IMG/VR virus record: IMGVR_UViG_3300043256_000236
Span: 1-64,000 of that record
Length of the DNA: 64,000 bases
Source of the DNA: a virus
Reading direction: 5' to 3' (one strand)
Positions 1-64,000 of this stretch are shown here, one piece after another (position 1 is the first letter of the stretch; the number at the start of each line of letters is the position of its first letter). The notes under the pieces were generated by a model. That model was not told the origin of the DNA and made no database searches. It saw only the letters and a list, made by a program, of their open reading frames with translations. The translations under genes were made by a program, and so were the position numbers.

Positions 1-87
1 GTATCAGAGCGGTCAAGTGGGTGTCTAGGATTGTGGGCAAAATTCAAAAAATACTTTACTGGCTAGTATGTCAGGTGTCGGGTAGGG

Positions 88-120
88 TTATTTTCGGTCT
101 CGAAAATAATCTTTTTTATT
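88..120 (+). terminator. Rho-independent terminator
   Basis: A perfect 9-bp inverted repeat (TTATTTTCG / CGAAAATAA) with a GTCT loop is followed by a T-rich tail. It closes whatever transcript enters from the left. It abuts the promoter at 120-150, an arrangement repeated several times in this window. Confidence 0.8.
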
Positions 121-150
121 TGCAACAGAGGGCGTCTTTAGGCGTATAAT
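120..150 (+). promoter_or_regulatory. Class A promoter (TTGCAACA-17-TATAAT)
   Basis: TTGCAACA at 120-127, a 17-bp spacer ending in CG, then TATAAT at 145-150. The same layout occurs at 25591, 42366, 43207, 47033, 51638 and, on the minus strand, 12050. It probably drives the left operon starting at 189 and is likely read by the host housekeeping sigma factor (inference). Confidence 0.75.
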
Positions 151-188
151 ACAACGGCGGTGAAGAGGTACTTCGTTGTTGGTCTTGT

Positions 189-404
189 ATGAGAACTTTA
201 ATGGAATCCCACCTACATTTAAATCATTGGACCACTAACTGTTTCAAGCAGGTTGTTACGACTAAGCAGTATCAAGAGATTTTAGATAAGCATGGACCAT
301 GGGTCTTTAGGAGTGGTCAAAGGGCTAATATTAAGGGGAAGAAAATTGGGCTTGGGCGATATGAGGTTTGGCTGGACTTCCCAGGGAGTATGCATGATGG
401 ATAA
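189..404 (+). CDS. Hypothetical small protein
   Basis: A 71-residue protein, the first gene after the promoter at 120-150. I recognise no family. The sequence is mixed polar, with a basic central stretch around residues 40-55 and no cysteine motif or membrane segment. There is no strong ribosome-binding site ahead of the ATG, so the start is uncertain. Its stop overlaps the start of the next gene (ATG at 394), which suggests translational coupling. Coding status rests on position in the operon and this overlap. Confidence 0.5.
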   Translation: MRTLMESHLHLNHWTTNCFKQVVTTKQYQEILDKHGPWVFRSGQRANIKGKKIGLGRYEVWLDFPGSMHDG

Positions 405-684
405 ATGTATTTGTTTCGGTTGTGGTAAAGAGTTGCAAATTGAGCCCGTGGACAACCCCGCTACTATACATCCTGTCTATGGTGGCTTGGTTTTTCGTTC
501 TTTGGGTAACTATGGGTCAACTGTTTTTGATCCGATAAGTCCTAGATTTGGTGGCTATAAAGGTGATTCATTGCTACAGATTGTAATCTGTGACGATTGT
601 GTGACCAAGGAGGGGAAAGGTGTCATGCATGTTTACAATATAGATGATACAGGATCTGCCGATATCCAGACGTTTCGAAGTTAA
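394..684 (+). CDS. Small zinc-knuckle protein
   Basis: A 96-residue protein. The ATG at 394 is chosen because GGGAG lies 5-9 bases upstream and because the upstream gene ends there; a longer reading from 292 would overlap that gene extensively. The N-terminus carries CICFGCGKEL, a CxCxxC knuckle, and a further CxxC-type pair (ICDDC) lies near residue 70, so it probably binds one zinc ion. It is one of about eight short cysteine-rich proteins in the first 3.7 kb. Function is unknown; such phage proteins often act as adaptors that bind nucleic acid or host proteins. Confidence 0.65.
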   Translation: MMDKCICFGCGKELQIEPVDNPATIHPVYGGLVFRSLGNYGSTVFDPISPRFGGYKGDSLLQIVICDDCVTKEGKGVMHVYNIDDTGSADIQTFRS

Positions 685-705
685 ATCTGATTGAGGTACT
701 GTGCG

Positions 706-1053
706 ATGAGTGATATTACATATTCATGGTGTGAGCGGTGTCGGAATAATTTTCCGCTAAGGACTTCTAAATATGATGCTTTGGAGTTGTCTGGTGAAAC
801 ATTTTATTGTGACGTTGGGCATCCGTTATTCATTACCCGGAAGAGTGTGGTATCTCGCATGAGGGGTGCTGGGCGTAGTTCTGACCGGAAGTCTCGCACG
901 ATTGATAGGTTGATGAAGAGTCTCGAATCTCAAAGGGGTGTAGCCACTCGCTGTCGTAATCGTTTAGTGCGTGGGTGTTGTCCCTATTGCGGAATCTTGA
1001 TGGATAATATTTGTCGCCATGTTAAGTTATACCATAATTTTAAGTCAAAGTGA
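706..1053 (+). CDS. Zinc-finger protein
   Basis: A 115-residue basic protein. The ATG at 706 has GAGG about 10 bases upstream; an in-frame TTG at 691 lies ahead of that site and is unlikely. The N-terminal WCERCRNNF and a later CDVGHPLF resemble a zinc ribbon. The C-terminus has CCPYCGILMDNICRHVKLYH, a C2H2-like finger (C-x2-C, then C/H pairs). The middle is rich in Arg and Lys and could contact nucleic acid. The stop overlaps the next start (TGATG). The specific role is unknown. Confidence 0.65.
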   Translation: MSDITYSWCERCRNNFPLRTSKYDALELSGETFYCDVGHPLFITRKSVVSRMRGAGRSSDRKSRTIDRLMKSLESQRGVATRCRNRLVRGCCPYCGILMDNICRHVKLYHNFKSK

Positions 1054-1235
1054 TGATGGCATTCGAGACATGTCCAAACTGTAATGCGTGGCATACTGAT
1101 TATATGAAACCTATGGTTTTGTGTGGGCGAGACAAAGAAATGCAGTGTGACGTTTGTGGCCATAGTTTTAAGCTACCTGATTGTGATGCTGTGATAGAAC
1201 TGGCGAGACAACAGAGGGATAAGAAGTATGAATGA
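1053..1235 (+). CDS. Zinc-ribbon protein
   Basis: A 60-residue protein with two CxxC pairs, CPNCNAWH near residue 6 and CDVCGHSF near residue 42, the layout of a single zinc ribbon. Its start (ATG at 1053 or 1056) overlaps the stop of the preceding gene and its end overlaps the exonuclease gene start at 1228, so it sits in a tightly packed operon. Function is not recognisable beyond likely zinc binding. Confidence 0.65.
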   Translation: MMAFETCPNCNAWHTDYMKPMVLCGRDKEMQCDVCGHSFKLPDCDAVIELARQQRDKKYE

Positions 1236-1884
1236 AATTAATATTGTTTCTTTAGACTTAGAGACCAGCGGACTAGATGTAGGCTTCCATGTGCCGCTGT
1301 CAATCGGTGCTGTTAAACTAGATTTGTTATCCAACGGTTATAATTCAGAAAATTCTTTCTATGTACAATTAGAATGGGATTCAGCACAAATAGATCCTAA
1401 GGCTCTAAAAGTTAACAAATTGGACATAGTTAATCCACCAGGTAAAACAGGTATGTTACACTGCAATAGTCTTCCCTCGGCTGAGGGTATAGAAGCTTTT
1501 AAGACTTGGTTGAACAACACTCCCCGGCCTTATGATGAAAAGATTGTGGCTTTGGGAAAAAATGTTGGTTCATTTGACTTGCCAATGTTGAGATCAGTGT
1601 GGAATCATGGATGGAATCGTGACTGGCCTTTTCATTACAGGTCTATTGATATTAATACCCTTTTGTTCACTGTGTGTGAAATTACTGGCTCGTCTTTTGT
1701 TGATATATCAAGGGCAGTCTCGGAACGCGCATGGGGTTTGCAGAGACGACTATTCGAGGATGTTCAAATAACTCACATGCCTCCTCATCACGCCCTTGCA
1801 GATGCGTGGTGGAATGTTTTCGCTAGACGGGAATGTATGGTATACTTTGGTCATAAGCTACAGGAAATTAAGGGGAGTAAATAA
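1228..1884 (+). CDS. DEDDh-type 3'-5' exonuclease (DnaQ/RNase T-like)
   Basis: A 218-residue protein with the exonuclease superfamily motifs: Exo I SLDLETSGL near residue 8 (catalytic Asp and Glu), Exo II NVGSFDLPML near residue 112, and Exo III HHALADAWW near residue 187 (catalytic His and Asp). Members remove nucleotides from DNA or RNA 3' ends with two metal ions. Encoded alone rather than fused to a polymerase, it could trim host nucleic acid, process RNA or proofread in trans. It overlaps its neighbours on both sides. A second DEDD exonuclease follows at 2425. The domain call is firm; the substrate is not visible. Confidence 0.85.
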   Translation: MNEINIVSLDLETSGLDVGFHVPLSIGAVKLDLLSNGYNSENSFYVQLEWDSAQIDPKALKVNKLDIVNPPGKTGMLHCNSLPSAEGIEAFKTWLNNTPRPYDEKIVALGKNVGSFDLPMLRSVWNHGWNRDWPFHYRSIDINTLLFTVCEITGSSFVDISRAVSERAWGLQRRLFEDVQITHMPPHHALADAWWNVFARRECMVYFGHKLQEIKGSK

Positions 1885-2114
1885 TGGCATCTAGAGGCCC
1901 TGTATATAAAGAGGAGAATGCGGTCATTGGCAAGGAATTCCTCGATGAATTGAATGAAGCGGTTGACGACTTAGCACAAAAAATGAAGGCTAGTTTGCCA
2001 ATTAAGAATGGTACTTGTAACATCGGTTTCGGTGTCAGCAAGGCGCATCGTAGTTTAGCTGCGGACAGGGTTATATCTATTGCTAGGGCAATAAAAAGTC
2101 TTAAGGGTTGGTAA
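1884..2114 (+). CDS. Hypothetical protein
   Basis: A 76-residue protein starting on the last base of the exonuclease stop (TAATG overlap) with AGGGGAG upstream, a good ribosome-binding site. It has an acidic N-terminal half with predicted helix and a basic C-terminal part. No family is recognised and there is no cysteine motif or signal peptide. Tight coupling with the exonuclease makes it a real gene and a possible accessory protein to it. Confidence 0.6.
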   Translation: MASRGPVYKEENAVIGKEFLDELNEAVDDLAQKMKASLPIKNGTCNIGFGVSKAHRSLAADRVISIARAIKSLKGW

Positions 2115-2115
2115 T

Positions 2116-2424
2116 ATGAGAGTTCCTCCGAATCATCCTTTAGCAGAACTGTTAGGCAAGTTGCTTTTCGGTATTGAGAATGTTCCTGTAAAAGAGCAGA
2201 CTCGGATGGTTCGCCGTGCTAGTAGGGAGGCTACAAAATGGCACGAGAATGAGGTGTCTAGAATGAGGTGGTGGATAAAGGACTTCGAGATAGATGCTGT
2301 ATTGACCGATATGAATTGTCCTGAATGCAATAACCGTCTTGGAGAATTTACCAGACCATATCATCCTGGTTGTCACAAGAGTGACTGTGATCTTGGCAAT
2401 ATGCTCTCTGACAAGAAGACATAA
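2116..2424 (+). CDS. Zinc-knuckle protein
   Basis: A 102-residue protein beginning directly after the preceding stop. The C-terminal third holds CPECNNRLGEF and then a cysteine/histidine cluster (YHPGCHKSDC), enough to bind one zinc ion. The N-terminal two thirds are helical and charged. The next gene starts one base after its stop. Function is unknown; it is one more member of the small zinc-protein array of this operon. Confidence 0.65.
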   Translation: MRVPPNHPLAELLGKLLFGIENVPVKEQTRMVRRASREATKWHENEVSRMRWWIKDFEIDAVLTDMNCPECNNRLGEFTRPYHPGCHKSDCDLGNMLSDKKT

Positions 2425-2979
2425 ATGTCTATTAAGGCACATAAAATCATTGTTGTTGATCTTGAATTGACATGTTGGGGTGATCCATCTCGTTATGAAG
2501 ATATGGAGATAATAGAGATTGGTTTGTGTGTACTTGATTGTAAGACGTGGGAAATAGGCAGGAGATCTTCCATACTGGTCAGACCCAGTCTTTTAGATAT
2601 TAGTGATTATTGTCGCGAACTCACTGGTTTAACCAAGGATAGATTAAAAGAGAACGGTGTACCATTGCACGAAGCTATTAATAGTATCGCTAAGCAGTAT
2701 TCCACAAAGAAGCTAGGATGGGCTGCATGGGGCAATGGTGACAGGAAGCGTATGGTTCAGGAATGTGCTGATAAAAATATACCATATCCATTTACAGATG
2801 AATATCTAAATATTTCCCATTTATATGCCATGTCTATTGGTAAAACTACTAGAGTAGGTTTACGAAAGGCGATCGGGCGGGCAGGTTTGGAATTTGAGGG
2901 TCGTCCACATAGTGCTGCCGATGATGCTTTTAACGCTGCAAGAATACTGCGTTGTATATTGGATAACAAAGGGCGTTGA
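2425..2979 (+). CDS. DEDDh-type exonuclease (ERI1-like)
   Basis: A 184-residue protein with Exo I VVDLELTCWGD near residue 10, Exo II around residues 100-115 (WAAWGNGDRK) and Exo III PHSAADDAFNAARIL near residue 160. The 'D-x-E-x-T-C' form of Exo I is typical of the ERI1/3'hExo branch, whose members trim RNA 3' ends; an RNA substrate is therefore plausible but inferred. It differs clearly from the exonuclease at 1228, so the operon carries two non-identical 3'-5' exonucleases 500 bases apart. The start ATG follows the preceding TAA directly. Confidence 0.85.
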   Translation: MSIKAHKIIVVDLELTCWGDPSRYEDMEIIEIGLCVLDCKTWEIGRRSSILVRPSLLDISDYCRELTGLTKDRLKENGVPLHEAINSIAKQYSTKKLGWAAWGNGDRKRMVQECADKNIPYPFTDEYLNISHLYAMSIGKTTRVGLRKAIGRAGLEFEGRPHSAADDAFNAARILRCILDNKGR

Positions 2980-2980
2980 T

Positions 2981-3244
2981 ATGAAGAAGAGTGGGTGGAA
3001 CAAAGCCTCGTCATACTACACGTATGTTTTTATGGGTAGTGTCTTATTGAGCTGTGGTCGTATTCGGCTCCGTTCTGGCAGATTTGTTTGGCGCAGTAGA
3101 TCTACTTTTGAAGGTAATTGTAAAATTGGTCCTGAGAGATCATCCCTTGAATTGGCCAAATATGATGCTGAGAGATTAGGTGCTGAATTATTAATTGATT
3201 GCCAAAGTGCACTGGATAGAGAAAAAGGAAATTTCGGACTCTAA
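2981..3244 (+). CDS. Hypothetical basic protein
   Basis: An 87-residue protein. The ATG at 2981 immediately follows the exonuclease stop; an upstream in-frame start at 2894 would lie inside the exonuclease gene. The N-terminal half is basic and aromatic (WNKASSYYTYVF), the C-terminal half is acidic and probably helical. No recognised family. The cysteines are not arranged as a zinc site. Confidence 0.5.
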   Translation: MKKSGWNKASSYYTYVFMGSVLLSCGRIRLRSGRFVWRSRSTFEGNCKIGPERSSLELAKYDAERLGAELLIDCQSALDREKGNFGL

Positions 3245-3277
3245 AATGTTTCTGTTCGATGCTATAGGCGGTTATTA

Positions 3278-3484
3278 ATGGCTGTTAGTTGGGATAAAGA
3301 AAATTGCAAACATTGTTCTTGTGTCAATTGGATATATCACGGGGATACTTCTGATTTAACAGTCCCTGATACTCTGGGTTATGTATGTTGTAGGTGTTTC
3401 GGTGTAAATTCATTTTGTGATGGTCTTGACATAGAAGACGACGACCCATCTCTATATGAATTGGGTTATGAAAATCCTTTTTGA
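3278..3484 (+). CDS. Small cysteine-rich zinc protein
   Basis: A 68-residue acidic protein with CKHCSC near residue 9 and CCRCFGVNSFC near residue 40, two cysteine clusters that could hold one or two zinc ions. It is highly acidic at the C-terminus (DIEDDDPSLYEL). No specific family is recognised. It continues the array of small zinc proteins in the left operon. Confidence 0.6.
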   Translation: MAVSWDKENCKHCSCVNWIYHGDTSDLTVPDTLGYVCCRCFGVNSFCDGLDIEDDDPSLYELGYENPF

Positions 3485-3504
3485 TTGGAAAGTGAGAGTG
3501 TGGT

Positions 3505-3711
3505 ATGAAGATTGGTAATAGGGTTCGAATAGTTAGGTGTGCACATTGTCCTGCTGTTGTGGGTAAGGAAGCTACGATAACAGATTTTAGAGTAGAGATG
3601 TGTGATACGTATGCTTGTTTACGGTTTGGTCGCGGTAGACCAATGAAGGATCGCCCTAAGTCTATAAAGATGGATGACCTGTCCTTAGTCGTGAGAGAAA
3701 TTGAAGCCTAA
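3505..3711 (+). CDS. Small KOW/SH3-like protein
   Basis: A 68-residue protein. The N-terminus (KIGNRVRIVRC) followed by VVGKEATITDF matches the pattern of small SH3/KOW-type barrels, in which a loop after 'G' precedes a beta strand. Two cysteines (CAHC) are present. It ends with a conserved-looking 'IKMDDLSLVV'. The fold assignment is by pattern only. GAGAG sits a little upstream of the ATG. Confidence 0.55.
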   Translation: MKIGNRVRIVRCAHCPAVVGKEATITDFRVEMCDTYACLRFGRGRPMKDRPKSIKMDDLSLVVREIEA

Positions 3712-3766
3712 TCGGTTTGACTCAAGCAGGATGGTAGATAAGTAATATTGAAAAAAGGATAGATTC

Positions 3767-4975
3767 GTGAAAATAGTTGCATTGCAAGCTGAAAATATTA
3801 AACATTTGAAGGTTGTTAATATACGACCGGACGGTTCATTGGTTGTTGTTGGCGGGGACAATGAGGCAGGAAAGAGCAGTCTACTAGATTCTATCGAATA
3901 CGCTCTGGGTGGAGCCGGATCTATTCCTCCCAAACCAATTAGAGATGGAAAACAGAAAGCTCGTGTAGTGGTCGATCTAGGAGATATAGAAGTTACACGT
4001 ACTTTCACTGAGAAGGGTACTAATCTAACAGTAAAGAATAAGGACGGCAAATCATTTGCATCTCCCCAGACAATGCTCGATCAGCTAGTAGGTGAGCTAA
4101 CGTTCGATCCTCTGGAATTTGCCAATATGGATGCTAAGAGACAACGATCTGTTTTGAAGAAGCTTGTTGGGTTAGATTTCGACCAGCTAGATGCTGATTA
4201 CAAAAAGATTTTCGACGAGAGAACAGTAGTTAATCGTCGAGGTAAAGATCTAAAGTCTACACTGGATGGCATGGAAAGACATGATGGTGTGCCCGACATA
4301 GAAGTGTCCATAAAGGAACTGGGAGATAAATATGCTTTTGCTTTGGATCAAAATCAAAAGGTAGATGTTCTACAAAGTGAGATTACTGGTTCTCTGGAGG
4401 AGATAGATGGTCTGCAAAAAAGAATAGACATGTTGTTGAAAGATGTTAAGCAAAAACAGAAAGCTCTAGACAGCACGGCAGTTGTCGATGTCGCATCTCT
4501 TCAAAAGCAAATGTCTGACTTAGACGACACTAATGTCAAGGTTCGTGCTAATAAGAAGTTTGCACAGACAGAACTAGAACTCGTAGCCCTTAGAGAAAAA
4601 TCTCTATCGTTGTGTGAGGAAATGTCTGACATCGCAGGTACTAAAGAAAAGACATTGGCTAAGGCACAGTTTCCAATAGAAGGGTTGGATATTGACGGCG
4701 AGGGTGTTACTTTTGATGATCTGCCATTTTCTCAGTGTTCTTCTGGTCAAAAGATAAAAATATCAGTAGCAATTGGTTTAGCCATGAATCCTAAGCTTCG
4801 TGTTCTGTTGATCCGAGAAGGGTCTCTGCTTGATGCGAAGAACTTGGAGATGGTTGCGAAGATGGCAAAAGAGGCTGATGCACAGATCTGGATTGAAAGG
4901 GTGAGTAAGGGTAGTGAGTGTTCTGTTATCATAGAAGACGGGTCTGTTCTATCAAAGGAGGCAGCCAGTGTCTGA
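3767..4975 (+). CDS. SMC/RecF-like AAA ATPase (Rad50-type phage ATPase)
   Basis: A 402-residue protein starting at GTG. The Walker A motif GGDNEAGKSS is at residues 29-38, followed by the typical SLLDSIEYALGG helix. The middle (residues 150-300) is charged coiled coil. The ABC signature-like CSSGQK is at about residue 324, and a Walker B-like strand VLLIREGSLLD follows with Arg-Glu in place of the usual Asp-Glu. Length is far below SbcC/Rad50, with a short coiled coil, as in the small phage family annotated AAA_23-like. These ATPases usually work with nucleases or recombination proteins on DNA ends. No SbcD-like partner is adjacent; the nearest nucleases are the exonucleases upstream. The altered Walker B is worth noting for activity. 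Confidence 0.8.
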   Translation: MKIVALQAENIKHLKVVNIRPDGSLVVVGGDNEAGKSSLLDSIEYALGGAGSIPPKPIRDGKQKARVVVDLGDIEVTRTFTEKGTNLTVKNKDGKSFASPQTMLDQLVGELTFDPLEFANMDAKRQRSVLKKLVGLDFDQLDADYKKIFDERTVVNRRGKDLKSTLDGMERHDGVPDIEVSIKELGDKYAFALDQNQKVDVLQSEITGSLEEIDGLQKRIDMLLKDVKQKQKALDSTAVVDVASLQKQMSDLDDTNVKVRANKKFAQTELELVALREKSLSLCEEMSDIAGTKEKTLAKAQFPIEGLDIDGEGVTFDDLPFSQCSSGQKIKISVAIGLAMNPKLRVLLIREGSLLDAKNLEMVAKMAKEADAQIWIERVSKGSECSVIIEDGSVLSKEAASV

Positions 4976-5351
4976 AACAGAAGACTTGGGCCTCAACCCG
5001 AATGGATCGCATTTATTTCGTAAACCGAATGGCGTAGGTGGGTATGTTTATATTTCCGACGAGATAGGTGGTGGCGTGGTGGTCTGGGATACCGCACTGG
5101 TATCTGAAGCTACTCTCTTAGCTGCTCTTGTGTCCGAACATCACAGGTTCTATATAGAATGCCAAGACAAAAGACGTTCACGACCACCTATGGCTAATAT
5201 AGATAATGTTGCGGTGATCAATAGCTTAGCTATACTGGATCGCAGTATAGATGACATTCGTGGAGGTAATACGCAATCGGCGAAATTGGCTATCCAGGAG
5301 CTTGCAGATAGTCTCAGCTTACAACTACCGAGGAAAAACGACAATGCATGA
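4968..5351 (+). CDS. Hypothetical protein
   Basis: A 127-residue protein with a GTG start overlapping the end of the ATPase gene by 8 bases; AAAGGAGG about 9 bases upstream is a strong ribosome-binding site. The N-terminal half is glycine-rich beta structure (KPNGVGGYVYISDEIGGG), the C-terminal half is helical. Tight coupling suggests a partner of the ATPase. No family recognised. Confidence 0.6.
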   Translation: MSETEDLGLNPNGSHLFRKPNGVGGYVYISDEIGGGVVVWDTALVSEATLLAALVSEHHRFYIECQDKRRSRPPMANIDNVAVINSLAILDRSIDDIRGGNTQSAKLAIQELADSLSLQLPRKNDNA

Positions 5352-5577
5352 AGACAAAGACAATAAGGTTAATCTTGACATTTGTCATAGGATCGAGCGA
5401 ATGTGCCGTTACTCTTCGTTAGAAGGTGATGAGGTTTCTGATCAATCGATAAAGGATAGGCATATCGTCGCTGACCTATATGTTTTTTATATCAAGGAGG
5501 GTAGAGACACGGAGGAAGCAGAGAGATTCGCCAGAGCGAATGCTGTTAGGGTAATACTATTGGATGTGATGCCATGA
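5344..5577 (+). CDS. Hypothetical protein
   Basis: A 77-residue acidic, mostly helical protein. The ATG at 5344 overlaps the end of the preceding gene and has GAGG upstream; its stop overlaps the following start (ATGA). The C-terminal segment (GRDTEEAERFARANAVRVIL) looks like an amphipathic helix. No family is recognised. Confidence 0.55.
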   Translation: MHEDKDNKVNLDICHRIERMCRYSSLEGDEVSDQSIKDRHIVADLYVFYIKEGRDTEEAERFARANAVRVILLDVMP

Positions 5578-6375
5578 GACCTGCTTGGTTAATTCAAACA
5601 AATATAGAAGGTATAGACACTGGACCGATGATATCAGAGGTTCGTGCTCAGGGCGTGGAGGTACGTGAATTCTGCCATAAACTCGGGATGTCGTTAGGTC
5701 TCAGTATTATGGATCATAAGTTGTCTACGATATGTTACGGAGACATTGATTTCGTGCGACGAGTACTTCTCAAATCACCATTCATTCCCGGTGCATGGTG
5801 TAATATCGTCAACATGAAATGCAGCACCTATTATGCTCATCTGGGAGAACACTTACTCAACGAACAATACATTATGTTGCCGTGTGGAGACTTACCACGA
5901 AGATGGACAGAGGTGGTTGATATACTAGGTGGAGGACCTTTGTTCGTTCGACCAGATAGCGGCATGAAACCATTTACAGGATATGTTGTTGACACAGACA
6001 GGGGGCACGAAATCGAATCGCTAATACGAGCGATTGGACCTGAAACCCTGGTCGTCGTTGCACCAAAGAAGACGCTTAAAAATGAGTGGCGATTTGTTGT
6101 TTGTGAACGCAAAGTCGTGGCAGGATGTAGATATCTCCCAGATGAATCTCAGTTTTTCACCCCCACCTCCTTGTCGTCTGGCAAAAATTGTGGCTACTAA
6201 TGAATGGCAACCAGATATCTGTTATACAGTAGATATAGCAGAAGAAACTAATGGTAAGATTTCTTTATTGGAAATCAACAGCTTTAGTTGCGCAGGATTT
6301 TATGATTGCGATATATCATCTATTGTCTCATCTGCAAGTAAAGCTGCTATCAACGAATGGAAAGAATATTTTTGA
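5574..6375 (+). pseudogene. R2K-type ATP-grasp protein, split by a +1 frameshift
   Basis: Two consecutive frames together make one ATP-grasp protein. Frame one runs 5574-6200 and ends in an unrelated tail after about residue 195; the matching C-terminal part continues in the next frame to 6375 (CYTVDIAEETNGKISLLEIN, then SCAGFYDCD). Frame one holds the N-terminal and central lobes, with FVRPDSGMKPFTG and RFVVCERKVVAG; the second frame supplies the metal-binding 'D-I-A ... E-I-N' of ATP-grasp enzymes and the N-x-F-x-x-A-G-x-Y ending typical of R2K clades. The switch lies around 6150-6165, in a run with TTTTT and CCCCC, and corresponds to one extra base. It may be a genuine mutation, programmed +1 frameshifting or a homopolymer error in the assembly. 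Such enzymes ligate carboxylates to amines; the substrate is unknown. Confidence 0.75.
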
Positions 6376-6388
6376 TTAGGAGAGAATA

Positions 6389-6838
6389 ATGTTTGGAGCA
6401 AAGAAAAGTATATATGACTTCTACGTAGGAGGTCCCATGAGGCACTATCCAAAGTTAAACAAGCCTATGTTCGATTTAGTGTCACATTTACTAAGAGAAC
6501 AAGAATTTACTGTTTGGAGTCCAGCAGAACACGAGAGTTATTTGAAACTATCGTTTGCACAGTGTATAACTGTTGATTTGAATATGGTTATCAATAAGTG
6601 TAGAAAAATTGCTTTGTTACCTGGATGGAGAAAGTCTTTAGGCGCTAATATGGAAGCGTTCTCTGCTTTTGCATGTGGGAAAGATGCTTTTGAGGTCATA
6701 CTGAATGATGAAAAAACTTCTATAGAATTAAATCCGCTAGATCTCAGTTCGTATCGTTTGCCATATCAGGACGGGGAAATACACAAGTTCGACCCACATT
6801 CATGTCCTGTTGATGCGGATAAACCATCTCAACAATAG
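6389..6838 (+). CDS. DUF4406-like / nucleoside 2-deoxyribosyltransferase-like protein
   Basis: A 149-residue Rossmann-type protein. FYVGGPMRHYP near residue 10 is the glycine-rich first loop, SPAEHESYLK is near residue 43, a D-L-x-M segment is at about residue 61, and LLPGWRKSLGANMEAFSAF is near residue 73, the G-W-x-x-S-x-G-A-x-x-E signature of the DUF4406/NDT group, in which the Glu acts on nucleoside substrates. An AGGAGA site precedes the ATG at 6389. It may hydrolyse or bind nucleotides, or serve in signalling; the family role is not settled. It is the last gene of the left plus-strand block. Confidence 0.8.
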   Translation: MFGAKKSIYDFYVGGPMRHYPKLNKPMFDLVSHLLREQEFTVWSPAEHESYLKLSFAQCITVDLNMVINKCRKIALLPGWRKSLGANMEAFSAFACGKDAFEVILNDEKTSIELNPLDLSSYRLPYQDGEIHKFDPHSCPVDADKPSQQ

Positions 6839-6931
6839 GTGCTATACATATGTGGTAGAATCTTCGCGTATCTCCATAGATAAAACACAATACTATTATA
6901 GTAACGACGCAGCATGCGATGGTTTTTTGTT

Positions 6932-7213
6932 TCAATCCATTCTCCCATCAGAATCGTCAGACTTGTCCTCTAATATACGTCTAAGGTCATCTCGTTCTCT
7001 TCTCGTAGCTTCTAGATCGAACAGAATGTATTTCAGACATATTCTTAGATCTGTCAATGAGTCATTAACTTTATCTACACTGTTTTTCATGTCTATATGT
7101 TTTTGTTCCATTGCTTTTCCAACTGGTTCTAGAGCTTTACGCTGATCTTCTGGCAATTTGGCTATTTCACGAATAAGATCCCTAATTTTAGAATGTACGT
7201 CTTCTTCTTTCAT
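6932..7213 (-). CDS. Helical coiled-coil protein
   Basis: A 93-residue, highly charged, nearly all-helical protein (IRDLIREIAKLPEDQRKALE; RRERDDLRRIL). The start at 7213 is chosen because AAAGG lies about 9 bases upstream and the ATG overlaps the stop of the upstream papain-fold gene as ATGA; an ATG at 7222 sits too close to that site. No family recognised. It is the last gene of the minus-strand block. Confidence 0.6.
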   Translation of the reverse strand: MKEEDVHSKIRDLIREIAKLPEDQRKALEPVGKAMEQKHIDMKNSVDKVNDSLTDLRICLKYILFDLEATRRERDDLRRILEDKSDDSDGRMD

Positions 7214-7881
7214 CTCAAACATCCTTTCTGTTTCTGGGGGATAGGAGGCATAGGAGGTGGTGGTCCTACCTTTAGGCCAGTAGACGACCAGATTACTTTT
7301 AAATGACTCGCATTGACTATATCATCAGCGACTACTGTGTATCGTCCGAATCTCTTTTTCCCTATTATGCTGAAGATACTCTTACACCACGGTGCTCTGT
7401 TGTAGCAATGGCTAATTAATTCAGTACAACTGAATCGCAACGAATCATTGAACTCAAATGCAAAATCATATTCGCTACCAATTGTTTTTGGAGCCAATTT
7501 CAGAGCCCTGTCCCTATCCTTATCTGGCGCTCGTAACACTACAACATGATCTGTCCGCATAAAATCTATCAAATCGTCGACCACTACTCCGTCGCTTATT
7601 GCGTGGACGACCTGATGGTTTTTGTTATCAAGTTTGCCTATATATATTCCAGCGTGGTTCCACCAACCTGGGATTAGCCACTTGTCTACATACCCCTCAA
7701 ATCTTCGCACAAGCACATCCCCCGGTCGTATTAATTGTTCTACTTCTCTGTAGTGTTTCCCTTTTAATCTGAATGTCTGAGCGTTGATTGTCAACCACAT
7801 AGGGTGTAGAAATCCATGCCACCGGATATCGCCAATAAATGTAAACAATGCTTTCTGTATTCTGTATCGAAACTTACTCAT
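7210..7881 (-). CDS. Permuted NlpC/P60 (YiiX/YycO-like) papain-fold enzyme
   Basis: A 223-residue protein. RPGDVLVRR near residue 51 and WWNHAGIYIG near residue 73 (catalytic His) precede RFSCTELISHCY near residue 150 (catalytic Cys), so the order is His then Cys, as in permuted papain-like amidases of the YiiX family. Such enzymes cleave amide or ester bonds in peptides, peptidoglycan or lipids. There is no signal peptide. In a phage this could be a lysis or host-modifying hydrolase, but its place among nucleotide-metabolism genes does not settle that. It has its own class B promoter just upstream at 7917-7927. Confidence 0.8.
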   Translation of the reverse strand: MSKFRYRIQKALFTFIGDIRWHGFLHPMWLTINAQTFRLKGKHYREVEQLIRPGDVLVRRFEGYVDKWLIPGWWNHAGIYIGKLDNKNHQVVHAISDGVVVDDLIDFMRTDHVVVLRAPDKDRDRALKLAPKTIGSEYDFAFEFNDSLRFSCTELISHCYNRAPWCKSIFSIIGKKRFGRYTVVADDIVNASHLKVIWSSTGLKVGPPPPMPPIPQKQKGCLR

Positions 7882-7909
7882 CAGGATAACCCTTTCTTAT
7901 TTTGTCTAG

Positions 7910-8335
7910 CTACTCTATTATACACCTATATTCAGTAGCCAATTCCTCCCATTTATCATAAGATAAATCTGCTATAATGTGACACTTTTTACATAGATAT
8001 AGTAAAAAGAAAGGTCTAGAATAATCCGGATGGTGTCCCTCCACGTATTCATCAGAGTCACACACCTCGCATAGCTCAGGGGGAGAGAATTTACCAGACT
8101 TGACAGCTTGTCTGACTAGATACCTGGCGTGATGTTTCTCTGGGAACTTTTCCTTGTCCCTGCGGGTATTAATAGCGTTTTTAGTGATAGGTTCTTGTTT
8201 GCGATCTTCGTTGGTTAACTTGGAGGCACAAGATTTAGTGCAGGCATGTTTCTTTCCCAGTTTTTTTGTTTGATTAATTCTTTTCTGTGGCTTAAGGAAT
8301 GATTTGCCGCACCATGAACATTCGACGAAAGCCAT
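7910..8335 (-). CDS. HNH endonuclease-like zinc protein
   Basis: A 141-residue protein with three cysteine pairs: CSWCGKSF at residue 6, CEVCDSDEYVEGHHPDYS near residue 92 and LCKKCHIIAD near residue 118. The pattern C-x2-C, G-H-H-x-D-Y, C-x2-C-H is a beta-beta-alpha metal (HNH-type) fold braced by zinc. The His-His pair supplies the likely general base. GGAGG precedes the ATG with nine-base spacing. Such short phage proteins are often annotated HNH nucleases; homing, packaging or defence roles are all possible, and activity is unproven. Confidence 0.75.
   Translation of the reverse strand: MAFVECSWCGKSFLKPQKRINQTKKLGKKHACTKSCASKLTNEDRKQEPITKNAINTRRDKEKFPEKHHARYLVRQAVKSGKFSPPELCEVCDSDEYVEGHHPDYSRPFFLLYLCKKCHIIADLSYDKWEELATEYRCIIE
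7917..7927 (-). promoter_or_regulatory. Class B (late-type) promoter
   Basis: Read on the minus strand the sequence is TAGGTGTATAAT, 36 bases ahead of the papain-fold gene start at 7881. It matches the -10-only motif found upstream of virion genes, with no clear -35 element. Confidence 0.6.
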
Positions 8336-8355
8336 TTTACTCTATCCTCCAGCAA

Positions 8356-8712
8356 TTATTGGATCTGCATTTTTTGCATGACATCTTCTACTTTGCCGAT
8401 ACACTGATGGTGGTCGGATTCGAATACCTCAATGAAATCCTCCGGGTCCAGCGGTGCTGGTGCTTCGTATTCATAATTAATGAAACCTGCTTCTGGTAAA
8501 ATCATGGTTATGTGCTGTTTGATAATTTCTATCTGTTTACCAGGTAGGGCAATCGCCAATATTGGCATTTCAGGCTCTGGTTTCTCGTTTTTCTTTGCGT
8601 ATCTACACGATGCAATATACACCCTCTCTACGGCTGCGAAACAGATCATTCGTTTCCAGCGAAGAAGCAAGAAGGCAATAAGTTGCTTGCGACTAGATGG
8701 ATTTATTAACAT
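8356..8712 (-). CDS. Hypothetical protein
   Basis: A 118-residue protein; AAGGA lies 7 bases before the ATG. The N-terminus is basic and helical, the C-terminal half acidic (DPEDFIEVFESDHHQC). No family is recognised and no membrane segment stands out. It lies in the minus-strand operon between the HNH-like gene and another hypothetical gene. Confidence 0.5.
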   Translation of the reverse strand: MLINPSSRKQLIAFLLLRWKRMICFAAVERVYIASCRYAKKNEKPEPEMPILAIALPGKQIEIIKQHITMILPEAGFINYEYEAPAPLDPEDFIEVFESDHHQCIGKVEDVMQKMQIQ

Positions 8713-8714
8713 GT

Positions 8715-8975
8715 CTACGTCCTTACCTCAGTCTTGATTTCGTCTGCGCAGTCTTCTGCTAGACCATGCAGGTCTTTGGATCGTTGTTCAATCACATCTA
8801 TATTGAAATTGCGTTGTATTTTTTGACACGGTTCATCATTGGATCGTTCCACTTTAATAACAACAAATAATGTCGAACGAAAGTACGTGGTGCTAAATGT
8901 CCAGTTAGAAGGGGATTTGGCCCATAATAAGTTCTCAAATATTTGCATTACTTTCGGTTTGGAGATCTTAGACAC
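8715..8975 (-). CDS. Hypothetical protein
   Basis: An 86-residue protein overlapping the 3' end of the NUDIX gene by eight bases. It is mixed alpha/beta with a beta-rich middle (TFSTTYFRSTLFVVIKVER) and a helical C-terminus. No family recognised; coupling to the NUDIX gene is the main support. Confidence 0.5.
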   Translation of the reverse strand: MSKISKPKVMQIFENLLWAKSPSNWTFSTTYFRSTLFVVIKVERSNDEPCQKIQRNFNIDVIEQRSKDLHGLAEDCADEIKTEVRT

Positions 8976-9414
8976 CTCTACTACACTCCGTCCATTGTTC
9001 TATCCATTCCCGTGGGTTTTGCTTATAATGTTGTGTTAAGTATGATATATATCCTAAATTATCGCTAACGACAGGGGCTAGACTTTTTTCTATCATATAG
9101 ATTTCAGATAATGTAAACCAACCCATGCCTATTATCTCTGGATCGCTGGGCCTTAATTCGCAGGTCCACTGGTCGCAATAAAAAATGTGAATGTGATATT
9201 GTGGTGTTTGTGTATTGCATAATAGCCTAAATCTTTGTCCCTTAACCCCAACTTCTTCGTACAGTTCCCTATAAACAGCATCTATAGTAGTTTCGTTATG
9301 ATTTATTTTTCCACCAGGGAAGGTCCATTTTCCCCCAAAGCCATCATCTATAGCTCTTTGTGCAAGCAGGAATCTATCATTTTGATATAATATCACCAGT
9401 ACGACATCTTGCAT
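8968..9414 (-). CDS. NUDIX hydrolase
   Basis: A 148-residue protein of typical NUDIX length. The NUDIX box spans about residues 35-57: GGK, then G-x5-E-x7-REL-x-EE-x-G (ending RELYEEVGV), with all catalytic glutamates present. The N-terminal strand VLVILYQNDRFLLAQRA is typical of MutT-like members. It hydrolyses a nucleoside diphosphate linked to another group, such as 8-oxo-dGTP, other NTPs, NAD-derived or capped-RNA substrates; which one cannot be told. A class B promoter lies just upstream at 9435-9445. MazG follows on the other side. Confidence 0.9.
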   Translation of the reverse strand: MQDVVLVILYQNDRFLLAQRAIDDGFGGKWTFPGGKINHNETTIDAVYRELYEEVGVKGQRFRLLCNTQTPQYHIHIFYCDQWTCELRPSDPEIIGMGWFTLSEIYMIEKSLAPVVSDNLGYISYLTQHYKQNPREWIEQWTECSRGV

Positions 9415-9434
9415 TGTGATACCCCCTGCTTATG

Positions 9435-9445
9435 TTATACACCAA
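9435..9445 (-). promoter_or_regulatory. Class B (late-type) promoter
   Basis: On the minus strand the sequence reads TTGGTGTATAA, 20 bases ahead of the NUDIX start at 9414. It is identical to the core of the plus-strand late motif at 19907 and 26983. Confidence 0.65.
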
Positions 9446-10021
9446 TTACCTGTTGTCGCCATCTCCTTTTAATACACCTCTGGCCTTCCTGCTGAATAGT
9501 TTGGCAATATTCTGTACACAAACATCTTCTAAAGTGAAACCACACTTAATAGCCATTTCTTCCACACAGGTGACCACGTGTGTTAGGTGGTTAGGAAGGT
9601 CACTAAATCTCGTGATTTCTCTAGGATCACATCTATATTTGTAGTGCCATGTCTCCAATAGTGCGGCAGCATTCGAAGCTTGTCTATTAAGATGCAAGAC
9701 TAGTCTCGGCAATATGAGACGCCGTATGTTGTGTGTTATGCGTGCAGTTCTCATATCATGTATCATACAAAGGTTAAGGTCACAATCGCAACACACATTA
9801 GCGCAGTACCACATTACGTCACCTAATTCTTTCTTAATATCTTCTCGTCTTTTAGGTGACATTTCGTTGTCATCATCTCTGATAAGCTTCTTTACTTTTT
9901 CAGAAACTTCTCCACATTCTCCAACCAAACCAAGTGCAGGGTATATCATAGTAGCACTTGGTGATTGTAGATATATTGCAACACTGCGAGCGTCTATTTG
10001 GTACTTTTTAAGATCAATCAT
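9446..10021 (-). CDS. MazG-like nucleotide pyrophosphohydrolase
   Basis: A 191-residue protein. The MazG signature is present: GLVGECGEVSEKVKK near residue 31 (E-x-x-E type metal ligands) and KKELGDVMWYCANV near residue 63 (E-x-x-D). These all-alpha NTP pyrophosphatases convert (d)NTPs to (d)NMPs; phage versions may also lower ppGpp. The C-terminal half is longer than a minimal MazG domain and has no recognised motif. Its ATG overlaps the ClpP-like gene stop (ATGA), so the two are translated together. Confidence 0.85.
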   Translation of the reverse strand: MIDLKKYQIDARSVAIYLQSPSATMIYPALGLVGECGEVSEKVKKLIRDDDNEMSPKRREDIKKELGDVMWYCANVCCDCDLNLCMIHDMRTARITHNIRRLILPRLVLHLNRQASNAAALLETWHYKYRCDPREITRFSDLPNHLTHVVTCVEEMAIKCGFTLEDVCVQNIAKLFSRKARGVLKGDGDNR

Positions 10022-10722
10022 TCATCTTCTCCTTCTGTGTATTCGTGTTTGCCTGATTTCATACCAGATTGCCACTTATCGTTTTGTTTGTTTGTTGCGT
10101 GGTACTTATATGGGTCTTGCATGGTTTCGAGAACCCAATCTGCAAGTCCATTATTTACAGCTTGCTCTGCTGTATATATAGTATCTTTTGAGCACAGTTT
10201 TTCTATTTTCTCTAACGTAATCCTAGGTTTAGCAGCTTTCATTCTACTATAATAAATACCATACATTAGTTTACGTGTTTTCTCTACGTGCTTAGCCCAT
10301 GCTTCAACGCTTTTGCATGTACCAGTTAAGTCTTCTGTTCCGTCATGGATCATAAATGTGCAGTGCGGAGCTACTATACGAGAGTCGCATGCTTGTATTA
10401 TTATTGATCCCATGGACATGGCGTGTCCCCAACAGATGCCATATACATGAGATCTTGAAGCTTTAATAGCATCGTACATACTCATGCCATGCAGCCAGTC
10501 GCCCCCTAGGTTGTTCATGTGTATAAAGATTGGTTTAGATGAGATGAGATTCAAATGCAACATGGCTTTGATAAAAAACTCTGACATCTGACAGTCAGTC
10601 CCAGACTCTCCATATCCGCCTTCTGTTTCTGCATCATGTGAACCAACATGGATCATCCGGTTCGATGGTAAGTAGCTGAATTCAAACCATCTGTCAATAT
10701 CCTCTTTAGTATACATGCCCAT
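10018..10722 (-). CDS. ClpP-like serine protease
   Basis: A 234-residue protein with the ClpP/crotonase fold: IHMNNLGGDWLHGMSMYDAI near residue 75, the nucleophile-containing GHAMSMGS near residue 110, and MIHDGTEDLTG near residue 135 carrying the catalytic His. The downstream helices and 'YTAEQAVNNGLADWVL' also match ClpP. ATG at 10722 is used because it overlaps the preceding stop with AAGG upstream. It is not next to the portal, and a separate prohead protease exists at 22546, so it is probably not the capsid protease. It may pair with host Clp unfoldases or act alone; the phage tmRNA tag (KLAA) is a possible source of substrates. Confidence 0.85.
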   Translation of the reverse strand: MGMYTKEDIDRWFEFSYLPSNRMIHVGSHDAETEGGYGESGTDCQMSEFFIKAMLHLNLISSKPIFIHMNNLGGDWLHGMSMYDAIKASRSHVYGICWGHAMSMGSIIIQACDSRIVAPHCTFMIHDGTEDLTGTCKSVEAWAKHVEKTRKLMYGIYYSRMKAAKPRITLEKIEKLCSKDTIYTAEQAVNNGLADWVLETMQDPYKYHATNKQNDKWQSGMKSGKHEYTEGEDE

Positions 10723-11036
10723 CAAACTACCTTACTAACATTAATAGGTAAATCGCAATAATTACATTTTTCTATGTTTTGTATTAGACCAACACAATGC
10801 GGGCATAGGGTCTTTATGGGGCTATTGAGCACATAGAAAACTACTATACCACCAATACATTCGTCACATACGCATATGCCACCCATGACCTGTCGCATGT
10901 TTACAGTTGTTTTTATTTCGCCACAAATATCACACAACAAGTGTTTGTTTGACGATTCTGTTGAGTTTCTCGATAACAACGAGAAAGTGTCCGAAATACA
11001 GGTCGATAAAATCTTTGCGAGTCCATTCATATCCAT
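10722..11036 (-). CDS. Zinc-finger protein
   Basis: A 104-residue protein with three cysteine pairs: CDICGEIKTT near residue 35, CVCDECIGG near residue 54 and CPHCVGL plus CNYCDLPI near residues 78-93, enough for two zinc ribbons. GGAG lies about 8 bases before the start codon. The first 107 bases overlap the preceding gene (10930-11283) in another frame, an unusually long overlap. Function is unknown. Confidence 0.7.
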   Translation of the reverse strand: MDMNGLAKILSTCISDTFSLLSRNSTESSNKHLLCDICGEIKTTVNMRQVMGGICVCDECIGGIVVFYVLNSPIKTLCPHCVGLIQNIEKCNYCDLPINVSKVV

Positions 11037-11283
11037 CCATTATCTCCGGCTGGCTGCTAATTACATCTGCCCATTGCGGCAACTCTTTACATAAGGAGTC
11101 CTGAAGTGTCAGTTGTTTTGCGTGATATTCTGAATCAAAAATTACCGGTCTCCCAGTAGTGCGACGTATCCGCCCATCGATGCCACCTGGATTAGATTCG
11201 GCTTTTTCCTTAGATGTCTTTTTCCCATAGACCAACAAGTCTATCCATTGTTTAAGCAACTCTTTTACAGCTTTGTTATTCAT
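10930..11283 (-). CDS. Hypothetical protein
   Basis: A 117-residue, mostly helical protein starting eight bases before the methyltransferase stop. The middle is basic (DGRIRRTTGRPVIFDSEYHA) and the C-terminal helix is hydrophobic (LYFGHFLVVIEKLNRIV). No family recognised. Its last third is overlapped by the start of the following zinc-finger gene in another frame, yet both have reasonable coding appearance. Confidence 0.6.
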   Translation of the reverse strand: MNNKAVKELLKQWIDLLVYGKKTSKEKAESNPGGIDGRIRRTTGRPVIFDSEYHAKQLTLQDSLCKELPQWADVISSQPEIMDGYEWTRKDFIDLYFGHFLVVIEKLNRIVKQTLVV

Positions 11284-11989
11284 AATTTACCCCAAGAATT
11301 TCTGCCGTTTTTGCAATACATGGTTCACTTATTTCTATGCCCACACAATCTAAGCCAAGTCTCTGACACACTATTTCCACAGTCCCAGAACCCGCGAACG
11401 GATCAAGTACACGTCCATTTGGTTTACAGTGTCCAGAAACTATTCTATTGACGAGATCCTCTGGTAACTGGGTTGGACAATGTTTTCTTTTTTCTTTAAA
11501 TGTGCCACAAATACGCGAGAATTCCCAAACATTTTCCGGCATCTTCCCATTCTTAGACGCCCTCTTGTCCTTATACTTTGTCTGTCTGGCGCTAGGCACT
11601 TTTATTTGATCCGGTCGGACATAGTCGGAGTTCAACCAGTATAACGGCCTATAGCACAATGCATATTTACCCTTACTTGTCTGATCTTGACCGAATGTAT
11701 AGTGCCACTGTAATCTTTGTATTAAAGGTAAACCTATCGATTTGATAGCGTTTTCTACTGTACGGGTCCATTTTTCGTTAAAAGTTATGAAAATAGGACC
11801 ATTTGTTATTTCGGCCATCTTAGTTAGCCATATCCAGATATTGTTCTCATAATCGTATGGATGCTGTTTATCTACAAATCCATCATATTTTAGACCTATA
11901 TTGTCTGGAGGATCCGAGACTATGAGATCAACAGGTCCTATTGTGGAATTAGGAATATCACTAAAATCTCCATGTATCAGTCTAATCAT
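11276..11989 (-). CDS. DNA adenine/cytosine-N4 methyltransferase (beta-class order)
   Basis: A 237-residue protein. Motif IV appears as SDPPDNIGLKY near residue 25 and motif I as DPFAGSGTVEIVC near residue 200, followed by DCVGIEIS; this order (IV before I) is that of beta-class amino-methyltransferases. Motif IV has DPPD where DPPY/W/F is usual, which could change base stacking or activity. The start at 11989 is supported by GGAG eight bases upstream; longer readings would begin inside the promoter at 12021-12050. It would methylate adenine N6 or cytosine N4 in DNA, perhaps to resist host restriction. No companion nuclease is next to it. Confidence 0.85.
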   Translation of the reverse strand: MIRLIHGDFSDIPNSTIGPVDLIVSDPPDNIGLKYDGFVDKQHPYDYENNIWIWLTKMAEITNGPIFITFNEKWTRTVENAIKSIGLPLIQRLQWHYTFGQDQTSKGKYALCYRPLYWLNSDYVRPDQIKVPSARQTKYKDKRASKNGKMPENVWEFSRICGTFKEKRKHCPTQLPEDLVNRIVSGHCKPNGRVLDPFAGSGTVEIVCQRLGLDCVGIEISEPCIAKTAEILGVNYE

Positions 11990-12020
11990 CCGGTTAACTC
12001 CACATGTATCTTCATACCTC

Positions 12021-12050
12021 ATTATACGTGTGAACTGGCTACTTGTTCGA
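12021..12050 (-). promoter_or_regulatory. Class A promoter for the minus-strand operon
   Basis: On the minus strand: TCGAACA (12050-12044), a 17-base spacer ending in CG, then TATAAT (12026-12021). It follows a T-rich stretch (12051-12068 region) as the other class A promoters do. It would start transcription about 25 bases before the methyltransferase ATG. Confidence 0.7.
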
Positions 12051-12130
12051 TAAAAAAAAGAAAAAAAATGGAACACTTTTTCATAATGGCCCTCTCTATA
12101 TATATGGAGGGGTGTTGTTATAGGACGTTG

Positions 12131-12141
12131 TTGTGTATAAT
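12131..12141 (+). promoter_or_regulatory. Class B-like promoter
   Basis: TTGTGTATAAT lies eight bases ahead of the GTG at 12150, so the transcript would start at or next to the start codon. It forms a divergent control region with the minus-strand promoter at 12021-12050. The 80 bases between contain an AT-rich inverted repeat around 12092-12118. Confidence 0.5.
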
Positions 12142-12149
12142 TTTCTTGG

Positions 12150-12338
12150 GTGATAAAAGTGTGTGATAAAAAAGGCAAAGCGAAAGTGCGTTTGATTACT
12201 TGCGGGACAGATAAAGCTGAGGCTAAAGCTGTTGTTGATCTCGACGTACCAGATCCAGAACCAGTTGTGGGTAAAAAGATTATTCAAGAAGCAATAGGAG
12301 ATTTAGAAGAGGATGACAGTAAGCAAAACGATTCTTGA
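12150..12338 (+). CDS. Hypothetical small protein
   Basis: A 62-residue protein with a GTG start, a lysine-rich N-terminus and an acidic C-terminus (IGDLEEDDSKQND). There is no good ribosome-binding site and the -10 box sits only eight bases upstream, so the message may be leaderless. Its 3' end overlaps the sigma-like gene by 26 bases. No family recognised. Confidence 0.45.
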   Translation: MIKVCDKKGKAKVRLITCGTDKAEAKAVVDLDVPDPEPVVGKKIIQEAIGDLEEDDSKQNDS

Positions 12339-12858
12339 TGCAGCTACGCCCATAATAGAGGGACTAGCTAGATCTCGCAGTGTTAACGGTGCGTTTGCGT
12401 ATTACGAAAGCGGAGATGTTTCTCAGGAGGTTTGGTACTTGTGCCTTGAAGCATTGCAGCGGTATGATCCGAAAATAGGTCCTATTGAGAACTATCTGGT
12501 GAGACATGTGAGTAATCGTATCAAAAATTTGAGAAGAGATAAGTATTTTCGTCCTGGTTCAGATCTTCCAAGTTCTGGATTAGCTCTCACAAGGATGAAC
12601 TTAGTTAATGCTCTTCCTTTGGACAATGGGGATATAGCTGAAAACGGCACACTTTTAGGCTCGGAACAAGGCAACATTAATCCATTGGACGGTTTAATCA
12701 GGGATGAGACCTTGGCGTATATCAGGGTCAGGTTGCCAGATAATCTCATTGAACCATTCGATGATATCATTTGCAATAACAAGGTACGGAGTCCTCTGGT
12801 TGCTGAAGTCCGATATAAGGTTGCTGAGATTTTGGTAGAAAGAGATGATTGTGCCTGA
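12313..12858 (+). CDS. Sigma-70 region 2-like protein (candidate late sigma factor)
   Basis: A 181-residue protein. Residues 34-75 read like sigma regions 2.1-2.2: GDVSQEVWYLCLEALQRYDP, then NYLVRHVSNRIKNLRRDKYF, matching the pattern D-x-x-Q-E-x-x-x-x-x-L-x-x-x-x-Y-D-P ... N-x-L-x-x-x-x-x-x-R-I. No region 4 helix-turn-helix is evident in the remaining 100 residues. Length and lack of region 4 recall T4 gp55 (185 residues), which reads a -10-only late promoter. Here many virion genes are preceded by a -10-only TTGGTGTATAA motif. The role as late sigma is inferred from these two observations. It lies just before the packaging genes. Confidence 0.65.
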   Translation: MTVSKTILDAATPIIEGLARSRSVNGAFAYYESGDVSQEVWYLCLEALQRYDPKIGPIENYLVRHVSNRIKNLRRDKYFRPGSDLPSSGLALTRMNLVNALPLDNGDIAENGTLLGSEQGNINPLDGLIRDETLAYIRVRLPDNLIEPFDDIICNNKVRSPLVAEVRYKVAEILVERDDCA

Positions 12859-13762
12859 ACCAAAGAACAAAAGATTGTCTGCTAATCCAAAAGCACTAAA
12901 AATACTAGCGAACAGTATTGCTAGGGGCTTAAGTGATCCAGAAATTCAACAACTATTGGCTGATGAATGTGGGTATAAATGGGCGGTGGATACAATTGGA
13001 CGCAGACGTCGTGCTATGGGTGTGATTAAGAAGCCTGGGCATCCTGTTGATGTTAATGTTATCGATTCTCCGATGCTCACTTTGCCTCCATATGGACTTT
13101 CTGACGTTGAAAAGGCAACTTGGTTTCGAGACAAATTTAAGAGGACGCACCTGTATCAGACTGTTAAGCAGCAATTTGATACATCCGAGGTCTATGTTTA
13201 TCTAGAAGAATTTGGTCTTTTGTGTTGTCAGTTCGAAGACATAGTTGTTAGTGAATTCATGCAGATTGACGACTTTCTGAAACACAGGATTCTTGTTAAT
13301 AGACAACTGATCCTTACACGTTCTCTGCAGAAACAAATCACTATATTACAAGAATGGTTTATTGAGCATCCAAAGAAAGATGATGAAGGCAAGGAGACTA
13401 TCAAGTTCCGTATAGTACAACAGGGAATTTTAGATAAGAAATATCAGTATCTAAAAGTTTTTGATGATAGATACGACGCCCTTGTGAAAGAGAGACAAAA
13501 AATACATAGTAGCTTAGCTGCTACTAGGAAAGATAGACTTGATGAATTGAAGGGCGGAAAGGAAACATTTCTTGAGTTGGTAAGCAAGCTACAGCATTCG
13601 CAAGACGAAAGAGATAGGCATGGTCGTTTTGCGGAGTTAACAAAGATAGCAGCAGATGACATAAAAATTGAATTTCGTAAACCAAACGAGTTTCCAGATG
13701 GTAGCGTTGATCCGATAATCATGGACAGTAAAACCTCTTTTGATGAGATTGAAGATGAATAA
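12845..13762 (+). CDS. Candidate small terminase subunit
   Basis: A 305-residue protein overlapping the sigma-like gene end by 14 bases. Residues 15-60 look like a helix-turn-helix (ILANSIARGLSDPEIQQLL, then RRRRAMGVIKK). A long charged helical region (residues 190-265) could form a coiled coil for oligomerisation, followed by an acidic tail. HTH plus coiled coil upstream of TerL is what small terminases look like, but TerL is 2.9 kb away and I cannot confirm the family. Alternatives are a transcription regulator or an HTH partner of the sigma-like protein. Confidence 0.4.
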   Translation: MIVPEPKNKRLSANPKALKILANSIARGLSDPEIQQLLADECGYKWAVDTIGRRRRAMGVIKKPGHPVDVNVIDSPMLTLPPYGLSDVEKATWFRDKFKRTHLYQTVKQQFDTSEVYVYLEEFGLLCCQFEDIVVSEFMQIDDFLKHRILVNRQLILTRSLQKQITILQEWFIEHPKKDDEGKETIKFRIVQQGILDKKYQYLKVFDDRYDALVKERQKIHSSLAATRKDRLDELKGGKETFLELVSKLQHSQDERDRHGRFAELTKIAADDIKIEFRKPNEFPDGSVDPIIMDSKTSFDEIEDE

Positions 13763-14864
13763 GTGCGCTCTGTGTATTCCACGTCCGGGTGTTAGTTCCC
13801 AAATGATACAGGAGGGGTACGTAGATGCCCTGCGACACCTTGGCTGGAAGGTGTACGTTGGAGATCCAAAGACCAAATTGTGTTGTAAGCAATGGATAGA
13901 GGCTCATGAAATAAGACTTATAATGACGCATTCTAGATTTGGTGTCAGACAATTGCCCATTAATACAATTAACGACAATGGCGTTGAAGTAATTGTAGAC
14001 GCTCTGCCGCTGAACGAAGGCAATAAAACTATTGATGGTCCATATGACTATGCTCACGACGACGAGCCAACCCTGATTAGAGAAATCAATAAAGCTACTG
14101 TGCATACTAAGCTGGGAAAGCATCTATGGAAAGAGTATATGAATGGATGGATAGACAAAGGCGTTGATCTTCTACACTTACCAGTTGCAGGGAATATAGT
14201 TAAAGCTATGCCTCCATCGTGCTCGCTCATGACAGACGTTGCAATGGTTGCTAATTTTACAAATAGACAAGGTGTGATGAATCACTTAATAGAACCTCTA
14301 TTCAACAGACTATCTTTGTTGGGATATTCGTACCAAGCGTTTGGTGATGACGCGTGGCAACTTGCTGGTTTAAACTATAATGGTCCGCTGTTGGGAGATA
14401 CCAATAAACTGGCTCATGTGTACGGTACTGCAAAAGTATGTCCGAACGTTCACACAGAAAGACAGATAAGTCTTCAGTCGCATATTAACGAAAGATCCTT
14501 TATGATCCCCCTTTGTGGCGGTACTCAGGTTTCTGACAATCCCATGACGACCAAGTATTTAGGGACAGACTGCGTCGTTGCAACGAGTATTACCGATTTT
14601 ATCCAGAAGGTTATCTGGTTGGCGGGAAGTAGCGAGAACAGGAATGAAATGGTCCGTAATTTATCAGAACACGTAGCTAATAATCACACATATTTTAATA
14701 GATTGTCGCACCTGTTTGATATTATGGGTTTACATGGACTATCTGACGAAGTGGATATCAAGGGACAAGCATTCGCGGTGAAACACGGTTGGGAATTAAA
14801 CGCTAGATTGAGTGCAGCAGAAAGAGGTGTAAGTTATGAAACAAAAACCTTCGGTAGTGCGTAA
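13755..14864 (+). CDS. CgeB-like glycosyltransferase
   Basis: A 369-residue protein. The N-terminal domain is Rossmann-like (ALCIPRPGVSSQMIQEGYVDALRHLGW, here named by pattern only). The C-terminal domain has the GT-B donor-site features of the CgeB/Glyco_trans_1_2 group: KVCPNVHTERQI near residue 235 and NERSFMIPLCGGTQVSD near residue 253, where Glu and the G-G pair contact the sugar nucleotide. The start codon may be ATG 13755 or 13743. It stands in a cassette with a SEC-C protein and a GDP-mannose dehydratase, so it may transfer a 6-deoxyhexose or related sugar to DNA, virion protein or host surface. Confidence 0.75.
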   Translation: MNKCALCIPRPGVSSQMIQEGYVDALRHLGWKVYVGDPKTKLCCKQWIEAHEIRLIMTHSRFGVRQLPINTINDNGVEVIVDALPLNEGNKTIDGPYDYAHDDEPTLIREINKATVHTKLGKHLWKEYMNGWIDKGVDLLHLPVAGNIVKAMPPSCSLMTDVAMVANFTNRQGVMNHLIEPLFNRLSLLGYSYQAFGDDAWQLAGLNYNGPLLGDTNKLAHVYGTAKVCPNVHTERQISLQSHINERSFMIPLCGGTQVSDNPMTTKYLGTDCVVATSITDFIQKVIWLAGSSENRNEMVRNLSEHVANNHTYFNRLSHLFDIMGLHGLSDEVDIKGQAFAVKHGWELNARLSAAERGVSYETKTFGSA

Positions 14865-15108
14865 TATCGCTAAAAGGATAAGCGGCGTAACAATGCCAAT
14901 TGGCCGTAAACGTATGAGGTGGCTACGTAACTGGCCATGCTTATGTGGTAGTGAAAACAAATATAAGAACTGTTGCATGAAAGACATAGAGAGTCTAACA
15001 TCTTCGGATGGAAATGTGACTACTAAATCGCTACCGAAAGAAATTCAAGAAACAGTAGATGCGCTCCGTAAGGCTGCTGAAAAGAAAGGTTCTTGTAAAA
15101 ATGGCTAA
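14836..15108 (+). CDS. SEC-C motif protein
   Basis: A 90-residue basic protein. PCLCGSENKYKNCC near residue 34 is an exact SEC-C zinc motif (C-x-C-G-S-x5-C-C), best known at the C-terminus of SecA where it binds SecB and ribosomes. The N-terminus is strongly basic and the C-terminus helical and charged. It overlaps both neighbours. In this cassette it may be an adaptor; its target cannot be read from the sequence. Confidence 0.8.
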   Translation: MKQKPSVVRNIAKRISGVTMPIGRKRMRWLRNWPCLCGSENKYKNCCMKDIESLTSSDGNVTTKSLPKEIQETVDALRKAAEKKGSCKNG

Positions 15109-16114
15109 GAAAGCTTTGATCACTGGCGTGACTGGACAGGATGGTAGTTATCTGTCTGATTTTCTACTAGAAAAAGATTATGAGGTGTACGGGTTGATAA
15201 GGAGGTCATCTGTCAGGAGTACCGAACGCATTGCGCATTTGCTGTGTAACCCTAACTTTACGTTAATAGATGGGGACATAACTGATTCCGCGTGTATGCA
15301 CAGATTGGTTTCCGGAATAAAACCAGATGAAGTTTATAACTTAGCCGCGATGAGCCATGTTGGGGTTTCGTTTGATCAGCCGATCACAACATGTGATATT
15401 GATGCAGTTGGTCCTCTTAATATATTGGAGGCTATCAGACAAACATCTCCGTCGACTAAGTTCTATCAAGCCAGCACCTCAGAACTATTCGGAGACACAG
15501 ATATTGCTCCGCAGTCAGAGAACACACCTATGATGCCAAATTCACCATATGCAGTAGCTAAGCTGTATGCACATCATATGGTAGCCCTTTATCGTCGTGC
15601 ATACGGTATCTTTGCATGTGCGGGTATATTGTTTAACCACGAAAGTGAGAGAAGGGGAGAGGATTTCGTAACACGTAAAATAACTAGGTATGTTGCAAGT
15701 CTTCTGAGATGGATGGATTTAAACGATGGTTTCCCGCGTAAAGATGTAGATGTTCCCCCTTTGGCCCTGGGCAACATTGAAGCTAAAAGAGATTGGTCAC
15801 ATGCGGCGGATATGGTAAGAGGCATGTGGTTGATGATGCAGCATGAAAAGCCAGATGATTATGTTTTAGGGTCTGGAGAAACTCGCACAGTTAAGGATTT
15901 TCTCAATGCAGCATTTGGTTCGATCGGATTGGATTACAGTGAGTATGTTATAATAGATCCAAAGTTCTATAGACCAGTTGATGTCAATTTGCTTCATGCA
16001 GACTCTAGTAAAGCTTTGGCAACACTAGGATGGGAACCAGTTATTAGTTTTGGAGAGTTGGTTGATCGCATGATACAAAGTGATTACGGATCGGTTATCG
16101 AATGCCCCGTTTGA
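15101..16114 (+). CDS. gmd: GDP-mannose 4,6-dehydratase
   Basis: A 337-residue short-chain dehydrogenase of the size of bacterial Gmd. The NAD(P)-binding ITGVTGQDGSYL is at residue 7, followed by YGLIRRSS, the family-typical RRSS. The catalytic set is present: STSELFG near residue 125 and the Y-x3-K of SPYAVAKLYAH near residue 150. NHESERRGEDFVTRKI near residue 180 is close to the Gmd substrate-binding segment. The ATG at 15101 is chosen over upstream readings because it places the glycine-rich loop at the usual distance. It makes GDP-4-keto-6-deoxy-D-mannose, precursor of GDP-fucose, -rhamnose and -perosamine. No downstream reductase or aminotransferase is in the window. Confidence 0.92.
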   Translation: MAKKALITGVTGQDGSYLSDFLLEKDYEVYGLIRRSSVRSTERIAHLLCNPNFTLIDGDITDSACMHRLVSGIKPDEVYNLAAMSHVGVSFDQPITTCDIDAVGPLNILEAIRQTSPSTKFYQASTSELFGDTDIAPQSENTPMMPNSPYAVAKLYAHHMVALYRRAYGIFACAGILFNHESERRGEDFVTRKITRYVASLLRWMDLNDGFPRKDVDVPPLALGNIEAKRDWSHAADMVRGMWLMMQHEKPDDYVLGSGETRTVKDFLNAAFGSIGLDYSEYVIIDPKFYRPVDVNLLHADSSKALATLGWEPVISFGELVDRMIQSDYGSVIECPV

Positions 16115-16617
16115 TTCTTCCTGAATACACCGTAATCCGAGACACTCGTGAAAAAGATAATCATGGGTGGACATTCGGTGCTCATATGCCAGAGCGTCGT
16201 CCTCCTCGATGTAAGGGGACAATGGTAGATACGCTACACACTGGTGACTATACCATGGTTGGATACACCGATATCTTGGCAATAGAAAGGAAGGCTGACT
16301 TTGCTGAGCTTTGGGGAAATTATAATAGTAAGCAACGTCCGGCGTTCGAGGCTGAGATGGAACGTATGTCCGACATAAAACACTCATACATTATCATAGA
16401 GTCATTGCTTACGCCAGATATTATGGAGTTATCTCCACCTCAATTCGCAAAGGGTGTTCCTGGGAAAGCTTTGATCAGGTGGTTAATGTATCTGTCTGTT
16501 AAATTTGGTGTTAAGATTATACCAGCGGGTGCATGTGGAAGGAAGATTGCTCAGTTGATTTGCGAAGAGGTCGTTCGTGTTGAAAAGGATCGCTGGGTTT
16601 ATCAGGACCCTAAATAA
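16102..16617 (+). CDS. ERCC4/XPF-type nuclease
   Basis: A 171-residue protein overlapping the gmd end by 13 bases. RDTREKDNHGW near residue 11, LHTGDYTMVGY near residue 48 and AIERKADFAEL near residue 64 form the G-D-x(n)-E-R-K-x3-D active site of XPF/Mus81 nucleases. There is no helix-hairpin-helix tail. Single-domain phage members probably cut branched or flapped DNA and could resolve replication intermediates before packaging. TerL begins 15 bases downstream. Confidence 0.85.
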   Translation: MPRLILPEYTVIRDTREKDNHGWTFGAHMPERRPPRCKGTMVDTLHTGDYTMVGYTDILAIERKADFAELWGNYNSKQRPAFEAEMERMSDIKHSYIIIESLLTPDIMELSPPQFAKGVPGKALIRWLMYLSVKFGVKIIPAGACGRKIAQLICEEVVRVEKDRWVYQDPK

Positions 16618-16631
16618 AGGTGACGATATAG

Positions 16632-19600
16632 ATGTCAAAAGTAACTCTTAATGAATTACTGCATGGTGATCAAGGAAAGTACGGATACTTATTCCCTTAC
16701 AGGGATCGGGTTCCAGACATAAAGAAACATCTTCTAGATGATTTCAAACAATCCAAATATCCACTAGACCAAACACTTATCAGTAAAATGATGGACATAG
16801 ATTACATCGGGTGGACAGCAAACGTTATACTGGGTATTGATTTGTTTCCTATACAAATTGCCATGCTCCAAATGCTATGGAACACTCCATTTCCAATGCT
16901 CGTAGCCTGTCGGGGAGGATCAAAATCATGGATGCTTGCTGTTTATGCCATTCTTAGGGGTCTTCTTGATCCGGGTTCAAAGATTATTATTATTGGTGCA
17001 GGTTTGCGACAAGCTAGATTGGTTTTCAATTATATAGACACAATATGGGCCAATTCACCAATACTTAGGGGGATTGTCGGTGGAGGAAAAAACGCTGGCC
17101 CAAGGCAGAATGTGGATCTTTGTTATTTTAAGATTGGGGATAGTATTATCTATGCACTTCCCACCGGGGACGGCACGAAAATTAGGGGCTTCCGAGCTTC
17201 TGTGATCATCGCGGACGAATTTGCATGTCTAGATAGAGACACGTTGGTAGAGACAAATAATGGATTAGAAAGAATATCGGATATATCTGATCATAAAACT
17301 AGTGTCATTAATAGATATGGAGATTTCGAACGAATAGATTCCTTTATTAAAACTCCTAAGACCGACGTACATGAAATTTCTACAAAATATGGATATGGAT
17401 TCAAGTGTTCTAGTATACATAAAGTAATGACCACCAATGGGTGGAAATTGGGAAAAGATTTAACTAATAATGATTTTCTAGTTATTAAAAATCAGTATGT
17501 TTTTCCGGAGTGTTCCGCTGATGATTCTATGACTGAAGATATTGCATGGCTGATGGGTTTACTGATCTCTGATGGGGATGTCACTCGCAAGCACGGTGTC
17601 AGCATCAAGACTATCGATCAGGACCTCGTAGAGCAGGTCATAACTAAGTTTGCGGGGTTAAGTCCGAAAGTTTATACCAGAGAAGCATATGTCGATAAAA
17701 GAGGATGGAAATGCCAAAAGTCATATGAGATACATATCCACAACACCCTTTTTAGGGAAAAATTATATTCATTAGGAATAGATTATGTGGGTGTGGCAGA
17801 TAAAGTGATACCATCTATTGTTTTAAAATCTCCGAAAAAGATAGTTATATCCTTCTTGAGTGGTTTGTTCGAAGGAGATGGTTCTTGTTTTTTATGGAAG
17901 GATCGCAACACGACAAAACTCGGTGTTGCTTATTATACTATTTCGGACGCATTGGCACAGGACCTTCAAACCCTCTTGCTGAAACTAGACATTATATCTT
18001 CCAGGCAGACAAGGAGAAGTAAATTAAGTGATAGAAAACAGTGGATGTTAAGATGTAATGGACGCCATGCTCTTAATCTTGCTGAATTATTGAACGTGCC
18101 AAAATGGGACGATATTATACCAAGAGCACAAACATATTTTCACTCAGACGATTACGGTATTACTTTTGACAATGGAAGGGGTAAATGGAGGGCGAATGTC
18201 GAGTATGGTGGAAAATTACATTACTTAGGTAGATATTTTGACAAAAATGATGCACTTGAGTCTGTTAAGAACTTCCAAGCTACGCATGACCCATGTGTTC
18301 GTGTAAAACTAGTAACCAAATTGCCACATCAAGATCATTTATACGACTTCTACTTGCCAATGACACATAGTTTCCATGGCAACGGTTTTATACAACATAA
18401 TTCTGTGCCCGAAGATGTTTTTGACATAGTTGTCCGTGGTTTTGCGGCTACCGCTAAATCTCCCATGGAAGAAGCTAAGAAAATTGCATTTGACAAAAAA
18501 TTGAGTCAAATGGATATTCCTTCCGACATAAAGCAAAAATTGATGGTAGATGATGGCAAGATGCATGGTAACCAAATAGTATATTCTGGTACTGCATATT
18601 ATGCTTTTAATCATTTCGCTAAGAAGCATGAAATGTGGCAGGAAATAATTCGCAGCAAAGGTGATCCAGATAAAATATCTCAAATATTCGGGGGAGACAG
18701 TCTTGTCCCAGATGATTTCAATTATAAGGATTATTGTATTATAAGAATTCCACACACTCATTTACCAGACGGACTATTAGATAAAAGACAATTGGCTCAC
18801 GCCAAAGCAACTCTTCCTCGTAATATATATCTTATGGAATATGGCGCAGTATTCGTTAAGGATTCTGATGGGTTTTTCCCCCGTAGTTTAATAGAGGGGT
18901 GCAGTGTTGGTCCCAACAAACCTTTAGACACACCAGATGGTGCTGTTACATTCTCTCCCGCAATGAGGGGGATTAAGGGTCCCAAGTATGTAATAGGCAT
19001 AGATCCAGCTGCAGAACGAGATAATCTTGCAGTTGTCATAATTGAAGTATGGGCTAATCATTATCGCGTTGTATATTGTTGGGCTGTGAATAAGAAGGAA
19101 TTCATCAAACGGAAAAAACGTGGATTGATTACAGACGATGACTACTACGCATACTGCTGCTCTAGGATCAGAGAGATAGTGCGTCTATTCAATCCTATTC
19201 GTGTTGAGATGGATAGTCAGGGTGGCGGGTATGCCATTGCAGAAATGCTTAGAAACCATAAATTACTAGATACTGATAAGGGCGATTTCCCTATCTATGA
19301 GGTGATTGATTTTGAGGATCCCAAGTCTACAGATGGTGAGACGGACGGACGCCACATCTTACACCTTATTAAACAGAGTTCTGAATTCAATCAAGATGCT
19401 AATATAGCCCTCCATAAAAGCTTTGAAACTCGTACTCTGCTATTCCCAGCTTTTGATAGTGTTAAAATGTACGCGGCCATCGAAGCAGAAAAGGCTTCTG
19501 GTGTAATTTTCGATACATATGAAGAGAATGTCTATAATATCGAAGAATTGAAAAACGAACTTTGTACTATACAAATGAGCGAGACAGCTACGGGTAGAGA

Positions 19601-19901
19601 AAGATTTGATACACCGCAGGTAGTTAGTCCTGGCGCAGTAGAAGGCAGGGCAAGGAAGGGTCGGTTACGCAAAGATAGGTACACGGCTGTTCTATTGGCG
19701 CACAAATATGTTTATGATACAGATATCGCTCCAGACGACAATATCGATTATAACGACGTTGCTGGCAATATCGTGAAAAGAACCAAAACAGGCAAGGATG
19801 AGCCTATGTACCGGGGTGCTGGGGTGGGTAGAATGAGGAATGCAGAGGCTGCGCGTAAAGGGACTATTTACAAAGCCATTAAGAGGGGTAAAGCTGTCTA
19901 G
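16632..19901 (+). CDS. terL: Large terminase subunit (TerL) with intein
   Basis: The 1089-residue precursor contains a 392-residue intein (residues 199-590), so mature TerL is about 697 residues. Walker A-like CRGGSKSWMLA is at about residue 94, and Walker B ASVIIADEFA ends right before the intein. The C-extein resumes with SVPEDVFDIV. The nuclease domain has GIDPAAERDNLAVV near residue 795 and RVEMDSQGGGYAI near residue 857, the acidic residues of the RNase H-like fold. TerL pumps DNA into the prohead and cuts concatemers. The intein sits in the ATPase core, so splicing must happen before packaging. AAAGGTGA precedes the ATG. The portal gene follows after a class B promoter. Confidence 0.95.
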   Translation: MSKVTLNELLHGDQGKYGYLFPYRDRVPDIKKHLLDDFKQSKYPLDQTLISKMMDIDYIGWTANVILGIDLFPIQIAMLQMLWNTPFPMLVACRGGSKSWMLAVYAILRGLLDPGSKIIIIGAGLRQARLVFNYIDTIWANSPILRGIVGGGKNAGPRQNVDLCYFKIGDSIIYALPTGDGTKIRGFRASVIIADEFACLDRDTLVETNNGLERISDISDHKTSVINRYGDFERIDSFIKTPKTDVHEISTKYGYGFKCSSIHKVMTTNGWKLGKDLTNNDFLVIKNQYVFPECSADDSMTEDIAWLMGLLISDGDVTRKHGVSIKTIDQDLVEQVITKFAGLSPKVYTREAYVDKRGWKCQKSYEIHIHNTLFREKLYSLGIDYVGVADKVIPSIVLKSPKKIVISFLSGLFEGDGSCFLWKDRNTTKLGVAYYTISDALAQDLQTLLLKLDIISSRQTRRSKLSDRKQWMLRCNGRHALNLAELLNVPKWDDIIPRAQTYFHSDDYGITFDNGRGKWRANVEYGGKLHYLGRYFDKNDALESVKNFQATHDPCVRVKLVTKLPHQDHLYDFYLPMTHSFHGNGFIQHNSVPEDVFDIVVRGFAATAKSPMEEAKKIAFDKKLSQMDIPSDIKQKLMVDDGKMHGNQIVYSGTAYYAFNHFAKKHEMWQEIIRSKGDPDKISQIFGGDSLVPDDFNYKDYCIIRIPHTHLPDGLLDKRQLAHAKATLPRNIYLMEYGAVFVKDSDGFFPRSLIEGCSVGPNKPLDTPDGAVTFSPAMRGIKGPKYVIGIDPAAERDNLAVVIIEVWANHYRVVYCWAVNKKEFIKRKKRGLITDDDYYAYCCSRIREIVRLFNPIRVEMDSQGGGYAIAEMLRNHKLLDTDKGDFPIYEVIDFEDPKSTDGETDGRHILHLIKQSSEFNQDANIALHKSFETRTLLFPAFDSVKMYAAIEAEKASGVIFDTYEENVYNIEELKNELCTIQMSETATGRERFDTPQVVSPGAVEGRARKGRLRKDRYTAVLLAHKYVYDTDIAPDDNIDYNDVAGNIVKRTKTGKDEPMYRGAGVGRMRNAEAARKGTIYKAIKRGKAV
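17226..18401 (+). mobile_element. Intein with LAGLIDADG endonuclease and AP2-like domain
   Basis: It starts at Cys (CLDRDTLVETNNGLERI, a canonical intein block A) and ends IQHN followed by Ser, the canonical His-Asn / Ser splice junction. Two LAGLIDADG motifs lie at WLMGLLISDGDV (about 17547-17582) and FLSGLFEGDGSC (about 17850-17886). After them, about 18150-18285 encodes an AP2-like DNA-binding module: GITFDNGRGKWRANV, then HYLGRYFDKNDALESV. AP2 modules usually accompany HNH homing enzymes rather than inteins. Insertion directly after the Walker B DEFA is at a conserved site, as is usual for inteins. Confidence 0.9.
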
Positions 19902-19906
19902 TATTG

Positions 19907-19918
19907 TTGGTGTATAAT
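19907..19918 (+). promoter_or_regulatory. Class B (late) promoter
   Basis: TTGGTGTATAAT, 53 bases before the portal start, with no TTGACA-like element at the usual distance. It is the best match to the late-type motif and would drive the portal-to-capsid block. Confidence 0.7.
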
Positions 19919-19970
19919 CAATTGGACCTCGTTTGTATTACGTTGCTATTGATTTTAGAAAGGGGATAAT

Positions 19971-22073
19971 ATGCCTGGGAAGAAACCTAAAGAGTCTCCA
20001 ACTGGTGGTGTTTTTTACACCAAGGGTTCAAAACCTCTTTCTAATCACGCTGTTGCAGATGTTTGTCACGTAACACATGGTAATAATAAAACGCTTGCGT
20101 CAGATCTAAATCTCAGGGCTGGCTTCAATCGTCACAATATGGATGCCGATCGTCCTGCAGACAGGATTCCAACCGATCACGCAGAAATAATTCAGGCATG
20201 TCAGTCTGTTTATCGAAGAGTGGGCATGGTCAGGAATATTATAGACTTAATGACAGATTTCGCGGCTGAAGGATTACAGTTACAGCATACAACAAAAACT
20301 CAGGAAAGATTTTATCGCGAATGGGCTAAGAGAGTCAATTTACAGGGTAGAGCGCATGACTTCATGAAGCTGTTGATGCGAGACGCAAATGTGATAGTTC
20401 GTCGCAAAAATGCACAAATCACTAGACCCGCTATTAAGGAGATGACCAGAGGTGGTGTTAGTGGTCTAGAATTATTAGATGAAACCAAGGTTGCCGAAAA
20501 ACCAGAGAAGATTAGTACGACCAAAAAGACCACTAAGAAGAATGAGATTCCATGGAGGTATGTTTTTCTTTCACCTGTTGTGATTGAAAAAATCAGTGGC
20601 GAAGTTGGTAAATTTTTTGGTTCTGATGCAATCGGGTTTAAAATTCCGAATTCACTGGCGACAGCAATTAACGCTCCCAAGACAAAGGCAGAAAAAAAGT
20701 ATATTTCTCAGCTACCGCCAGAGGTTGTCAGGGCAGCTCGTAAGAGTTCGCGATTAGTTGAACTAGACATGGATAAGATATACATAGACTATTACAAGAA
20801 AGATGATTGGGAGGATTGGGGAACACCATTTCTATACGGCGTATTAGAAGACATCATGTTTAAGGAGAAGATGCGATTAGCTGACATGGCTACGCTTGAT
20901 GGTGTAATTAATGTTGTTCGTATATGGAAACTTGGGAAATCAGAACAACAAATTCTTCCTGCACCAGCGATGGTTGATAGACTAATTGGTATTCTTCAGA
21001 GCAATGTTGGTGGCGGGGTCATGGATCTGGTTTGGGACGACATGATAGACCTACAGGTTGAGTATCCACCAACAGACAAAATTCTTGGACCAGACAAGTA
21101 TATTAGTGTAAATAGCGATATTGTGAGGGGATTAGGTATCCCAGATTCATTAGTAGGAGGGTCTGATCTGGGAACGAGGAATGCTCAATCTGCTTTTGTA
21201 CAACTCAAAACACTAGTAGAACGTCTTGAATACGTGAGAAGCAGGGCTATTGTATGGATGGAGGGGGAATTGCGACTAGTGGCTGATGCCATGGGTTTCA
21301 AGAAAATTCCTGCTATCAGCTTTGGTATAATGTCTTTGCGAGACGAAGCAGCAGAGAAGCAATTGATAATCCAGTTATTGGATCGTGGTATTATTTCATC
21401 CGAGAAGGTTACAGAAGTATTCGGAGTCAATTATATGATAGAAGTTGAGCGTTTGAAATCAGAACAGGCAACAAGAGAAGAAAATCCTGGTGTACTGGAA
21501 AAATCGAATCCGTATAACCGTCCATTTTCTGTTATGGATAGACAACAAGAACATGCTATTGAACTTGAGTTGGTTAAACAACAAAAAGACACGGGTGGTG
21601 GAGACGATAATGATGGTGGAGATAATCCAAGTGGTGATCAACCGAAAGATGAGGGAGTCAATTCTCCTGGCCGACCACCTTCAACAAAGGACACTAAGCC
21701 CAGAGATGAAAGAACACCTACTACACAATCTTCTATACTATATCTAACCGCAGAGGGGTTTTTAGACAAACTGGACGCGATACTAGACCCAGTTTATTTA
21801 GAACAAATAGGTGTCAAGAATGTACGGTCTCTAACCAAATCGCAGAAAACCGCACTTGACAGGACCAAACGCGGCATCTTATCTGTCTTGCAACCCAACG
21901 ACGTTGTTACAAAGGAATTGATTTCTGCTAGACTTGCTGTATCTAGCGATAATGACAGGGCCATGGAAAATCGTTTTTGCGAATTGCTTGCACTTCAGAC
22001 CACACACAGCGAAAAGACACCGACAGTAAAAGAGCGTCGTATGATAACGGCTTTTGCATGGGCCACTGGATAA
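19971..22073 (+). CDS. Portal protein
   Basis: A 700-residue protein directly after TerL. The N-terminal third (YRRVGMVRNIIDLMTDFAAE, about residues 82-101) matches the helical clip-proximal region typical of portals, where successive residues describe entry into a non-membrane ring. The central part has a lysine-rich insertion (TTKKTTKKNE) and the C-terminal 150 residues are polar and Gly/Asp-rich (DTGGGDDNDGGDNP), likely disordered or reaching into the capsid. Twelve copies form the DNA channel, terminase dock and connector. AAAGGGG precedes the ATG. The call rests on size, position and the pattern of the N-terminal half. Confidence 0.85.
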   Translation: MPGKKPKESPTGGVFYTKGSKPLSNHAVADVCHVTHGNNKTLASDLNLRAGFNRHNMDADRPADRIPTDHAEIIQACQSVYRRVGMVRNIIDLMTDFAAEGLQLQHTTKTQERFYREWAKRVNLQGRAHDFMKLLMRDANVIVRRKNAQITRPAIKEMTRGGVSGLELLDETKVAEKPEKISTTKKTTKKNEIPWRYVFLSPVVIEKISGEVGKFFGSDAIGFKIPNSLATAINAPKTKAEKKYISQLPPEVVRAARKSSRLVELDMDKIYIDYYKKDDWEDWGTPFLYGVLEDIMFKEKMRLADMATLDGVINVVRIWKLGKSEQQILPAPAMVDRLIGILQSNVGGGVMDLVWDDMIDLQVEYPPTDKILGPDKYISVNSDIVRGLGIPDSLVGGSDLGTRNAQSAFVQLKTLVERLEYVRSRAIVWMEGELRLVADAMGFKKIPAISFGIMSLRDEAAEKQLIIQLLDRGIISSEKVTEVFGVNYMIEVERLKSEQATREENPGVLEKSNPYNRPFSVMDRQQEHAIELELVKQQKDTGGGDDNDGGDNPSGDQPKDEGVNSPGRPPSTKDTKPRDERTPTTQSSILYLTAEGFLDKLDAILDPVYLEQIGVKNVRSLTKSQKTALDRTKRGILSVLQPNDVVTKELISARLAVSSDNDRAMENRFCELLALQTTHSEKTPTVKERRMITAFAWATG

Positions 22074-22126
22074 TTTGTATATTAACGGTTCGTTAATAAG
22101 AGTTTGGTTTATTTTAGGAGGTAGTT

Positions 22127-22456
22127 ATGTCTATTGTTAATGTTTCGCTTGACACCAAAAGTAGAGTTGTTGTTCTTACTATCGATGGGATACAAGTACC
22201 ACAAGATGGGTGTAGTATAGACAGATGGATAAATATGGATGGTGAAGAGCATATATCTTTTAGTTATACAAGAGAAAGTGTAAATGGTTCTGGGCTAACA
22301 GAAAGACACCAGTTCAGTCTTCCTACTCCCGAAGAATTAGCTGTAGTAACTATTGCTAATGTTGACAAGGATGGACTAGTATCAAAGATTGTGTATAATG
22401 ACGAAAAGGCTAAGGCGGATATTATTGATTTTCTTAAGAAAAAGCGTAATCCATAG
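22127..22456 (+). CDS. Hypothetical protein
   Basis: A 109-residue protein with an excellent ribosome-binding site (AGGAGG, seven bases before ATG). It is mostly beta structure in the first 80 residues with a lysine-rich helical end (IIDFLKKKRNP). It lies between portal and protease genes, so a head-related role is possible. No family recognised. Confidence 0.6.
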   Translation: MSIVNVSLDTKSRVVVLTIDGIQVPQDGCSIDRWINMDGEEHISFSYTRESVNGSGLTERHQFSLPTPEELAVVTIANVDKDGLVSKIVYNDEKAKADIIDFLKKKRNP

Positions 22457-22514
22457 TAATATGTCCATGAATGGTCTTTTTGTTAGTATGTTCACGCATA
22501 CTTTATTCTTATAT

Positions 22515-22525
22515 TTGTGTATAAT
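22515..22525 (+). promoter_or_regulatory. Class B-like promoter
   Basis: TTGTGTATAAT, about 20 bases before the TTG start at 22546 of the protease-scaffold gene. It would give an extra transcript for protease, decoration and capsid genes. It follows an inverted repeat-rich 60-base gap. Confidence 0.55.
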
Positions 22526-22545
22526 GCATACGAATGGAGGCTTTC

Positions 22546-23997
22546 TTGCGTATTTATCAATCTGAAAAAGAAGATGGCGTAGACGCCCAGATGTCGGCTG
22601 ATAAAAGTTCTGTTGCATTTGTTACAGCACCAGTTAATATAGGAGATATCAAGAAGTACTTCGACGGCATGTCTATGGAGGATATAATTAAAGCTACGTC
22701 TACCATTCAGACTGTGGAAGAATTATTGGGTCAAGTACAACCAGATTTAGCTCTAGTGGTTGCTATTTTAGTTAGTACAGGTTGGAACGACAATGATGAT
22801 ATCTTTACTCCAGCGGAAGTTTGGAAGGCCAGGTCAACTCCTCTACACAAACCCATGAATGATAATCATCAGGCCGAAAAGATTTTGGGCCATATTGTTC
22901 AAACCAGGGTTTTGGATAAATCTGGTGAAGAAATTGTTGTTGCAGAGGGCGGGTCTCCACCGGATGAGTTTGATATAGAAGTAGCTGGTGTACTTTACAG
23001 AGCATTCGATGTGTTATCGGATAGAATAGAAGAAATCATAACCAAAGCTCAAAATGGTGAGATGTTTGTGTCTATGGAGGCTTGGTTTCCAGATTTTGGC
23101 TATGGATTAACTAATACATCTACGGGGAAAACCAATCTCATTGACCGGACAGAATCCACTGCTTTTCTAACTAAGCACCTGAGGATCTACGGAGGCAGTG
23201 GTGAATATCAGGGATACAAGGTCGGTAGGGTTCTAAAAGATATAATTTTTGGTGCGCAAGGGTTTACTGAAAATCCTGCAAATCCTGAATCTGTAATTAA
23301 GGTTGCGGCAAGTCGGGGAGCCGCTTCTAAAGTGTTTGTTACTGCTGAATTGAATGGGTTATTGGAAGGGGGTGTAGAAGACATGGATAAGGATCAACTA
23401 AAAGAACTACAGGTGCAGCTAGATGAGGCCAAGGCCAGTCTGGAGAGCAAGACGCAAGAGGTTAGTGAACTACAAAAAGCCGCAGATGACTTTAAAGCTA
23501 AGGATTATGATGGTCAAATTACTACTCTTAATACGAAGTTAGAAGAGATGACTGTAGATGCAGACAAAGCAACTGAAACAATGAAGGTTATCTCAGGTCA
23601 GAAGAATGAACTTCAGAAGCAGTTGGATGAGGTGACGAATCGTGCCGATAAGAGCGAAGCGGAACTAGAGGTGATTCGTAAGAATGAAGTAGCTCGTGAC
23701 CGTTTTGCGCAGTTGTCTGAAGTCAAACAGATTGATGACAAGGATGCAACTCTAGCGGAACTTTGTTCTATGAGTGACGAGACGTTCGCATTGGTTCTGA
23801 AGTTTGCTGGTGATACAGACAAGTCTGATAATAAAGAATCAGAAAAGACTGAAGCTGCTTTGGATGACGTTAAGACAGACGATAGTGCTGATTTTATTGC
23901 TGATGCAAGTTCTGCCGAGACGGCGAAAGAGAGTTGGAGAACGTTGGCGAATGTGCTGACTGGACACGAAACAAAGAAAGATGAAGGGGGTGAATAG
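22546..23997 (+). CDS. Prohead protease fused to scaffold
   Basis: A 483-residue protein. TTG at 22546 is preferred because GGAGG lies five bases upstream; the ATG at 22534 has no site and falls nearly at the predicted transcript start. Residues 1-270 form the protease-like domain, with VAILVSTGWNDNDDIFTPAEVW, then HKPMNDNHQ and GHIVQTRV (candidate catalytic His), and MFVSMEAWFPDFGYGL carrying a likely Ser. Residues 280-400 are a long charged coiled coil typical of scaffolds, and the tail is acidic. Position between portal and capsid supports the call. The protease family (S78/U35-like) is inferred. Confidence 0.7.
   Translation: MRIYQSEKEDGVDAQMSADKSSVAFVTAPVNIGDIKKYFDGMSMEDIIKATSTIQTVEELLGQVQPDLALVVAILVSTGWNDNDDIFTPAEVWKARSTPLHKPMNDNHQAEKILGHIVQTRVLDKSGEEIVVAEGGSPPDEFDIEVAGVLYRAFDVLSDRIEEIITKAQNGEMFVSMEAWFPDFGYGLTNTSTGKTNLIDRTESTAFLTKHLRIYGGSGEYQGYKVGRVLKDIIFGAQGFTENPANPESVIKVAASRGAASKVFVTAELNGLLEGGVEDMDKDQLKELQVQLDEAKASLESKTQEVSELQKAADDFKAKDYDGQITTLNTKLEEMTVDADKATETMKVISGQKNELQKQLDEVTNRADKSEAELEVIRKNEVARDRFAQLSEVKQIDDKDATLAELCSMSDETFALVLKFAGDTDKSDNKESEKTEAALDDVKTDDSADFIADASSAETAKESWRTLANVLTGHETKKDEGGE
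23383..23997 (+). CDS. Possible nested scaffold start inside the protease gene
   Basis: An in-frame ATG at 23383 begins MDKDQLKELQ exactly where the coiled coil starts, with GGAAGGGGG about 10 bases upstream. In lambda and several other phages the scaffold is made from an internal start of the protease gene. Here the product would be 204 residues, almost all coiled coil. Inferred from the start signal and domain boundary only. Confidence 0.4.
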   Translation: MDKDQLKELQVQLDEAKASLESKTQEVSELQKAADDFKAKDYDGQITTLNTKLEEMTVDADKATETMKVISGQKNELQKQLDEVTNRADKSEAELEVIRKNEVARDRFAQLSEVKQIDDKDATLAELCSMSDETFALVLKFAGDTDKSDNKESEKTEAALDDVKTDDSADFIADASSAETAKESWRTLANVLTGHETKKDEGGE

Positions 23998-23999
23998 GG

Positions 24000-24479
24000 A
24001 TGGCTTTAAAACCAGATCGTGAAATTAATGAAGTTACTGACATTACTAACTTTTGGACTACTATTGCTGCTGAAAAGGGTGGTTGTGCTAGTAATGTGAC
24101 CCAGGGCTCTGGCGCCTCTATGGGTACCAACATAGTTGATGAAGCTAATGTGGTAGGTTATGTGGCCAATCCTTCGGGAGCAATAGCAAAGGGTATTTTG
24201 CTGCAGCCAGTAAACGCACCGATGAGTGCTACCAGAGACTTCCTGAATTTTGAAAGTGGTGAAATTCGTCCTGGTGATAAGTGTACTTTGGTGAAAAAGG
24301 GGTTTGTGGTTACAGATATGATCGTTGGTAGTACACCGACTGCTGGTGCTACGGCGTATTTGGCTGCAAGTGGTAAGTTGAGTATGGCAAACTACGGTAG
24401 TGCGTCTCCAGCAATTGGTCGTTTCGAGACAACTGTAGATGGTAATGGGTTTGCTAGAGTTTCTATTGATATTACATAA
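24000..24479 (+). CDS. Head decoration-like protein
   Basis: A 159-residue, Gly/Ala/Ser-rich beta protein directly before the major capsid gene. Pattern such as SGEIRPGDKCTLVKKGFVVT and AYLAASGKLSM is like decoration or stabilisation proteins of the DUF2190/gpD type, in which small beta barrels bind the capsid lattice. GGTGAATAGGG precedes the ATG. The call is based on position, size and composition. Confidence 0.65.
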   Translation: MALKPDREINEVTDITNFWTTIAAEKGGCASNVTQGSGASMGTNIVDEANVVGYVANPSGAIAKGILLQPVNAPMSATRDFLNFESGEIRPGDKCTLVKKGFVVTDMIVGSTPTAGATAYLAASGKLSMANYGSASPAIGRFETTVDGNGFARVSIDIT

Positions 24480-24497
24480 GGGGGGTGAAAAAGTACT

Positions 24498-25514
24498 ATG
24501 CGTAAAATAACCAAACCAACACCTGAACAGATTGAGCTTTTAAGGCGAACTGGTTCTTCAAATAAGGCAGAAGCCCTAGAAGCGATGCATTCTTTGGCTC
24601 AGGCTCTACAAATTCCTTTGAGATCAGCATTGATCGATGGCGATATTCTAGGTGGGATCTTCGCACCCGAGGTGCTAGACCCGAGTGCAACGGCTGAGTA
24701 TCCGCTTGATTTTTATCAGACCGCACAAGAAAACGACTACGTTGCATATACGCTTCCAAGCGAAGGTGCATTGCCACAGCGCAATGTCTCCGGTGATGCG
24801 GTTACCGTTCAGACCTACGACGTAGGTAATGCCATAGACTGGCCGCTTAAGTATTCTTTTTCTGCACGTTGGAATATTGTCGCTCGTGCTATGGAGGTAC
24901 TTGAGGCAGGATTTGTCAAGAAGATGAATACTGATGGTTGGCGTGTAATCATAGCTGCTGGTGCTGGTCGAACAGACTATGCAGGTGGGGCTCCATTGGT
25001 GTATGACAGTGCGGCTACTGTTGGTCAGTTTACGAAGCGTTTGATTTCTCTGATGAAAACTACGATGACTCGTCTGGCAGGTGGAAACAGCGCTACTGCT
25101 AATCGTGGTAGGCTTACCGACTTGTATATGAGTCCAGAAGCGCTTGAAGACATTCGTGAATGGGATCACGACGAGGTTGATGATGATACTCGTAACAGAA
25201 TCTTTAATGCTACTGACGAAGTTCTGTCTAGTATCTATGGGGTCAATTTGCATGTACTGGACGAACTTGGTGTAGGCCAGGAGTTCCAGACGTTCTTTGA
25301 GACACTTGGTGTTAGTATGGGTACTGACGATGAGGAAATAGTCGTGGGTCTTGACTTATCTCATGGAGATTCGTTCGTTATGCCAATCAGGCGTGAGTTG
25401 GTAATCTTTGAAGACGACGCCCTGCACAGGAAACAGCGCGCCGGATTTTATGGATGGCAAGAGCACGGTTTTGCGTCATTAGATGGTAGAAGGTGCCTCG
25501 TCGGATCTTTTTAG
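24498..25514 (+). CDS. Major capsid protein (HK97-like)
   Basis: A 338-residue protein, the usual size for an HK97-fold capsid protein. Features are the N-terminal helix (QIELLRRTGSSNKAEALEAM), an extended E-loop region with 'DAVTVQTYDVGNAIDWPLKYS', a spine helix around residues 130-145 and an A-domain ending in the 'MPIRRELVIFEDDALHRKQRAGFYGWQEHGF' segment, here described by position (about residues 290-320). A strong terminator follows at 25531 and the ribosome-binding site is AAGGGGGG. It would be the most abundant virion protein. Confidence 0.85.
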   Translation: MRKITKPTPEQIELLRRTGSSNKAEALEAMHSLAQALQIPLRSALIDGDILGGIFAPEVLDPSATAEYPLDFYQTAQENDYVAYTLPSEGALPQRNVSGDAVTVQTYDVGNAIDWPLKYSFSARWNIVARAMEVLEAGFVKKMNTDGWRVIIAAGAGRTDYAGGAPLVYDSAATVGQFTKRLISLMKTTMTRLAGGNSATANRGRLTDLYMSPEALEDIREWDHDEVDDDTRNRIFNATDEVLSSIYGVNLHVLDELGVGQEFQTFFETLGVSMGTDDEEIVVGLDLSHGDSFVMPIRRELVIFEDDALHRKQRAGFYGWQEHGFASLDGRRCLVGSF

Positions 25515-25530
25515 GATGGTTCTAATAAGA

Positions 25531-25566
25531 AAACAGGGCTGACGATTAGTCAGCTCTGTTTTTTTG
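25531..25566 (+). terminator. Rho-independent terminator after the capsid gene
   Basis: AACAGGGCTGAC / GTCAGCTCTGTT form a 12-bp stem (one G-T pair) with a GATTA loop, followed by seven T. It would stop transcription after the capsid gene and isolate it from the homing cassette downstream. Confidence 0.9.
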
Positions 25567-25590
25567 GGACTATATAAATTATTTTTTCCA

Positions 25591-25620
25591 TGCAACAGAA
25601 CACACTTTGTAACGTATAAT
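25591..25620 (+). promoter_or_regulatory. Class A promoter of the HNH cassette
   Basis: TGCAACA (25591-25597), 17-base spacer ending in CG, TATAAT (25615-25620). It lies right after the capsid terminator and would start the homing endonuclease transcript near 25627. Confidence 0.75.
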
Positions 25621-25639
25621 AATGGGGAAGGAGACTGTT

Positions 25640-26890
25640 ATGTTAAAAAAGCAAATTGATATTGAGAAAGCAATTAGACTTTATCGGGACGAGGGTAAAC
25701 ATACTCCAGAAGTATCAAAAGCTGTTGGATGTTCTGTTCAGACATTAATCACTCGATTAAGAGATGCTGGTGTGACGATTAGGACGGCTGGAGAGTCTCA
25801 TCAAAAAATTGATTTTGAGACAATACGACACGAATACGAAGATTTGAAGATGTCAACGTCAAAGATAGCTTCAAAGCATGGAATGAGTCAAGTTTCTATG
25901 TGGGGAAGACTGGTGAATGGGGGTGTTCAGATGCGTGATAGAAAAGAAGAGGCAAGAAAAGCTTGTATTACGATTCCTGTGTCGGATCATCTATCCATTT
26001 GCGAACGTTATAAAACCAACAAGCACGAAAGCTGTGCTGATATAGCCGAGGATTATGGAGTTCACAGAACTACTATAGCTGCTGTTCTCAAGAAAAACAA
26101 TATAACCCCTGAACATTCGGGTGCTCGCATTAAATCATACAAAGGTGGTATCACTAAGCTCCACACAAGAATACGCAATTGTGAAAAGGCCGAATTTTTG
26201 CGGCGTGCCTGTATGGAAAGAGATGACTATAAATGTCGTATCTCAGGAGAAGTCGGCAAGTTAGAAGTCCATCATTATCCCAAAGTTTTTTCTAAGATGT
26301 TTAATGAATTCCTTGCTTTACATACGGATTTGAATCCCATCGAGGATTGTGATGAACTCTTACTATTATCTCAGGATTACGAATCATTTTGGGAAATAGA
26401 TAATGGCATGACAGTTACGGAAGAAATGCATAAAAGATTGCATATGCACAATGGAATCAAAGATGAAGAGTTGATATCCTTGCATGATAAAGGGTGGTCA
26501 TGTCAGCGTATTTCCAAGTATTTCGGCAAATCAGCGTCATTCGTTCGCGCCAGATTCTTGGCTATTGGACAAGCTAGGAAAAGTCCAGGATTTTATAACA
26601 AGATGCGATCAGAAATAAGTGAAGAAACCCAAGCGGGAGTTTTAGAAGCTTATGTTCGTGGTGATGTTGTCAGGCAGATATGCAACAGATATGACATTGC
26701 AAGTAGTACATTATACAAAATTCTGCGAGATAATCAGATCATTCCAGGTAATCGTAAAAAGTCTACAGAAAGTAAAGCTAGACAAGAAAGCACCAGAGTT
26801 CACCAGCTACGAGATTCTGGGGTTACTGTCCAAGAATTAGCGAGGATGTATGAAGTGAGTGACACAACAATTCGCAACATTCTATTGTAA
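25640..26890 (+). CDS. HNH homing endonuclease with multiple HTH modules
   Basis: A 416-residue protein. ATG at 25640 has AAGGAG 8 bases upstream; ATG at 25622 would precede the predicted transcript start. Residues 1-165 hold three HTH-like repeats (for example HTPEVSKAVGCSVQTLITRL and CADIAEDYGVHRTTIAAVL). Residues 185-280 form the nuclease: ERDDYKCRISGE, then KLEVHHYPKVF with the His-His pair, and EMHKRLHMHNG. More HTH units follow to the end (EEISLHDKGWS region, TVQELARMYEVSDTTIRNIL). The make-up is that of a free-standing homing endonuclease inserted after the capsid gene. HTH array plus HNH gives long target recognition. Confidence 0.85.
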   Translation: MLKKQIDIEKAIRLYRDEGKHTPEVSKAVGCSVQTLITRLRDAGVTIRTAGESHQKIDFETIRHEYEDLKMSTSKIASKHGMSQVSMWGRLVNGGVQMRDRKEEARKACITIPVSDHLSICERYKTNKHESCADIAEDYGVHRTTIAAVLKKNNITPEHSGARIKSYKGGITKLHTRIRNCEKAEFLRRACMERDDYKCRISGEVGKLEVHHYPKVFSKMFNEFLALHTDLNPIEDCDELLLLSQDYESFWEIDNGMTVTEEMHKRLHMHNGIKDEELISLHDKGWSCQRISKYFGKSASFVRARFLAIGQARKSPGFYNKMRSEISEETQAGVLEAYVRGDVVRQICNRYDIASSTLYKILRDNQIIPGNRKKSTESKARQESTRVHQLRDSGVTVQELARMYEVSDTTIRNILL

Positions 26891-26932
26891 TACTTAATAC
26901 TTTCTGTATATAATTAGTTGAGTTCACATCTA

Positions 26933-26977
26933 AGGAGTCGGAAGCTGCGTATGCGGTTTCCAGCTCCTTTTTCTTTT
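26933..26977 (+). terminator. Terminator after the HNH gene
   Basis: AAGGAG...GGAA pairs with TTCC...CTCCTT around a GC-rich inner stem, followed by TTTTTCTTTT. A TGTATATAAT box 27 bases upstream (26905-26914) may start a very short RNA that this hairpin ends. Confidence 0.7.
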
Positions 26978-26982
26978 AATTC

Positions 26983-26994
26983 TTGGTGTATAAT
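26983..26994 (+). promoter_or_regulatory. Class B (late) promoter
   Basis: TTGGTGTATAAT, 37 bases ahead of the HTH gene at 27031 and directly after the terminator. It probably also serves the fibre genes downstream. Confidence 0.65.
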
Positions 26995-27030
26995 TTAGTG
27001 AAAGGTCTTTTTTCTGGAGGTTCTACGTCC

Positions 27031-27408
27031 ATGACTGATGCCCAGGTAGCAGAATTATATTCTAGTGGAAATAGCTGTGCAGAGGTTGCCAGACTAGACA
27101 AGTGTAGTGAGACGTGCATGTATAATCGCTTAATATCCTTGGGTGTGGTTCTGAGGAGCAGATCGGAAGCTAACAAGATTTTCCCTGATACTATTTTTAT
27201 GATTCTGTACAACATGGGCCTGTCTACTTCTCAAGTCGGAAGAGTTTTGGGTATCAATTCATCGACGGTAACCAAAAGATTACACTCCCTTCATTATCCT
27301 TTGCGGTCTCGCACACTAGCTCAAAAGATAAGATACACAGAAAAAGAATTCAAGAAGTATTTTATGGTTCCACAACTGTTGGATAGATTAGTAGAATGGG
27401 TGAATTAG
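27031..27408 (+). CDS. Double helix-turn-helix protein
   Basis: A 125-residue protein. ATG at 27031 has GGAGG 10 bases upstream; upstream in-frame TTG/GTG codons overlap the promoter. Two HTH-like units are seen: VAELYSSGNSCAEVARLDKC (about residues 6-25) and MGLSTSQVGRVLGINSSTVT (about residues 60-79). They resemble the HTH repeats of the neighbouring HNH protein, so it may be a relic or partner of that homing gene, or a small regulator. Confidence 0.65.
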   Translation: MTDAQVAELYSSGNSCAEVARLDKCSETCMYNRLISLGVVLRSRSEANKIFPDTIFMILYNMGLSTSQVGRVLGINSSTVTKRLHSLHYPLRSRTLAQKIRYTEKEFKKYFMVPQLLDRLVEWVN

Positions 27409-27439
27409 TAATTTTTATATTGTTTAAGGAGGATGGGGT

Positions 27440-27781
27440 ATGTCTTTAATAGGCCAATCTATAGTGGAATTTGATTTCTTTCCAGATTCGCCACCGTCTA
27501 TTGTGGGAGAACTAGTTACTGGACAGTCTGTCAATATAGAATTATGGGAAAATGACAATGCAGTGTCTATAGGCTCCAGTGGTTGTGGAGAAATTGGTTC
27601 GACTGGCAGGTATAGCTGGTCTACCGGTGGTATCACGACTCTTACAGCTAGCCGTCAACAATTCCATTGGCGAATGTCTGATGGGTCAAATACTGACGAA
27701 GGCGACTTTGTGCTTATATCTCACGAAAATCGTGATGGTGGCATGCCATCATTAAACGACAAGCCTTCCTACATAGTCTAA
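27440..27781 (+). CDS. Virion-associated protein with a recurrent beta domain
   Basis: A 113-residue protein that is a free-standing copy of a domain also found at the C-termini of the proteins at 27838 and 30208. Shared features are VNIELWENDNAVSIGSSGCG, then IGSTGRYSWSTGG, a middle QFHWRMSD and a closing D/E-G-x-F-V-L-I. GGAGG lies upstream of the ATG. The domain is probably a beta sandwich used in assembly or adhesion; no named family is recognised. Confidence 0.65.
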   Translation: MSLIGQSIVEFDFFPDSPPSIVGELVTGQSVNIELWENDNAVSIGSSGCGEIGSTGRYSWSTGGITTLTASRQQFHWRMSDGSNTDEGDFVLISHENRDGGMPSLNDKPSYIV

Positions 27782-27837
27782 CCTACATTGATGTTTGTTG
27801 CAAATAAACATTGTTTGCAACATAAGGAGTACACAAA

Positions 27838-29586
27838 ATGGCAACCGATATTATATTTGGTGAACAAGCTACGTTTCGGGGGAGTGATTCCCGTTACGGT
27901 AAAGTTGTTGCTCTGAATGATGAAACGGTTGTCGTGGCGTATAATGATGTAGCTGATTCCAATCACGGAACAGCTAAGGTGGGGTCAGTCTCTGGTAGCG
28001 ATGTAGTATTTGGTGCGGAAACTGAATTCATGTCTAGTGGTACTGGTGGTGTCACAACACTCGATATAAAGAAGATTGATGATGATAGATTTCTTTTAGC
28101 ATATAGAGACGGTCCAAGTGATAACAATGGAGTGGCTGTAGTAGGGACAGTCAGTGGTACTACAATAACTTTTGGTGATGCGTCTGGATTTATGACTACA
28201 TTAGGTGGTTCGGTAATAGATATAACTTTGTCTATGTTCTCTGAGACAAAATTTGTAGTCGGATATGCTGATTCCGGTCAGGGTACACAGGGGTTTGCAA
28301 GGATAGGTACTATAAGTGGTACTACGGTTACGTTTGGTGATGAAACGAGGTTCTTACTGGGTCATGCAGATTGGATTGATGTAGCAACTATAAATGAATC
28401 TGGATTTGTGGTTTCGTATCAAGATGGAAGAACTAATCCAAAAACAGCTCAGTCAAAAATCGGAACAGTTGATGGAACAGCCATAACTTTCGGTGCCGAA
28501 TCAGAATTCGACAATGATGGTGATTTTGCTTATATTTCTATAGCTAAGCTTGACCCAGATAGGGTCGTGATTACGTACAGAGGCAAGAGTGCAACCTATC
28601 TAGGAAGAGCTATAGTTGGTACCATTTCGGGCACAACTATTACGTACGGAGATCAGTTCACATACAACAATGGTGCCTCTTTTTACACCTCTGTCACGAC
28701 GGTGTCTGCTACTAGATTTATTGTTGGTTGCTGGGACAACAGCGATGGTGCTCATGGGACTGTTACAGTTGGGACAGTGACAGGAACAGATATAGAATTT
28801 GGTACCGAAAATACGTTTGTAATTGGCGCAGCTAGTTACGTCTCGGTTGATCTCATAAATCAAAATAAATTTATTGTTGGATATAGAGATGACAGTGATT
28901 CAAACAGAGGAAAAGCCAATATAGGATTATTATACGCACAAACTATCGATGAGTTTGATCTATTCATAGAGGGACTAGGGGGTATATTAAAAACTGGCGA
29001 GCTAGATCTGTTCACAAAAGGATGTGCATCAATAACTGGTGAGATAGATCTATTTGTAGGAGGGTACGAGTTAACCACTGGCGAGATAGGGCTATTCATA
29101 CCGGCACCGCCACCTGATCTTTACGCAAGTAAATATATGTTTGTCGGTGGTTATCAAAATATCTGGGCATCCGGAGCACTATTTATAGAAGGGTTCGGTT
29201 TAACAACTGGAGAGATGGATCTATTCATAGCAGTGGGTGCCACACAGGCGGCCGGGATACCCTTAAGAATTGTTCACCGTTTGGTAAAAACTGGAGATTA
29301 TGATCCGCAGTTAATTGGTATATTCGACGACATACCAGTTAATGTAACAATAGAGGTGTGGGACATCGTAGGTGGAAGTAACACATCGATGATCCTTACT
29401 GACAACAATTGTTACGCAATAGGAAATACTGATAAATGGGGATGGTCTACAGCTCACTTGCGTCATACTGGACAAAAAAAGAAATACCAATACTATTTTA
29501 GGATGACTTCGAATGAATTGGAAGAGGTGTATGGTGAATTTTTTATAACCGTACCAGAACGCGGACGTTTTTCGTACCCAGATTAG
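27838..29586 (+). CDS. Fibre/adhesin with beta-propeller-like repeats
   Basis: A 582-residue protein. Residues 1-365 contain about seven repeats of roughly 48 residues, each ending VGTVSGTTITFGD or close variants and each with a V-V-A-Y-x-D-x-x-D-S-N-x-G-x-A core, the pattern of a seven-bladed propeller. Residues 365-465 hold five copies of the short x-T-G-E-(I/L)-D-L-F-(I/V)-x-G repeat seen in the giant fibre at 31988. Residues 475-582 are the recurrent beta domain (VNVTIEVWDIVGG ... IGNTDKWGWST). It probably forms a tail or head adhesin. AAGGAG precedes the ATG. Confidence 0.7.
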   Translation: MATDIIFGEQATFRGSDSRYGKVVALNDETVVVAYNDVADSNHGTAKVGSVSGSDVVFGAETEFMSSGTGGVTTLDIKKIDDDRFLLAYRDGPSDNNGVAVVGTVSGTTITFGDASGFMTTLGGSVIDITLSMFSETKFVVGYADSGQGTQGFARIGTISGTTVTFGDETRFLLGHADWIDVATINESGFVVSYQDGRTNPKTAQSKIGTVDGTAITFGAESEFDNDGDFAYISIAKLDPDRVVITYRGKSATYLGRAIVGTISGTTITYGDQFTYNNGASFYTSVTTVSATRFIVGCWDNSDGAHGTVTVGTVTGTDIEFGTENTFVIGAASYVSVDLINQNKFIVGYRDDSDSNRGKANIGLLYAQTIDEFDLFIEGLGGILKTGELDLFTKGCASITGEIDLFVGGYELTTGEIGLFIPAPPPDLYASKYMFVGGYQNIWASGALFIEGFGLTTGEMDLFIAVGATQAAGIPLRIVHRLVKTGDYDPQLIGIFDDIPVNVTIEVWDIVGGSNTSMILTDNNCYAIGNTDKWGWSTAHLRHTGQKKKYQYYFRMTSNELEEVYGEFFITVPERGRFSYPD

Positions 29587-29595
29587 GAGGACAAC

Positions 29596-30141
29596 ATGAC
29601 TTGGGATACTGACCTAGTTTTGATGACGAGAGTCCTGATAAGCGACATCAATACTCCACAGACATACACGGATACATATTTGGAGCGAGTTCTCGTCACA
29701 GCAGGCATACTTGTTGATGCAGAAATGGTGTTCGTATATACTTATGTGTATGATATCAACGCAATTACCATAGTACCAGATCCAGTCGTTAGCGAAGATT
29801 CGGATTTTATGGCCCTGGTGCCATTAAAAGCAGCGTGTATTCTTACACAAGCAGAATTCAATAAGGCTCTGGGCCAAGGTATAAAGGTGCGAGACGGAGA
29901 CAGTGCTATAGATACAAGTGTGAGTTTTAGAGGGTACCGGGATATTCTGGAATTAGGTCCTTGCGCGGCATATGAGAAGCTTAAATGGACTATGTTGGCG
30001 TCTGGAAGTAATAGTGGAGGCGGTGTTGGCAAGGCAGTTCTTGGACCACATAGTAAGCCGGGGAGCATCGCTCTTAGTACCATCTCGTGGTATTACGATC
30101 AGTACGCAACGAATGCAACAGGTAGAAGAGATCGTTCTTAG
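29596..30141 (+). CDS. Candidate head-tail connector protein
   Basis: A 181-residue protein. The N-terminal part (VLISDINTPQTYTDTYLERVLVTAGILVD, about residues 12-41) and a hydrophobic helix LVPLKAACILTQAEFNKAL near residue 80 match the helical pattern of adaptor/connector proteins, which often start with 'L-x-D-x-x-x-P-x-x-Y-x-D'. AGGAGG lies upstream. It stands between adhesin-like genes, an unusual place. The call is moderate. Confidence 0.5.
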   Translation: MTWDTDLVLMTRVLISDINTPQTYTDTYLERVLVTAGILVDAEMVFVYTYVYDINAITIVPDPVVSEDSDFMALVPLKAACILTQAEFNKALGQGIKVRDGDSAIDTSVSFRGYRDILELGPCAAYEKLKWTMLASGSNSGGGVGKAVLGPHSKPGSIALSTISWYYDQYATNATGRRDRS

Positions 30142-30207
30142 TATTATATCAATAAACTACATACAGTTGTGTTGAGATTGTGTCAGTTACATGGAATGGA
30201 AGAATGA

Positions 30208-31398
30208 ATGTCCATATTAAGATCTGATAATGTAATCTATTATCATCCATGCGATTCTGTTGTTGATTACAACAGTGTGGCATGGACTAATCCAAACTTG
30301 TGGGTTCCTACTGGTACATTTACAAGTGGGCTCATAGATAATTCTTATCACAATGGAGACATGGGGGTTGGCGGTGTTTACACCAACAGTAATGGAGCTA
30401 GTAGGATAACCGTTTGTTTTTGGACCTATGATCAACTTTCGCCAGCCAGGATAAATGTTGGTTTTGTTAATCATGCACCAGAGCAATATCAAATCATACA
30501 ACTAGATGCTGTCACAGACAGGGTGGTACTGTTCGCCGGAGGTAATACTGCAGATGTGGTCTGGAGTGGTGTCGTCACGCAGGGTTCAGGTTGGCATTTT
30601 CATGTTCTCGACATGGAGCGTGCTTGTGGTTCTTGGATCCTGAGGCATTCAAGGGATGGTTCCGACTGGACATCAGAACCAGCTGAGGTAGGTCCTGATC
30701 TTCATGGTATTCATAGTGATTCTCACATAGCTGGTGGGGACGTAACTACTACCAATGCTGTTGACGAAGTTGTTTTGTGGAGGAACGCAAGGCTGTTTAC
30801 TTCAGGAGAGTTATCAAATTTATATGAGCTATTCAATACACATGGAACCACTATGGACCAATACACTAATGTTTTCGGTATAACAGGTTTTACTGAACCA
30901 CTACCAGACACATATTCTGCCGTGTCATTATATATTACTGGTCCTTCAGGGGTTAACTGTGGAATCCCACTTTATATGCGATGCCCCGAAGCAGCCAGTG
31001 GTTCTTTTGATATTTCTATAAGAGGTATAATTCCTGCTACTCCATCGTCCGATCAGACAGGTAAACCGTTCGACTGGCTTATAAGAACATCAGATTACTA
31101 TCCACAGATAGTCGGTACCCTACTTGCTTCGTCTGGCGTCAACATACAAGTATGGGATACTACTGATGGCAACAATGTGTTGGTGGACGTAAGCAGTAGC
31201 GGTTGCTATGACATAGGGAATACTGGACGCTGGGGATGGTCTACCTCTGGTTTGCCACTGGCGCAGGGGCATGCCAGGCAATACTTCTATATGATGACGT
31301 CTGACGCGGGTGAGAAGTTCGATGGACAGTTTGTTATGGATATTCCAGAAAGAGCGAAGTGGATACATCCAGACAATCAAAATGATTACATATTATAG
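30208..31398 (+). CDS. LamG-like adhesin
   Basis: A 396-residue protein. Residues 1-220 are a concanavalin/LamG-like beta sandwich: NVIYYHPCDSVVDY at the start, ITVCFWTYDQLSP near residue 70, and DEVVLWRNARLFTSGELSNL near residue 190, the typical last strand. Then short SLYITGP-type repeats (residues 235-280) and the recurrent C-terminal beta domain (VNIQVWDTTDGN ... IGNTGRWGWSTSG) follow. It is paralogous to the partial gene at 63666. It probably binds a glycan or decorates the virion. Confidence 0.75.
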   Translation: MSILRSDNVIYYHPCDSVVDYNSVAWTNPNLWVPTGTFTSGLIDNSYHNGDMGVGGVYTNSNGASRITVCFWTYDQLSPARINVGFVNHAPEQYQIIQLDAVTDRVVLFAGGNTADVVWSGVVTQGSGWHFHVLDMERACGSWILRHSRDGSDWTSEPAEVGPDLHGIHSDSHIAGGDVTTTNAVDEVVLWRNARLFTSGELSNLYELFNTHGTTMDQYTNVFGITGFTEPLPDTYSAVSLYITGPSGVNCGIPLYMRCPEAASGSFDISIRGIIPATPSSDQTGKPFDWLIRTSDYYPQIVGTLLASSGVNIQVWDTTDGNNVLVDVSSSGCYDIGNTGRWGWSTSGLPLAQGHARQYFYMMTSDAGEKFDGQFVMDIPERAKWIHPDNQNDYIL

Positions 31399-31437
31399 TT
31401 GTTAATGTATTTTTGTTCGACAGAAGGAGTTAATTTT

Positions 31438-31692
31438 ATGCCTTTGACACATGGAAAAATTTTCGCTATAAACCAATTCGTGGATGGGTACGCTGATGAA
31501 GTGGATCCTCACATACACCACAAAGGACTTAATGATTACATTAATACTCTGGTGGATGCCAGAGAGGATGTGCTAGCCTTAATTCGTATCAACGAAGATA
31601 TAGCTGATGGGAATGTTGATATGATACTAGTAAAGGCCAAGCTAAGAATTAGGAATGCAGTCACACAATTGTTGGAGTTGATACCAGAATGA
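31438..31692 (+). CDS. Hypothetical small helical protein
   Basis: An 84-residue, mainly helical acidic protein. ATG at 31438 follows AAGGAG with eight-base spacing; readings from 31399 have no site. It overlaps the next start (ATGA). It lies in the structural block, so assembly roles are possible. No family recognised. Confidence 0.55.
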   Translation: MPLTHGKIFAINQFVDGYADEVDPHIHHKGLNDYINTLVDAREDVLALIRINEDIADGNVDMILVKAKLRIRNAVTQLLELIPE

Positions 31693-31961
31693 AGATAACT
31701 ATAGAACCAGAACAAGGTGACACGAACGATGTGGTTGTGTTAAAAGGTGTATATCAATTTTCTTTGTACGGATGCCTAAAGAGCGAGTGTATACTGAAAG
31801 ATATTTTTAGGATGAGTGTCGTTGACGATCCAAACGAATTATTGGGGCTGTTACGGATGACGGAGTTAGACATAACAGACTTTAAGATAAATAAGAATAA
31901 TTCACAGGATAAAGGTTGCAATAAAGCGAACGATCCAGCACACCTTAAAAATACTTCTTAG
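31689..31961 (+). CDS. Hypothetical protein
   Basis: A 90-residue protein overlapping the preceding stop (ATGA). The first half is beta-like (VVVLKGVYQFSLYG), the second half polar and Asn/Lys-rich. Two spaced cysteines do not form a knuckle. No family recognised. Confidence 0.5.
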   Translation: MKITIEPEQGDTNDVVVLKGVYQFSLYGCLKSECILKDIFRMSVVDDPNELLGLLRMTELDITDFKINKNNSQDKGCNKANDPAHLKNTS

Positions 31962-31987
31962 TGGTAAAGTAATAAAAGAGGTGTGTC

Positions 31988-34900
31988 ATGTCCTTAATAC
32001 CAAATGATGGTAGATTACTGTGGGCAGGCACAGACGCAACCATTCCTTCTGGTTGGTTGCGAGATACATCTTTTGACGGCAAACAACTTCAAGGAGGCGG
32101 TTCTGGCTTTACCAGTCCAGGTAATGGGGGAGGTGCGTCTCATGATCATGTTATGCCAGCGCATACTCATGGTGGAAGTTCCCATAGTCATTCAGTTACT
32201 AGTAGCACCTATACACAAGTAGGATTTGCAACGGTTAATGGTTCGGTTCTTCCAACTATATGGAGTCCAGCTGCAAAGCAGGCTCATTTTCACAGCAGAC
32301 AATCGTCCGTTACTGCTACACTCGCTTATCTAGATAGTGCTGCCATAACATTGTCAACCGAGAGTCACGGCGCTCCTTCTGTTCAACCAGTTTTAATTAA
32401 GCCTACTGGAGCGACGAGTCCACAATACATCCCCAGTGGAACAAATCTATTTACAGACGAACCCACCCCTCAAGTTGGATTTGCGGTTGATATCGCATTC
32501 AGTGGCTATTTCGTTTCTATAATGACTGGGGGGAATGACGCATCTACAACTGGTATTTATAGCGATACTCATCAACACACGACAAGTGGTCACAGTCATG
32601 CATTCCCCACACACACACACGGTTCCATAACGGGTACTGCTGCAAACCCTAGGCAAGAAATTACTGCAAGTTCACCCTCACCTCCAAAATCATATATAAC
32701 CCGTAGTCATCATAGGTGGCTTCTGAACAGTGCTAATGCCGGTATAGCATCCATTGAATCTCCTGGTTCAGATGCAGTTGCAAATGATCCTTTGTATACT
32801 AGATTATTGGCAATACGAAATACAGATGGCGACATAGAGCCGCCCAGTGGCGTTGTGATTATGTTTGTTGGGGATGTTGGTGACATTCCTGATGGCTGGA
32901 CATTAATGGATGGTACTCTCGGTAGTTTGGTTAGTTGTATAGACAGACAAGTAAAATGTACTAGCGATTCCAGTGAGATAGGTGACACGGGGGGATCTAA
33001 CGAGCATACACACGTCATGGCACACGTGCACAGTATGGTTACTAGTCATAATCACGCGATAGCCGTATCTTATATAGGCACAACTTTGTATGCAGATGCT
33101 GGTTTTACTCCCATATTGAATAATGCTATACATGCACACTCCTGGACTGTGACCAGTACTACTCCTCCGGATTCCGACAATAATAATGCCGTGACCGACG
33201 CTAGTGATATAAGGGTAGACTACAGAACTATATTATACATCAAGAAAGTACCCCTATCCACAGAAGCTGTAGAGTACTTTGACGATACGCTATTGTACAT
33301 AAAAGGCCATATGCCCTATTCTGGAGATGTGTCGCTATTCGTAGGAGGAGATACCACTAGTTCTGGTAATGTTGAGTTATACATAGGAGGTCGCAAGACA
33401 CAAGAAGCATCTGGTAGTTTGTTCATATCTTCTTTTGATGAGACAACGGGAAACACACCCCTATTTGCAACTGGATACGCAGAGTCGTCAAGTAATGTTG
33501 ATCTATTTGTCCATGGATTATCTGATGCATCAGGACAAATATCCCTGTATATTTCAGGGCCAGAAACGGTATCTGGAAATGTTAACTTATACACAGAGTC
33601 ATTTGATACCACGGTTGATAATTGTAGTTTATTCATGTATGGAGGACACGATCTCTGGTTGTTCACGCTTGGTGGGACATGGGCAGACTCTGGTGTGCAC
33701 TTATACTTATCTGGCAGTGGTGCTGTTGGTTCTATAAACCATACTGTTGATACATATCTACAAGGTAAAGATGGCACTAATTCATCAATAGGTTTATATT
33801 TGTCTGGAAAAGATGAAATTAACTTATCTGTAAATTTGTATGAGTATGGATTTGCTAATGAATCAAACAATTGCAGCTTATTTATATATGGAGGATATGA
33901 TCTCTGGCTATTCATAGAAGGGATATCTAGTGTCGCAAATTCCCTAAATGACACAATCGATTTGTATATCTCAGGTAGAGATGAAACTAATGCATCGGTA
34001 GATTTGTATGTATCAGGTCGTGATGCAACGAATTCATCTGTAGACTTATATCTGTATGGTAAAGATACAGATGATTCATCTATAGATTTATACATCTCTG
34101 GTAGAAATGAAACTAATGCCTCAACAGATTTGTACATATTAGGTAATGATGCAACCAGTTTATCCATAGACTTATATTTATTGGGACACAATGATGTCAA
34201 TTCATCAGAAGATTTTTATCTTTCAGGCCAAGACAGCGTTAATACATCTGTGGATTTATTCGTCAGCGGATCTATCACTGGTTCGTCATGGACCCAGTAT
34301 TCAGGTAGTACGGCACTGTATCTAGGCGGGCATGGCTCTATATCTGGTGAACGCTCTCTATTCGTAGATGGGTACGTTGCTTTCTATAATGATATTTCAT
34401 TGTCTATCAATGGTTATCTCGACGCCAGTGGTAACATAGATTTATTCATCTTGAGTCACGAAGATAGTACCTATGAAACTGATTTATACGTACGCGGCAA
34501 CAACAATAGCAGTGGTTCTGTAGATTTATTCACCAATGGGTCAGTTGCTGAGTCAGGACAAGTATCGTTATTCATAAACGGATCCGCAAACATTACCAGT
34601 TCTGTCGACGTTTATCTGCAGGGATATGCGTTGTTTTCTGGTGACGTACCACTTTATATAAACGGACACATCAACGCAAGCAGTGATGTTGACTTATTCA
34701 TACCTAGTATAGATACAGTAGTCGGAAATATAGCTTTATTTATAGGTGGATATGGAACCAATCTTAGCAATATATCACTATATATAATTGGACATATGTT
34801 TTCGTCTGGCAACACTCCATGCGTCATAGGAGGACTAGACTCATCTTCTTACGATCAGACATTGTTCATAGAAGGATCCCTTGCGGTATCTGGTGGTATT

Positions 34901-35557
34901 AGCCTATACATTGGTGGCAGTGTATCAACCGATAGAAGCGTATCGCTATACGTAGCGGGATCTGGGATCTCTTTCGAAACAAATACCATGTCTCTCTTAA
35001 TAAATGGATTAATATCTAGAGAGTCGGTTACGTGTCCAACCTTAGACCCAACGGCATCAGTTCAAATATCAGACAGAATAATTAATATTTACAAAAACAG
35101 CATAGATGCCCTAATAAACCAGTTAGGGAAAAATACGACATTAATTTTCCAGCCACAGATTGTGTCGTGTCCTAATTGCTCATACGATGCTCAAGGGAAG
35201 ATATCTACTGGGGTGTATAATATAGGTGGACCGAGACCTTTTGCGAGGGGGAGACAATGTCCGTATTGTAAAGGGGCCGGAACATTAAAGACAGAATCTG
35301 AACAATGTATAAAGTGTCTTGTTAAATGGAGTCCCAGGGACCTTGAAAATTATGGAATTTCGATAGAAAATACGGATAATGTAGTTAGGCTTAAAACATA
35401 CATAACCCATATGGATGACCTTATGAGGGCTGACAACGCTATTGTATTGCGGGATTCTATCGGGATTGCCAAACTTAAGACACGTAGAATTATACCACCA
35501 GTCCCTGTTGGATTACGTTATGATAGATATTGTATTAGTTTTTGGGAATTAATTTAG
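31988..35557 (+). CDS. Giant collar/repeat fibre protein
   Basis: A 1189-residue protein with three parts. Residues 1-430 hold two tail-collar-like units, each with a G-W/P-x-G-W start (IPSGWLRD; IPDGWTLMDG) and His-rich HTHG/HSH and HTHVMAHVHS motifs like the metal-binding HxH sites of T4 short tail fibres. Residues 433-1005 are about 36 imperfect 16-residue repeats of the form x-S-G-x-(V/I)-D-L-Y-I-x-G. Residues 1010-1189 are a zinc domain with CPNC, CPYCKGAG and CIKC, similar to a DnaJ zinc centre, shared with the intein-bearing protein at 36986. It is probably a long trimeric fibre or whisker. Confidence 0.75.
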   Translation: MSLIPNDGRLLWAGTDATIPSGWLRDTSFDGKQLQGGGSGFTSPGNGGGASHDHVMPAHTHGGSSHSHSVTSSTYTQVGFATVNGSVLPTIWSPAAKQAHFHSRQSSVTATLAYLDSAAITLSTESHGAPSVQPVLIKPTGATSPQYIPSGTNLFTDEPTPQVGFAVDIAFSGYFVSIMTGGNDASTTGIYSDTHQHTTSGHSHAFPTHTHGSITGTAANPRQEITASSPSPPKSYITRSHHRWLLNSANAGIASIESPGSDAVANDPLYTRLLAIRNTDGDIEPPSGVVIMFVGDVGDIPDGWTLMDGTLGSLVSCIDRQVKCTSDSSEIGDTGGSNEHTHVMAHVHSMVTSHNHAIAVSYIGTTLYADAGFTPILNNAIHAHSWTVTSTTPPDSDNNNAVTDASDIRVDYRTILYIKKVPLSTEAVEYFDDTLLYIKGHMPYSGDVSLFVGGDTTSSGNVELYIGGRKTQEASGSLFISSFDETTGNTPLFATGYAESSSNVDLFVHGLSDASGQISLYISGPETVSGNVNLYTESFDTTVDNCSLFMYGGHDLWLFTLGGTWADSGVHLYLSGSGAVGSINHTVDTYLQGKDGTNSSIGLYLSGKDEINLSVNLYEYGFANESNNCSLFIYGGYDLWLFIEGISSVANSLNDTIDLYISGRDETNASVDLYVSGRDATNSSVDLYLYGKDTDDSSIDLYISGRNETNASTDLYILGNDATSLSIDLYLLGHNDVNSSEDFYLSGQDSVNTSVDLFVSGSITGSSWTQYSGSTALYLGGHGSISGERSLFVDGYVAFYNDISLSINGYLDASGNIDLFILSHEDSTYETDLYVRGNNNSSGSVDLFTNGSVAESGQVSLFINGSANITSSVDVYLQGYALFSGDVPLYINGHINASSDVDLFIPSIDTVVGNIALFIGGYGTNLSNISLYIIGHMFSSGNTPCVIGGLDSSSYDQTLFIEGSLAVSGGISLYIGGSVSTDRSVSLYVAGSGISFETNTMSLLINGLISRESVTCPTLDPTASVQISDRIINIYKNSIDALINQLGKNTTLIFQPQIVSCPNCSYDAQGKISTGVYNIGGPRPFARGRQCPYCKGAGTLKTESEQCIKCLVKWSPRDLENYGISIENTDNVVRLKTYITHMDDLMRADNAIVLRDSIGIAKLKTRRIIPPVPVGLRYDRYCISFWELI
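33285..35010 (+). repeat. Tandem ~48-bp repeats encoding 16-residue units
   Basis: About 36 degenerate units inside the fibre gene; the copies between 33950 and 34260 are most alike, with near-identical 'gatttgtatatctcaggt' type starts. A separate pair near 33640 and 33890 shares GGAGGA.ATGATCTCTGG. The repeat keeps both strands open over long stretches, producing spurious antisense reading frames. Shorter runs of the same unit occur at about 28935-29235 and 30915-31030. Confidence 0.85.
33650..33920 (+). repeat. Duplicated GGxDLWLF segment inside the fibre
   Basis: Two copies of a segment coding (M/I)YGG(H/Y)DLWLF lie about 250 bases apart (33632-33665 and 33881-33915) among the 16-residue repeats. 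They are likely a higher-order duplication of several units. Confidence 0.6.
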
Positions 35558-35574
35558 TTTTGACGAGGTGAACG

Positions 35575-36063
35575 ATGGCGTCTAAAGTTTACGTAGCACG
35601 TGAGGTTACAATAGTGTGGACCGACACTACCGGGGATTTGGGTTTAACTCTAAATAATCTTGCTGCAGGGGTTGCCAGAATAGGGGCTCAAAAGGACTGG
35701 GGAGCAGGTTCAACTGCAGAATGGTATGAGTGGAGACTTACTATTCAATTTGCCACAGCTCCAGTAATAGGTGAAACCGTTGACGTCTACTTGTCGACAT
35801 CTGATGGAACAGAAGAGGATGGACAAGAAGGTATAATAGATGCTGTCCTTGGTGGAACTGATTCGTTAAAAAATATGCATTTTATTGGTAGTTTGGTAGT
35901 AACAAGTACTGATGCGGATCATAGTATGACAGTAAGCGGTATGTGTCGCATAAATACCAGATATGTTTCAGTAGTAATACATAATAATACCGCAGACAAC
36001 CTGAAAGCCTCCAATAATATAAGTAAATTAACCCTCACACCATCGCCTCCAGAGGTACAGTAA
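35575..36063 (+). CDS. Virion structural protein (hypothetical)
   Basis: A 162-residue beta-rich protein (VTIVWTDTTGDLGLTLNNLA; HFIGSLVVTSTDADHSMTV). The pattern of strands with 'IGETVDVYLSTSDG' resembles small phage structural proteins of the same neighbourhood. GAGGTGA precedes the ATG and the next gene overlaps its stop by one base. Function not resolved. Confidence 0.6.
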   Translation: MASKVYVAREVTIVWTDTTGDLGLTLNNLAAGVARIGAQKDWGAGSTAEWYEWRLTIQFATAPVIGETVDVYLSTSDGTEEDGQEGIIDAVLGGTDSLKNMHFIGSLVVTSTDADHSMTVSGMCRINTRYVSVVIHNNTADNLKASNNISKLTLTPSPPEVQ

Positions 36064-36986
36064 TGAATAGAATCGTCCCAGGATATTCGCAGGGCTTTGC
36101 CAGATCGTCAAGTGAATCTCAATCACCAGAATTATGGGATGGTTTGGTTGGAGCATGGGTTCCTGGCTTAGGAGTAACCGGAGATACACTGTTCGACTGG
36201 AGCGGTAAGCGACGTCACGGGATTTTTGGCGGAACTAAGGGCGGTGAGTATTTTACCTGGGGAATGAATCAAGGGGGTTATTCGCTACTTGGACCTGCAC
36301 CTGTAGGGAATGGGGCTCTTGCTAACATCGCAATTGGTGATTGGGTTATCCCAACTGGACGCATATCAATAGTGGCTCGTGTGTCTAAGATCACAGGTGC
36401 GAGCCCCACTGATAGACGAATTATTTCTCGTGCAAGTAGCACTACCAGTGATGATCATGACTGGATGATTGGCAGTGTCGGATCCCAAGCAACTCAGTTC
36501 CGATCTCGTTTTTTTATAGATGGGACAACGCACACAGATATATCAGATGGTATCGTATTCGATAATGATCATAATCGATTTTTAGCAGCGACATATGATG
36601 GGGCCAATGTACACCACTATCACTACAGGCAAGGTGCGTCCTCCGATTCCACTCCTGTCGTTCACAAACAATGGGCAACAACAGGGGATTTGATTGACAC
36701 AGACAGAGGGCCTCAAACTGTAGAGATAGGCAGAAACCCCGGAGGCACGCCCTATGGTAACTGGGAAGGTTTAATTTACTTTGTTTATGTTTACGATCGT
36801 GCCTTATCTCCAGGTGAAATAGACTCGCTATTCAGTGATAATTATGCACCTTTCAGAATGCGTAGACAACTTGTCGCTCGTGGCATAGGAAGTACAGGTA
36901 TAAATGCAGCTATGGATACAGTTGTGGTGGGACATAAACTCTTTGCTACTAGTTGGCACCCCAACACATGGAAAGGGAGACCATAA
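36063..36986 (+). CDS. LamG/concanavalin-like protein
   Basis: A 307-residue protein. LWDGLVGAWVPGLGVTG near residue 25, TLFDWSGKRRHG, and the closing LIYFVYVYDRALSPGEIDSL near residue 235 are the hallmark of LamG-like jelly rolls common in environmental phages (L-V-x-A-W-x-P ... D-x-S-G-x-x-x-H-G ... Y-D-R-A-L-S). It probably binds carbohydrate on the host or in biofilms. Its stop overlaps the next start (TAATG). Confidence 0.75.
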   Translation: MNRIVPGYSQGFARSSSESQSPELWDGLVGAWVPGLGVTGDTLFDWSGKRRHGIFGGTKGGEYFTWGMNQGGYSLLGPAPVGNGALANIAIGDWVIPTGRISIVARVSKITGASPTDRRIISRASSTTSDDHDWMIGSVGSQATQFRSRFFIDGTTHTDISDGIVFDNDHNRFLAATYDGANVHHYHYRQGASSDSTPVVHKQWATTGDLIDTDRGPQTVEIGRNPGGTPYGNWEGLIYFVYVYDRALSPGEIDSLFSDNYAPFRMRRQLVARGIGSTGINAAMDTVVVGHKLFATSWHPNTWKGRP

Positions 36987-38671
36987 TGACCCCTCTTGCT
37001 AGTTCGTGTAACTTATTTACCAATGGATACGAACCTAGACCAACTCTGTCGTGTCCAACACTAGACCCATCAGCATCTATACAGATAACAGATACGTTGA
37101 TAGGTGTTTATCAGTCCAGAATAGATGCAGTAATAAATCAGTTGGGCAAAAGTGTGTTACTTGATTTTGATCCGAACAGGGAGGACTGCCCAAATTGTTG
37201 GACTTCTGGGGCAATGATTTCTACACCAAACGGACCGCAACAAATACAGGATATTAAACCCGGAGACTATGTTTTTTCTCCTAGTGGTAATATCCGTAAG
37301 GTTAATGGTGTATTTACCTCACAGTATAGTGGGAGATTATTCAATATTAAATGTTATGGGATAAGTGCTCCGGAATACATGACAGCAGATCACAAATTGC
37401 CCGTTGTTCGAAAAATGAGATCCTTATATACGCAACATCAATGGGTTGATCACGACTATATCCTAGCCAATCCATGTGTCGAGTTAGTTAAGACAAAAGA
37501 TATAGAGATAGGTGACGCTTTAATTATGCCAAATGTTCCGCATAATGACAATGATCTAAAAACAATTTATATAGATGGATTTGGAGATATTGATTGTACT
37601 GATGATCTTTTGAATTTTCTTGGTTGGTGGTTGGCGGAAGGATGTATCCATAAATCTGAATATCCACGAGAAATAAATTTTTGCCTATGTGCTTCAAAAG
37701 AAAATGAAATAGCAGATTATTTAATAAATATTGGGAGAAAAATATTTGATTTAAAGGGCACAAAAACATTCAGAACCAATGCTGATAATCTATTGGTGAA
37801 TTTCTATTCCACTAAATTAACAAAATTTTTGATGAAATTTGGGTTATGTGCGTGGAATAAATCTATTCCAAATAATTTGTTTACAAAACTATCTCAAAGA
37901 CAACTTCGTATTTTATTCGATGCATATAGAAATGGTGATGGGAATATTTATACAAATTCAGAATTTTCAATTTATAATCGTTATTCAATAATTACTACTA
38001 GTAAAATTTTAGCATTTCAAATATTTGAATGTTTAACACGAGATAATTTGATACCATCTATCTGTTATAAAAAAGGCAGAACTACTATGGATGGAGTCAA
38101 ACATAGAGAATTTTGGGTAGTAGTTTGGTTACCAGATAGGAAACAACAAAAAAGTTGTGTCAGGGAAAGTAATATTGGACAACTCTCAATGGTAAGAAAT
38201 ATAGAACAAATAGAGTCTACCATCATTGTATATAATATTGATGTAGATGTAGACCACCAATACGTAGTTAACGGCATAGCTTCTCAAAATTGTAACTTTG
38301 ACATGATTAGAGGAAGATCACGCAACGTATATACACCTGGTGGGCCAAGACCTTTTACACTAGGTCGTCAGTGCCCCTATTGTAAGGGTAACGGATTTCT
38401 AGAAACCCCAGTTCAGAAGTGTATCAGGTGTTTAATACGCTGGAATCCAAAGGATGCTATCGATTACGGCATCTCTATTAGTCGCGGAACAAATGTAGTA
38501 CGATTTAAGACATATCTATACAACTATCCTGATTTGGTACGAGCTAAATTTGCTATATCTAATTACGCTAGCCAAGATATAGCTAAATTAAAAGTTCGAA
38601 GAATAAAGGATCCAATCATAACAGGATTGAGAGATGACAGGTATTGTATTAGTTTTTGGGAAACCATATAG
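36986..38671 (+). CDS. Zinc-domain virion protein carrying an intein
   Basis: The 561-residue precursor has a 365-residue intein (residues 71-435), leaving a 196-residue mature protein. Joined, the exteins read CPTLDPSAS ... DCPN-CNFD ... GGPRPFTLGRQCPYCKGNG ... CIRCLIRW ... RDDRYCISFWETI, which aligns along its full length with the C-terminal 180 residues of the fibre protein at 31988. The CxxC pairs resemble a DnaJ-type zinc centre. ATG at 36986 has AGGGAG upstream. Inteins in structural proteins are uncommon. Probable role: fibre tip, base or assembly factor (inference). Confidence 0.8.
   Translation: MTPLASSCNLFTNGYEPRPTLSCPTLDPSASIQITDTLIGVYQSRIDAVINQLGKSVLLDFDPNREDCPNCWTSGAMISTPNGPQQIQDIKPGDYVFSPSGNIRKVNGVFTSQYSGRLFNIKCYGISAPEYMTADHKLPVVRKMRSLYTQHQWVDHDYILANPCVELVKTKDIEIGDALIMPNVPHNDNDLKTIYIDGFGDIDCTDDLLNFLGWWLAEGCIHKSEYPREINFCLCASKENEIADYLINIGRKIFDLKGTKTFRTNADNLLVNFYSTKLTKFLMKFGLCAWNKSIPNNLFTKLSQRQLRILFDAYRNGDGNIYTNSEFSIYNRYSIITTSKILAFQIFECLTRDNLIPSICYKKGRTTMDGVKHREFWVVVWLPDRKQQKSCVRESNIGQLSMVRNIEQIESTIIVYNIDVDVDHQYVVNGIASQNCNFDMIRGRSRNVYTPGGPRPFTLGRQCPYCKGNGFLETPVQKCIRCLIRWNPKDAIDYGISISRGTNVVRFKTYLYNYPDLVRAKFAISNYASQDIAKLKVRRIKDPIITGLRDDRYCISFWETI
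37196..38290 (+). mobile_element. Intein with LAGLIDADG endonuclease
   Basis: It begins at Cys with CWTSGAMISTPNGPQQI (block A) and PGDYVFSPSG, and ends VYNIDVDVDHQYVVNG, then IASQN followed by Cys. The penultimate residue is Gln instead of the usual His. LAGLIDADG-type motifs are FLGWWLAEGC (about 37617-37646) and ILFDAYRNGDGN (about 37911-37946). The DNA is clearly more A+T-rich than its flanks, a sign of recent arrival. Removal restores a CPNC zinc knuckle exactly, matching the intein-free paralogue at about 35165. Confidence 0.9.
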
Positions 38672-39370
38672 ATGTCAAAAATAAAATTTACAATAGAGAC
38701 TACGAAACAAACCCTCTCCCAATTAGCAAAGGGCGTAAGGAGAGAAGGTTCTAGATTATGGGGACGTGCTGCTATAGTGAATGGCCCTGCAGTCAGTTTG
38801 GGGATAGGAACAATGCTTGTCAAAAAATTTGAGAGCACTGCTGTGGCAAAATCTTTGCGTGGACAAGGTTCCGAAGATCTACCAGCTCATTTCGGATTGA
38901 GTGACGGTATGGCTAGTGCCTTGGTCGACGGCATGGGTGAATTGATTAGATCATCTGTGCAAATTATTAGTAAAAGAGACGGTCATTCAGTTTATCTTAG
39001 GATACGGGCTGTATCAACTGACTGGAACGAATATCTTTCTTTGCCTGGTGCTCAGTATATATCCAGTCCATCAAATATCACGATTCCAGTAGCAAAATGG
39101 CTGCTGATTGATCCAAGTATAGATATAGGACAAGCGGCATACGATATAGTATTTAAGGGAGAGGACTCAAAAGTAGACGCCCAGATAGAGAAAGTATCTC
39201 GCAGTGGACGAGCAATCATGGTGTCTTTGGAGAAACTCGGTGGCAGTGGTGGCTATGTTTTACCCAGCATAGTCTCTGGTCAGGCTGGTCAGAACTTTAT
39301 CGAATACACCTTGGGGCAAAAAGGGGTAGCGATAGAGGCTGCTAATATACTAATGAAAAAGGTGGGATAA
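38672..39370 (+). CDS. Putative tail-completion/structural protein
   Basis: A 232-residue mixed alpha/beta protein starting one base after the preceding stop. It opens with a long helical region rich in Arg and Lys (TKQTLSQLAKGVRREGSRLW), and later has ordered beta segments around VYLRIRAVS. Location before other tail-like genes suggests tail completion or joining. I cannot assign a family. Confidence 0.5.
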   Translation: MSKIKFTIETTKQTLSQLAKGVRREGSRLWGRAAIVNGPAVSLGIGTMLVKKFESTAVAKSLRGQGSEDLPAHFGLSDGMASALVDGMGELIRSSVQIISKRDGHSVYLRIRAVSTDWNEYLSLPGAQYISSPSNITIPVAKWLLIDPSIDIGQAAYDIVFKGEDSKVDAQIEKVSRSGRAIMVSLEKLGGSGGYVLPSIVSGQAGQNFIEYTLGQKGVAIEAANILMKKVG

Positions 39371-40156
39371 ATGGATATTAAAGATTTCCTTATTGAGGTG
39401 AGACAGGGTAATATTCCTGGGTACTCGATAGAGCACAAATTTGGTCGCAACGACAATATCCAAAACGGTATTTGGGGGTTAGTATCTCCAATCGGTGGTT
39501 CTGGAGTATTTAGAACATCCGCAATTCAAATGAGAGTCAAATCAGGAGGCAGTGTTGATGACACCGTAGATGGCGATGGCGCTCGCGGGATTACTGTTAT
39601 TGGTATTGATTCATCACTGACAGAGATATCTGAAACAATCGTCACATCTGGCGCAGGTGTTAGTTTGCCTACTACTGCTAGATTCTGGAGAGTATATCGT
39701 TCCTATGTAGCTGATGGTGCAGTTGGTACATATGGTGGAAGCAATGTAGGTAATATTATCATAGAAGACTCTGGGGGTGCGGATAATATAATACAGATAT
39801 CAGAAGACGAAGGACAATCACAGCATGGTGCATATTCCATTCCTGCTGGAAGAACTGGATATCTTTTAACCGTACACCTAACAACAGATGCTTCAAAAGC
39901 TGCTGATTTTAGGTTATTTACTCGCGAAGACTTTACTAATGTGTTATCGTCGATGTCTCCAAAGAGACTAAGACTTTACTGGGATGGTATACTAGGACAC
40001 GTCGATGCATATATTCCTCACTCTCCAGGTATATCACTACCTGCCTTAACTGATGTTTGGATAGAAGCGGAAGGTGGAGGAGCGAACACTGAAGTATCGG
40101 TGGATTTCGAAATTTTATTAGTAGACAATCCTGTGTCACATATCAAACGTATCTAG
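39371..40156 (+). CDS. Virion structural protein (hypothetical)
   Basis: A 261-residue beta-rich protein. The start IEVRQGNIPGYSIEHKFGRN and the later TGYLLTVHLTTDASKAADF match the pattern of structural proteins in marine and freshwater phages, where an N-terminal 'G-x-S-x-x-x-K-F-G-x-N' precedes a beta sandwich with repeated 'IGI/VIG' strands. A ribosome-binding GGTGGGA precedes the ATG. Exact role unknown. Confidence 0.6.
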   Translation: MDIKDFLIEVRQGNIPGYSIEHKFGRNDNIQNGIWGLVSPIGGSGVFRTSAIQMRVKSGGSVDDTVDGDGARGITVIGIDSSLTEISETIVTSGAGVSLPTTARFWRVYRSYVADGAVGTYGGSNVGNIIIEDSGGADNIIQISEDEGQSQHGAYSIPAGRTGYLLTVHLTTDASKAADFRLFTREDFTNVLSSMSPKRLRLYWDGILGHVDAYIPHSPGISLPALTDVWIEAEGGGANTEVSVDFEILLVDNPVSHIKRI

Positions 40157-40176
40157 TCTTTGTTGGGAGAAACAAT

Positions 40177-41112
40177 ATGTGTGCATTAAACTTCAAAGGA
40201 ACAAATATTGGTGGATTCGGAGGATACGAATTAACTGATCAATTACAGTATAACGTTAAATGGTTTTTGGATTGGAATTTTTTGAACAATGGTGCTTATG
40301 GAATTTACGAGTATGATTCGGCAAGCTGGTATGATGACGACGAATCTAAATTACATCTTGTCCCGGATGAGAGATATGTTGAAGGTAGTGTGTGGGAGGG
40401 CGCGGGACGAGAATGGTCGTGGGAAAGTGGAGTTTCATTAGGTAGTGGTGCCATAGATCCTTTCCGTGTCTCAGGGGTCTACATAGAGGGGGATTTCTAT
40501 CCAATTAGTTCTGTAGGTATTAATCGCCATCACGTTGATTATCTCAATGGTAGAATTATATTCGACGAACCCAAAGATGCTAGCGATGATATCCGGGCTG
40601 AATACACTAGACGATCAGTCCATGTCGGGTTTGCTGATGATTCTGAATTTAGACGACTCATGTTGAATGCAGTGGAGGAGTTCTTGACAGACTCTTTGCC
40701 GTCTGGCACAACCTCTAGGGAACACCAGATTTGGCTACCGAGTATTTTCATTGAGGCAGTGAATGGTGAACAGAGGGGTTTGCAGCTCGGTGGAGGTCAG
40801 ATAAAAACGAGGTATATAACTTTTCATATATTCGCAGATAATCCACAAGATCGCAACTTGTTAAAAGATTGGCTTGATTATCAGAGTAGAACAACATTTT
40901 GGATGGCAGATCTCAATAGTCTTACATTTCCATTCGACGAGTATGGAGATATTATTCCTGGGGTAACCAATTGGGTAGACATGACTATTGATCATCCATG
41001 GAAGAAACTACGGGTTATAGACAGTAATTCAGCCACAATAAATTCATTAAATTCACAACTGTTTAGGGCTCGGGTGACATGGGAAATCGAGATAGATTTT
41101 GGTTCAATTTGA
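40177..41112 (+). CDS. Putative tail protein
   Basis: A 311-residue protein rich in aromatic residues and Asp (FLDWNFLNNGAYGIYEYDSA; VDYLNGRIIFDEP). The phrase 'H-x-V-D-Y-x-N-G-R-I-I-F' followed by 'A-E-Y' is typical of structural proteins with a beta-sandwich near tail tube genes. It ends with a strand set VTWEIEIDFGSI. GGGAGA precedes the ATG. The tail tube gene follows after its own promoter. Confidence 0.55.
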   Translation: MCALNFKGTNIGGFGGYELTDQLQYNVKWFLDWNFLNNGAYGIYEYDSASWYDDDESKLHLVPDERYVEGSVWEGAGREWSWESGVSLGSGAIDPFRVSGVYIEGDFYPISSVGINRHHVDYLNGRIIFDEPKDASDDIRAEYTRRSVHVGFADDSEFRRLMLNAVEEFLTDSLPSGTTSREHQIWLPSIFIEAVNGEQRGLQLGGGQIKTRYITFHIFADNPQDRNLLKDWLDYQSRTTFWMADLNSLTFPFDEYGDIIPGVTNWVDMTIDHPWKKLRVIDSNSATINSLNSQLFRARVTWEIEIDFGSI

Positions 41113-41117
41113 ATTTC

Positions 41118-41127
41118 TGGTGTATAA
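41118..41127 (+). promoter_or_regulatory. Class B (late) promoter of the tail tube gene
   Basis: TGGTGTATAA, 56 bases ahead of the GTG at 41183, preceded by AATTTC and no -35 box. A highly expressed virion gene with its own late promoter and terminator fits a major tail protein. Confidence 0.65.
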
Positions 41128-41182
41128 CACAATAGTTGGACAGTTGTTTGGATAGTTCTAATTGAAGGGAGAATGACAAGAA

Positions 41183-42295
41183 GTGTCTCAGAATAGAATT
41201 TTTTACGCGATTCAATCATTGGGTTTCGCCCCGCATAATACGCTGTGTCCACTGGACGCAGGTGCATTGCATGAGGGTTCTGGAACACATCCGTCTGGAT
41301 TCATAACTGCACACGGTGTACAAAGTGTTGGACTCAATACTACGTTCAATCTTGAGCAAGTATTTGAACTTGGTCAGCTGGAGCTTTACGAGAATATCGA
41401 AGGTATCCCCGACATTGAGTTGACTGTACAGAAGGTGTTGGACGGATATCCATTGCTATACCACTTGTCTACGCCAAATGCGTCGTCTGCAACCTTGGTT
41501 GGTCGCTCAAATGAACGATGTTTTGCTGCCCTAAATATATACCCAGATACTTTCGATAACGCTTCTGGTGTACCACTTCAATCCGTAGGAATGTCTGGAA
41601 TGTATGTTTCGGCCCTATCTTACACAATGAACGTAGAAGGCAGTTCCACGGAAGACGCCACTTTTGTAGGTAACAACAAAGAATGGGTTGCTTCGGGCCT
41701 TACGCACTTTGCCCCATCTGTCTTTGATGGTTCTGATGCTCCCCTATCACTTGCTGCGTCTGGTGGTGTGGCACAACGTGAAAATATTCTGATGGGCTCT
41801 GGGTGCTCTATGGACAATGCTGGTGTTATTACTGGAGTTAGTGGCAGTCTCTGGCCGACAGAGATCGGTGGTATAGATGCGAATGGATGGAACCTTGTAT
41901 CTGGGGATTCTTATCTTGCTCACCTTCAGACAGCTACGGTTGCAACAGACCTTGGTCGAGAGGAATTATTCGAACTGGGCCGTAGAGGTCCCTATCATAG
42001 ATTCGTATCGTTTCCAACTGAAGTTACCTGCTCAATTGATACAACTTCGTCTGAGGGCGATCTAATTGACGCTCTTGCTGATCCTGTAGGTGGATCTAAT
42101 CTCAGCAATCAGAAGATTTTCATCTGGGTTGAAGAGGGGACGCGAATCAATCTTGGGGCGAAGAATAAGTTGGCATCTGTTACTTATGGAGGCGGAGATG
42201 CTGGTGGCGGAAATGTTAATGTAAGTTACAACTATTCGAATTTCAACAGCTTACGCGTCACTCATACAGCAGATCCAGCAGGACTTGCAACGTAG
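41183..42295 (+). CDS. Major tail tube protein (probable)
   Basis: A 370-residue protein with GTG start and GAAGGGAGA upstream. The pattern EQVFELGQLELYENIEGIPD near residue 55, then VQKVLDGYPLLYHL, and near the end EELFELGRRGPYHRFVSFPT and EVTCSIDTTSS repeats 'E-L-G', typical of tube proteins in this phage type. It has a dedicated late promoter, a strong terminator and no signal of enzyme activity, all fitting an abundant virion protein. The tape-measure gene is 17 kb away, however, so the call is from pattern and context. Confidence 0.65.
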   Translation: MSQNRIFYAIQSLGFAPHNTLCPLDAGALHEGSGTHPSGFITAHGVQSVGLNTTFNLEQVFELGQLELYENIEGIPDIELTVQKVLDGYPLLYHLSTPNASSATLVGRSNERCFAALNIYPDTFDNASGVPLQSVGMSGMYVSALSYTMNVEGSSTEDATFVGNNKEWVASGLTHFAPSVFDGSDAPLSLAASGGVAQRENILMGSGCSMDNAGVITGVSGSLWPTEIGGIDANGWNLVSGDSYLAHLQTATVATDLGREELFELGRRGPYHRFVSFPTEVTCSIDTTSSEGDLIDALADPVGGSNLSNQKIFIWVEEGTRINLGAKNKLASVTYGGGDAGGGNVNVSYNYSNFNSLRVTHTADPAGLAT

Positions 42296-42322
42296 AATAC
42301 ATGGTTTAATTTGTTATCAGTT

Positions 42323-42357
42323 AATCGGGGTGGTTTTCGGACCATCCCGATTTTTTT
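42323..42357 (+). terminator. Rho-independent terminator after the tail tube gene
   Basis: ATCGGGGTGGT / ACCATCCCGAT stem with a TTTCGG loop, followed by seven T. It ends the tail tube transcript and precedes a class A promoter. Confidence 0.9.
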
Positions 42358-42365
42358 ATTTTATA

Positions 42366-42395
42366 CGCAACAAATGTGTTACCCATACGTATAAT
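42366..42395 (+). promoter_or_regulatory. Class A promoter of the zinc/HNH gene
   Basis: CGCAACA (42366-42372), 17-base spacer ending in CG, TATAAT (42390-42395). Terminator, promoter and homing-type gene are in the same order as at 25531-25640. Confidence 0.75.
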
Positions 42396-42411
42396 AGTAT
42401 AGGAGAAAAAT

Positions 42412-43188
42412 ATGGCAACTGACCCCAAAACATTAGCGTATCGCAAAGAACACAATTTGTGCCCAAGAGACGGCAGGGCAAATAAACCTGGACGCAAGAT
42501 GTGTGATTATTGTCTGCAGAAATCTGCAGAAAAGACTGAGCGACACAGACAAAAGAAGAAGGCTGAGAGCCTTTGTTTATCTTGTGGCAAAATAGTGGAT
42601 AATGTTAAGTTTTGTGATACATGTAAGAAGAATGTAGCTATTACGTTGCACAAATCGCACATTAAAAGATATGGTTTGCGAAAAGAAACAGGTCGATGCA
42701 TTCATTGTTGTGCGGATACTGCTCCTGGCAAGGCTGCTTGTCAACCATGTTTGGATAAGAGGGGATCTCTTCAAAACGCTAAGCACGACAAAAATAGACT
42801 GAATGGTAGATGCTCGCAATGTGGCGGTGATCGTGGTGACTCAAAGGGTAAAAGGTGTCAAATATGTATCGAAAAACGCAATAACTGGTATCAAGGATCA
42901 CCTACTCAGGCCAAAGATAAAGTTAGGAGAGATGAAAACCGTGAAGCTGTTATCAAACATTATGGTGGTAGGTGTGTTTGTTGTAACGAAGATGAGCCGT
43001 GCTTTTTGGCTATAGACCACATAGACGGTGACGGCAATACTCATCGTAAACAGATAAAAAAGTATGGGTCCGGATTTTTCAAATGGTTGGTTGACAATGA
43101 TTTCCCGACAGGATTTCAGGTCCTGTGCCACAATTGCAACGTGGGCAAACATCTTAACGGTGGTATATGTCCACACCAAGTCCCATAA
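42412..43188 (+). CDS. Zinc-finger HNH endonuclease
   Basis: A 258-residue basic protein. Residues 15-165 hold about eight C-x2-C knuckles (CDYCLQK, CLSCGKI, CDTCKKN, CIHCCAD, CQPCLDK, CSQCGGD, CQICIEK), a long zinc array. The C-terminal HNH domain has GRCVCCNEDEPCFLAIDHID near residue 180 and FQVLCHNCNVGK near residue 240, with the I-D-H-x-x-G-D-G-x-x-H-R active-site strand. It is a probable homing endonuclease inserted after the tail tube gene. AGGAG lies eight bases before the ATG. Confidence 0.9.
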   Translation: MATDPKTLAYRKEHNLCPRDGRANKPGRKMCDYCLQKSAEKTERHRQKKKAESLCLSCGKIVDNVKFCDTCKKNVAITLHKSHIKRYGLRKETGRCIHCCADTAPGKAACQPCLDKRGSLQNAKHDKNRLNGRCSQCGGDRGDSKGKRCQICIEKRNNWYQGSPTQAKDKVRRDENREAVIKHYGGRCVCCNEDEPCFLAIDHIDGDGNTHRKQIKKYGSGFFKWLVDNDFPTGFQVLCHNCNVGKHLNGGICPHQVP

Positions 43189-43206
43189 CCACAATTTTAT
43201 TTTTAA

Positions 43207-43235
43207 TGGAACAGCCCCTTTGTCCAACGTATAAT
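43207..43235 (+). promoter_or_regulatory. Class A promoter
   Basis: TGGAACA (43207-43213), 16-base spacer ending in CG, TATAAT (43230-43235), 18 bases before the ATG at 43254. T-rich sequence precedes it but a hairpin is not evident. Confidence 0.7.
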
Positions 43236-43253
43236 GTGTATGGAGGAATTTAG

Positions 43254-43691
43254 ATGTATTTTCACGTAACCGTTGCTGTAATGCCAGGTGTTCCAGATCC
43301 TATACACATAACTCTTGACATTGGCGATAAGACGGCTTTGATGGATCTCTCAAAGACAGATGCGCGTGAACTTATGCATTTCTTGGCTGAACCATGCGGC
43401 ATTACACAAAATGGCAACACAATACTTTGGTTCAAGGCTGGTTATGGTCGGGAGTGTAGGTTTCTATGGAGTGGCTGTATGTTCGTTCTCATGAAGGTGT
43501 GCACACCCCCTGGTATCGACCAAAAATATGTAGTAGATCTTGTTCTAGAAAGAGACGCAGCTACATGTTTATCAAAGGGAATATCCAATGCACTTAATGC
43601 TGACACCAAAACTGATTTGATCAATCCTACGGATTTACTAGCCGGTGCGGATAAGAGGCTGGACGACAACTTGCGTTCAGTTTTTACATAG
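43254..43691 (+). CDS. Hypothetical protein
   Basis: A 145-residue protein with GGAGG seven bases upstream. The N-terminus is beta-like (FHVTVAVMPGVPDPIHITLD). A middle segment rich in Cys and aromatic residues (GYGRECRFLWSGCMFVLMKVC) has no knuckle spacing. The C-terminus is helical. No family recognised. First gene of a small-gene operon leading to the DNA ligase. Confidence 0.55.
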   Translation: MYFHVTVAVMPGVPDPIHITLDIGDKTALMDLSKTDARELMHFLAEPCGITQNGNTILWFKAGYGRECRFLWSGCMFVLMKVCTPPGIDQKYVVDLVLERDAATCLSKGISNALNADTKTDLINPTDLLAGADKRLDDNLRSVFT

Positions 43692-43701
43692 GACGAGAAA
43701 A

Positions 43702-43914
43702 ATGGTTGAACAACATGCTTGTCCTACGTGCGAGAAAGATGGGTTTGTACGATGTGAGTGGGCTAAGACCTATGACGTACAGAGTGGCTATATAAGGTGC
43801 AATAACAAAGCAGAGTATTACATGAAAACAACGATGAAGGATTTTGGGATACAAACAACTACTTATTTGTGTACTACCCATTACAAGATGACAAAGGATG
43901 ATACAAATAGATGA
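43702..43914 (+). CDS. Zinc-ribbon protein
   Basis: A 70-residue protein. The ATG at 43702 follows the preceding stop; an in-frame reading from 43645 would overlap that gene. CPTCEKDGFVRC near residue 7 and IRCNNKA then LCTTHY give four or five zinc ligands. Function unknown. Confidence 0.55.
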   Translation: MVEQHACPTCEKDGFVRCEWAKTYDVQSGYIRCNNKAEYYMKTTMKDFGIQTTTYLCTTHYKMTKDDTNR

Positions 43915-43927
43915 AGGAATTAGAAAA

Positions 43928-44278
43928 GTGATCTATTTCGTAGTTGCTCAAAAAGAACAAGATGGAGAATGGAAGTTGTTCGGTCCAGATGAACGTATAG
44001 AAAAGGCTGATGAGAAGATCGCCGAATTAGAGAATGACCCCGCGTATTCTCAAGTTGAGCTGGCTAGGGTGTTGACAGACGAAGATGGGCCAGATTGGCT
44101 GCGTGATCCTCCGTCAGTACCATGGAATGTAATATATCCTGATCATTGGCCTTCACACTATAACGGTAATTCAGAACCATGTGGCATGATAGAGGGGCCA
44201 TGTGGTTGTGGGGCCTGGCATTCCATGGATGAAAATTGGGTTAAAGAAATGATTGACCAGTATGGTTTGCCTGAGTAA
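43928..44278 (+). CDS. Hypothetical protein with C-terminal CGCG motif
   Basis: A 116-residue acidic protein. GTG at 43928 is preferred because AAGGA lies nine bases upstream; an ATG at 43898 is possible. The middle is charged and helical (DEKIAELENDPAYSQVELA). The C-terminus has EPCGMIEGPCGCGAWHSMDE, a cysteine-histidine group that might bind metal. No family recognised. Confidence 0.55.
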   Translation: MIYFVVAQKEQDGEWKLFGPDERIEKADEKIAELENDPAYSQVELARVLTDEDGPDWLRDPPSVPWNVIYPDHWPSHYNGNSEPCGMIEGPCGCGAWHSMDENWVKEMIDQYGLPE

Positions 44279-44284
44279 ATTACG

Positions 44285-44926
44285 ATGCCAAAATTAGTCG
44301 ATTTAATTGGGCAAAGATTTGGAAGATTGCTGGTAATAGAACCTCATTATAGTAGCAAATACAAAAGAGTTCTATGGCTATGTCAGTGTGAATGTGGGAA
44401 AGAAAAAATTGTTTTGGGTTATAATCTCAAAAGTGGCAATACACAAAGTTGCGGGTGTTTAGGTAAAGAAGGAAATCATGCAATACACGGTCACCATAGA
44501 AGAGGGAAAGCAACCAGAGAGTACAAATCATGGGCTTCCATGAAAGAACGATGCACTAATCCCAACCACAAATATTGGAAGAATTATGGTGGTCGTGGAA
44601 TTACGGTTTGTAAGAAATGGATGGAATTCTCTAATTTCCTTATGGATATGGGAGAAAGACCTTCAGGATGTACGCTCGAACGGATAAAAAACGAAAAGGG
44701 ATATTTTAAAAAGAATTGCTATTGGGCAACACGAAATCAACAACAGAGAAACACACGAAGGAATCTCTATGTTTCATACGCAGGGGAACGATGGCTTTTT
44801 ATAGAATTGTGTGAAAAATTTAATATGCCTCGTCAACTTGTGTATGGTAGATATTATGGGCTCTATTGGACTCTGGAAGAAGCCCTAATAACCACCGTTG
44901 GGGAAAAGAGAAAAAGAAATGATTGA
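44285..44926 (+). CDS. Zinc-ribbon His-Me-finger-like homing protein
   Basis: A 213-residue protein of a widespread phage family. The opening FGRLLVIEPHY and CQCECGKEKIVLGYNL, then SCGCL form a zinc ribbon. The middle has SWASMKERCTNPNHKYWKNY, GGRGITVCKKW and FLMDMGERP, then TLERIKNEKGYFKKNCYWAT, the pattern of small mobile endonuclease-like genes often annotated AP2- or HNH-type. The end has an HTH-like unit. It has no clear ribosome-binding site and overlaps the ligase start. A paralogue is at 53863, also just upstream of a ligase gene. Confidence 0.75.
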   Translation: MPKLVDLIGQRFGRLLVIEPHYSSKYKRVLWLCQCECGKEKIVLGYNLKSGNTQSCGCLGKEGNHAIHGHHRRGKATREYKSWASMKERCTNPNHKYWKNYGGRGITVCKKWMEFSNFLMDMGERPSGCTLERIKNEKGYFKKNCYWATRNQQQRNTRRNLYVSYAGERWLFIELCEKFNMPRQLVYGRYYGLYWTLEEALITTVGEKRKRND

Positions 44927-46811
44927 TATCAAACGATTGGAAAAAGCGTCAGAAGCCTATTATTCTGGTAATCCACTAATGACCGATGCAGAATTCGATA
45001 TGGCCATTGCCGAATTACAGGAAAGTGATCCTGATAGTTATTTTCTTAAACGTATCGGAGCGCCCGTTCCTGGTGTGTCGAAAGCTAAGCATGCCATACA
45101 GATGGGGAGTCTGAATAACATACATGACGAAAAAGAATTTCGAACTTGGGTGCCTAGCGATGGACCCTATATTTGTTTGTCTCATAAACTTGATGGTTCA
45201 TCTTTGGAATTAGTTTACAAGGATGGTCACTTTATACAGGCAATAACACGTGGGGATGGTGAAGTCGGGGAAGACGTTACCAGAAATGTCCTAGCCTCGA
45301 AGAATGTCCCATTGTCTATCAATCCACTGATTGTATCTGTTCGATGCGAATGTTTGATACTTAAGGACGATTGGGAAAACCATTTCGAGGGAGACGCTAA
45401 TCCTCGCAATTCTGCTGCAGGTACACTCCGTCGCCACGATGGTCGCAATGCTGAATATCTTAGGTTCTATGCTTTTGATGCAATAATAGATGAGGCAAAA
45501 AAAACCCCAGGGAATTCGCTCTTTACTGTGTCTGATATGGATACATTAGATATGCTGTCTCTATGGTTCCTAACTCCATCTCGTAAATGGTCCAATGATC
45601 CATCGACTATGATAAGTTGGTATAAAAAAGAAGAAGAACGTAGAGACTGTCTATCGTATGAGATTGATGGTATAGTGGCTAAAATTGATGATCGCCAGGC
45701 GTCTTTTAAAATGGGCATCGTAAATGGTCACCCTAAAGGACAAGTAGCTATAAAATTCAAACCCCGTGGTGGTGAGACCGTATTGAGAAGTGTAACGTGG
45801 CAAGTTGGTCATACGGGGGTTTTGTCTCCGGTAGGTATAGTTGATCCAGTTGGTGTTGGAGGGACTACCATACGACGTGTTACATTATGCAATATGGATG
45901 AGATAGATCGTCTTGGTATAGCTATTGGGGATACTATAGAGATCATCAGAGCTTGTGATGTTATCCCAAAGTTATCTAAAATGATAAAAAAAGGTTCTAA
46001 TAGAAAACTTATTCATCCTCCCCTTTCTTGTCCTGCATGCTGCCTGGCAACAACAAGAGATGGTGCGCATATTCGATGTAGAAATCATGAATGTACCCTC
46101 AAATCTTATCATCGCGTAATGAATTGGGTTAAAAAACGCAACATCCTCAACGTAGGAATAAAACTGATAATAGCAGCAAAAATAAAAACCATTTCTCAAT
46201 TGTATAAAACTAGTATGGATGAATGGGAAGATGTAAGAATTAGTAATCGTATATTTGGTGAGAAGAGGGCAAAGAAGGTAATTGATGCTCTAGAAAAATC
46301 CAAAATTGTTTCATTGCCAGATTTCTTGGGGTCTCTTGGAATCAAGGGGGTCGGTAGATCTTTGGCGTCTGGTTTGTGCGAGCATTTTAGTGGTCTTCCA
46401 GATAGTCAATTAACACTTAAAGATATTTTTTGGCTTAAAGAGCAGGATGTTGCAGGACACGAGAAGTTTGGTAAGATCAGAGCATCTGATTTCTGTGATT
46501 GGTTACAACAACATAAGGTTGAGATTGAGGTATTAGCTGATATGATGGATATACAGTATGAAACGAATGACGAGAAGGGTATTTTTGATGGAGAGGTAAT
46601 TTGTTTTACTGGTAAGTCGCCAAAACCTCGCCCAGAAATGATCCGTTTAGCGGAAGCTGCTGGTGCATTAGTGTCTAACTCTGTTAATAGCAATACCACC
46701 ATATTAGTAGTGGCTGATACGAACAAGAAGTCGTCTAAGTCTATTAGGGCGGGTCAATTTGGAATCAGAATTATGTCAACCCAGGATTTCATGATTCAGG
46801 TAGATGGTTGA
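44919..46811 (+). CDS. ligA: NAD+-dependent DNA ligase
   Basis: A 630-residue protein with the complete LigA order. The NMN-binding domain Ia has AYYSGNPLMTDAEFD near residue 10. The adenylated Lys is in HKLDGSS (Lys about 90), and RGDGEVGEDVT follows. An OB fold, a zinc finger (CPACCLA ... CRNHEC, about residues 370-390), the helix-hairpin-helix part (SLGIKGVGRSLA) and a BRCT domain (GEVICFTGKSP ... VSNSVNSNTTILVVADT) complete it. It seals nicks with NAD+ as cofactor, for replication and recombination. ATG at 44919 is used; GTG/ATG at 44898 would only add seven residues. Confidence 0.95.
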   Translation: MIDIKRLEKASEAYYSGNPLMTDAEFDMAIAELQESDPDSYFLKRIGAPVPGVSKAKHAIQMGSLNNIHDEKEFRTWVPSDGPYICLSHKLDGSSLELVYKDGHFIQAITRGDGEVGEDVTRNVLASKNVPLSINPLIVSVRCECLILKDDWENHFEGDANPRNSAAGTLRRHDGRNAEYLRFYAFDAIIDEAKKTPGNSLFTVSDMDTLDMLSLWFLTPSRKWSNDPSTMISWYKKEEERRDCLSYEIDGIVAKIDDRQASFKMGIVNGHPKGQVAIKFKPRGGETVLRSVTWQVGHTGVLSPVGIVDPVGVGGTTIRRVTLCNMDEIDRLGIAIGDTIEIIRACDVIPKLSKMIKKGSNRKLIHPPLSCPACCLATTRDGAHIRCRNHECTLKSYHRVMNWVKKRNILNVGIKLIIAAKIKTISQLYKTSMDEWEDVRISNRIFGEKRAKKVIDALEKSKIVSLPDFLGSLGIKGVGRSLASGLCEHFSGLPDSQLTLKDIFWLKEQDVAGHEKFGKIRASDFCDWLQQHKVEIEVLADMMDIQYETNDEKGIFDGEVICFTGKSPKPRPEMIRLAEAAGALVSNSVNSNTTILVVADTNKKSSKSIRAGQFGIRIMSTQDFMIQVDG

Positions 46812-46906
46812 CGAACAAAGAATTGTTGATTTTGTACACCCTGACTTTTTGTGTCTTGCCACCCCCAGGCCAAAGGCCAGAATTAATATGGTTCAATTAT
46901 CATATT

Positions 46907-46917
46907 TAGGTGTATAA
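46907..46917 (+). promoter_or_regulatory. Class B promoter of a candidate small RNA
   Basis: TAGGTGTATAA lies 79 bases before a strong terminator with no credible gene between, so it would make a short non-coding transcript. Confidence 0.55.
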
Positions 46918-46921
46918 GATA

Positions 46922-47025
46922 GATGGACGGAAGCCATGAGCAGGCGTCAAACAAGAGTTACGCCATCCTTGCGCGTCGTTCGCTACCTTAGTACTCGGGA
47001 CCTGAAACACGGTCCCGCTTTTTTA
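46922..47025 (+). ncRNA. Candidate small RNA (~100 nt)
   Basis: The stretch between a class B promoter and a terminator carries an inverted repeat GGCGT...ACGCC and ends in the terminator hairpin. The only reading frame in it, from ATG at 46936, runs through the terminator and the next promoter and lacks a ribosome-binding site, so it is rejected. The region 46812-46906 before the promoter holds an inverted repeat (CCAGGCCAAAGGCCAG) and no gene. Function unknown. Confidence 0.5.
46996..47025 (+). terminator. Rho-independent terminator
   Basis: CGGGACC / GGTCCCG stem with a TGAAACAC loop and CTTTTTT tail. A class A promoter follows within eight bases. Confidence 0.9.
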
Positions 47026-47032
47026 TTTCTTG

Positions 47033-47062
47033 TGGAACACGGGGTGCGGTTGAACGTATAAT
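47033..47062 (+). promoter_or_regulatory. Class A promoter of the tmRNA operon
   Basis: TGGAACA (47033-47039), 17-base spacer ending in CG, TATAAT (47057-47062). Downstream lies an inverted repeat AACGACATAGTGTCGTT (47065-47081) in the leader, then two tiny genes and the tmRNA. Confidence 0.75.
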
Positions 47063-47121
47063 AGATAACGACATAGTGTCGTTCTCGGGGGTGAGCCCGG
47101 CGATCTGTGGGAGAAAAGCCA

Positions 47122-47277
47122 ATGGCAGATAAGATTGAGATGATTTCTATTCCTCAAAAGGAATATGATCAGCTAGTAAGTGATCAAAGATGGTTGGCAG
47201 CTCTGGAGGCTGCTGGGATTGACAACTGGGATGGGTGCGACATAGCGCGTGAAGCCATGTCCGAGTATGGTAATTGA
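47122..47277 (+). CDS. Small acidic protein
   Basis: A 51-residue protein (begins MADKIEMISIPQKEYDQLVS). GGGAG sits seven bases before the ATG. It has a helical acidic core with two Trp-containing segments. The pattern 'I-P-x-x-E-Y-D-x-L' is like small phage proteins with an N-terminal coiled segment. It is short but has a good start signal and a promoter upstream. Confidence 0.6.
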   Translation: MADKIEMISIPQKEYDQLVSDQRWLAALEAAGIDNWDGCDIAREAMSEYGN

Positions 47278-47292
47278 AGTAGGAGAAAAAAT

Positions 47293-47397
47293 ATGTGGTA
47301 TAATAAGCCGAAGCCAAAGCTACGGGGTGTAGCACTAATAGATTCTGTGGCCAATCGTTTCAATGATATGGTCGATGAACTGGAAGTTGGTATGTAG
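47293..47397 (+). CDS. Very small protein
   Basis: A 34-residue protein (MWYNKPKPKLRG start) with AGGAG eight bases before the ATG and a Lys/Pro-rich N-terminus followed by an acidic helix. It is directly upstream of the tmRNA. Real coding is likely from the start signal, but no function is visible. Confidence 0.5.
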   Translation: MWYNKPKPKLRGVALIDSVANRFNDMVDELEVGM

Positions 47398-47403
47398 ATA
47401 TAA

Positions 47404-47755
47404 GGGGCTGAAAGGTTTCGACAGGGTAAGTGAAGATTATGTGGCGTGCCGAGGTTGTCAGTGGGCCTCGTTAAACAACTGATAAAAAAGTCTTAAACGG
47501 CGAATCCAAGTTCAAATTGGCTGCGTAGCAGCCCGTCAACCAGAAGACGCCTACTATTCTGCAAGACGACGACCAGTTGGCTAGTGTTTGTTTGATACCT
47601 AACCGAATTAACGCGAAACAATAGTTGGGCATGGAAAAACAAAAGCCTGTCGATTGGCGTTTGTGGCTTCGAGATTTAAACAATCGAATATGCACGTAGA
47701 AGGCATGATTTAATCTATTCCTGGACCCGACTTTCGAAAGTCGGCAGCTCCACCA
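47404..47755 (+). ncRNA. ssrA: Transfer-messenger RNA (tmRNA)
   Basis: A 352-nt RNA of standard one-piece length. The 5' end GGGGCTG...GGTTTCGACAGGG and the 3' end, with a T-arm (CCGAC TTTCGAA loop AGTCGG) and CAGCTCC-A-CCA, pair to form the tRNA-like acceptor; CCA is encoded. The tag frame ends at 47526-47528 (TAG) and reads ...G-E-S-K-F-K-L-A-A, preceded by AAC and TTA; the resume codon is either GGC at 47499 or TTA at 47493. The KLAA end is a typical ClpXP degron. tmRNA with SmpB rescues stalled ribosomes and tags the product for proteolysis. A phage copy is unusual. Confidence 0.93.
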
Positions 47756-47834
47756 GGGCAGTTAGTTCAATAGGTAGAACGCAACCCAGCAGGACCAAGG
47801 GTTGAGGTTGTAGGTTCGAATCCTTCACTGCCCA
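47756..47834 (+). tRNA. tRNA-like RNA with enlarged anticodon loop
   Basis: It abuts the tmRNA 3' CCA. The acceptor stem GGGCAGT / ACTGCCC, D-arm GTTC-AATAGGTA-GAAC and T-arm with TTCGAAT loop are normal. The anticodon arm is not: CAACCC and GGGTTG pair around an 11-nt loop (AGCAGGACCAA), with no U33-like T. The identity cannot be assigned. It could be a shifted-decoding tRNA, a tRNA with a tiny intron, or a decayed gene. Confidence 0.65.
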
Positions 47835-47851
47835 TTGTTTGGAGGTATATT

Positions 47852-48136
47852 GTGTTCAATCTCATTGGTTTCCGGACAGATTATGAATATGGTTATGGTG
47901 GATATACTGGTGTAACTAATTCTGTCGAAAAAATAGTAGCTACTTTTGACTCAGAAAATGATGCGAGAGTATATATTAAAAAATCCAAACTGAAAAATGC
48001 CACCACATGGACCGAAAGACCATTCAGAAAAAATAGTCTTTTGTGTTATTTTCAGGACGCAGAGGTTAAAGAGGTGGTCAAAGATGATTCGCCTCCACAC
48101 AACCCCACGCTTAGAGAGGGAAAGAGGAAGATATGA
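47852..48136 (+). CDS. Hypothetical protein
   Basis: A 94-residue protein with GTG start and GGAGG six bases upstream. The start is Tyr/Gly-rich (DYEYGYGGYTGVTN), then VEKIVATFDSENDARVYIKK, a pattern of a beta-alpha unit with 'F-x-x-E-x-D-A-x-x-Y-I', then a basic end. No family recognised. Its end overlaps the next start. Confidence 0.6.
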   Translation: MFNLIGFRTDYEYGYGGYTGVTNSVEKIVATFDSENDARVYIKKSKLKNATTWTERPFRKNSLLCYFQDAEVKEVVKDDSPPHNPTLREGKRKI

Positions 48137-48489
48137 ACTTAGAACAAGCAAAAGCAAAGTTGGACACTATTAGCAAGTCTACAGCGATTCAACACCCTAA
48201 GGTCCTGGTTAGTGAACTATGCGTAGTGGTAAAGTTTTTGTTGGACGAAATAGAGAGGGTGAAGTCGCCTAATATGGTATCACTTTTGAAACAACCTCTT
48301 GATCCAAATCAACCAATACATACGCCACCGCCAAGTACTAATAAGCCGGATATTCCATTTATTCCCCACAAACATCCATGGCCAGATACGCCCAAAAGGA
48401 CGGTTTGCCCCGATACACCGCCCACACGTCGCGAAGATCCAAGTGTGCCGCCCATACGTAGAAAGGGAAACGCAGGGGACGCTACGTAA
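48133..48489 (+). CDS. Pro-rich hypothetical protein
   Basis: A 118-residue protein. Residues 1-50 are helical; residues 55-118 are extremely Pro-, Thr- and Arg-rich (THP, PPPSTNKPDIPFIPHKHPWP) and likely disordered. It could be a flexible linker or binding tail. GAGGAAG lies upstream. No family recognised. Confidence 0.55.
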   Translation: MNLEQAKAKLDTISKSTAIQHPKVLVSELCVVVKFLLDEIERVKSPNMVSLLKQPLDPNQPIHTPPPSTNKPDIPFIPHKHPWPDTPKRTVCPDTPPTRREDPSVPPIRRKGNAGDAT

Positions 48490-48513
48490 ATTAGTGAGAC
48501 AGGAGGAAGCATT

Positions 48514-49479
48514 ATGATGGAAGTTTCTGAACATACATGTGATGTCGTTGAAATTAAGCTACGAATCCACTCAAACGCAGATGCGTTGAGCCTGGTTCAT
48601 GTGGGTGATTTTCAGTGTGCCGTAAGAACTGCTGATTGGAAAGATGGCGATCTTGCTATCTATATTCCACCAGACAGTATTGTGCCAGACACAAAAGAGT
48701 TTGAATTCTTGGGCGAACACAAAAGGATTAAAGCTAGGAAATTGCGTGGTGAGTGGTCTGTCGGATTGTTAATACCTGCACCGTCCGATGCCAAGATTGG
48801 TGACGATTACATGGAAAAGTTGGGGATCACGCATTATGAACCACAAATCCATGGACATTTTAGTACAGGTGGAGACAATGTTACACCCCCAGAGGGATTT
48901 TTCCCTAAATATGACGTATTGAACTTCCGTAGATATTCCGAGTTTTTCGAGGAGGGTGAAGAAGTAATTGTTACCGAAAAATTACACGGAGCTAATGCTC
49001 GCTTTGTTTGTATAGACGATCTTATATATTGTGGATCTCGTAACCATTGGAAAAAAGAAGATCCCAACAATCTATGGTGGAAAGCACTGAAGAACTGCCA
49101 AGTGTTAGATGCGTGGCTTAGGCATCATCAGAATCTAATAGTATACGGAGAGGTGTTCGGTCAAGTCCAGAACTTGAAATATGGAGCTTTGCCTGGAGAG
49201 GTTAAGTTTGCAGCTTTCGATATTCTCAGGGGTGATAAGTGGCTAGATTTTGATGAAGCTCATGAGGTTGGTGCTCCATTGCCATGGGTTCCACTTGTCT
49301 ATCGTGGTTCGTTTGACAAAGAGCAAATTCTGACATTAGCCGAAGGAGACTCTAGTTACCCAGGTGCGCAGCATCATCGCGAAGGTGTCGTAGTTAAACC
49401 AATACACGAACGTACGGAAAGAAAAATAGGAAGGCTGCAACTTAAAATAGTTGGAAATAGGTATTTGTCAAAATCATGA
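48514..49479 (+). CDS. RNA ligase (Rnl5/DraRnl-like, with OB domain)
   Basis: A 321-residue protein. The N-terminal 100 residues form an OB-like domain (VGDFQCAVRTADWKDGDLA; YIPPDSIVP). Nucleotidyltransferase motif I is TEKLHGANARF with catalytic Lys at about residue 156; motif III-like IVYGEVFGQ and FAAFDI, motif IV EGVVVKP and motif V LQLKIVG follow. An N-terminal OB then ligase order is that of DraRnl-type ligases. It joins RNA ends using ATP, and may repair tRNAs cut by host anticodon nucleases. AGGAGG precedes the ATG. Confidence 0.9.
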   Translation: MMEVSEHTCDVVEIKLRIHSNADALSLVHVGDFQCAVRTADWKDGDLAIYIPPDSIVPDTKEFEFLGEHKRIKARKLRGEWSVGLLIPAPSDAKIGDDYMEKLGITHYEPQIHGHFSTGGDNVTPPEGFFPKYDVLNFRRYSEFFEEGEEVIVTEKLHGANARFVCIDDLIYCGSRNHWKKEDPNNLWWKALKNCQVLDAWLRHHQNLIVYGEVFGQVQNLKYGALPGEVKFAAFDILRGDKWLDFDEAHEVGAPLPWVPLVYRGSFDKEQILTLAEGDSSYPGAQHHREGVVVKPIHERTERKIGRLQLKIVGNRYLSKS

Positions 49480-49503
49480 TATCAATAGAAAGGTAGGTAC
49501 ATA

Positions 49504-49782
49504 ATGCCATATATTCCAAGGGAGGACAGGGCCGTTTATGATGATGACATCAATAGTTTGGGTTCATCATTAGATTGCTTGTCCAATGACCAGTTAGCCG
49601 GTCATCTTAACTATATCTTTTTCCGTCTGGCAGGCAGCATGTGTACTGGAGATGATATGTCGTATGCAAGAGCTGCCGTTGTTTCATCTGCTCTTAGTGA
49701 AGCACAAGCTGAATTCCGTCGTAGGGTTATGGCTCCTTATGAAAATGAAAAAATCAAAGAAAATGGGGATATTGAATTTTGA
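49504..49782 (+). CDS. DUF6899-like protein
   Basis: A 92-residue protein matching a phage-wide small family: starts MPYIPREDR, has GHLNYIFFRLAG near residue 34, MSYARAAVVSSALSEAQAEF near residue 55 and ends with RRVMAPYENEKIKENGDIEF, the near-invariant ending. The function of the family is unknown. AGGTAGG lies upstream. A tRNA-Met follows four bases after its stop. Confidence 0.85.
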   Translation: MPYIPREDRAVYDDDINSLGSSLDCLSNDQLAGHLNYIFFRLAGSMCTGDDMSYARAAVVSSALSEAQAEFRRRVMAPYENEKIKENGDIEF

Positions 49783-49786
49783 TATT

Positions 49787-49859
<73 letters not shown>

Positions 49860-49864
49860 TTTAG

Positions 49865-50013
49865 GCGACGGTTTTTGTGTTTATTTTGTTGGGGCAGCAC
49901 ACGACAGGTAGTCGGCTGAGGCGGGGTGTCCCTAAAACCGCCAAGTCCAGATATTATGGACCTATGGACTAAAGTCACAGACAGGGGGCCGCTGGTCGAA
50001 TCCAGCCCGTCGC
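49865..50013 (+). ncRNA. Structured RNA with tRNA-like ends
   Basis: GCGACGG (49865-49871) and CCGTCGC (50007-50013) pair as a seven-bp acceptor-like stem. The 3' side has a T-arm-like GCTGG-TCGAAT-CCAGC with a six-nt loop. The 90 nt between contain a GGCGG...CCGCC hairpin with 13-nt loop and GTCCA-GATATTA-TGGAC, plus a second TGGAC that could pair alternatively. It is far longer than a tRNA. It could be a tRNA with an insertion, or a distinct structured RNA. No gene is visible in 49860-50043. Confidence 0.45.
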
Positions 50014-50043
50014 TATTGTATTGGCAACTAAAAGGAGAAAGAT

Positions 50044-50349
50044 ATGTTAAGGTTAGTGTTTGGAAAGCAAAATATCGCCATTAAGTTTTATCATAAAAAA
50101 TTAGAGGCTAAAGAGATACTGGATATGCATGGTGCGCGAGTAGATGGACCTCGTAGATGTACTATGGCTAGAATAAGCTTTGATGGAGAAAAGGCAGATG
50201 ATACATACGGACTATCTGTGTGTAATCCAGTGGATAATTTTAATAGATCTATTGGACGTGAAAAGTCGCTAGCAGATTGTCTGAGGAGATTCGACAAAAG
50301 GCTAAGGAGTAAAGTCTGGCAAGAATATGAAGTGCAATTTGGTTTTTAA
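50044..50349 (+). CDS. Hypothetical protein
   Basis: A 101-residue basic protein with AAAGGAGAAA upstream. It is mixed alpha/beta (VFGKQNIAIKFYHKKLEAKE) and ends with aromatic residues. No family recognised, no cysteine knuckle. Confidence 0.55.
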   Translation: MLRLVFGKQNIAIKFYHKKLEAKEILDMHGARVDGPRRCTMARISFDGEKADDTYGLSVCNPVDNFNRSIGREKSLADCLRRFDKRLRSKVWQEYEVQFGF

Positions 50350-50362
50350 GATGGTTATGTGT

Positions 50363-50368
50363 TATAAT
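50363..50368 (+). promoter_or_regulatory. Possible promoter and leader hairpin
   Basis: TATAAT in the context GTGTTATAATATG, one base different in spacing from class B. It is followed by CCCGC...GCGGGTTTT (50373-50408), which could be a terminator or attenuator ahead of the gene at 50428. A weak TTGGTT is 18 bases upstream. Confidence 0.35.
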
Positions 50369-50427
50369 ATGTGCCCGCTAAGCATAGATAGCGATGCGCG
50401 GGTTTTGTAAACCTGGGAGGTTAGTGC

Positions 50428-50751
50428 ATGTCTAACAGTGGGCTTTTTCTACACAATACTAGTTGGCAGTGTCCACAGGGCGTTAACAACGCCAATAAGA
50501 AAAGGAAAAATAATGTGACTAGAAAAAATACAAAGCCAACACAACAAAGACAAACCATTGTCGAATCACCCAATGAGAAGATATTATCTTTTATCAATAG
50601 TCCCAATGTTTGGACGCCACAGAGAGAGAACGTTTGGTTAGAAGAGTTGTTTAAAATATCAGCTGTGGAGATTTATAGAAGGTACCCTCCGATGAAAAAG
50701 CCACCTAACGTTCGGAGTAGAGGAAAAAGTTCTGGATGGTTCGATAAGTAG
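50428..50751 (+). CDS. Hypothetical basic protein
   Basis: A 107-residue protein. GGGAGG sits nine bases upstream. It is Asn- and Lys-rich in the first half (NNANKKRKNNVTRKNTKPTQ) and helical near WTPQRENVWLEELF. It may bind RNA or DNA through its basic region; no family recognised. Confidence 0.55.
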   Translation: MSNSGLFLHNTSWQCPQGVNNANKKRKNNVTRKNTKPTQQRQTIVESPNEKILSFINSPNVWTPQRENVWLEELFKISAVEIYRRYPPMKKPPNVRSRGKSSGWFDK

Positions 50752-50825
50752 TGTTCGTCTTAGGTTTTCAGGAAAATAGGGGCTGTGCCCAATATCAAAA
50801 CTGTAAAAACGTGGAGGTGTGTTGA

Positions 50826-51047
50826 GTGAAATCGTATTGCAATGTTATAGCTGCTTTTTTGATTATAATTGGTCTATTGTTGTGTTCTGGATGCAGACTG
50901 TTGGAAACCGTAGCTAGCGATGTCGGTGGGTGGGATATGTCGGCTTGTGTGTCTAGTTTTGACACATGTTGGGAACTTTTCACAGACAACACAGACAAGT
51001 TCGAAGGAGGATTCGTTGATGCTATCGGTAGTATATCGCCAGAATAG
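50826..51047 (+). CDS. Small lipoprotein (possible spanin-like)
   Basis: A 73-residue protein with GTG start, GGAGG eight bases upstream and an N-terminal signal: MKSYCNVIAAFLIIIGLLLC then SGC, a lipobox (L-L-C-S-G-C) with the cleavage Cys at about residue 23. The mature part is short and acidic. Outer spanins of phages have this form, but no inner spanin is recognised next to it. Superinfection exclusion is another possibility. The host would need lipoprotein sorting. Confidence 0.7.
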   Translation: MKSYCNVIAAFLIIIGLLLCSGCRLLETVASDVGGWDMSACVSSFDTCWELFTDNTDKFEGGFVDAIGSISPE

Positions 51048-51134
51048 CCTCAGAACCTCCTGTGGTGCCCTCTACTGCACTTTGTCGTCTTGCATAGGGC
51101 TGAAGACCCGTAATGTCTCAGAAAGGATTGTCGT

Positions 51135-51509
51135 ATGATACAACACTTTAGAATCTGTAATTTGGACAAGAAAGAGTTCATAGACCCCGCTACGTTCAAC
51201 GAGCATGCTTCGGGAAGTCGTATTTCTGATTGTGGTACTGATTGGCATAATACTTTGAATTTTTTAACGACTCTATTGCACGATTGGAGACCAAAGGACC
51301 AAAAAGCGATTGCTGGTCATTGGGCTGGGGATAGGGTGGTAGTTGCCAATAGCTGGGGATCTCCAGAATCTGATGCTCCTATCAATCCAGATGTGAATGA
51401 CGAACACGCTACTGAACCAGAACATTATAACGCTTATGGATGGTCTAAGCTTCCTGGGTGGACTGAACTAACCGCTTCTGTATTGTTCGGTGGATTATGT
51501 CCGGAGTAG
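51135..51509 (+). CDS. Hypothetical phage protein
   Basis: A 124-residue protein. Segments like SRISDCGTDWHNTLNFLTTLL and AGHWAGDRVVVANSWGSPE suggest a compact alpha/beta fold with many Trp. I recognise it only as a phage-type protein of unknown role. GAAAGGATT is upstream of the ATG. The 87 bases before it hold no gene. Confidence 0.55.
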   Translation: MIQHFRICNLDKKEFIDPATFNEHASGSRISDCGTDWHNTLNFLTTLLHDWRPKDQKAIAGHWAGDRVVVANSWGSPESDAPINPDVNDEHATEPEHYNAYGWSKLPGWTELTASVLFGGLCPE

Positions 51510-51532
51510 GTTTACTAAAAACAAAGGCTTGT

Positions 51533-51566
51533 CCACTGAGCCCGTCTGATAAATCAGTGGTTTTTT
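51533..51566 (+). terminator. Rho-independent terminator
   Basis: CCACTGA / TCAGTGG stem with a 14-nt loop followed by six T. It ends the 50.0-51.5 kb transcript. Confidence 0.85.
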
Positions 51567-51597
51567 AGCTCGCCCACCATGTGTGGAAGGAGTAACG

Positions 51598-51630
51598 GTG
51601 TCGTCATTATTGGCGACACTAGATTTTTTA
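51598..51630 (+). terminator. Second terminator
   Basis: GTGTCG / CGACAC stem with a 10-nt loop, then TAGATTTTTTATTTTTT. Together with the terminator at 51533 it gives a double stop before the class A promoter at 51638. Confidence 0.75.
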
Positions 51631-51637
51631 TTTTTTG

Positions 51638-51667
51638 TGCAACAAATACTGTTGTTCGGGGTATAAT
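51638..51667 (+). promoter_or_regulatory. Class A promoter
   Basis: TGCAACA (51638-51644), 17-base spacer, TATAAT (51662-51667). It is followed by a ~140-nt region without a clear gene and a terminator. Confidence 0.75.
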
Positions 51668-51674
51668 GATATTG

Positions 51675-51815
51675 TGATGAACATACATAGACAATATTTG
51701 GCCACCGGAGTATTCCACCATCTTAATCCATGCGCATTTGGTAGTGGTGCGGGCTAAGGTCTGTTTGTTATTTGATAGATCTTTTGGCCCGTGAGAAATA
51801 CTCACGGGGTTTTTT
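51675..51815 (+). ncRNA. Candidate small RNA (~140 nt) ending in a terminator
   Basis: From the predicted start of the class A promoter to a perfect CCCGTGAG / CTCACGGG hairpin with GTTTTTT tail (51788-51815). It contains CCACC and GGTGG-type elements that could pair. A 26-codon frame from ATG at 51677 (MNIHRQYLATG...) has no ribosome-binding site; it would be translated only as a leaderless peptide. The terminator may be leaky to allow the DUF4326 gene at 51831 to be read. Confidence 0.5.
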
Positions 51816-51830
51816 ATTGGATATAGGACT

Positions 51831-52118
51831 ATGGCAAAAACTACTGTTGTTAATATTCGTACAAATAAATATGATGTGTATATCGGCAGGGCGGGATATG
51901 GTCATGATGGTTATTTTGGTAATCCTTTCTCGGTAATAAGAGATGGTGGTCGAGAAAACGCTGTTCGCTTGTATAAGGAATATTTTCTCAATCGTATAAA
52001 AATCGATCCAGAATTTGCTCTTAAGGTTCAAGAGTTGAAAGGAAAGAAGCTTGGGTGTTTTTGTGCTCCTGAGCGATGTCATGGTAATGTGATTATTGAA
52101 TATTTGGAGAAATTATGA
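51831..52118 (+). CDS. DUF4326-like protein
   Basis: A 95-residue protein with the DUF4326 pattern: VVNIRTNKYDVYIGRAG, then HDGYFGNPFSV and the ending LGCFCAPERCHGNVIIEYL, with a C-x-C-x-P-x-x-C-H-G zinc or active-site motif. Found in many phages and bacteria; function not established, often beside SLOG-type proteins. It overlaps the next gene (ATGA). Confidence 0.85.
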   Translation: MAKTTVVNIRTNKYDVYIGRAGYGHDGYFGNPFSVIRDGGRENAVRLYKEYFLNRIKIDPEFALKVQELKGKKLGCFCAPERCHGNVIIEYLEKL

Positions 52119-52462
52119 AAGTGTTAGTGTGTGGTAGTCGTTATTGGATCGATATAGAAATTATACTAAAACGACTAGATAAGCTTCCTTGTGATACAAT
52201 AATAGTAGAAGGAGGATGCTGTGGAGCTGACCTTCTGGCACGTAACGTAGCATTGGAGATCGGCTTAGAAGTGATTGAGTTTCCAGCATCTTGGAAAAAA
52301 CATGGTAAAGCTGCCGGTATAATACGAAATTTTAGAATGCTAGAGACAAAACCGGAATTAATTATTGCTTTCCATGATAATATGGCTAAGTCAAAAGGGA
52401 CAAAACATACAGTATCAGAAGCTCGTAAAGCTGGAATTGAAGTTGAGATAATTAGTCATTGA
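52115..52462 (+). CDS. SLOG-family (DUF2493/YspA-like) protein
   Basis: A 115-residue Rossmann-type protein. VLVCGSRYW at residue 3, IIVEGGCCGADLLARN near residue 30 (the G-G-x-x-G-A-D loop) and FPASWKKHGKAAG with IRNFRML near residue 66 are the YspA/cpYpsA SLOG signature. SLOG proteins bind nucleotides or nucleotide-derived ligands such as ADP-ribose derivatives. Encoded with DUF4326 as a pair, overlapped by four bases. It could process or sequester a signalling nucleotide. Confidence 0.85.
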   Translation: MKVLVCGSRYWIDIEIILKRLDKLPCDTIIVEGGCCGADLLARNVALEIGLEVIEFPASWKKHGKAAGIIRNFRMLETKPELIIAFHDNMAKSKGTKHTVSEARKAGIEVEIISH

Positions 52463-52463
52463 A

Positions 52464-52539
52464 CGGAATGTAGCTCAGTCTGGTCCAGAGCACTGCGTTT
52501 GGGGCGCAGAAGTCGAGAGTTCGAATCTCTCCATTCCGA
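52464..52539 (+). tRNA. tRNA-Pro (TGG)
   Basis: Acceptor CGGAATG / CATTCCG, D-arm GCTC...GAGC with a large loop, anticodon arm CTGCG-TTTGGGG-CGCAG giving TGG, T-arm GAGAG-TTCGAAT-CTCTC. CCA not encoded. Confidence 0.93.
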
Positions 52540-52543
52540 ATCT

Positions 52544-52616
52544 TGCGGGATAGCTCAATTGGTAGAGCTGGCGGCTGTTAACCGCTGTGTTGCAGGTTCA
52601 AGTCCTGCTCCCGCAG
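52544..52616 (+). tRNA. tRNA-Asn (GTT)
   Basis: Acceptor TGCGGGA / TCCCGCA, D-arm GCTC-AATTGGTA-GAGC, anticodon arm GGCGG-CTGTTAA-CCGCT giving GTT, T-arm GCAGG-TTCAAGT-CCTGC. Discriminator G. Confidence 0.95.
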
Positions 52617-52629
52617 TTGGGGGTGCTGA

Positions 52630-52821
52630 ATGGAAATTATAGTTGTAGTTGGAATGATGCTTTGTTTTACATTTTTCGGAATGTGTGTAATACTGAAAGT
52701 CATTCATCAGCAATATTTGGATAGAAAACCAAGGCATGTGGATGCTGATATTACCATGGGCGACAAGGTTGCCAGAATGAGAAAGACGTATGGAGATATG
52801 CTAAAAAGGTTGTCTAAGTAG
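52630..52821 (+). CDS. Small membrane protein
   Basis: A 63-residue protein with one hydrophobic helix (about residues 3-24, IVVVGMMLCFTFFGMCVIL) and a basic cytoplasmic-type tail (DKVARMRKTYGDMLKRL). It could be a holin-like or regulatory membrane protein; no motif decides. The start follows a tRNA closely and has only a weak ribosome-binding site. Confidence 0.55.
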   Translation: MEIIVVVGMMLCFTFFGMCVILKVIHQQYLDRKPRHVDADITMGDKVARMRKTYGDMLKRLSK

Positions 52822-52854
52822 AAACAACCATAAGTAGTTGTCTTGGAGATTGGT

Positions 52855-53397
52855 ATGTCATTTGGTCCATTCAGTATTCATCAAGCCACTGAGGAAGTCG
52901 TAGCAACAGGTTGTGATGTGTCTGAACTAGACGTGTTGGTTGTCAATGAAGATGATTGGCTTGAACTGATTAATGCAAGTCCCATGTTTCAAAATGGAAA
53001 TTCTGGTGATGGTGATATCAGGGTGTATGGTGTTAAAATTGTAACTAGTCGCCATACAGAACGAGGAACTATTCTAAAGGTATTTCATAACGATAATCAA
53101 ATGCTATCTAAAGAGTGGACTTACAAGCGCAGCCATATACCATATGTTCCTACAATGCCTGAAAATGATTATCTACTTGCAGACAAGGTCGTATCAAGTA
53201 TTGCTGATGCAGCTAATGGTATGAACAAGTTCAGTACTTCAACCAAACAAGCCGCCGATGCGATAAAAAAGTTCGAGTCTGCTACAGCTAATGCATTTGG
53301 CATAAATAACAATAATGAAACGACAGAACATACTCCTGATATAAAAAAAGAACAGGAACCAAGACATAGTGAGATACGAAAAGTGGAGCTAGGCTAA
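52855..53397 (+). CDS. Hypothetical protein
   Basis: A 180-residue protein. ATG at 52855 has GGAG six bases upstream; ATG-like TTG at 52843 lies ahead of that site. The N-terminal 110 residues are alpha/beta (VSELDVLVVNEDDWLELINA); residues 115-150 are helical (AANGMNKFSTSTKQAADAIK) and the tail is polar. No family recognised. Confidence 0.6.
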   Translation: MSFGPFSIHQATEEVVATGCDVSELDVLVVNEDDWLELINASPMFQNGNSGDGDIRVYGVKIVTSRHTERGTILKVFHNDNQMLSKEWTYKRSHIPYVPTMPENDYLLADKVVSSIADAANGMNKFSTSTKQAADAIKKFESATANAFGINNNNETTEHTPDIKKEQEPRHSEIRKVELG

Positions 53398-53411
53398 AAG
53401 GGAGATACAAT

Positions 53412-53606
53412 ATGTTAGAACGTAGAAATCTTACACAAGAAGTTAATGGTAATCAGGCTAAGCTTGATGACTGCGATCATCCACACAACTTCGAACCGGT
53501 TAGACTTGAGGATGGATCTGCCAGCTTCTATCGGTGTTCAAGGTGCGGTGGTTTAGTTGACGCTTTTAGTGGATTAAGGTATACGCTCAGTGGTAGTTTT
53601 GAATAA
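53412..53606 (+). CDS. Zinc-ribbon protein
   Basis: A 64-residue protein with CDHPHNFEPV near residue 21 and YRCSRCGGLVDA near residue 40, the C-x2-H / C-x2-C pattern of a single zinc site. GGGAGA upstream. Function unknown. Confidence 0.6.
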   Translation: MLERRNLTQEVNGNQAKLDDCDHPHNFEPVRLEDGSASFYRCSRCGGLVDAFSGLRYTLSGSFE

Positions 53607-53622
53607 GGATATAACAGTAAAG

Positions 53623-53695
53623 CCCCGGTATCCCAACGGCAGAGGAACGCGGTTTAGAACCGTGTTAGTGTAGGTTCAAATCCTACTCGGGGCAT
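53623..53695 (+). tRNA. tRNA-Leu (TAG) with short variable arm
   Basis: Acceptor GCCCCGG / TCGGGGC, anticodon arm CGCGG-TTTAGAA-CCGTG giving TAG, T-arm TAGG-TTCAAAT-CCTA core. The variable region is short, whereas bacterial tRNA-Leu is type II; recognition by host LeuRS may differ. Confidence 0.85.
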
Positions 53696-53699
53696 TGTG

Positions 53700-53771
53700 G
53701 GCCGGTAACTCAGTGGACAGAGTGGGGATCTTCTACATCCTTAGTCGTAGGTTCGAATCCTACTCGGCCTA
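53700..53771 (+). tRNA. tRNA-Arg (TCT)
   Basis: Acceptor GGGCCGG / TCGGCCT (G-T ends), D-arm ACTC-AGTGGACA-GAGT, anticodon arm GGGAT-CTTCTAC-ATCCT giving TCT, T-arm GTAGG-TTCGAAT-CCTAC. Confidence 0.92.
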
Positions 53772-53775
53772 GTCG

Positions 53776-53848
53776 GGGAATGTAGCTCAGTCGGTAGAGC
53801 AACGGCCTTTTAAGCCGTGGGTCCTGGGTTCGAGTCCCAGCGTTCCCA
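53776..53848 (+). tRNA. tRNA-Lys (TTT)
   Basis: Acceptor GGGAATG / CGTTCCC, D-arm GCTC-AGTCGGTA-GAGC, anticodon arm ACGGC-CTTTTAA-GCCGT giving TTT, T-arm CTGGG-TTCGAGT-CCCAG. Confidence 0.95.
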
Positions 53849-53862
53849 ATAGGAGTATGGAT

Positions 53863-54498
53863 ATGAAATTGATCGATTTGGTAGGGAAAAGATTCGGAAG
53901 ATTGGTTGTCCTGAAAAGAGTCGATGATGATAAAAATAAAAACAGGAGATGGTTATGTCTGTGTTACTGTGGTAAAAAGAAAATTGTTCATGGCAGCAGC
54001 CTTTATGCTGGCAGAACAAAAAGTTGTGGATGTTTACAGAAGGAAATAGTGAGAAAACTGTTCACTAAACATGGGCACAGTAAATGTGCAATCTACAACA
54101 TATGGGCAAGCATGAATCAGAGATGTATCAATCCAAACAACAAAGAATACCACAATTATGGTGGAAGAGGAATTAATGTCTGTAAACGATGGAGAAATTC
54201 GTTTCCTAATTTTTTAAAGGATATGGGAGAACGATCAAATAAAAAATACACACTTGAAAGAACTAATAACAATCGGGGATATTGTAAATCTAATTGTGAA
54301 TGGGCGACATCGAAACAGAATAGCAGGAATAGGCGAAACAACAGGCCATTAACCCATAACGGTAAGACACAACTTCTAATAGAATGGGCTGAAGAAACCG
54401 GGATCGATAGACAAACTATTGCTACAAGAATAGATAGATACGGGTGGTCTATAACAAAGGCTTTGACGACTCCTATCAGAAAGAAGAAAAATTTATGA
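53863..54498 (+). CDS. Zinc-ribbon His-Me-finger-like homing protein
   Basis: A 211-residue paralogue of the protein at 44285. Shared segments are GKRFGRLVVLKR, CYCGKKKIVHGSSL, SCGCL, WASMNQRCINPNNKEYHNY, GGRGINVCKRW, FLKDMGER and TLERTNNNRGYCKSNCEWAT. ATG at 53863 has AGGAG seven bases upstream; 53857 is too close to that site. It has the look of a mobile endonuclease-type gene with an HTH-like tail. It sits between tRNA-Lys and the RNA ligase gene and overlaps the ligase start by four bases. Confidence 0.75.
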   Translation: MKLIDLVGKRFGRLVVLKRVDDDKNKNRRWLCLCYCGKKKIVHGSSLYAGRTKSCGCLQKEIVRKLFTKHGHSKCAIYNIWASMNQRCINPNNKEYHNYGGRGINVCKRWRNSFPNFLKDMGERSNKKYTLERTNNNRGYCKSNCEWATSKQNSRNRRNNRPLTHNGKTQLLIEWAEETGIDRQTIATRIDRYGWSITKALTTPIRKKKNL

Positions 54499-55541
54499 TA
54501 TTCTCCGAAATAGAAAAACGAGATAAGCTAGTTGAAGAAAAATTACTTAGGTGTGATGACCAAGGTGACTTGCGAGTATATTCCTACACTAATTGGTGCA
54601 AAATATGGAATGATATTACCATGAATAGCAGAGGTATTATTTTTAATCGCAAAACCGGTGAAATAATTAGTAGGCCATTTCCTAAATTTTTCAATATGGA
54701 TCAGACAGCCGAGACTCAGGAGAGAAACCTTCCGTGGCAAGACGGATTTAGGATTTTCCAAAAATACGATGGATGGCTAGGAATATTATACAGGGATGGA
54801 GGACAATACAGAATAGCTACTAGGGGGTCGTTCCAAAGCACAGGGGCATTGTGGGCTACTGAATTCCTGAAAGAATATGACCTTACTGGATTGCCAGACG
54901 AGGTAACGTTGCTGTTCGAACTTATCTGTCCTGCGACCAAGATCGTCGTCGACTACCATAATAGGGAAGAATTAGTATTGTTGGCTGCTTACAATAGACA
55001 TACCGGTGAAGAGTATGGGTGGGAGCAAGTTGAAGCGTGGGGTGACAAGTTCGGATTTGGTGTAGCTGATTCTTATGATAGTAATCACCTTAAATATTGT
55101 CGTTTGCAAATCGAATCTACATCTGGTCTGGAACTTGAGGGTTTTGTCATTAGGTTTAATAATGGCTTGCGAGTAAAGATCAAGTCGGACGACTACTTCC
55201 GTAGAAGTAAAATGCGGAGCCATTTGACTTTGTTGACAATTTGGGAAAATATGGTGTGCGGAGAAGTTCCTCAAGAATTCTGGGACGCAATAGATGACGA
55301 TTATCATGATGCTTTGAGTAAGATAACAGTAGCGATGGAGTCTCGCTATTTCGAGATTCGACAAGAAATCAATCATCAGTTTGTAAGTATAGTTGACATT
55401 CAAGATCGTAAGGAATTTGCTATCGCAGCTCAAAAGTTGAGCCATACACCTGCGATGTTCGCTCGCCGAGACAAGCAAGAGAAGCGTGTTGACGATTACG
55501 TTATGAAATTTATTCGTCCACATAACAATATAATAGGGTAG
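54495..55541 (+). CDS. RNA ligase (T4 Rnl1-like)
   Basis: A 348-residue protein. SRGIIFNRKTGEIISRPFPK near residue 46 and FFNMDQ precede motif I QKYDGWLGILY with catalytic Lys at about residue 90, then RIATRGSF. Motif III-like LLFELICPATKIVVDY, motif IV LEGFVIRF and motif V LRVKIKSDDY follow, the order and spacing of the T4 Rnl1 family. The C-terminal 110 residues are helical. In T4 this enzyme with Pnkp repairs tRNA cleaved by host PrrC; no Pnkp-type gene is seen in this window. It is flanked by tRNA genes. Confidence 0.92.
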   Translation: MIFSEIEKRDKLVEEKLLRCDDQGDLRVYSYTNWCKIWNDITMNSRGIIFNRKTGEIISRPFPKFFNMDQTAETQERNLPWQDGFRIFQKYDGWLGILYRDGGQYRIATRGSFQSTGALWATEFLKEYDLTGLPDEVTLLFELICPATKIVVDYHNREELVLLAAYNRHTGEEYGWEQVEAWGDKFGFGVADSYDSNHLKYCRLQIESTSGLELEGFVIRFNNGLRVKIKSDDYFRRSKMRSHLTLLTIWENMVCGEVPQEFWDAIDDDYHDALSKITVAMESRYFEIRQEINHQFVSIVDIQDRKEFAIAAQKLSHTPAMFARRDKQEKRVDDYVMKFIRPHNNIIG

Positions 55542-55550
55542 TTTGATTTT

Positions 55551-55622
55551 GTCTCTGTAGTGTTAACGGCAGCACATTAGCCTTCCAAGCTAAAAGTCTC
55601 GGTCCGAATCCGAGTAGAGATA
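55551..55622 (+). tRNA. tRNA-Gly (TCC)
   Basis: Acceptor GTCTCTG / TAGAGAT (G-T end pairs), anticodon arm TTAGC-CTTCCAA-GCTAA giving TCC, T-arm CTCGG-TCCGAAT-CCGAG. The T-loop begins TCCG rather than TTCG. Confidence 0.88.
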
Positions 55623-55625
55623 TTT

Positions 55626-55721
55626 GATAGTGCATGGCGATGAGTAGCTCTCGGGGTGTATGGTTCGAATCCATACGTATAAATTGGCACCTGAATCCGG
55701 TTCAAGTCCGGGTCGCTATCA
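55626..55721 (+). tRNA. Unusual tRNA-like RNA, possibly Ser (CGA)
   Basis: Acceptor GATAGTG / CGCTATC and T-arm TCCGG-TTCAAGT-CCGGG frame a 96-nt RNA. An internal arm TATGG-TTCGAAT-CCATA would serve as the anticodon arm with CGA, but its loop is also a perfect T-loop. About 20 nt follow as a variable region, consistent with type II tRNA-Ser. The D-arm is hard to form. Identity is uncertain. Confidence 0.5.
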
Positions 55722-55725
55722 TTAA

Positions 55726-55797
55726 GGGTCTGTAGCTCAGTGGTAGAGCGCTGCCTTGAAGCGGCAGGCGTCGTTGGTTCGAATCCAACTGGACCCA
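55726..55797 (+). tRNA. tRNA-Phe (GAA)
   Basis: Acceptor GGGTCTG / TGGACCC, D-arm GCTC-AGTGGTA-GAGC, anticodon arm CTGCC-TTGAAGC-GGCAG giving GAA, T-arm GTTGG-TTCGAAT-CCAAC. Confidence 0.93.
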
Positions 55798-55907
55798 TTG
55801 AACAGAAATACCGTCACAACTGAATAAGTGACGGTAAAAGTTCCAGTACACTTCGTAATAAGTGACTGTGTACAAACATCGGTACTTTGTGATATATGTC
55901 GACATTA

Positions 55908-55918
55908 TTGTGTATAAT
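55908..55918 (+). promoter_or_regulatory. Class B-like promoter
   Basis: TTGTGTATAAT, eight bases before the ATG at 55927, so the message would be nearly leaderless. The preceding 110 bases hold an inverted repeat GTGACGGTA/TACCGTCAC-like pair (around 55809-55835), perhaps a terminator or processing site. Confidence 0.5.
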
Positions 55919-55926
55919 GTATTGTG

Positions 55927-56121
55927 ATGTCAGAATTTATTGAAATACATCGTGAAACAGGAATTCCATGTTTTGAGTGTGGTGAACGATCTGGTATGGA
56001 TTGTCCAGGTCGGAGACCAGATGAGGCCACACGTTGTACAGTCTGTCTGGAAAAATTCATGAAAATCGAGCAGCAACTACAATCATCCCATGATCAACGG
56101 TCTAAGGATCGTCTGGGGTAG
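55927..56121 (+). CDS. Zinc-knuckle protein
   Basis: A 64-residue protein with CFECGERSGMDC near residue 13 and TRCTVCLEKF near residue 37, a four- to five-cysteine zinc site similar to small proteins of the left operon. There is no ribosome-binding site; the -10 box is right before it. A terminator follows at 56144. Confidence 0.55.
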   Translation: MSEFIEIHRETGIPCFECGERSGMDCPGRRPDEATRCTVCLEKFMKIEQQLQSSHDQRSKDRLG

Positions 56122-56143
56122 ACTGTGTAGACTGAGATACGCA

Positions 56144-56179
56144 GAACCGGATGGTCCAATGGACTGTCCGGTTTTTTTG
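56144..56179 (+). terminator. Rho-independent terminator
   Basis: AACCGGA..GGTCC / GGAC..TCCGGTT stem with an AAT loop and seven T. Confidence 0.9.
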
Positions 56180-56219
56180 TGCGCATTGGAAGGTACTGAT
56201 CCTCTTCCTTCCGTTATTC

Positions 56220-56290
56220 GGCCCTGTGGTGTAATGGTACCCCGCCTGCCTTTGGAGCAGGAGAACTAAGTTCGATTCTTAGCCGGGCCG
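56220..56290 (+). tRNA. tRNA-Gln (TTG)
   Basis: Acceptor GGCCCTG / CCGGGCC (one mismatch), anticodon arm CCTGC-CTTTGGA-GCAGG giving TTG, T-arm CTAAG-TTCGATT-CTTAG. Lies alone after a terminator. Confidence 0.88.
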
Positions 56291-56303
56291 TTTTCCTTGC
56301 CTT

Positions 56304-56314
56304 TTGGTGTATAA
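56304..56314 (+). promoter_or_regulatory. Class B (late) promoter
   Basis: TTGGTGTATAA, 83 bases ahead of the gene at 56398. The leader contains a CAGTT...AACTG inverted repeat (about 56343-56360) before an AGAGG ribosome-binding site. Confidence 0.65.
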
Positions 56315-56397
56315 AAATAAGGTAGATGAATCTGTATCGCCTTCAGTTTTTGTGAACTGGAATCTTTACAGCCTTATTTTAAGAAAGAGGTAAAGTT

Positions 56398-56949
56398 ATG
56401 AGTTTAGTAACAGACAATTGGGCGGCGAATCTTAATCCAGTACCGAAACCAGGTCAGATGTACAGGACACTCAGTGCTACAGCCGTATCAGGTTCAGCCG
56501 TAACAGATACAGAAGCGTTCTTCACTAAAAGTTGCCCTTTTCCAATCAAGATTGTTGGATTTGAAGTACAAGCTGTTTCGATGTCCGGTGGAGGATTCAG
56601 CGGTAGCGGTTCTGCTCTGACTGTCGCCCTACAGAGTTCCAATGAAGTTGATGTCTCTCCAGCAGCTCCCACTGCTGTTGTATGGGATACTGTGGTATCT
56701 GTTGACGCATCTGGTTCCGCGCAAAGTACTGATAAGCTAATGTTCTCTGCTCCTGGCAACGTCAGTGGCTTGTTAAATCCTGATATGGACCAGTCGTTTG
56801 TTGCTGTACCCAAGGGTGGTTCTTTGAGGGCAACTCTTTCCGCCCAAGCTGCCGATGCTCTAGGTGTCGCAGGTTCTACTCCAGTTGAACTTCTTGCTGT
56901 TGTAGATTTTGTACCAACAGATTTAAAAACACAACGATATAGTTGGTAG
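56398..56949 (+). CDS. Virion-type beta protein (decoration or spike candidate)
   Basis: A 183-residue protein rich in Ser, Ala, Val and Gly with alternating beta pattern (TLSATAVSGSAVTDTEAFFT; GGGFSGSGSALTVALQSS). It has its own late promoter, a leader with hairpin, and a strong terminator, as do the tail tube and capsid genes, so it is likely an abundant structural protein. No family is recognised. Possibly a head or tail decoration protein. Confidence 0.55.
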   Translation: MSLVTDNWAANLNPVPKPGQMYRTLSATAVSGSAVTDTEAFFTKSCPFPIKIVGFEVQAVSMSGGGFSGSGSALTVALQSSNEVDVSPAAPTAVVWDTVVSVDASGSAQSTDKLMFSAPGNVSGLLNPDMDQSFVAVPKGGSLRATLSAQAADALGVAGSTPVELLAVVDFVPTDLKTQRYSW

Positions 56950-56970
56950 TCATTCATCACATAAATATTC

Positions 56971-57008
56971 AAAGGGCCTGGAGTGAAAAACTCTGGGCCT
57001 TTTTTTTA
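56971..57008 (+). terminator. Rho-independent terminator
   Basis: AAAGGGCCTGGAGT / ACTCTGGGCCTTT stem with a GAAAA loop and eight T. Confidence 0.92.
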
Positions 57009-57016
57009 ATTGCACG

Positions 57017-57026
57017 TGGTGTATAA
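57017..57026 (+). promoter_or_regulatory. Class B (late) promoter of the tape-measure block
   Basis: TGGTGTATAA just after the terminator and 69 bases before the gene at 57095. Confidence 0.65.
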
Positions 57027-57094
57027 CCTAGTAGGACAGGGCTCAGGCCTGGATAGACAGTACCATTGCAAAATTTGGGACTGGGAGAAATAAG

Positions 57095-58171
57095 ATGAAT
57101 ATGGCCGAAACAGAACGGTTAATAGATAAAATTAATTGGGGATATATCTCTGCGACCGTGAGAACCCAAGATAATTCAATTCTAATATTCACTCTACGTC
57201 CTCCCACACCAGAAGAACGAGGCAAATCAGCAATAACTTATGATAGAGAATACAAAAGATGTATTCACATGGGCTTATCTAATGAAGTGGATGCGATAAC
57301 AGATTTTATAATAACTGATCAATGGGATCCAGAGATAGACATCCAAATAGAAGGATTGCAAAAAGATATTCATAACATTCGCAAGGGTTTAATAGATTTT
57401 GTGTTTAATAGAACTAAACTAGAACAATCTCGCTCCCTTTTGCGTCGTGCAGAAAAAGCTCTCATGGATCGTCTAAGTAAAAGACATGTTTTATTGCAGA
57501 ACACAGCAGAAGCTAGTGCTACAATTACACAACAAAGATACTTAATAAGCGTAGTGACACAGACTAAAACTGGTGAACCTTTTTGGGCAACTGAAAAAGA
57601 TTTCGAAAAATTTGACGACATAGGAATTGTTGTGCAATTGTGTGAATTATTTTTTACACAATCTAAATTACCTACAGCATTAATACGTGAATTAGCAAGA
57701 TCGCAACAATGGAGAGTATACTGGGAAGTGGCGAAACATACAAGTGATTTATTTGAGAGTAGTATTACTTCGTGGTCTAATAATCAGAGAGAATTAGCTT
57801 ATTGGTCTTCTATATACGACTCAGTTTATGAAGCATATGAGAGACCAGCTAAAGATATTATTATAGATGATGATTTACTCGATTCTTGGTTCATAAAACA
57901 AGGTGAGAAAGTAGCGAACAACAAGAATAATGAGACAGTACCTATCAAACCTGGAAGTAATGAAGTTTTTGTGATGGCTGATGCGGAAGGGGCTAAACGT
58001 GTTTATGATATGAATGATCCTACATCTAGAACTAAACTAAGGGCTCGTCAAAGATTTTTACAGAAACACGGTGATACAAAAGAACAAAATTTGCCAGACA
58101 GTAAAAGGGAGATTAAACAACAAATTATGAAAGCTAGATCCCAAAAGGCAAAAGATATTAGTAGAAGATAG
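57095..58171 (+). CDS. Putative tail assembly protein
   Basis: A 358-residue, largely helical charged protein with GGGAGA upstream. It is the first of three genes before the tape-measure gene, the place where tail assembly chaperones are found. The N-terminal region (ISATVRTQDNSILIFTLRPPTPEER) followed by a long helical segment would fit a tail chaperone that binds the tape measure. The C-terminus is Lys/Arg-rich. The family is not recognised. Confidence 0.5.
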   Translation: MNMAETERLIDKINWGYISATVRTQDNSILIFTLRPPTPEERGKSAITYDREYKRCIHMGLSNEVDAITDFIITDQWDPEIDIQIEGLQKDIHNIRKGLIDFVFNRTKLEQSRSLLRRAEKALMDRLSKRHVLLQNTAEASATITQQRYLISVVTQTKTGEPFWATEKDFEKFDDIGIVVQLCELFFTQSKLPTALIRELARSQQWRVYWEVAKHTSDLFESSITSWSNNQRELAYWSSIYDSVYEAYERPAKDIIIDDDLLDSWFIKQGEKVANNKNNETVPIKPGSNEVFVMADAEGAKRVYDMNDPTSRTKLRARQRFLQKHGDTKEQNLPDSKREIKQQIMKARSQKAKDISRR

Positions 58172-58179
58172 GGGGTAAA

Positions 58180-58545
58180 ATGTTTGAGAAGGAACAAGAG
58201 TTGGCTAGTCTACAAAAAGAACTGCGTAAATCACACGAATCTCGTATAGATGATAAATCAAGGGGGAGATTGAAGAAGATAGCCAGTAAAAAGTTCAGGA
58301 CTTGCTTTATTTCAGCGTTATCTGAGTTTGAAAATGAATTTGGTCCTGAAATCTGGGGTCATAATATGGATAATGAGACATTGACGGAAAAACAAAGAGA
58401 TAACCGCATTAGATGGAATGGTGTTAGGAAAAAAATTCTTGATAAGGGCAATGTTCAGCTGCGTGCGCTGAATATGGAAATGGATCTACACGACATACGA
58501 TTCAGGGGTTATGTTGTTAATTTCAGGAGAATAGATGATGGATAA
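58180..58545 (+). CDS. Putative tail assembly protein
   Basis: A 121-residue basic helical protein (KEQELASLQKELRKSHESRI). It lies eight bases after the preceding gene and overlaps the next by 11 bases. That overlap recalls frameshift-linked chaperone pairs of other phages, but I see no clear slippery sequence. Role inferred from position. Confidence 0.45.
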   Translation: MFEKEQELASLQKELRKSHESRIDDKSRGRLKKIASKKFRTCFISALSEFENEFGPEIWGHNMDNETLTEKQRDNRIRWNGVRKKILDKGNVQLRALNMEMDLHDIRFRGYVVNFRRIDDG

Positions 58546-59398
58546 TACGTCAAAAGAGATAGTTGTTGAAACAATTGATAAGGAAGGTAATAAACTCAAG
58601 TTACAAATCAACTCGATAGGACATAATATTCTACAAGATGCGCAAATGGTCTATAGCATAAAGCTTACATCATTGATCAAACAAAGTACAGTAGCTGGTA
58701 ACGAATTATTATCACGACAACAACTGGAACAGCATCTTGACACTATGGGGATATGGACAGAGGAGGACAGCAAAAAGTTTCTTGAGATTCAAATAGAACT
58801 AAGGGAGATGGAGTTACAGCTCAAGAGTGGCGGGATACGGGTTGCCGAAGCTAAGCAAATAGCTATATCCATGAAGACAAGAAGAGCTATTTTGTTAGCT
58901 CTTTATAATAGGCGTTCACAATTTGATGGTATAACGATGGAATCAATAGCAGAAAATCAGAAGTTTAAGTTCTTGCTGGTTAGATGTGTAATGAAGGATA
59001 ATCAGCCATTTTTCAAGAATATGAGTGATTATGATAGTAGACAAAATGAAAAGTCTTCGGTTGATGTGGCTGATGCCCTGGCAACTAAGTTATATGGATA
59101 TGACAGTAAAACTGAATCCAATTTGACAGAAAATCAGTGGTTAAAACAATTTGAGTTTGCTGATGATAGTGGTCGGTTGATCGACCTGGAAAAACGTTTG
59201 ATAGACGTGGATGGTAATCTGATAAATGATGAGGGACGATTGGTAGATGCAGCTGGTAGTCTAGTTGATAACAAGGGACGACCAGTAGATGAAAATGGTG
59301 AGTTTATAGTCGAGGCAAAGCCTTTTTTGGACGATAAAACAGGCAAGCCAATAGAGTCGGATTGTAAGAAATCTGCTAAGAAGAAGAAAAAAAGATAA
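58535..59398 (+). CDS. Putative tail assembly protein with heptapeptide repeats
   Basis: A 287-residue protein. Residues 1-200 are helical and acidic. Residues 212-262 hold seven tandem seven-residue repeats of the type G-R-L-(I/V)-D-x-x (GRLIDLE, KRLIDVD, GNLINDE, GRLVDAA, GSLVDNK, GRPVDEN, GEFIVEA). The tail is a Lys stretch (KKSAKKKKKR). The acidic repeats next to a basic end may bind the tape measure or DNA. The gene ends 15 bases before the tape-measure start. Confidence 0.55.
   Translation: MMDNTSKEIVVETIDKEGNKLKLQINSIGHNILQDAQMVYSIKLTSLIKQSTVAGNELLSRQQLEQHLDTMGIWTEEDSKKFLEIQIELREMELQLKSGGIRVAEAKQIAISMKTRRAILLALYNRRSQFDGITMESIAENQKFKFLLVRCVMKDNQPFFKNMSDYDSRQNEKSSVDVADALATKLYGYDSKTESNLTENQWLKQFEFADDSGRLIDLEKRLIDVDGNLINDEGRLVDAAGSLVDNKGRPVDENGEFIVEAKPFLDDKTGKPIESDCKKSAKKKKKR
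59168..59320 (+). repeat. 21-bp tandem repeats (seven-residue units)
   Basis: Seven degenerate units each starting GGT/GGA-CG-TTG-type codons inside the gene at 58535. They encode the G-R-L-V-D-x-x repeats and suggest expansion by slippage. Confidence 0.7.
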
Positions 59399-59413
59399 TT
59401 GAAGGTGAGTTGA

Positions 59414-62400
59414 ATGGCACAGGGTTTCGTTGTTGGTGTCGATTTACGTATACAGCGGGTATTGGGCTTAGACAAGGTCAAGCAACAGCTGTCTAGTATC
59501 CAGGGTGTTAGTGGTGGTACGGGTGCTGTACCTGCACAGTTCGATAAGATATCAAGTTCTGCTTCGAATGCGGCTATAAATACAGCAAAAGTTAACAAGG
59601 TTATAGCAGACACTGGGAACAGCGCCCAGACTGCTGGGGGTAAGATAGGTAATGCTGGAAATAAAGTACAAGGTTTCGGGGATCAACTAGCTCTAGCTGG
59701 TAGGCGATACGCTGCTTTCATCGGAGCTACTGCTGTAGCATTCAAGGCCGTACAATTCATAAGTGCTGGTACCAAGGCTGTCATAGAATTTGACAAATCT
59801 ATGGTCTCTCTGTCTCAAATACTCAGGGTTTCTACCGATCAGTTAGGTGGATTGTCTCAACAATTCTTGGACCTGTCGGTATCTACTGGAACTAGTGCTG
59901 CTGAAATTGCTAATGCCGCTAAGCTGTTAGCTCAAGCTGGTTTCAGAGGTGCGGAATTAACAGAAGCTGTTTCTCAGCTATCCAAAGTACCACTAACCCC
60001 CATCTTCGAGAGTATGGATCAAGCTGTTGACGGTGCCATCGCTGCAATGAGACAGTTTTCTAACGAAGGGCTAACCGTCGAAACAGTGTTTGATAAAATG
60101 ATAAATGTATCTAATACATACGCTGCTTCATTCCCCGATATCATAGAAGGACTCAAGAGGGGTGGTTCAGCATTCCAGGCTATAGGTGGCACTTTAGATG
60201 AGTTTATCGCTGCTTTTACAACGATAAGATCCGTCACTAGAGAGAGTGCTTCTGCTGTTGGTACTTCACTGAAAACACTTTCTACAAGACTGGCTGATCC
60301 CAAGATTCTCAAATTCCTAGAAACTAAAAATATTCGCTTACTAGAAAAGGGTCAATTTGTTGGTCCCTTGGAGGCACTTAAAAGAATCGGAGACGGTCTT
60401 GAGAGAACTAAAAGTGTGCAAGAGAAAGTTAGTATAGCTGTACGGCTGGGCGGTAGACGTCAAGTCAGCCGTTTTCTCGCCTTGTCTCAAAATATGGAAA
60501 AGAATAACAAGATTTTAGAAACATCAAAAAATTCATACGGAGCATTTAGTGAAGTCGCAGAAAAGGGATTACAGGCCATCAGTGTAAAAATTGATATTCT
60601 TGTAGCAAAATCCAAAAAATTAGCCATAGAATTAGGCGAAAATTTATTCATACCATTTGTTACTGGTTTAACGAACGCCTCCACCGCAGCTATAGCGCTA
60701 CTTTCGGCACTACAACCACTCCTTCCTATATTAGCCACTGTTGGTACACTAGTAGCCGGGACAGCTATTACAAAAGGTATAGGAAAGTTTCTTGGACCTC
60801 GCATAGCCAACCTTGCTGGTCCTGCAGCTTTTACCGCCGCAGGTGGTGGCATCAAAGGAGCTAAAACGGCCTTGGGTTCTAGTCCATTTGTTCAGGCTGG
60901 TTTACTAATTGCCGCAGCTGAAGTTACTGCATCGTTTTTGCGAACATCCGATGGTGCGGATACTTTTGCTTCGACACTAGTATCATCTACGGCGCTTATA
61001 GCTGCTGCCATTGCCATCTTCAGACAACAAACAATAGCACAATTTGCTACCGGTGGAGGATTATTACCTAGTTTGGGTAAGTTTGGAGCAATCGCTACTA
61101 TCGGGGCTATAGCTTTGCCGTTGGCAATAAATGCTGCTCACAACAGTGCCCAGGAATTATCTAATAAAATAATTGAAAGTGCTGTGTTATCTATAAAAAG
61201 GATCGATATTCAACCAGCTGATCCCCAGTCACTTCAAAAGGGATTAAGTGATTTATATAATAGTATAGGGCAAAGTGTCCGAGAATTAACCAAAAGCGCT
61301 AATGTAAATAGCGAACCAAGTATAAAAAAATCTCTCGCAAGTGTTGGTCGTTTGGTTTCGAATATTGTCGAAGGAGATTACGCTACCCTTGGGAAACTGG
61401 GAGGTCTAACTGAGCGTAATGTTAGAGATCAAGTTAAGGAAATCATAGATAAAAGTCCAAAGATAGTTGAAGATATTCTGAAGGGTATCAGTCAGAGTAT
61501 GGTTGACATAACAGGAAGAATTGATACGACAGAATCAGCAGGACGAGATAGGTTGATTGGCCAAGGGTTGAGACTCGGATTAAACAGAAAACAGGCTGGT
61601 AATTTTTCCGAAGTAATCATAGAGTCTGTCGGTGGGTTGGAAACTTGGTTGAAATTAATTCGTAAGAATACAACATCTATACAGAACGAAATACGATCTA
61701 GAGAGCAATTAATACAATTAACCAAAATTTTTATACCACCAAAACTAGTTGGACAACTACAGCAATTTTCACACGCTGTAGATAAAACCGTCAGGGCTAT
61801 CAGTACATCTTCTAGGGCATTTTCGTCACAAATATCTGAAATATCAGGGGGAGTCAGGCCTCCTTCATTTGATTTTGATTTTGGGGCAGAACAAATTCGA
61901 GGGCTTATTAGTTCGAATGGTCTTAAGGATGTTTTTTCATTGACTCCAGATATCCCTAAATTTGTAAGTGGTATGAAAGATATCGATAATCTAATAGATC
62001 AGTTCATATTAACGATTAGTAGTCTGCCGTCTGATGCTGATTTTATTGGAGAAACTGATAGGTTTTTGGATGTCAGAGCCCCTCAGGCTATCAAAGATAA
62101 TTTCGGTAAATTTTTCGATACTATTGCCCAGGATCTTGTAGAAGTTTCTGAGGGAAAGTTAATAACTGCTGATGAAATTAAGGATAGATTCCGTAAAGAA
62201 TTTGCTGATTTAGGCACGGGAGCTAGTGATGCTGTCGTTGAAAATGTTAGAAAATTCTTGCAAGGTACTTTCGCACAGATACAGGATGAACTTAGTCGGT
62301 TAGGTACCATTAGGGGATTTGAAGCTGCCGTCTCCGTGAGACCAGAAAGTCAGGCAGATTTTCTAAGGACACAATTAATGCGTTCTGGGATAAATGCAGG

Positions 62401-63664
62401 AGGTGTTTCCGCGGCAGATCAACAAGTGAGACAAAGAGGAACTATCAGTGAACTAGATCTGATAAGGAGGGAACAGAATGCACGTGTTGGTGGACGTAAC
62501 CGCTTGAGTCTTCCCACACCAGAACAAGGATTCTTCGAGGGTAGAGGACAAGGTCTAGTCGATATAGCAGGCGACGAATCAGTTCGTCGACAAGTTCGTG
62601 AGAGTTTTGCGAGTATGACCATAGTATTATCGGAAGCACGTAAAAGTTTGTCTGGATTAAAACCAGGTGCTGAAGGATTTGTTTTTGCTGCGGAAAGAGC
62701 CAAGGAATTAGGACGTCAAGTGATAGAACTACAGGTTAGTTTACAAGCATTGGATCAAGCGACAAGTGCCGCTGCTGCGTCAGAATTAGAAACGTTAAAA
62801 AGAAGGCAAAAATTTGATGTTATACAGAAGCAGGCCGGTCTTGTCGGGAGAGTAACACCCCTAAGAGGCGAAAGAATTATATTCGACCTACAGAAAAAAC
62901 ACCTACAGGAACAAGCGGAATTACAAAACAGATATGATGTTATCATAGAAAAAGATCACGCTCTCAGAGTAGACTTAGCTAGAGAGATTAGCGATATCAA
63001 CCAGGTTGAATCACAAGAATTTGGAAGGTCAGTGAATTCTTTTGCTGAATCTACCCGCATACATATTACTGCTGCCGAACTAATGCACAAATCCATAGCT
63101 GATTTTGGACAATCAGTTATTGATTTCAAAAATCTCAGCACAAATACATTACCACTAGGGAATGATTCTACTAATAGCATCACTAATGAACAAATAAGGT
63201 CGGGTGGTTTTAGCAGATCACAAGATACATCAAATGCTCAGATAATAGGTGAAGATACCGACCAGGCGATACAACAAGAAATGCTAGATATTATGAATCG
63301 CGTCATAGAAGGACAAAATAAAGAATCTAGAGAATCTATTGACAGAGAAACTACTAAAGCTACTGGCTCGGACAAGTCGCGTGACGAACAAGGTGTGAAA
63401 ATTGCACAACTGACAGAAAGTTTGAACAACCTACACGGTATTCTTAGTGAACCAAATGAGTTAAAGTTGGTAACAGATCAACGTATAGATTTAGATATAT
63501 CGACCCTACCATCAGATATATCCGCTGAGATTCGTCCCCTCCTAGTAGCTGCTGCTACGCTTGCTGCGGAGACAGTATCTAGAAAAGTTATGGAGAGCTT
63601 AGCATCTAAGGGCGATTCTGAATTGTCGATAGCAGCGACAGATGTAGCGCAGGAGTTAGAATAA
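59414..63664 (+). CDS. Tail tape-measure protein
   Basis: A 1416-residue protein. Residues 70-340 match the TP901-type tape-measure core: EFDKSMVSLSQILRVSTDQL near residue 126, SAAEIANAAKLLAQAGFRGAE, and the phrase 'A-x-Q-x-x-A-V-D-G-A-I-A-A-M-R-Q-F' near residue 205. Hydrophobic stretches lie at about residues 420-450 and 515-590 (likely membrane-active). The last 600 residues are helical coiled coil. It sets tail length and may help DNA entry. By the usual rule of about 1.5 angstrom per residue the tail would be near 200 nm, a siphovirus- or long myovirus-type tail. Confidence 0.9.
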   Translation: MAQGFVVGVDLRIQRVLGLDKVKQQLSSIQGVSGGTGAVPAQFDKISSSASNAAINTAKVNKVIADTGNSAQTAGGKIGNAGNKVQGFGDQLALAGRRYAAFIGATAVAFKAVQFISAGTKAVIEFDKSMVSLSQILRVSTDQLGGLSQQFLDLSVSTGTSAAEIANAAKLLAQAGFRGAELTEAVSQLSKVPLTPIFESMDQAVDGAIAAMRQFSNEGLTVETVFDKMINVSNTYAASFPDIIEGLKRGGSAFQAIGGTLDEFIAAFTTIRSVTRESASAVGTSLKTLSTRLADPKILKFLETKNIRLLEKGQFVGPLEALKRIGDGLERTKSVQEKVSIAVRLGGRRQVSRFLALSQNMEKNNKILETSKNSYGAFSEVAEKGLQAISVKIDILVAKSKKLAIELGENLFIPFVTGLTNASTAAIALLSALQPLLPILATVGTLVAGTAITKGIGKFLGPRIANLAGPAAFTAAGGGIKGAKTALGSSPFVQAGLLIAAAEVTASFLRTSDGADTFASTLVSSTALIAAAIAIFRQQTIAQFATGGGLLPSLGKFGAIATIGAIALPLAINAAHNSAQELSNKIIESAVLSIKRIDIQPADPQSLQKGLSDLYNSIGQSVRELTKSANVNSEPSIKKSLASVGRLVSNIVEGDYATLGKLGGLTERNVRDQVKEIIDKSPKIVEDILKGISQSMVDITGRIDTTESAGRDRLIGQGLRLGLNRKQAGNFSEVIIESVGGLETWLKLIRKNTTSIQNEIRSREQLIQLTKIFIPPKLVGQLQQFSHAVDKTVRAISTSSRAFSSQISEISGGVRPPSFDFDFGAEQIRGLISSNGLKDVFSLTPDIPKFVSGMKDIDNLIDQFILTISSLPSDADFIGETDRFLDVRAPQAIKDNFGKFFDTIAQDLVEVSEGKLITADEIKDRFRKEFADLGTGASDAVVENVRKFLQGTFAQIQDELSRLGTIRGFEAAVSVRPESQADFLRTQLMRSGINAGGVSAADQQVRQRGTISELDLIRREQNARVGGRNRLSLPTPEQGFFEGRGQGLVDIAGDESVRRQVRESFASMTIVLSEARKSLSGLKPGAEGFVFAAERAKELGRQVIELQVSLQALDQATSAAAASELETLKRRQKFDVIQKQAGLVGRVTPLRGERIIFDLQKKHLQEQAELQNRYDVIIEKDHALRVDLAREISDINQVESQEFGRSVNSFAESTRIHITAAELMHKSIADFGQSVIDFKNLSTNTLPLGNDSTNSITNEQIRSGGFSRSQDTSNAQIIGEDTDQAIQQEMLDIMNRVIEGQNKESRESIDRETTKATGSDKSRDEQGVKIAQLTESLNNLHGILSEPNELKLVTDQRIDLDISTLPSDISAEIRPLLVAAATLAAETVSRKVMESLASKGDSELSIAATDVAQELE

Positions 63665-63665
63665 A

Positions 63666-64000
63666 ATGCCTTCTGGATTGTTACATGACGAAAATGTAAT
63701 CTTCTATCATCCATTGGATGATTTTACTGAATATACCAAGGGTCTAGCGTGGACTTCCCTGGATAGCAGCTCAAGTTTCGTTCCTGGAATATTGGTCAGT
63801 GGTATCAAGCTTGATCCAGGTGAGGCGTTTGAAAGAATAGTATACCCTGCTTCTACGTATGATTCAATAGAAAATGCAAGTGGTCTAACTGCCTCTGTTT
63901 GGGTTAGTGGTTTCCTGACCTCAGACACCGTCCAAAGATTAGTAAATATAGGAATAGCCGACGACACTATCCCCGCCGAAAGAAACGACGCAATATTATA
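63666..64000 (+). CDS. LamG-like adhesin, 5' part (cut by window end)
   Basis: The frame is open from ATG at 63666 to the end (111 residues) and starts MPSGLLHDENVIFYHPLDDF, clearly paralogous to the start of the protein at 30208 (NVIYYHPCDS). A further match is the LTASVWVSGFL strand, like ITVCFWTYDQL. It is probably another virion adhesin with a concanavalin-type fold; the C-terminus lies outside the window. Confidence 0.7.
   Translation, partial: MPSGLLHDENVIFYHPLDDFTEYTKGLAWTSLDSSSSFVPGILVSGIKLDPGEAFERIVYPASTYDSIENASGLTASVWVSGFLTSDTVQRLVNIGIADDTIPAERNDAIL

What the first reader, a model, noticed from the sequence alone, without database searches (positions are those of the whole stretch)
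47404..47755. Phage-encoded tmRNA, with a ClpP-like protease in the same genome
All landmarks of a complete one-piece tmRNA are present, including encoded CCA and a tag ending KLAA-stop. The ClpP homologue at 10018 is separate from the prohead protease. A phage that supplies both the tag and a protease could direct degradation during infection. The upstream codon UUA in the usual resume position, or a shifted GGC start, makes the tag itself unusual.
Basis: partly seen in the sequence, partly recalled or inferred. Interest (0 to 1): 0.75.

Follow-up and report, generated by a model that had tools for sequence, protein, structure and literature searches.

The report
Phage-specific tmRNA with altered tag
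This uncultured phage really carries a complete gene for tmRNA, the RNA that frees stuck ribosomes and marks unfinished proteins; phage tmRNAs are already known, but this one belongs to a phage-only lineage with a remodelled tRNA-like elbow and an unusual, positively charged tag, and nothing shows that it works as a pair with the phage's ClpP-like proteins.

Summary
A full-length one-piece tmRNA lies at 47404-47755 (+): Rfam RF00023, 124 bits, E 5e-48, every landmark present. ARAGORN misses it but calls two of its relatives. The tag is GESKFKLAA, resuming at GGC (47499).

Five related phage tmRNAs form one clade, with 18 base pairs changed on both sides, so the RNA is under selection. Two features set the clade apart. 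Four of five have an 8-nt T-loop, against 7 nt in 105 of 105 bacterial tmRNAs read. All five tags carry Lys/Arg where 118 of 118 bacterial tags carry Ala.

The pairing with ClpP is weak. Two ClpP paralogues occur in all ten large related records searched, most of which lack a tmRNA; no SmpB and no Clp unfoldase was found. Most likely it is a ribosome-rescue RNA using host SmpB, in a block of tRNA and RNA-ligase genes. Phage tmRNAs are known; this is a distinctive variant.

The parts
47404..47755 (+). one-piece tmRNA gene (ssrA), 352 nt
   Evidence: RF00023 124 bits, E 5e-48, model 1-374 of 374
47404..47410 (+). acceptor stem 5' strand GGGGCUG, pairs with 47745-47751 including the G3-U alanine-identity pair
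   Evidence: two of its seven pairs show two-sided changes among five phage tmRNAs, G3-U kept in all
47411..47415 (+). D-loop segment AAAGG (ACUGG in most of the bacterial tmRNAs read)
47494..47498 (+). UAAAC, the five bases before the resume codon, invariant in the five phage tmRNAs
47499..47528 (+). tag reading frame GGC GAA TCC AAG TTC AAA TTG GCT GCG TAG = GESKFKLAA-stop (non-coded Ala precedes it)
   Evidence: same position called by ARAGORN in relatives L039 and L159
47727..47744 (+). T arm CCGAC-UUUCGAAA-GUCGG with an 8-nt loop (47732-47739); the whole arm is a perfect 18-nt palindrome
47753..47755 (+). encoded CCA end
47756..47834 (+). tRNA-like gene directly abutting the tmRNA with no spacer; anticodon loop enlarged, so no normal anticodon can be read
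   Evidence: RF00005 58 bits; missed by ARAGORN
48514..49479 (+). ATP-dependent RNA ligase (DRB0094 type), conserved neighbour of the tmRNA
   Evidence: TIGR02306 162.7 bits, cut-off 151.15; near the tmRNA in L187, L193 and L040
48133..48489 (+). conserved small ORF between tmRNA and RNA ligase
   Evidence: found next to the tmRNA in all four relatives with tmRNA
47122..47277 (+). small ORF upstream of the tmRNA; its homologue in G012 stands at the same place without a tmRNA
10018..10725 (-). ClpP-A, ClpP-like protein with Ser104, His127 and the aligned Asp
   Evidence: PF00574 97.5 bits; alignments. Not shown to be functionally linked to the tmRNA

Best explanation
The gene makes a working tmRNA of a phage-specific lineage. 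After maturation it is charged with alanine by the host AlaRS (shown: the G3-U pair; inferred: charging), binds host SmpB and EF-Tu (inferred; no phage SmpB was found), enters ribosomes stalled on broken or non-stop mRNAs, and re-registers translation at GGC after UAAAC to add Ala-GESKFKLAA. The ribosome is released at UAG and the tagged fragment goes to cellular proteolysis through its hydrophobic LAA end. Its likely benefit is faster recycling of ribosomes during infection, when many mRNAs are cut. This fits its place in a block of tRNA genes and RNA-ligase genes (translation upkeep and RNA repair). Within this lineage the tag and the T-loop/D-loop elbow have moved away from the bacterial norm, probably tuning SmpB binding or protease choice. 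The ClpP-like proteins are a separate trait, general in the phage group.
For: Covariance match over the full model. 346 of 380 pair cells formed and 18 pairs changed on both sides across five phage tmRNAs, including the acceptor stem and T-stem. Invariant UAAAC-GGC-GAA and an LAA or MAA end in all five. ARAGORN calls two relatives as tmRNAs with tags GEARLKMAA and GESQFRMAA. One clade with support 99. Conserved neighbourhood next to an RNA ligase and ten further tRNA genes nearby. Published: the resume codon is mostly Ala and sometimes Gly, and the five upstream bases set the frame (PMC3968760).
Against: No expression or charging data. Four of five phage tmRNAs depart from the 7-nt T-loop, and T-loop/D-loop contacts are needed for SmpB binding (PMC3968760), so weaker SmpB binding is possible. 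Host unknown: the tag layout is Bacteroidota-like, but the phage genes use Shine-Dalgarno motifs (40 of 91 against 8.7% at random positions), which from general knowledge is not typical of Bacteroidota. The single-strand folding z-score is only -1.9, as may happen with pseudoknotted RNAs.
Confidence: 0.75

Rival explanations
1. A coupled phage system: the phage tmRNA adds a private tag that the phage's own ClpP-A/ClpP-B protease (with a host or unknown unfoldase) recognises, so that the phage steers degradation of host or stalled proteins.
For: Phage-specific tag with Lys/Arg at position 6 in all five lineages. Two ClpP paralogues in each large relative: one with Ser-His-Asp, one with Ser-His-Thr that keeps the Tyr-x-Tyr of the unfoldase-docking strand (docking role from general knowledge).
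Against: ClpP pair in all ten large related records, tmRNA in four of them (three species). No AAA_2 (ClpX/ClpA-type) unfoldase and no SmpB. The genes lie about 37 kb apart or more. Both ClpPs score far below the curated cut-offs for ATP-dependent ClpP.
Confidence: 0.1
2. A decoy: the phage tmRNA with altered elbow binds or occupies host factors (SmpB, AlaRS) or tags with a poorly degraded peptide, dampening host trans-translation.
For: 8-nt T-loop and changed D-loop segment. A molecule like the TLD-only phage tmRNA of DS6A is reported to inhibit tmRNA strongly, perhaps by titrating SmpB (PMC4131195).
Against: The whole tag frame, stop codon, all pseudoknot stems and UAAAC-GGC are kept, many under covariation; a decoy would not need them.
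Confidence: 0.1
3. A decaying or passenger tmRNA captured from a bacterium.
For: Patchy presence in the phage group.
Against: Two-sided pair changes across five divergent lineages, conserved tag frame, long phage-only stem in the tree.
Confidence: 0.03

Closest known systems
Bacterial one-piece tmRNA of Bacteroidota (for example Flavobacterium, tag GENNYALAA)
   Same: UAAAC|GGC|GAA resume layout, 9-residue tag ending LAA, acceptor and pseudoknot plan
   Different: Tag middle (S/A-K/R/Q-F/L-K/R against mostly N/D-N-Y-A), 8-nt T-loop in four of five, D-loop AAAGG, CCA encoded in four of five against 3 of about 106; phage tmRNAs branch apart from all bacterial ones sampled
Known phage-encoded tmRNAs (mycobacteriophages Bxz1, Wildcat; Bacillus phage G; Melnitz; huge phages)
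   Same: A phage carries ssrA; use of host factors presumed
   Different: No blastn match in 50,697 phage records; phage G tag AKLNITNNELQVA; other viral-contig tmRNAs found here end AFALAA or AYAQAA and those read have 7-nt T-loops. Some huge phages also carry SmpB (PMC7162821); none was found here
ATP-dependent ClpP and ClpP-related head maturation proteases
   Same: PF00574 family, catalytic Ser and His, Asp kept in ClpP-A
   Different: Below every NCBIfam cut-off for either class; two paralogues per phage, ClpP-B with Thr in place of Asp

Membership tests
tmRNA (RF00023) | Covariance model match above the curated cut-off over the full length | tested here: met
   124 bits against 47, 1-374 of 374
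tmRNA (RF00023) | Alanine-type acceptor stem with G3-U pair | tested here: met
   G3-U in all five phage tmRNAs
tmRNA (RF00023) | tRNA-like T arm (5-bp stem and loop) | tested here: met
   5-bp stem kept by two-sided changes. The loop is 8 nt in window, L038, L040, L159 and 7 nt in L039, against 7 nt in all bacterial ones parsed: the usual loop length is not met, but it is a usual trait and not a strict criterion of the family
tmRNA (RF00023) | Tag frame with resume codon, hydrophobic end and stop | tested here: met
   GGC start, KLAA-UAG; frame conserved in five lineages
tmRNA (RF00023) | Pseudoknots PK1-PK4 and helix 5 | tested here: met
   (stems tested; the knotted topology itself is inferred)
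tmRNA (RF00023) | Function with SmpB | not testable with these tools
   no SmpB in the phage or nine related records; host unknown
ATP-dependent ClpP protease | PF00574 match | tested here: met
   ClpP-A 97.5 bits; ClpP-B about 115 bits
ATP-dependent ClpP protease | Curated ClpP model cut-off | tested here: not met
   81.1 and 99.4 bits against 249 for NF001368; 63.0 and 80.5 against 308.6 for TIGR00493
ATP-dependent ClpP protease | Ser-His-Asp triad | tested here: inconclusive
   complete in ClpP-A, Asp replaced by Thr in ClpP-B
ATP-dependent ClpP protease | Partner unfoldase in the same genome | tested here: not met
   no PF07724 in eleven related records; a host ClpX cannot be excluded
ClpP-related head maturation protease | Curated model cut-off (NF045542) | tested here: not met
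   79.4 and 61.4 against 120; PHROGs do match head maturation proteases first

The most novel reading that the evidence does not exclude
The clade is a private trans-translation channel: the altered elbow prefers a particular SmpB state or host, and the Lys/Arg-bearing tag directs products to, or away from, a particular protease, possibly a phage ClpP-A/ClpP-B hetero-complex.
Probability: 0.12. Interest if true: 0.8.

Novelty: new variant of a known kind. Interest (0 to 1): 0.42.

Why it matters
Censuses of phage tmRNAs have leaned on ARAGORN (402 of 18,146 phage genomes, PMC9004378; also used for the huge phages). ARAGORN misses three of the five members of this clade, so such lists are probably undercounts. 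The clade also gives a natural series, four 8-nt and one 7-nt T-loop with D-loop changes, for asking which elbow contacts SmpB needs, and a natural test of which tag residues steer tagged proteins to proteases.

Tried and rejected
UUA as resume codon: rejected, because UAAAC-GGC-GAA is invariant while the bases further upstream vary, and bacterial tmRNAs and ARAGORN place the start at GGC. A tmRNA remnant in the near relative G010 (16-nt match): rejected, because it lies in a stretch that shows no other tmRNA feature and looks like coding sequence. Remnants at the syntenic sites of G002 and G012: none found, even with lax thresholds. Bacteroidota as certain donor or host: not accepted, because the tree leaves the phage clade apart on a long stem and the phage genes use Shine-Dalgarno motifs. 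Blastn against known phages: no match. A scan by the RNA ligase gave only two loci. Structure prediction of the ClpPs was not run: it would not decide a link with the tmRNA.

Full report
What is there. Rfam's tmRNA model matches window 47404-47755 (+) over its whole length with 124 bits. The window is the first 64 kb of a 122,944-base viral contig. The same gene, letter for letter, is in a 165.5-kb contig of what is probably the same phage. ARAGORN reports ten tRNA genes in the window but not this tmRNA, nor the tRNA-like gene that abuts it.

The tag. The frame ending in UAG at 47526-47528 reads back as GGC GAA TCC AAG TTC AAA TTG GCT GCG, GESKFKLAA. ARAGORN reads those tested, and two of the phage relatives, as starting at GGC. 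The start is therefore ordinary. The middle is not: phage tags are GESKFKLAA, GEARFRMAA, GEARLKMAA, GESRFKMAA and GESQFRMAA, with Lys/Arg at position 6 in all five, where 118 of 118 bacterial tags have Ala. This is not a general phage trait: other viral-contig tmRNAs read here end AFALAA or AYAQAA.

The elbow. Four of five phage tmRNAs have an 8-nt T-loop (UUUCGAAA, UUUCGAAU, UCUCGGAU twice); the fifth, L039, has 7 nt. All 105 bacterial tmRNAs whose T arm could be parsed have 7 nt, as have the other viral tmRNAs read by eye. The 5-bp T-stem is held by two-sided changes. Inside the loop, positions 2 and 6 read U-A in two lineages and C-G in two, which may be a pair (inference). The D-loop segment before GG is AAA or AUA against ACU in most bacteria. 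In the tree the phage tmRNAs are one clade (99), with L039 outside the other four (95), so one change of T-loop length suffices.

Is it functional? Across the five sequences 346 of 380 pair cells are formed and 18 pairs changed on both sides (hand-corrected alignment of five rows; the PK1 GAGG/CCUC stem was entered one base out of register there, which lowers the count of formed cells). That is hard to explain without selection on the RNA. SmpB is not found in this phage or nine relatives, so the host's would be needed. Processing, charging and tagging are inferred.

Setting. The tmRNA stands between an NAD-dependent DNA ligase and small ORFs on one side and a conserved small ORF and RNA ligase on the other. 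Relatives without tmRNA keep the flanking genes (G002, G012), with no detectable remnant. It is thus an accessory gene at a conserved place. The annotated relatives of the phage are remote: the portal matches only Bacillus phage G, at 23% identity. Phage G has its own tmRNA, with a different tag.

ClpP. The protein at 10018-10725 is a ClpP homologue with an intact triad. A second paralogue lies outside the window at 117864-118367 of the contig; it has Thr at the Asp position in all the copies read. Both occur in all ten large related records searched, while the tmRNA occurs in four of those ten records, that is three species, plus G018 and a fragment. Three other tmRNA-bearing phage records have no ClpP. 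No AAA_2 unfoldase was found. Both ClpPs stay below curated cut-offs for ATP-dependent ClpP and for head maturation protease. Neither gene lies in the portal-capsid stretch, which argues against, but does not exclude, a head protease. The proposed tag-plus-protease partnership is therefore possible but unsupported.

Known or new. Phage tmRNAs were listed in 2014 (PMC4131195), counted at 402 of 18,146 phage genomes (PMC9004378), and reported with SmpB in huge phages (PMC7162821). The idea that a phage might tag and degrade host proteins is also published (PMC9004378). What is new here is a lineage with a remodelled elbow and a basic tag, largely invisible to ARAGORN.

Noticed in passing
contig position 117864-118367 (outside the window; L185:5823-6455 -): Second ClpP paralogue, Ser and His kept, catalytic Asp replaced by Thr in all copies read; found with ClpP-A in all ten large related phages, which suggests a two-subunit ClpP.
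   Followed up: partly
47756-47834: tRNA-like gene starting at the base after the tmRNA's CCA, with an anticodon loop enlarged by about six bases; an odd tRNA or a remnant.
   Followed up: partly
16632-19901: Large terminase interrupted by an endonuclease-like insert around residues 200-590, probably an intein.
   Followed up: no
L184:11048-13972 and L182:16842-19769: Ribonucleotide reductase and a glycosyltransferase, each with a LAGLIDADG/intein-like insert.
   Followed up: no
L185:9473-10942: BrxL-like Lon-related ATPase (TIGR02688, 433 bits against 329.3) at the contig end.
   Followed up: no
L183:1848-3716 and L183:13798-16173: DNA polymerase III alpha appears split into two separate ORFs about 10 kb apart.
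   Followed up: no
L204:about 1968-2238 (224-kb viral contig): Another phage tmRNA-like sequence with a similar PK1 but a 7-nt T-loop, not called by ARAGORN.
   Followed up: partly
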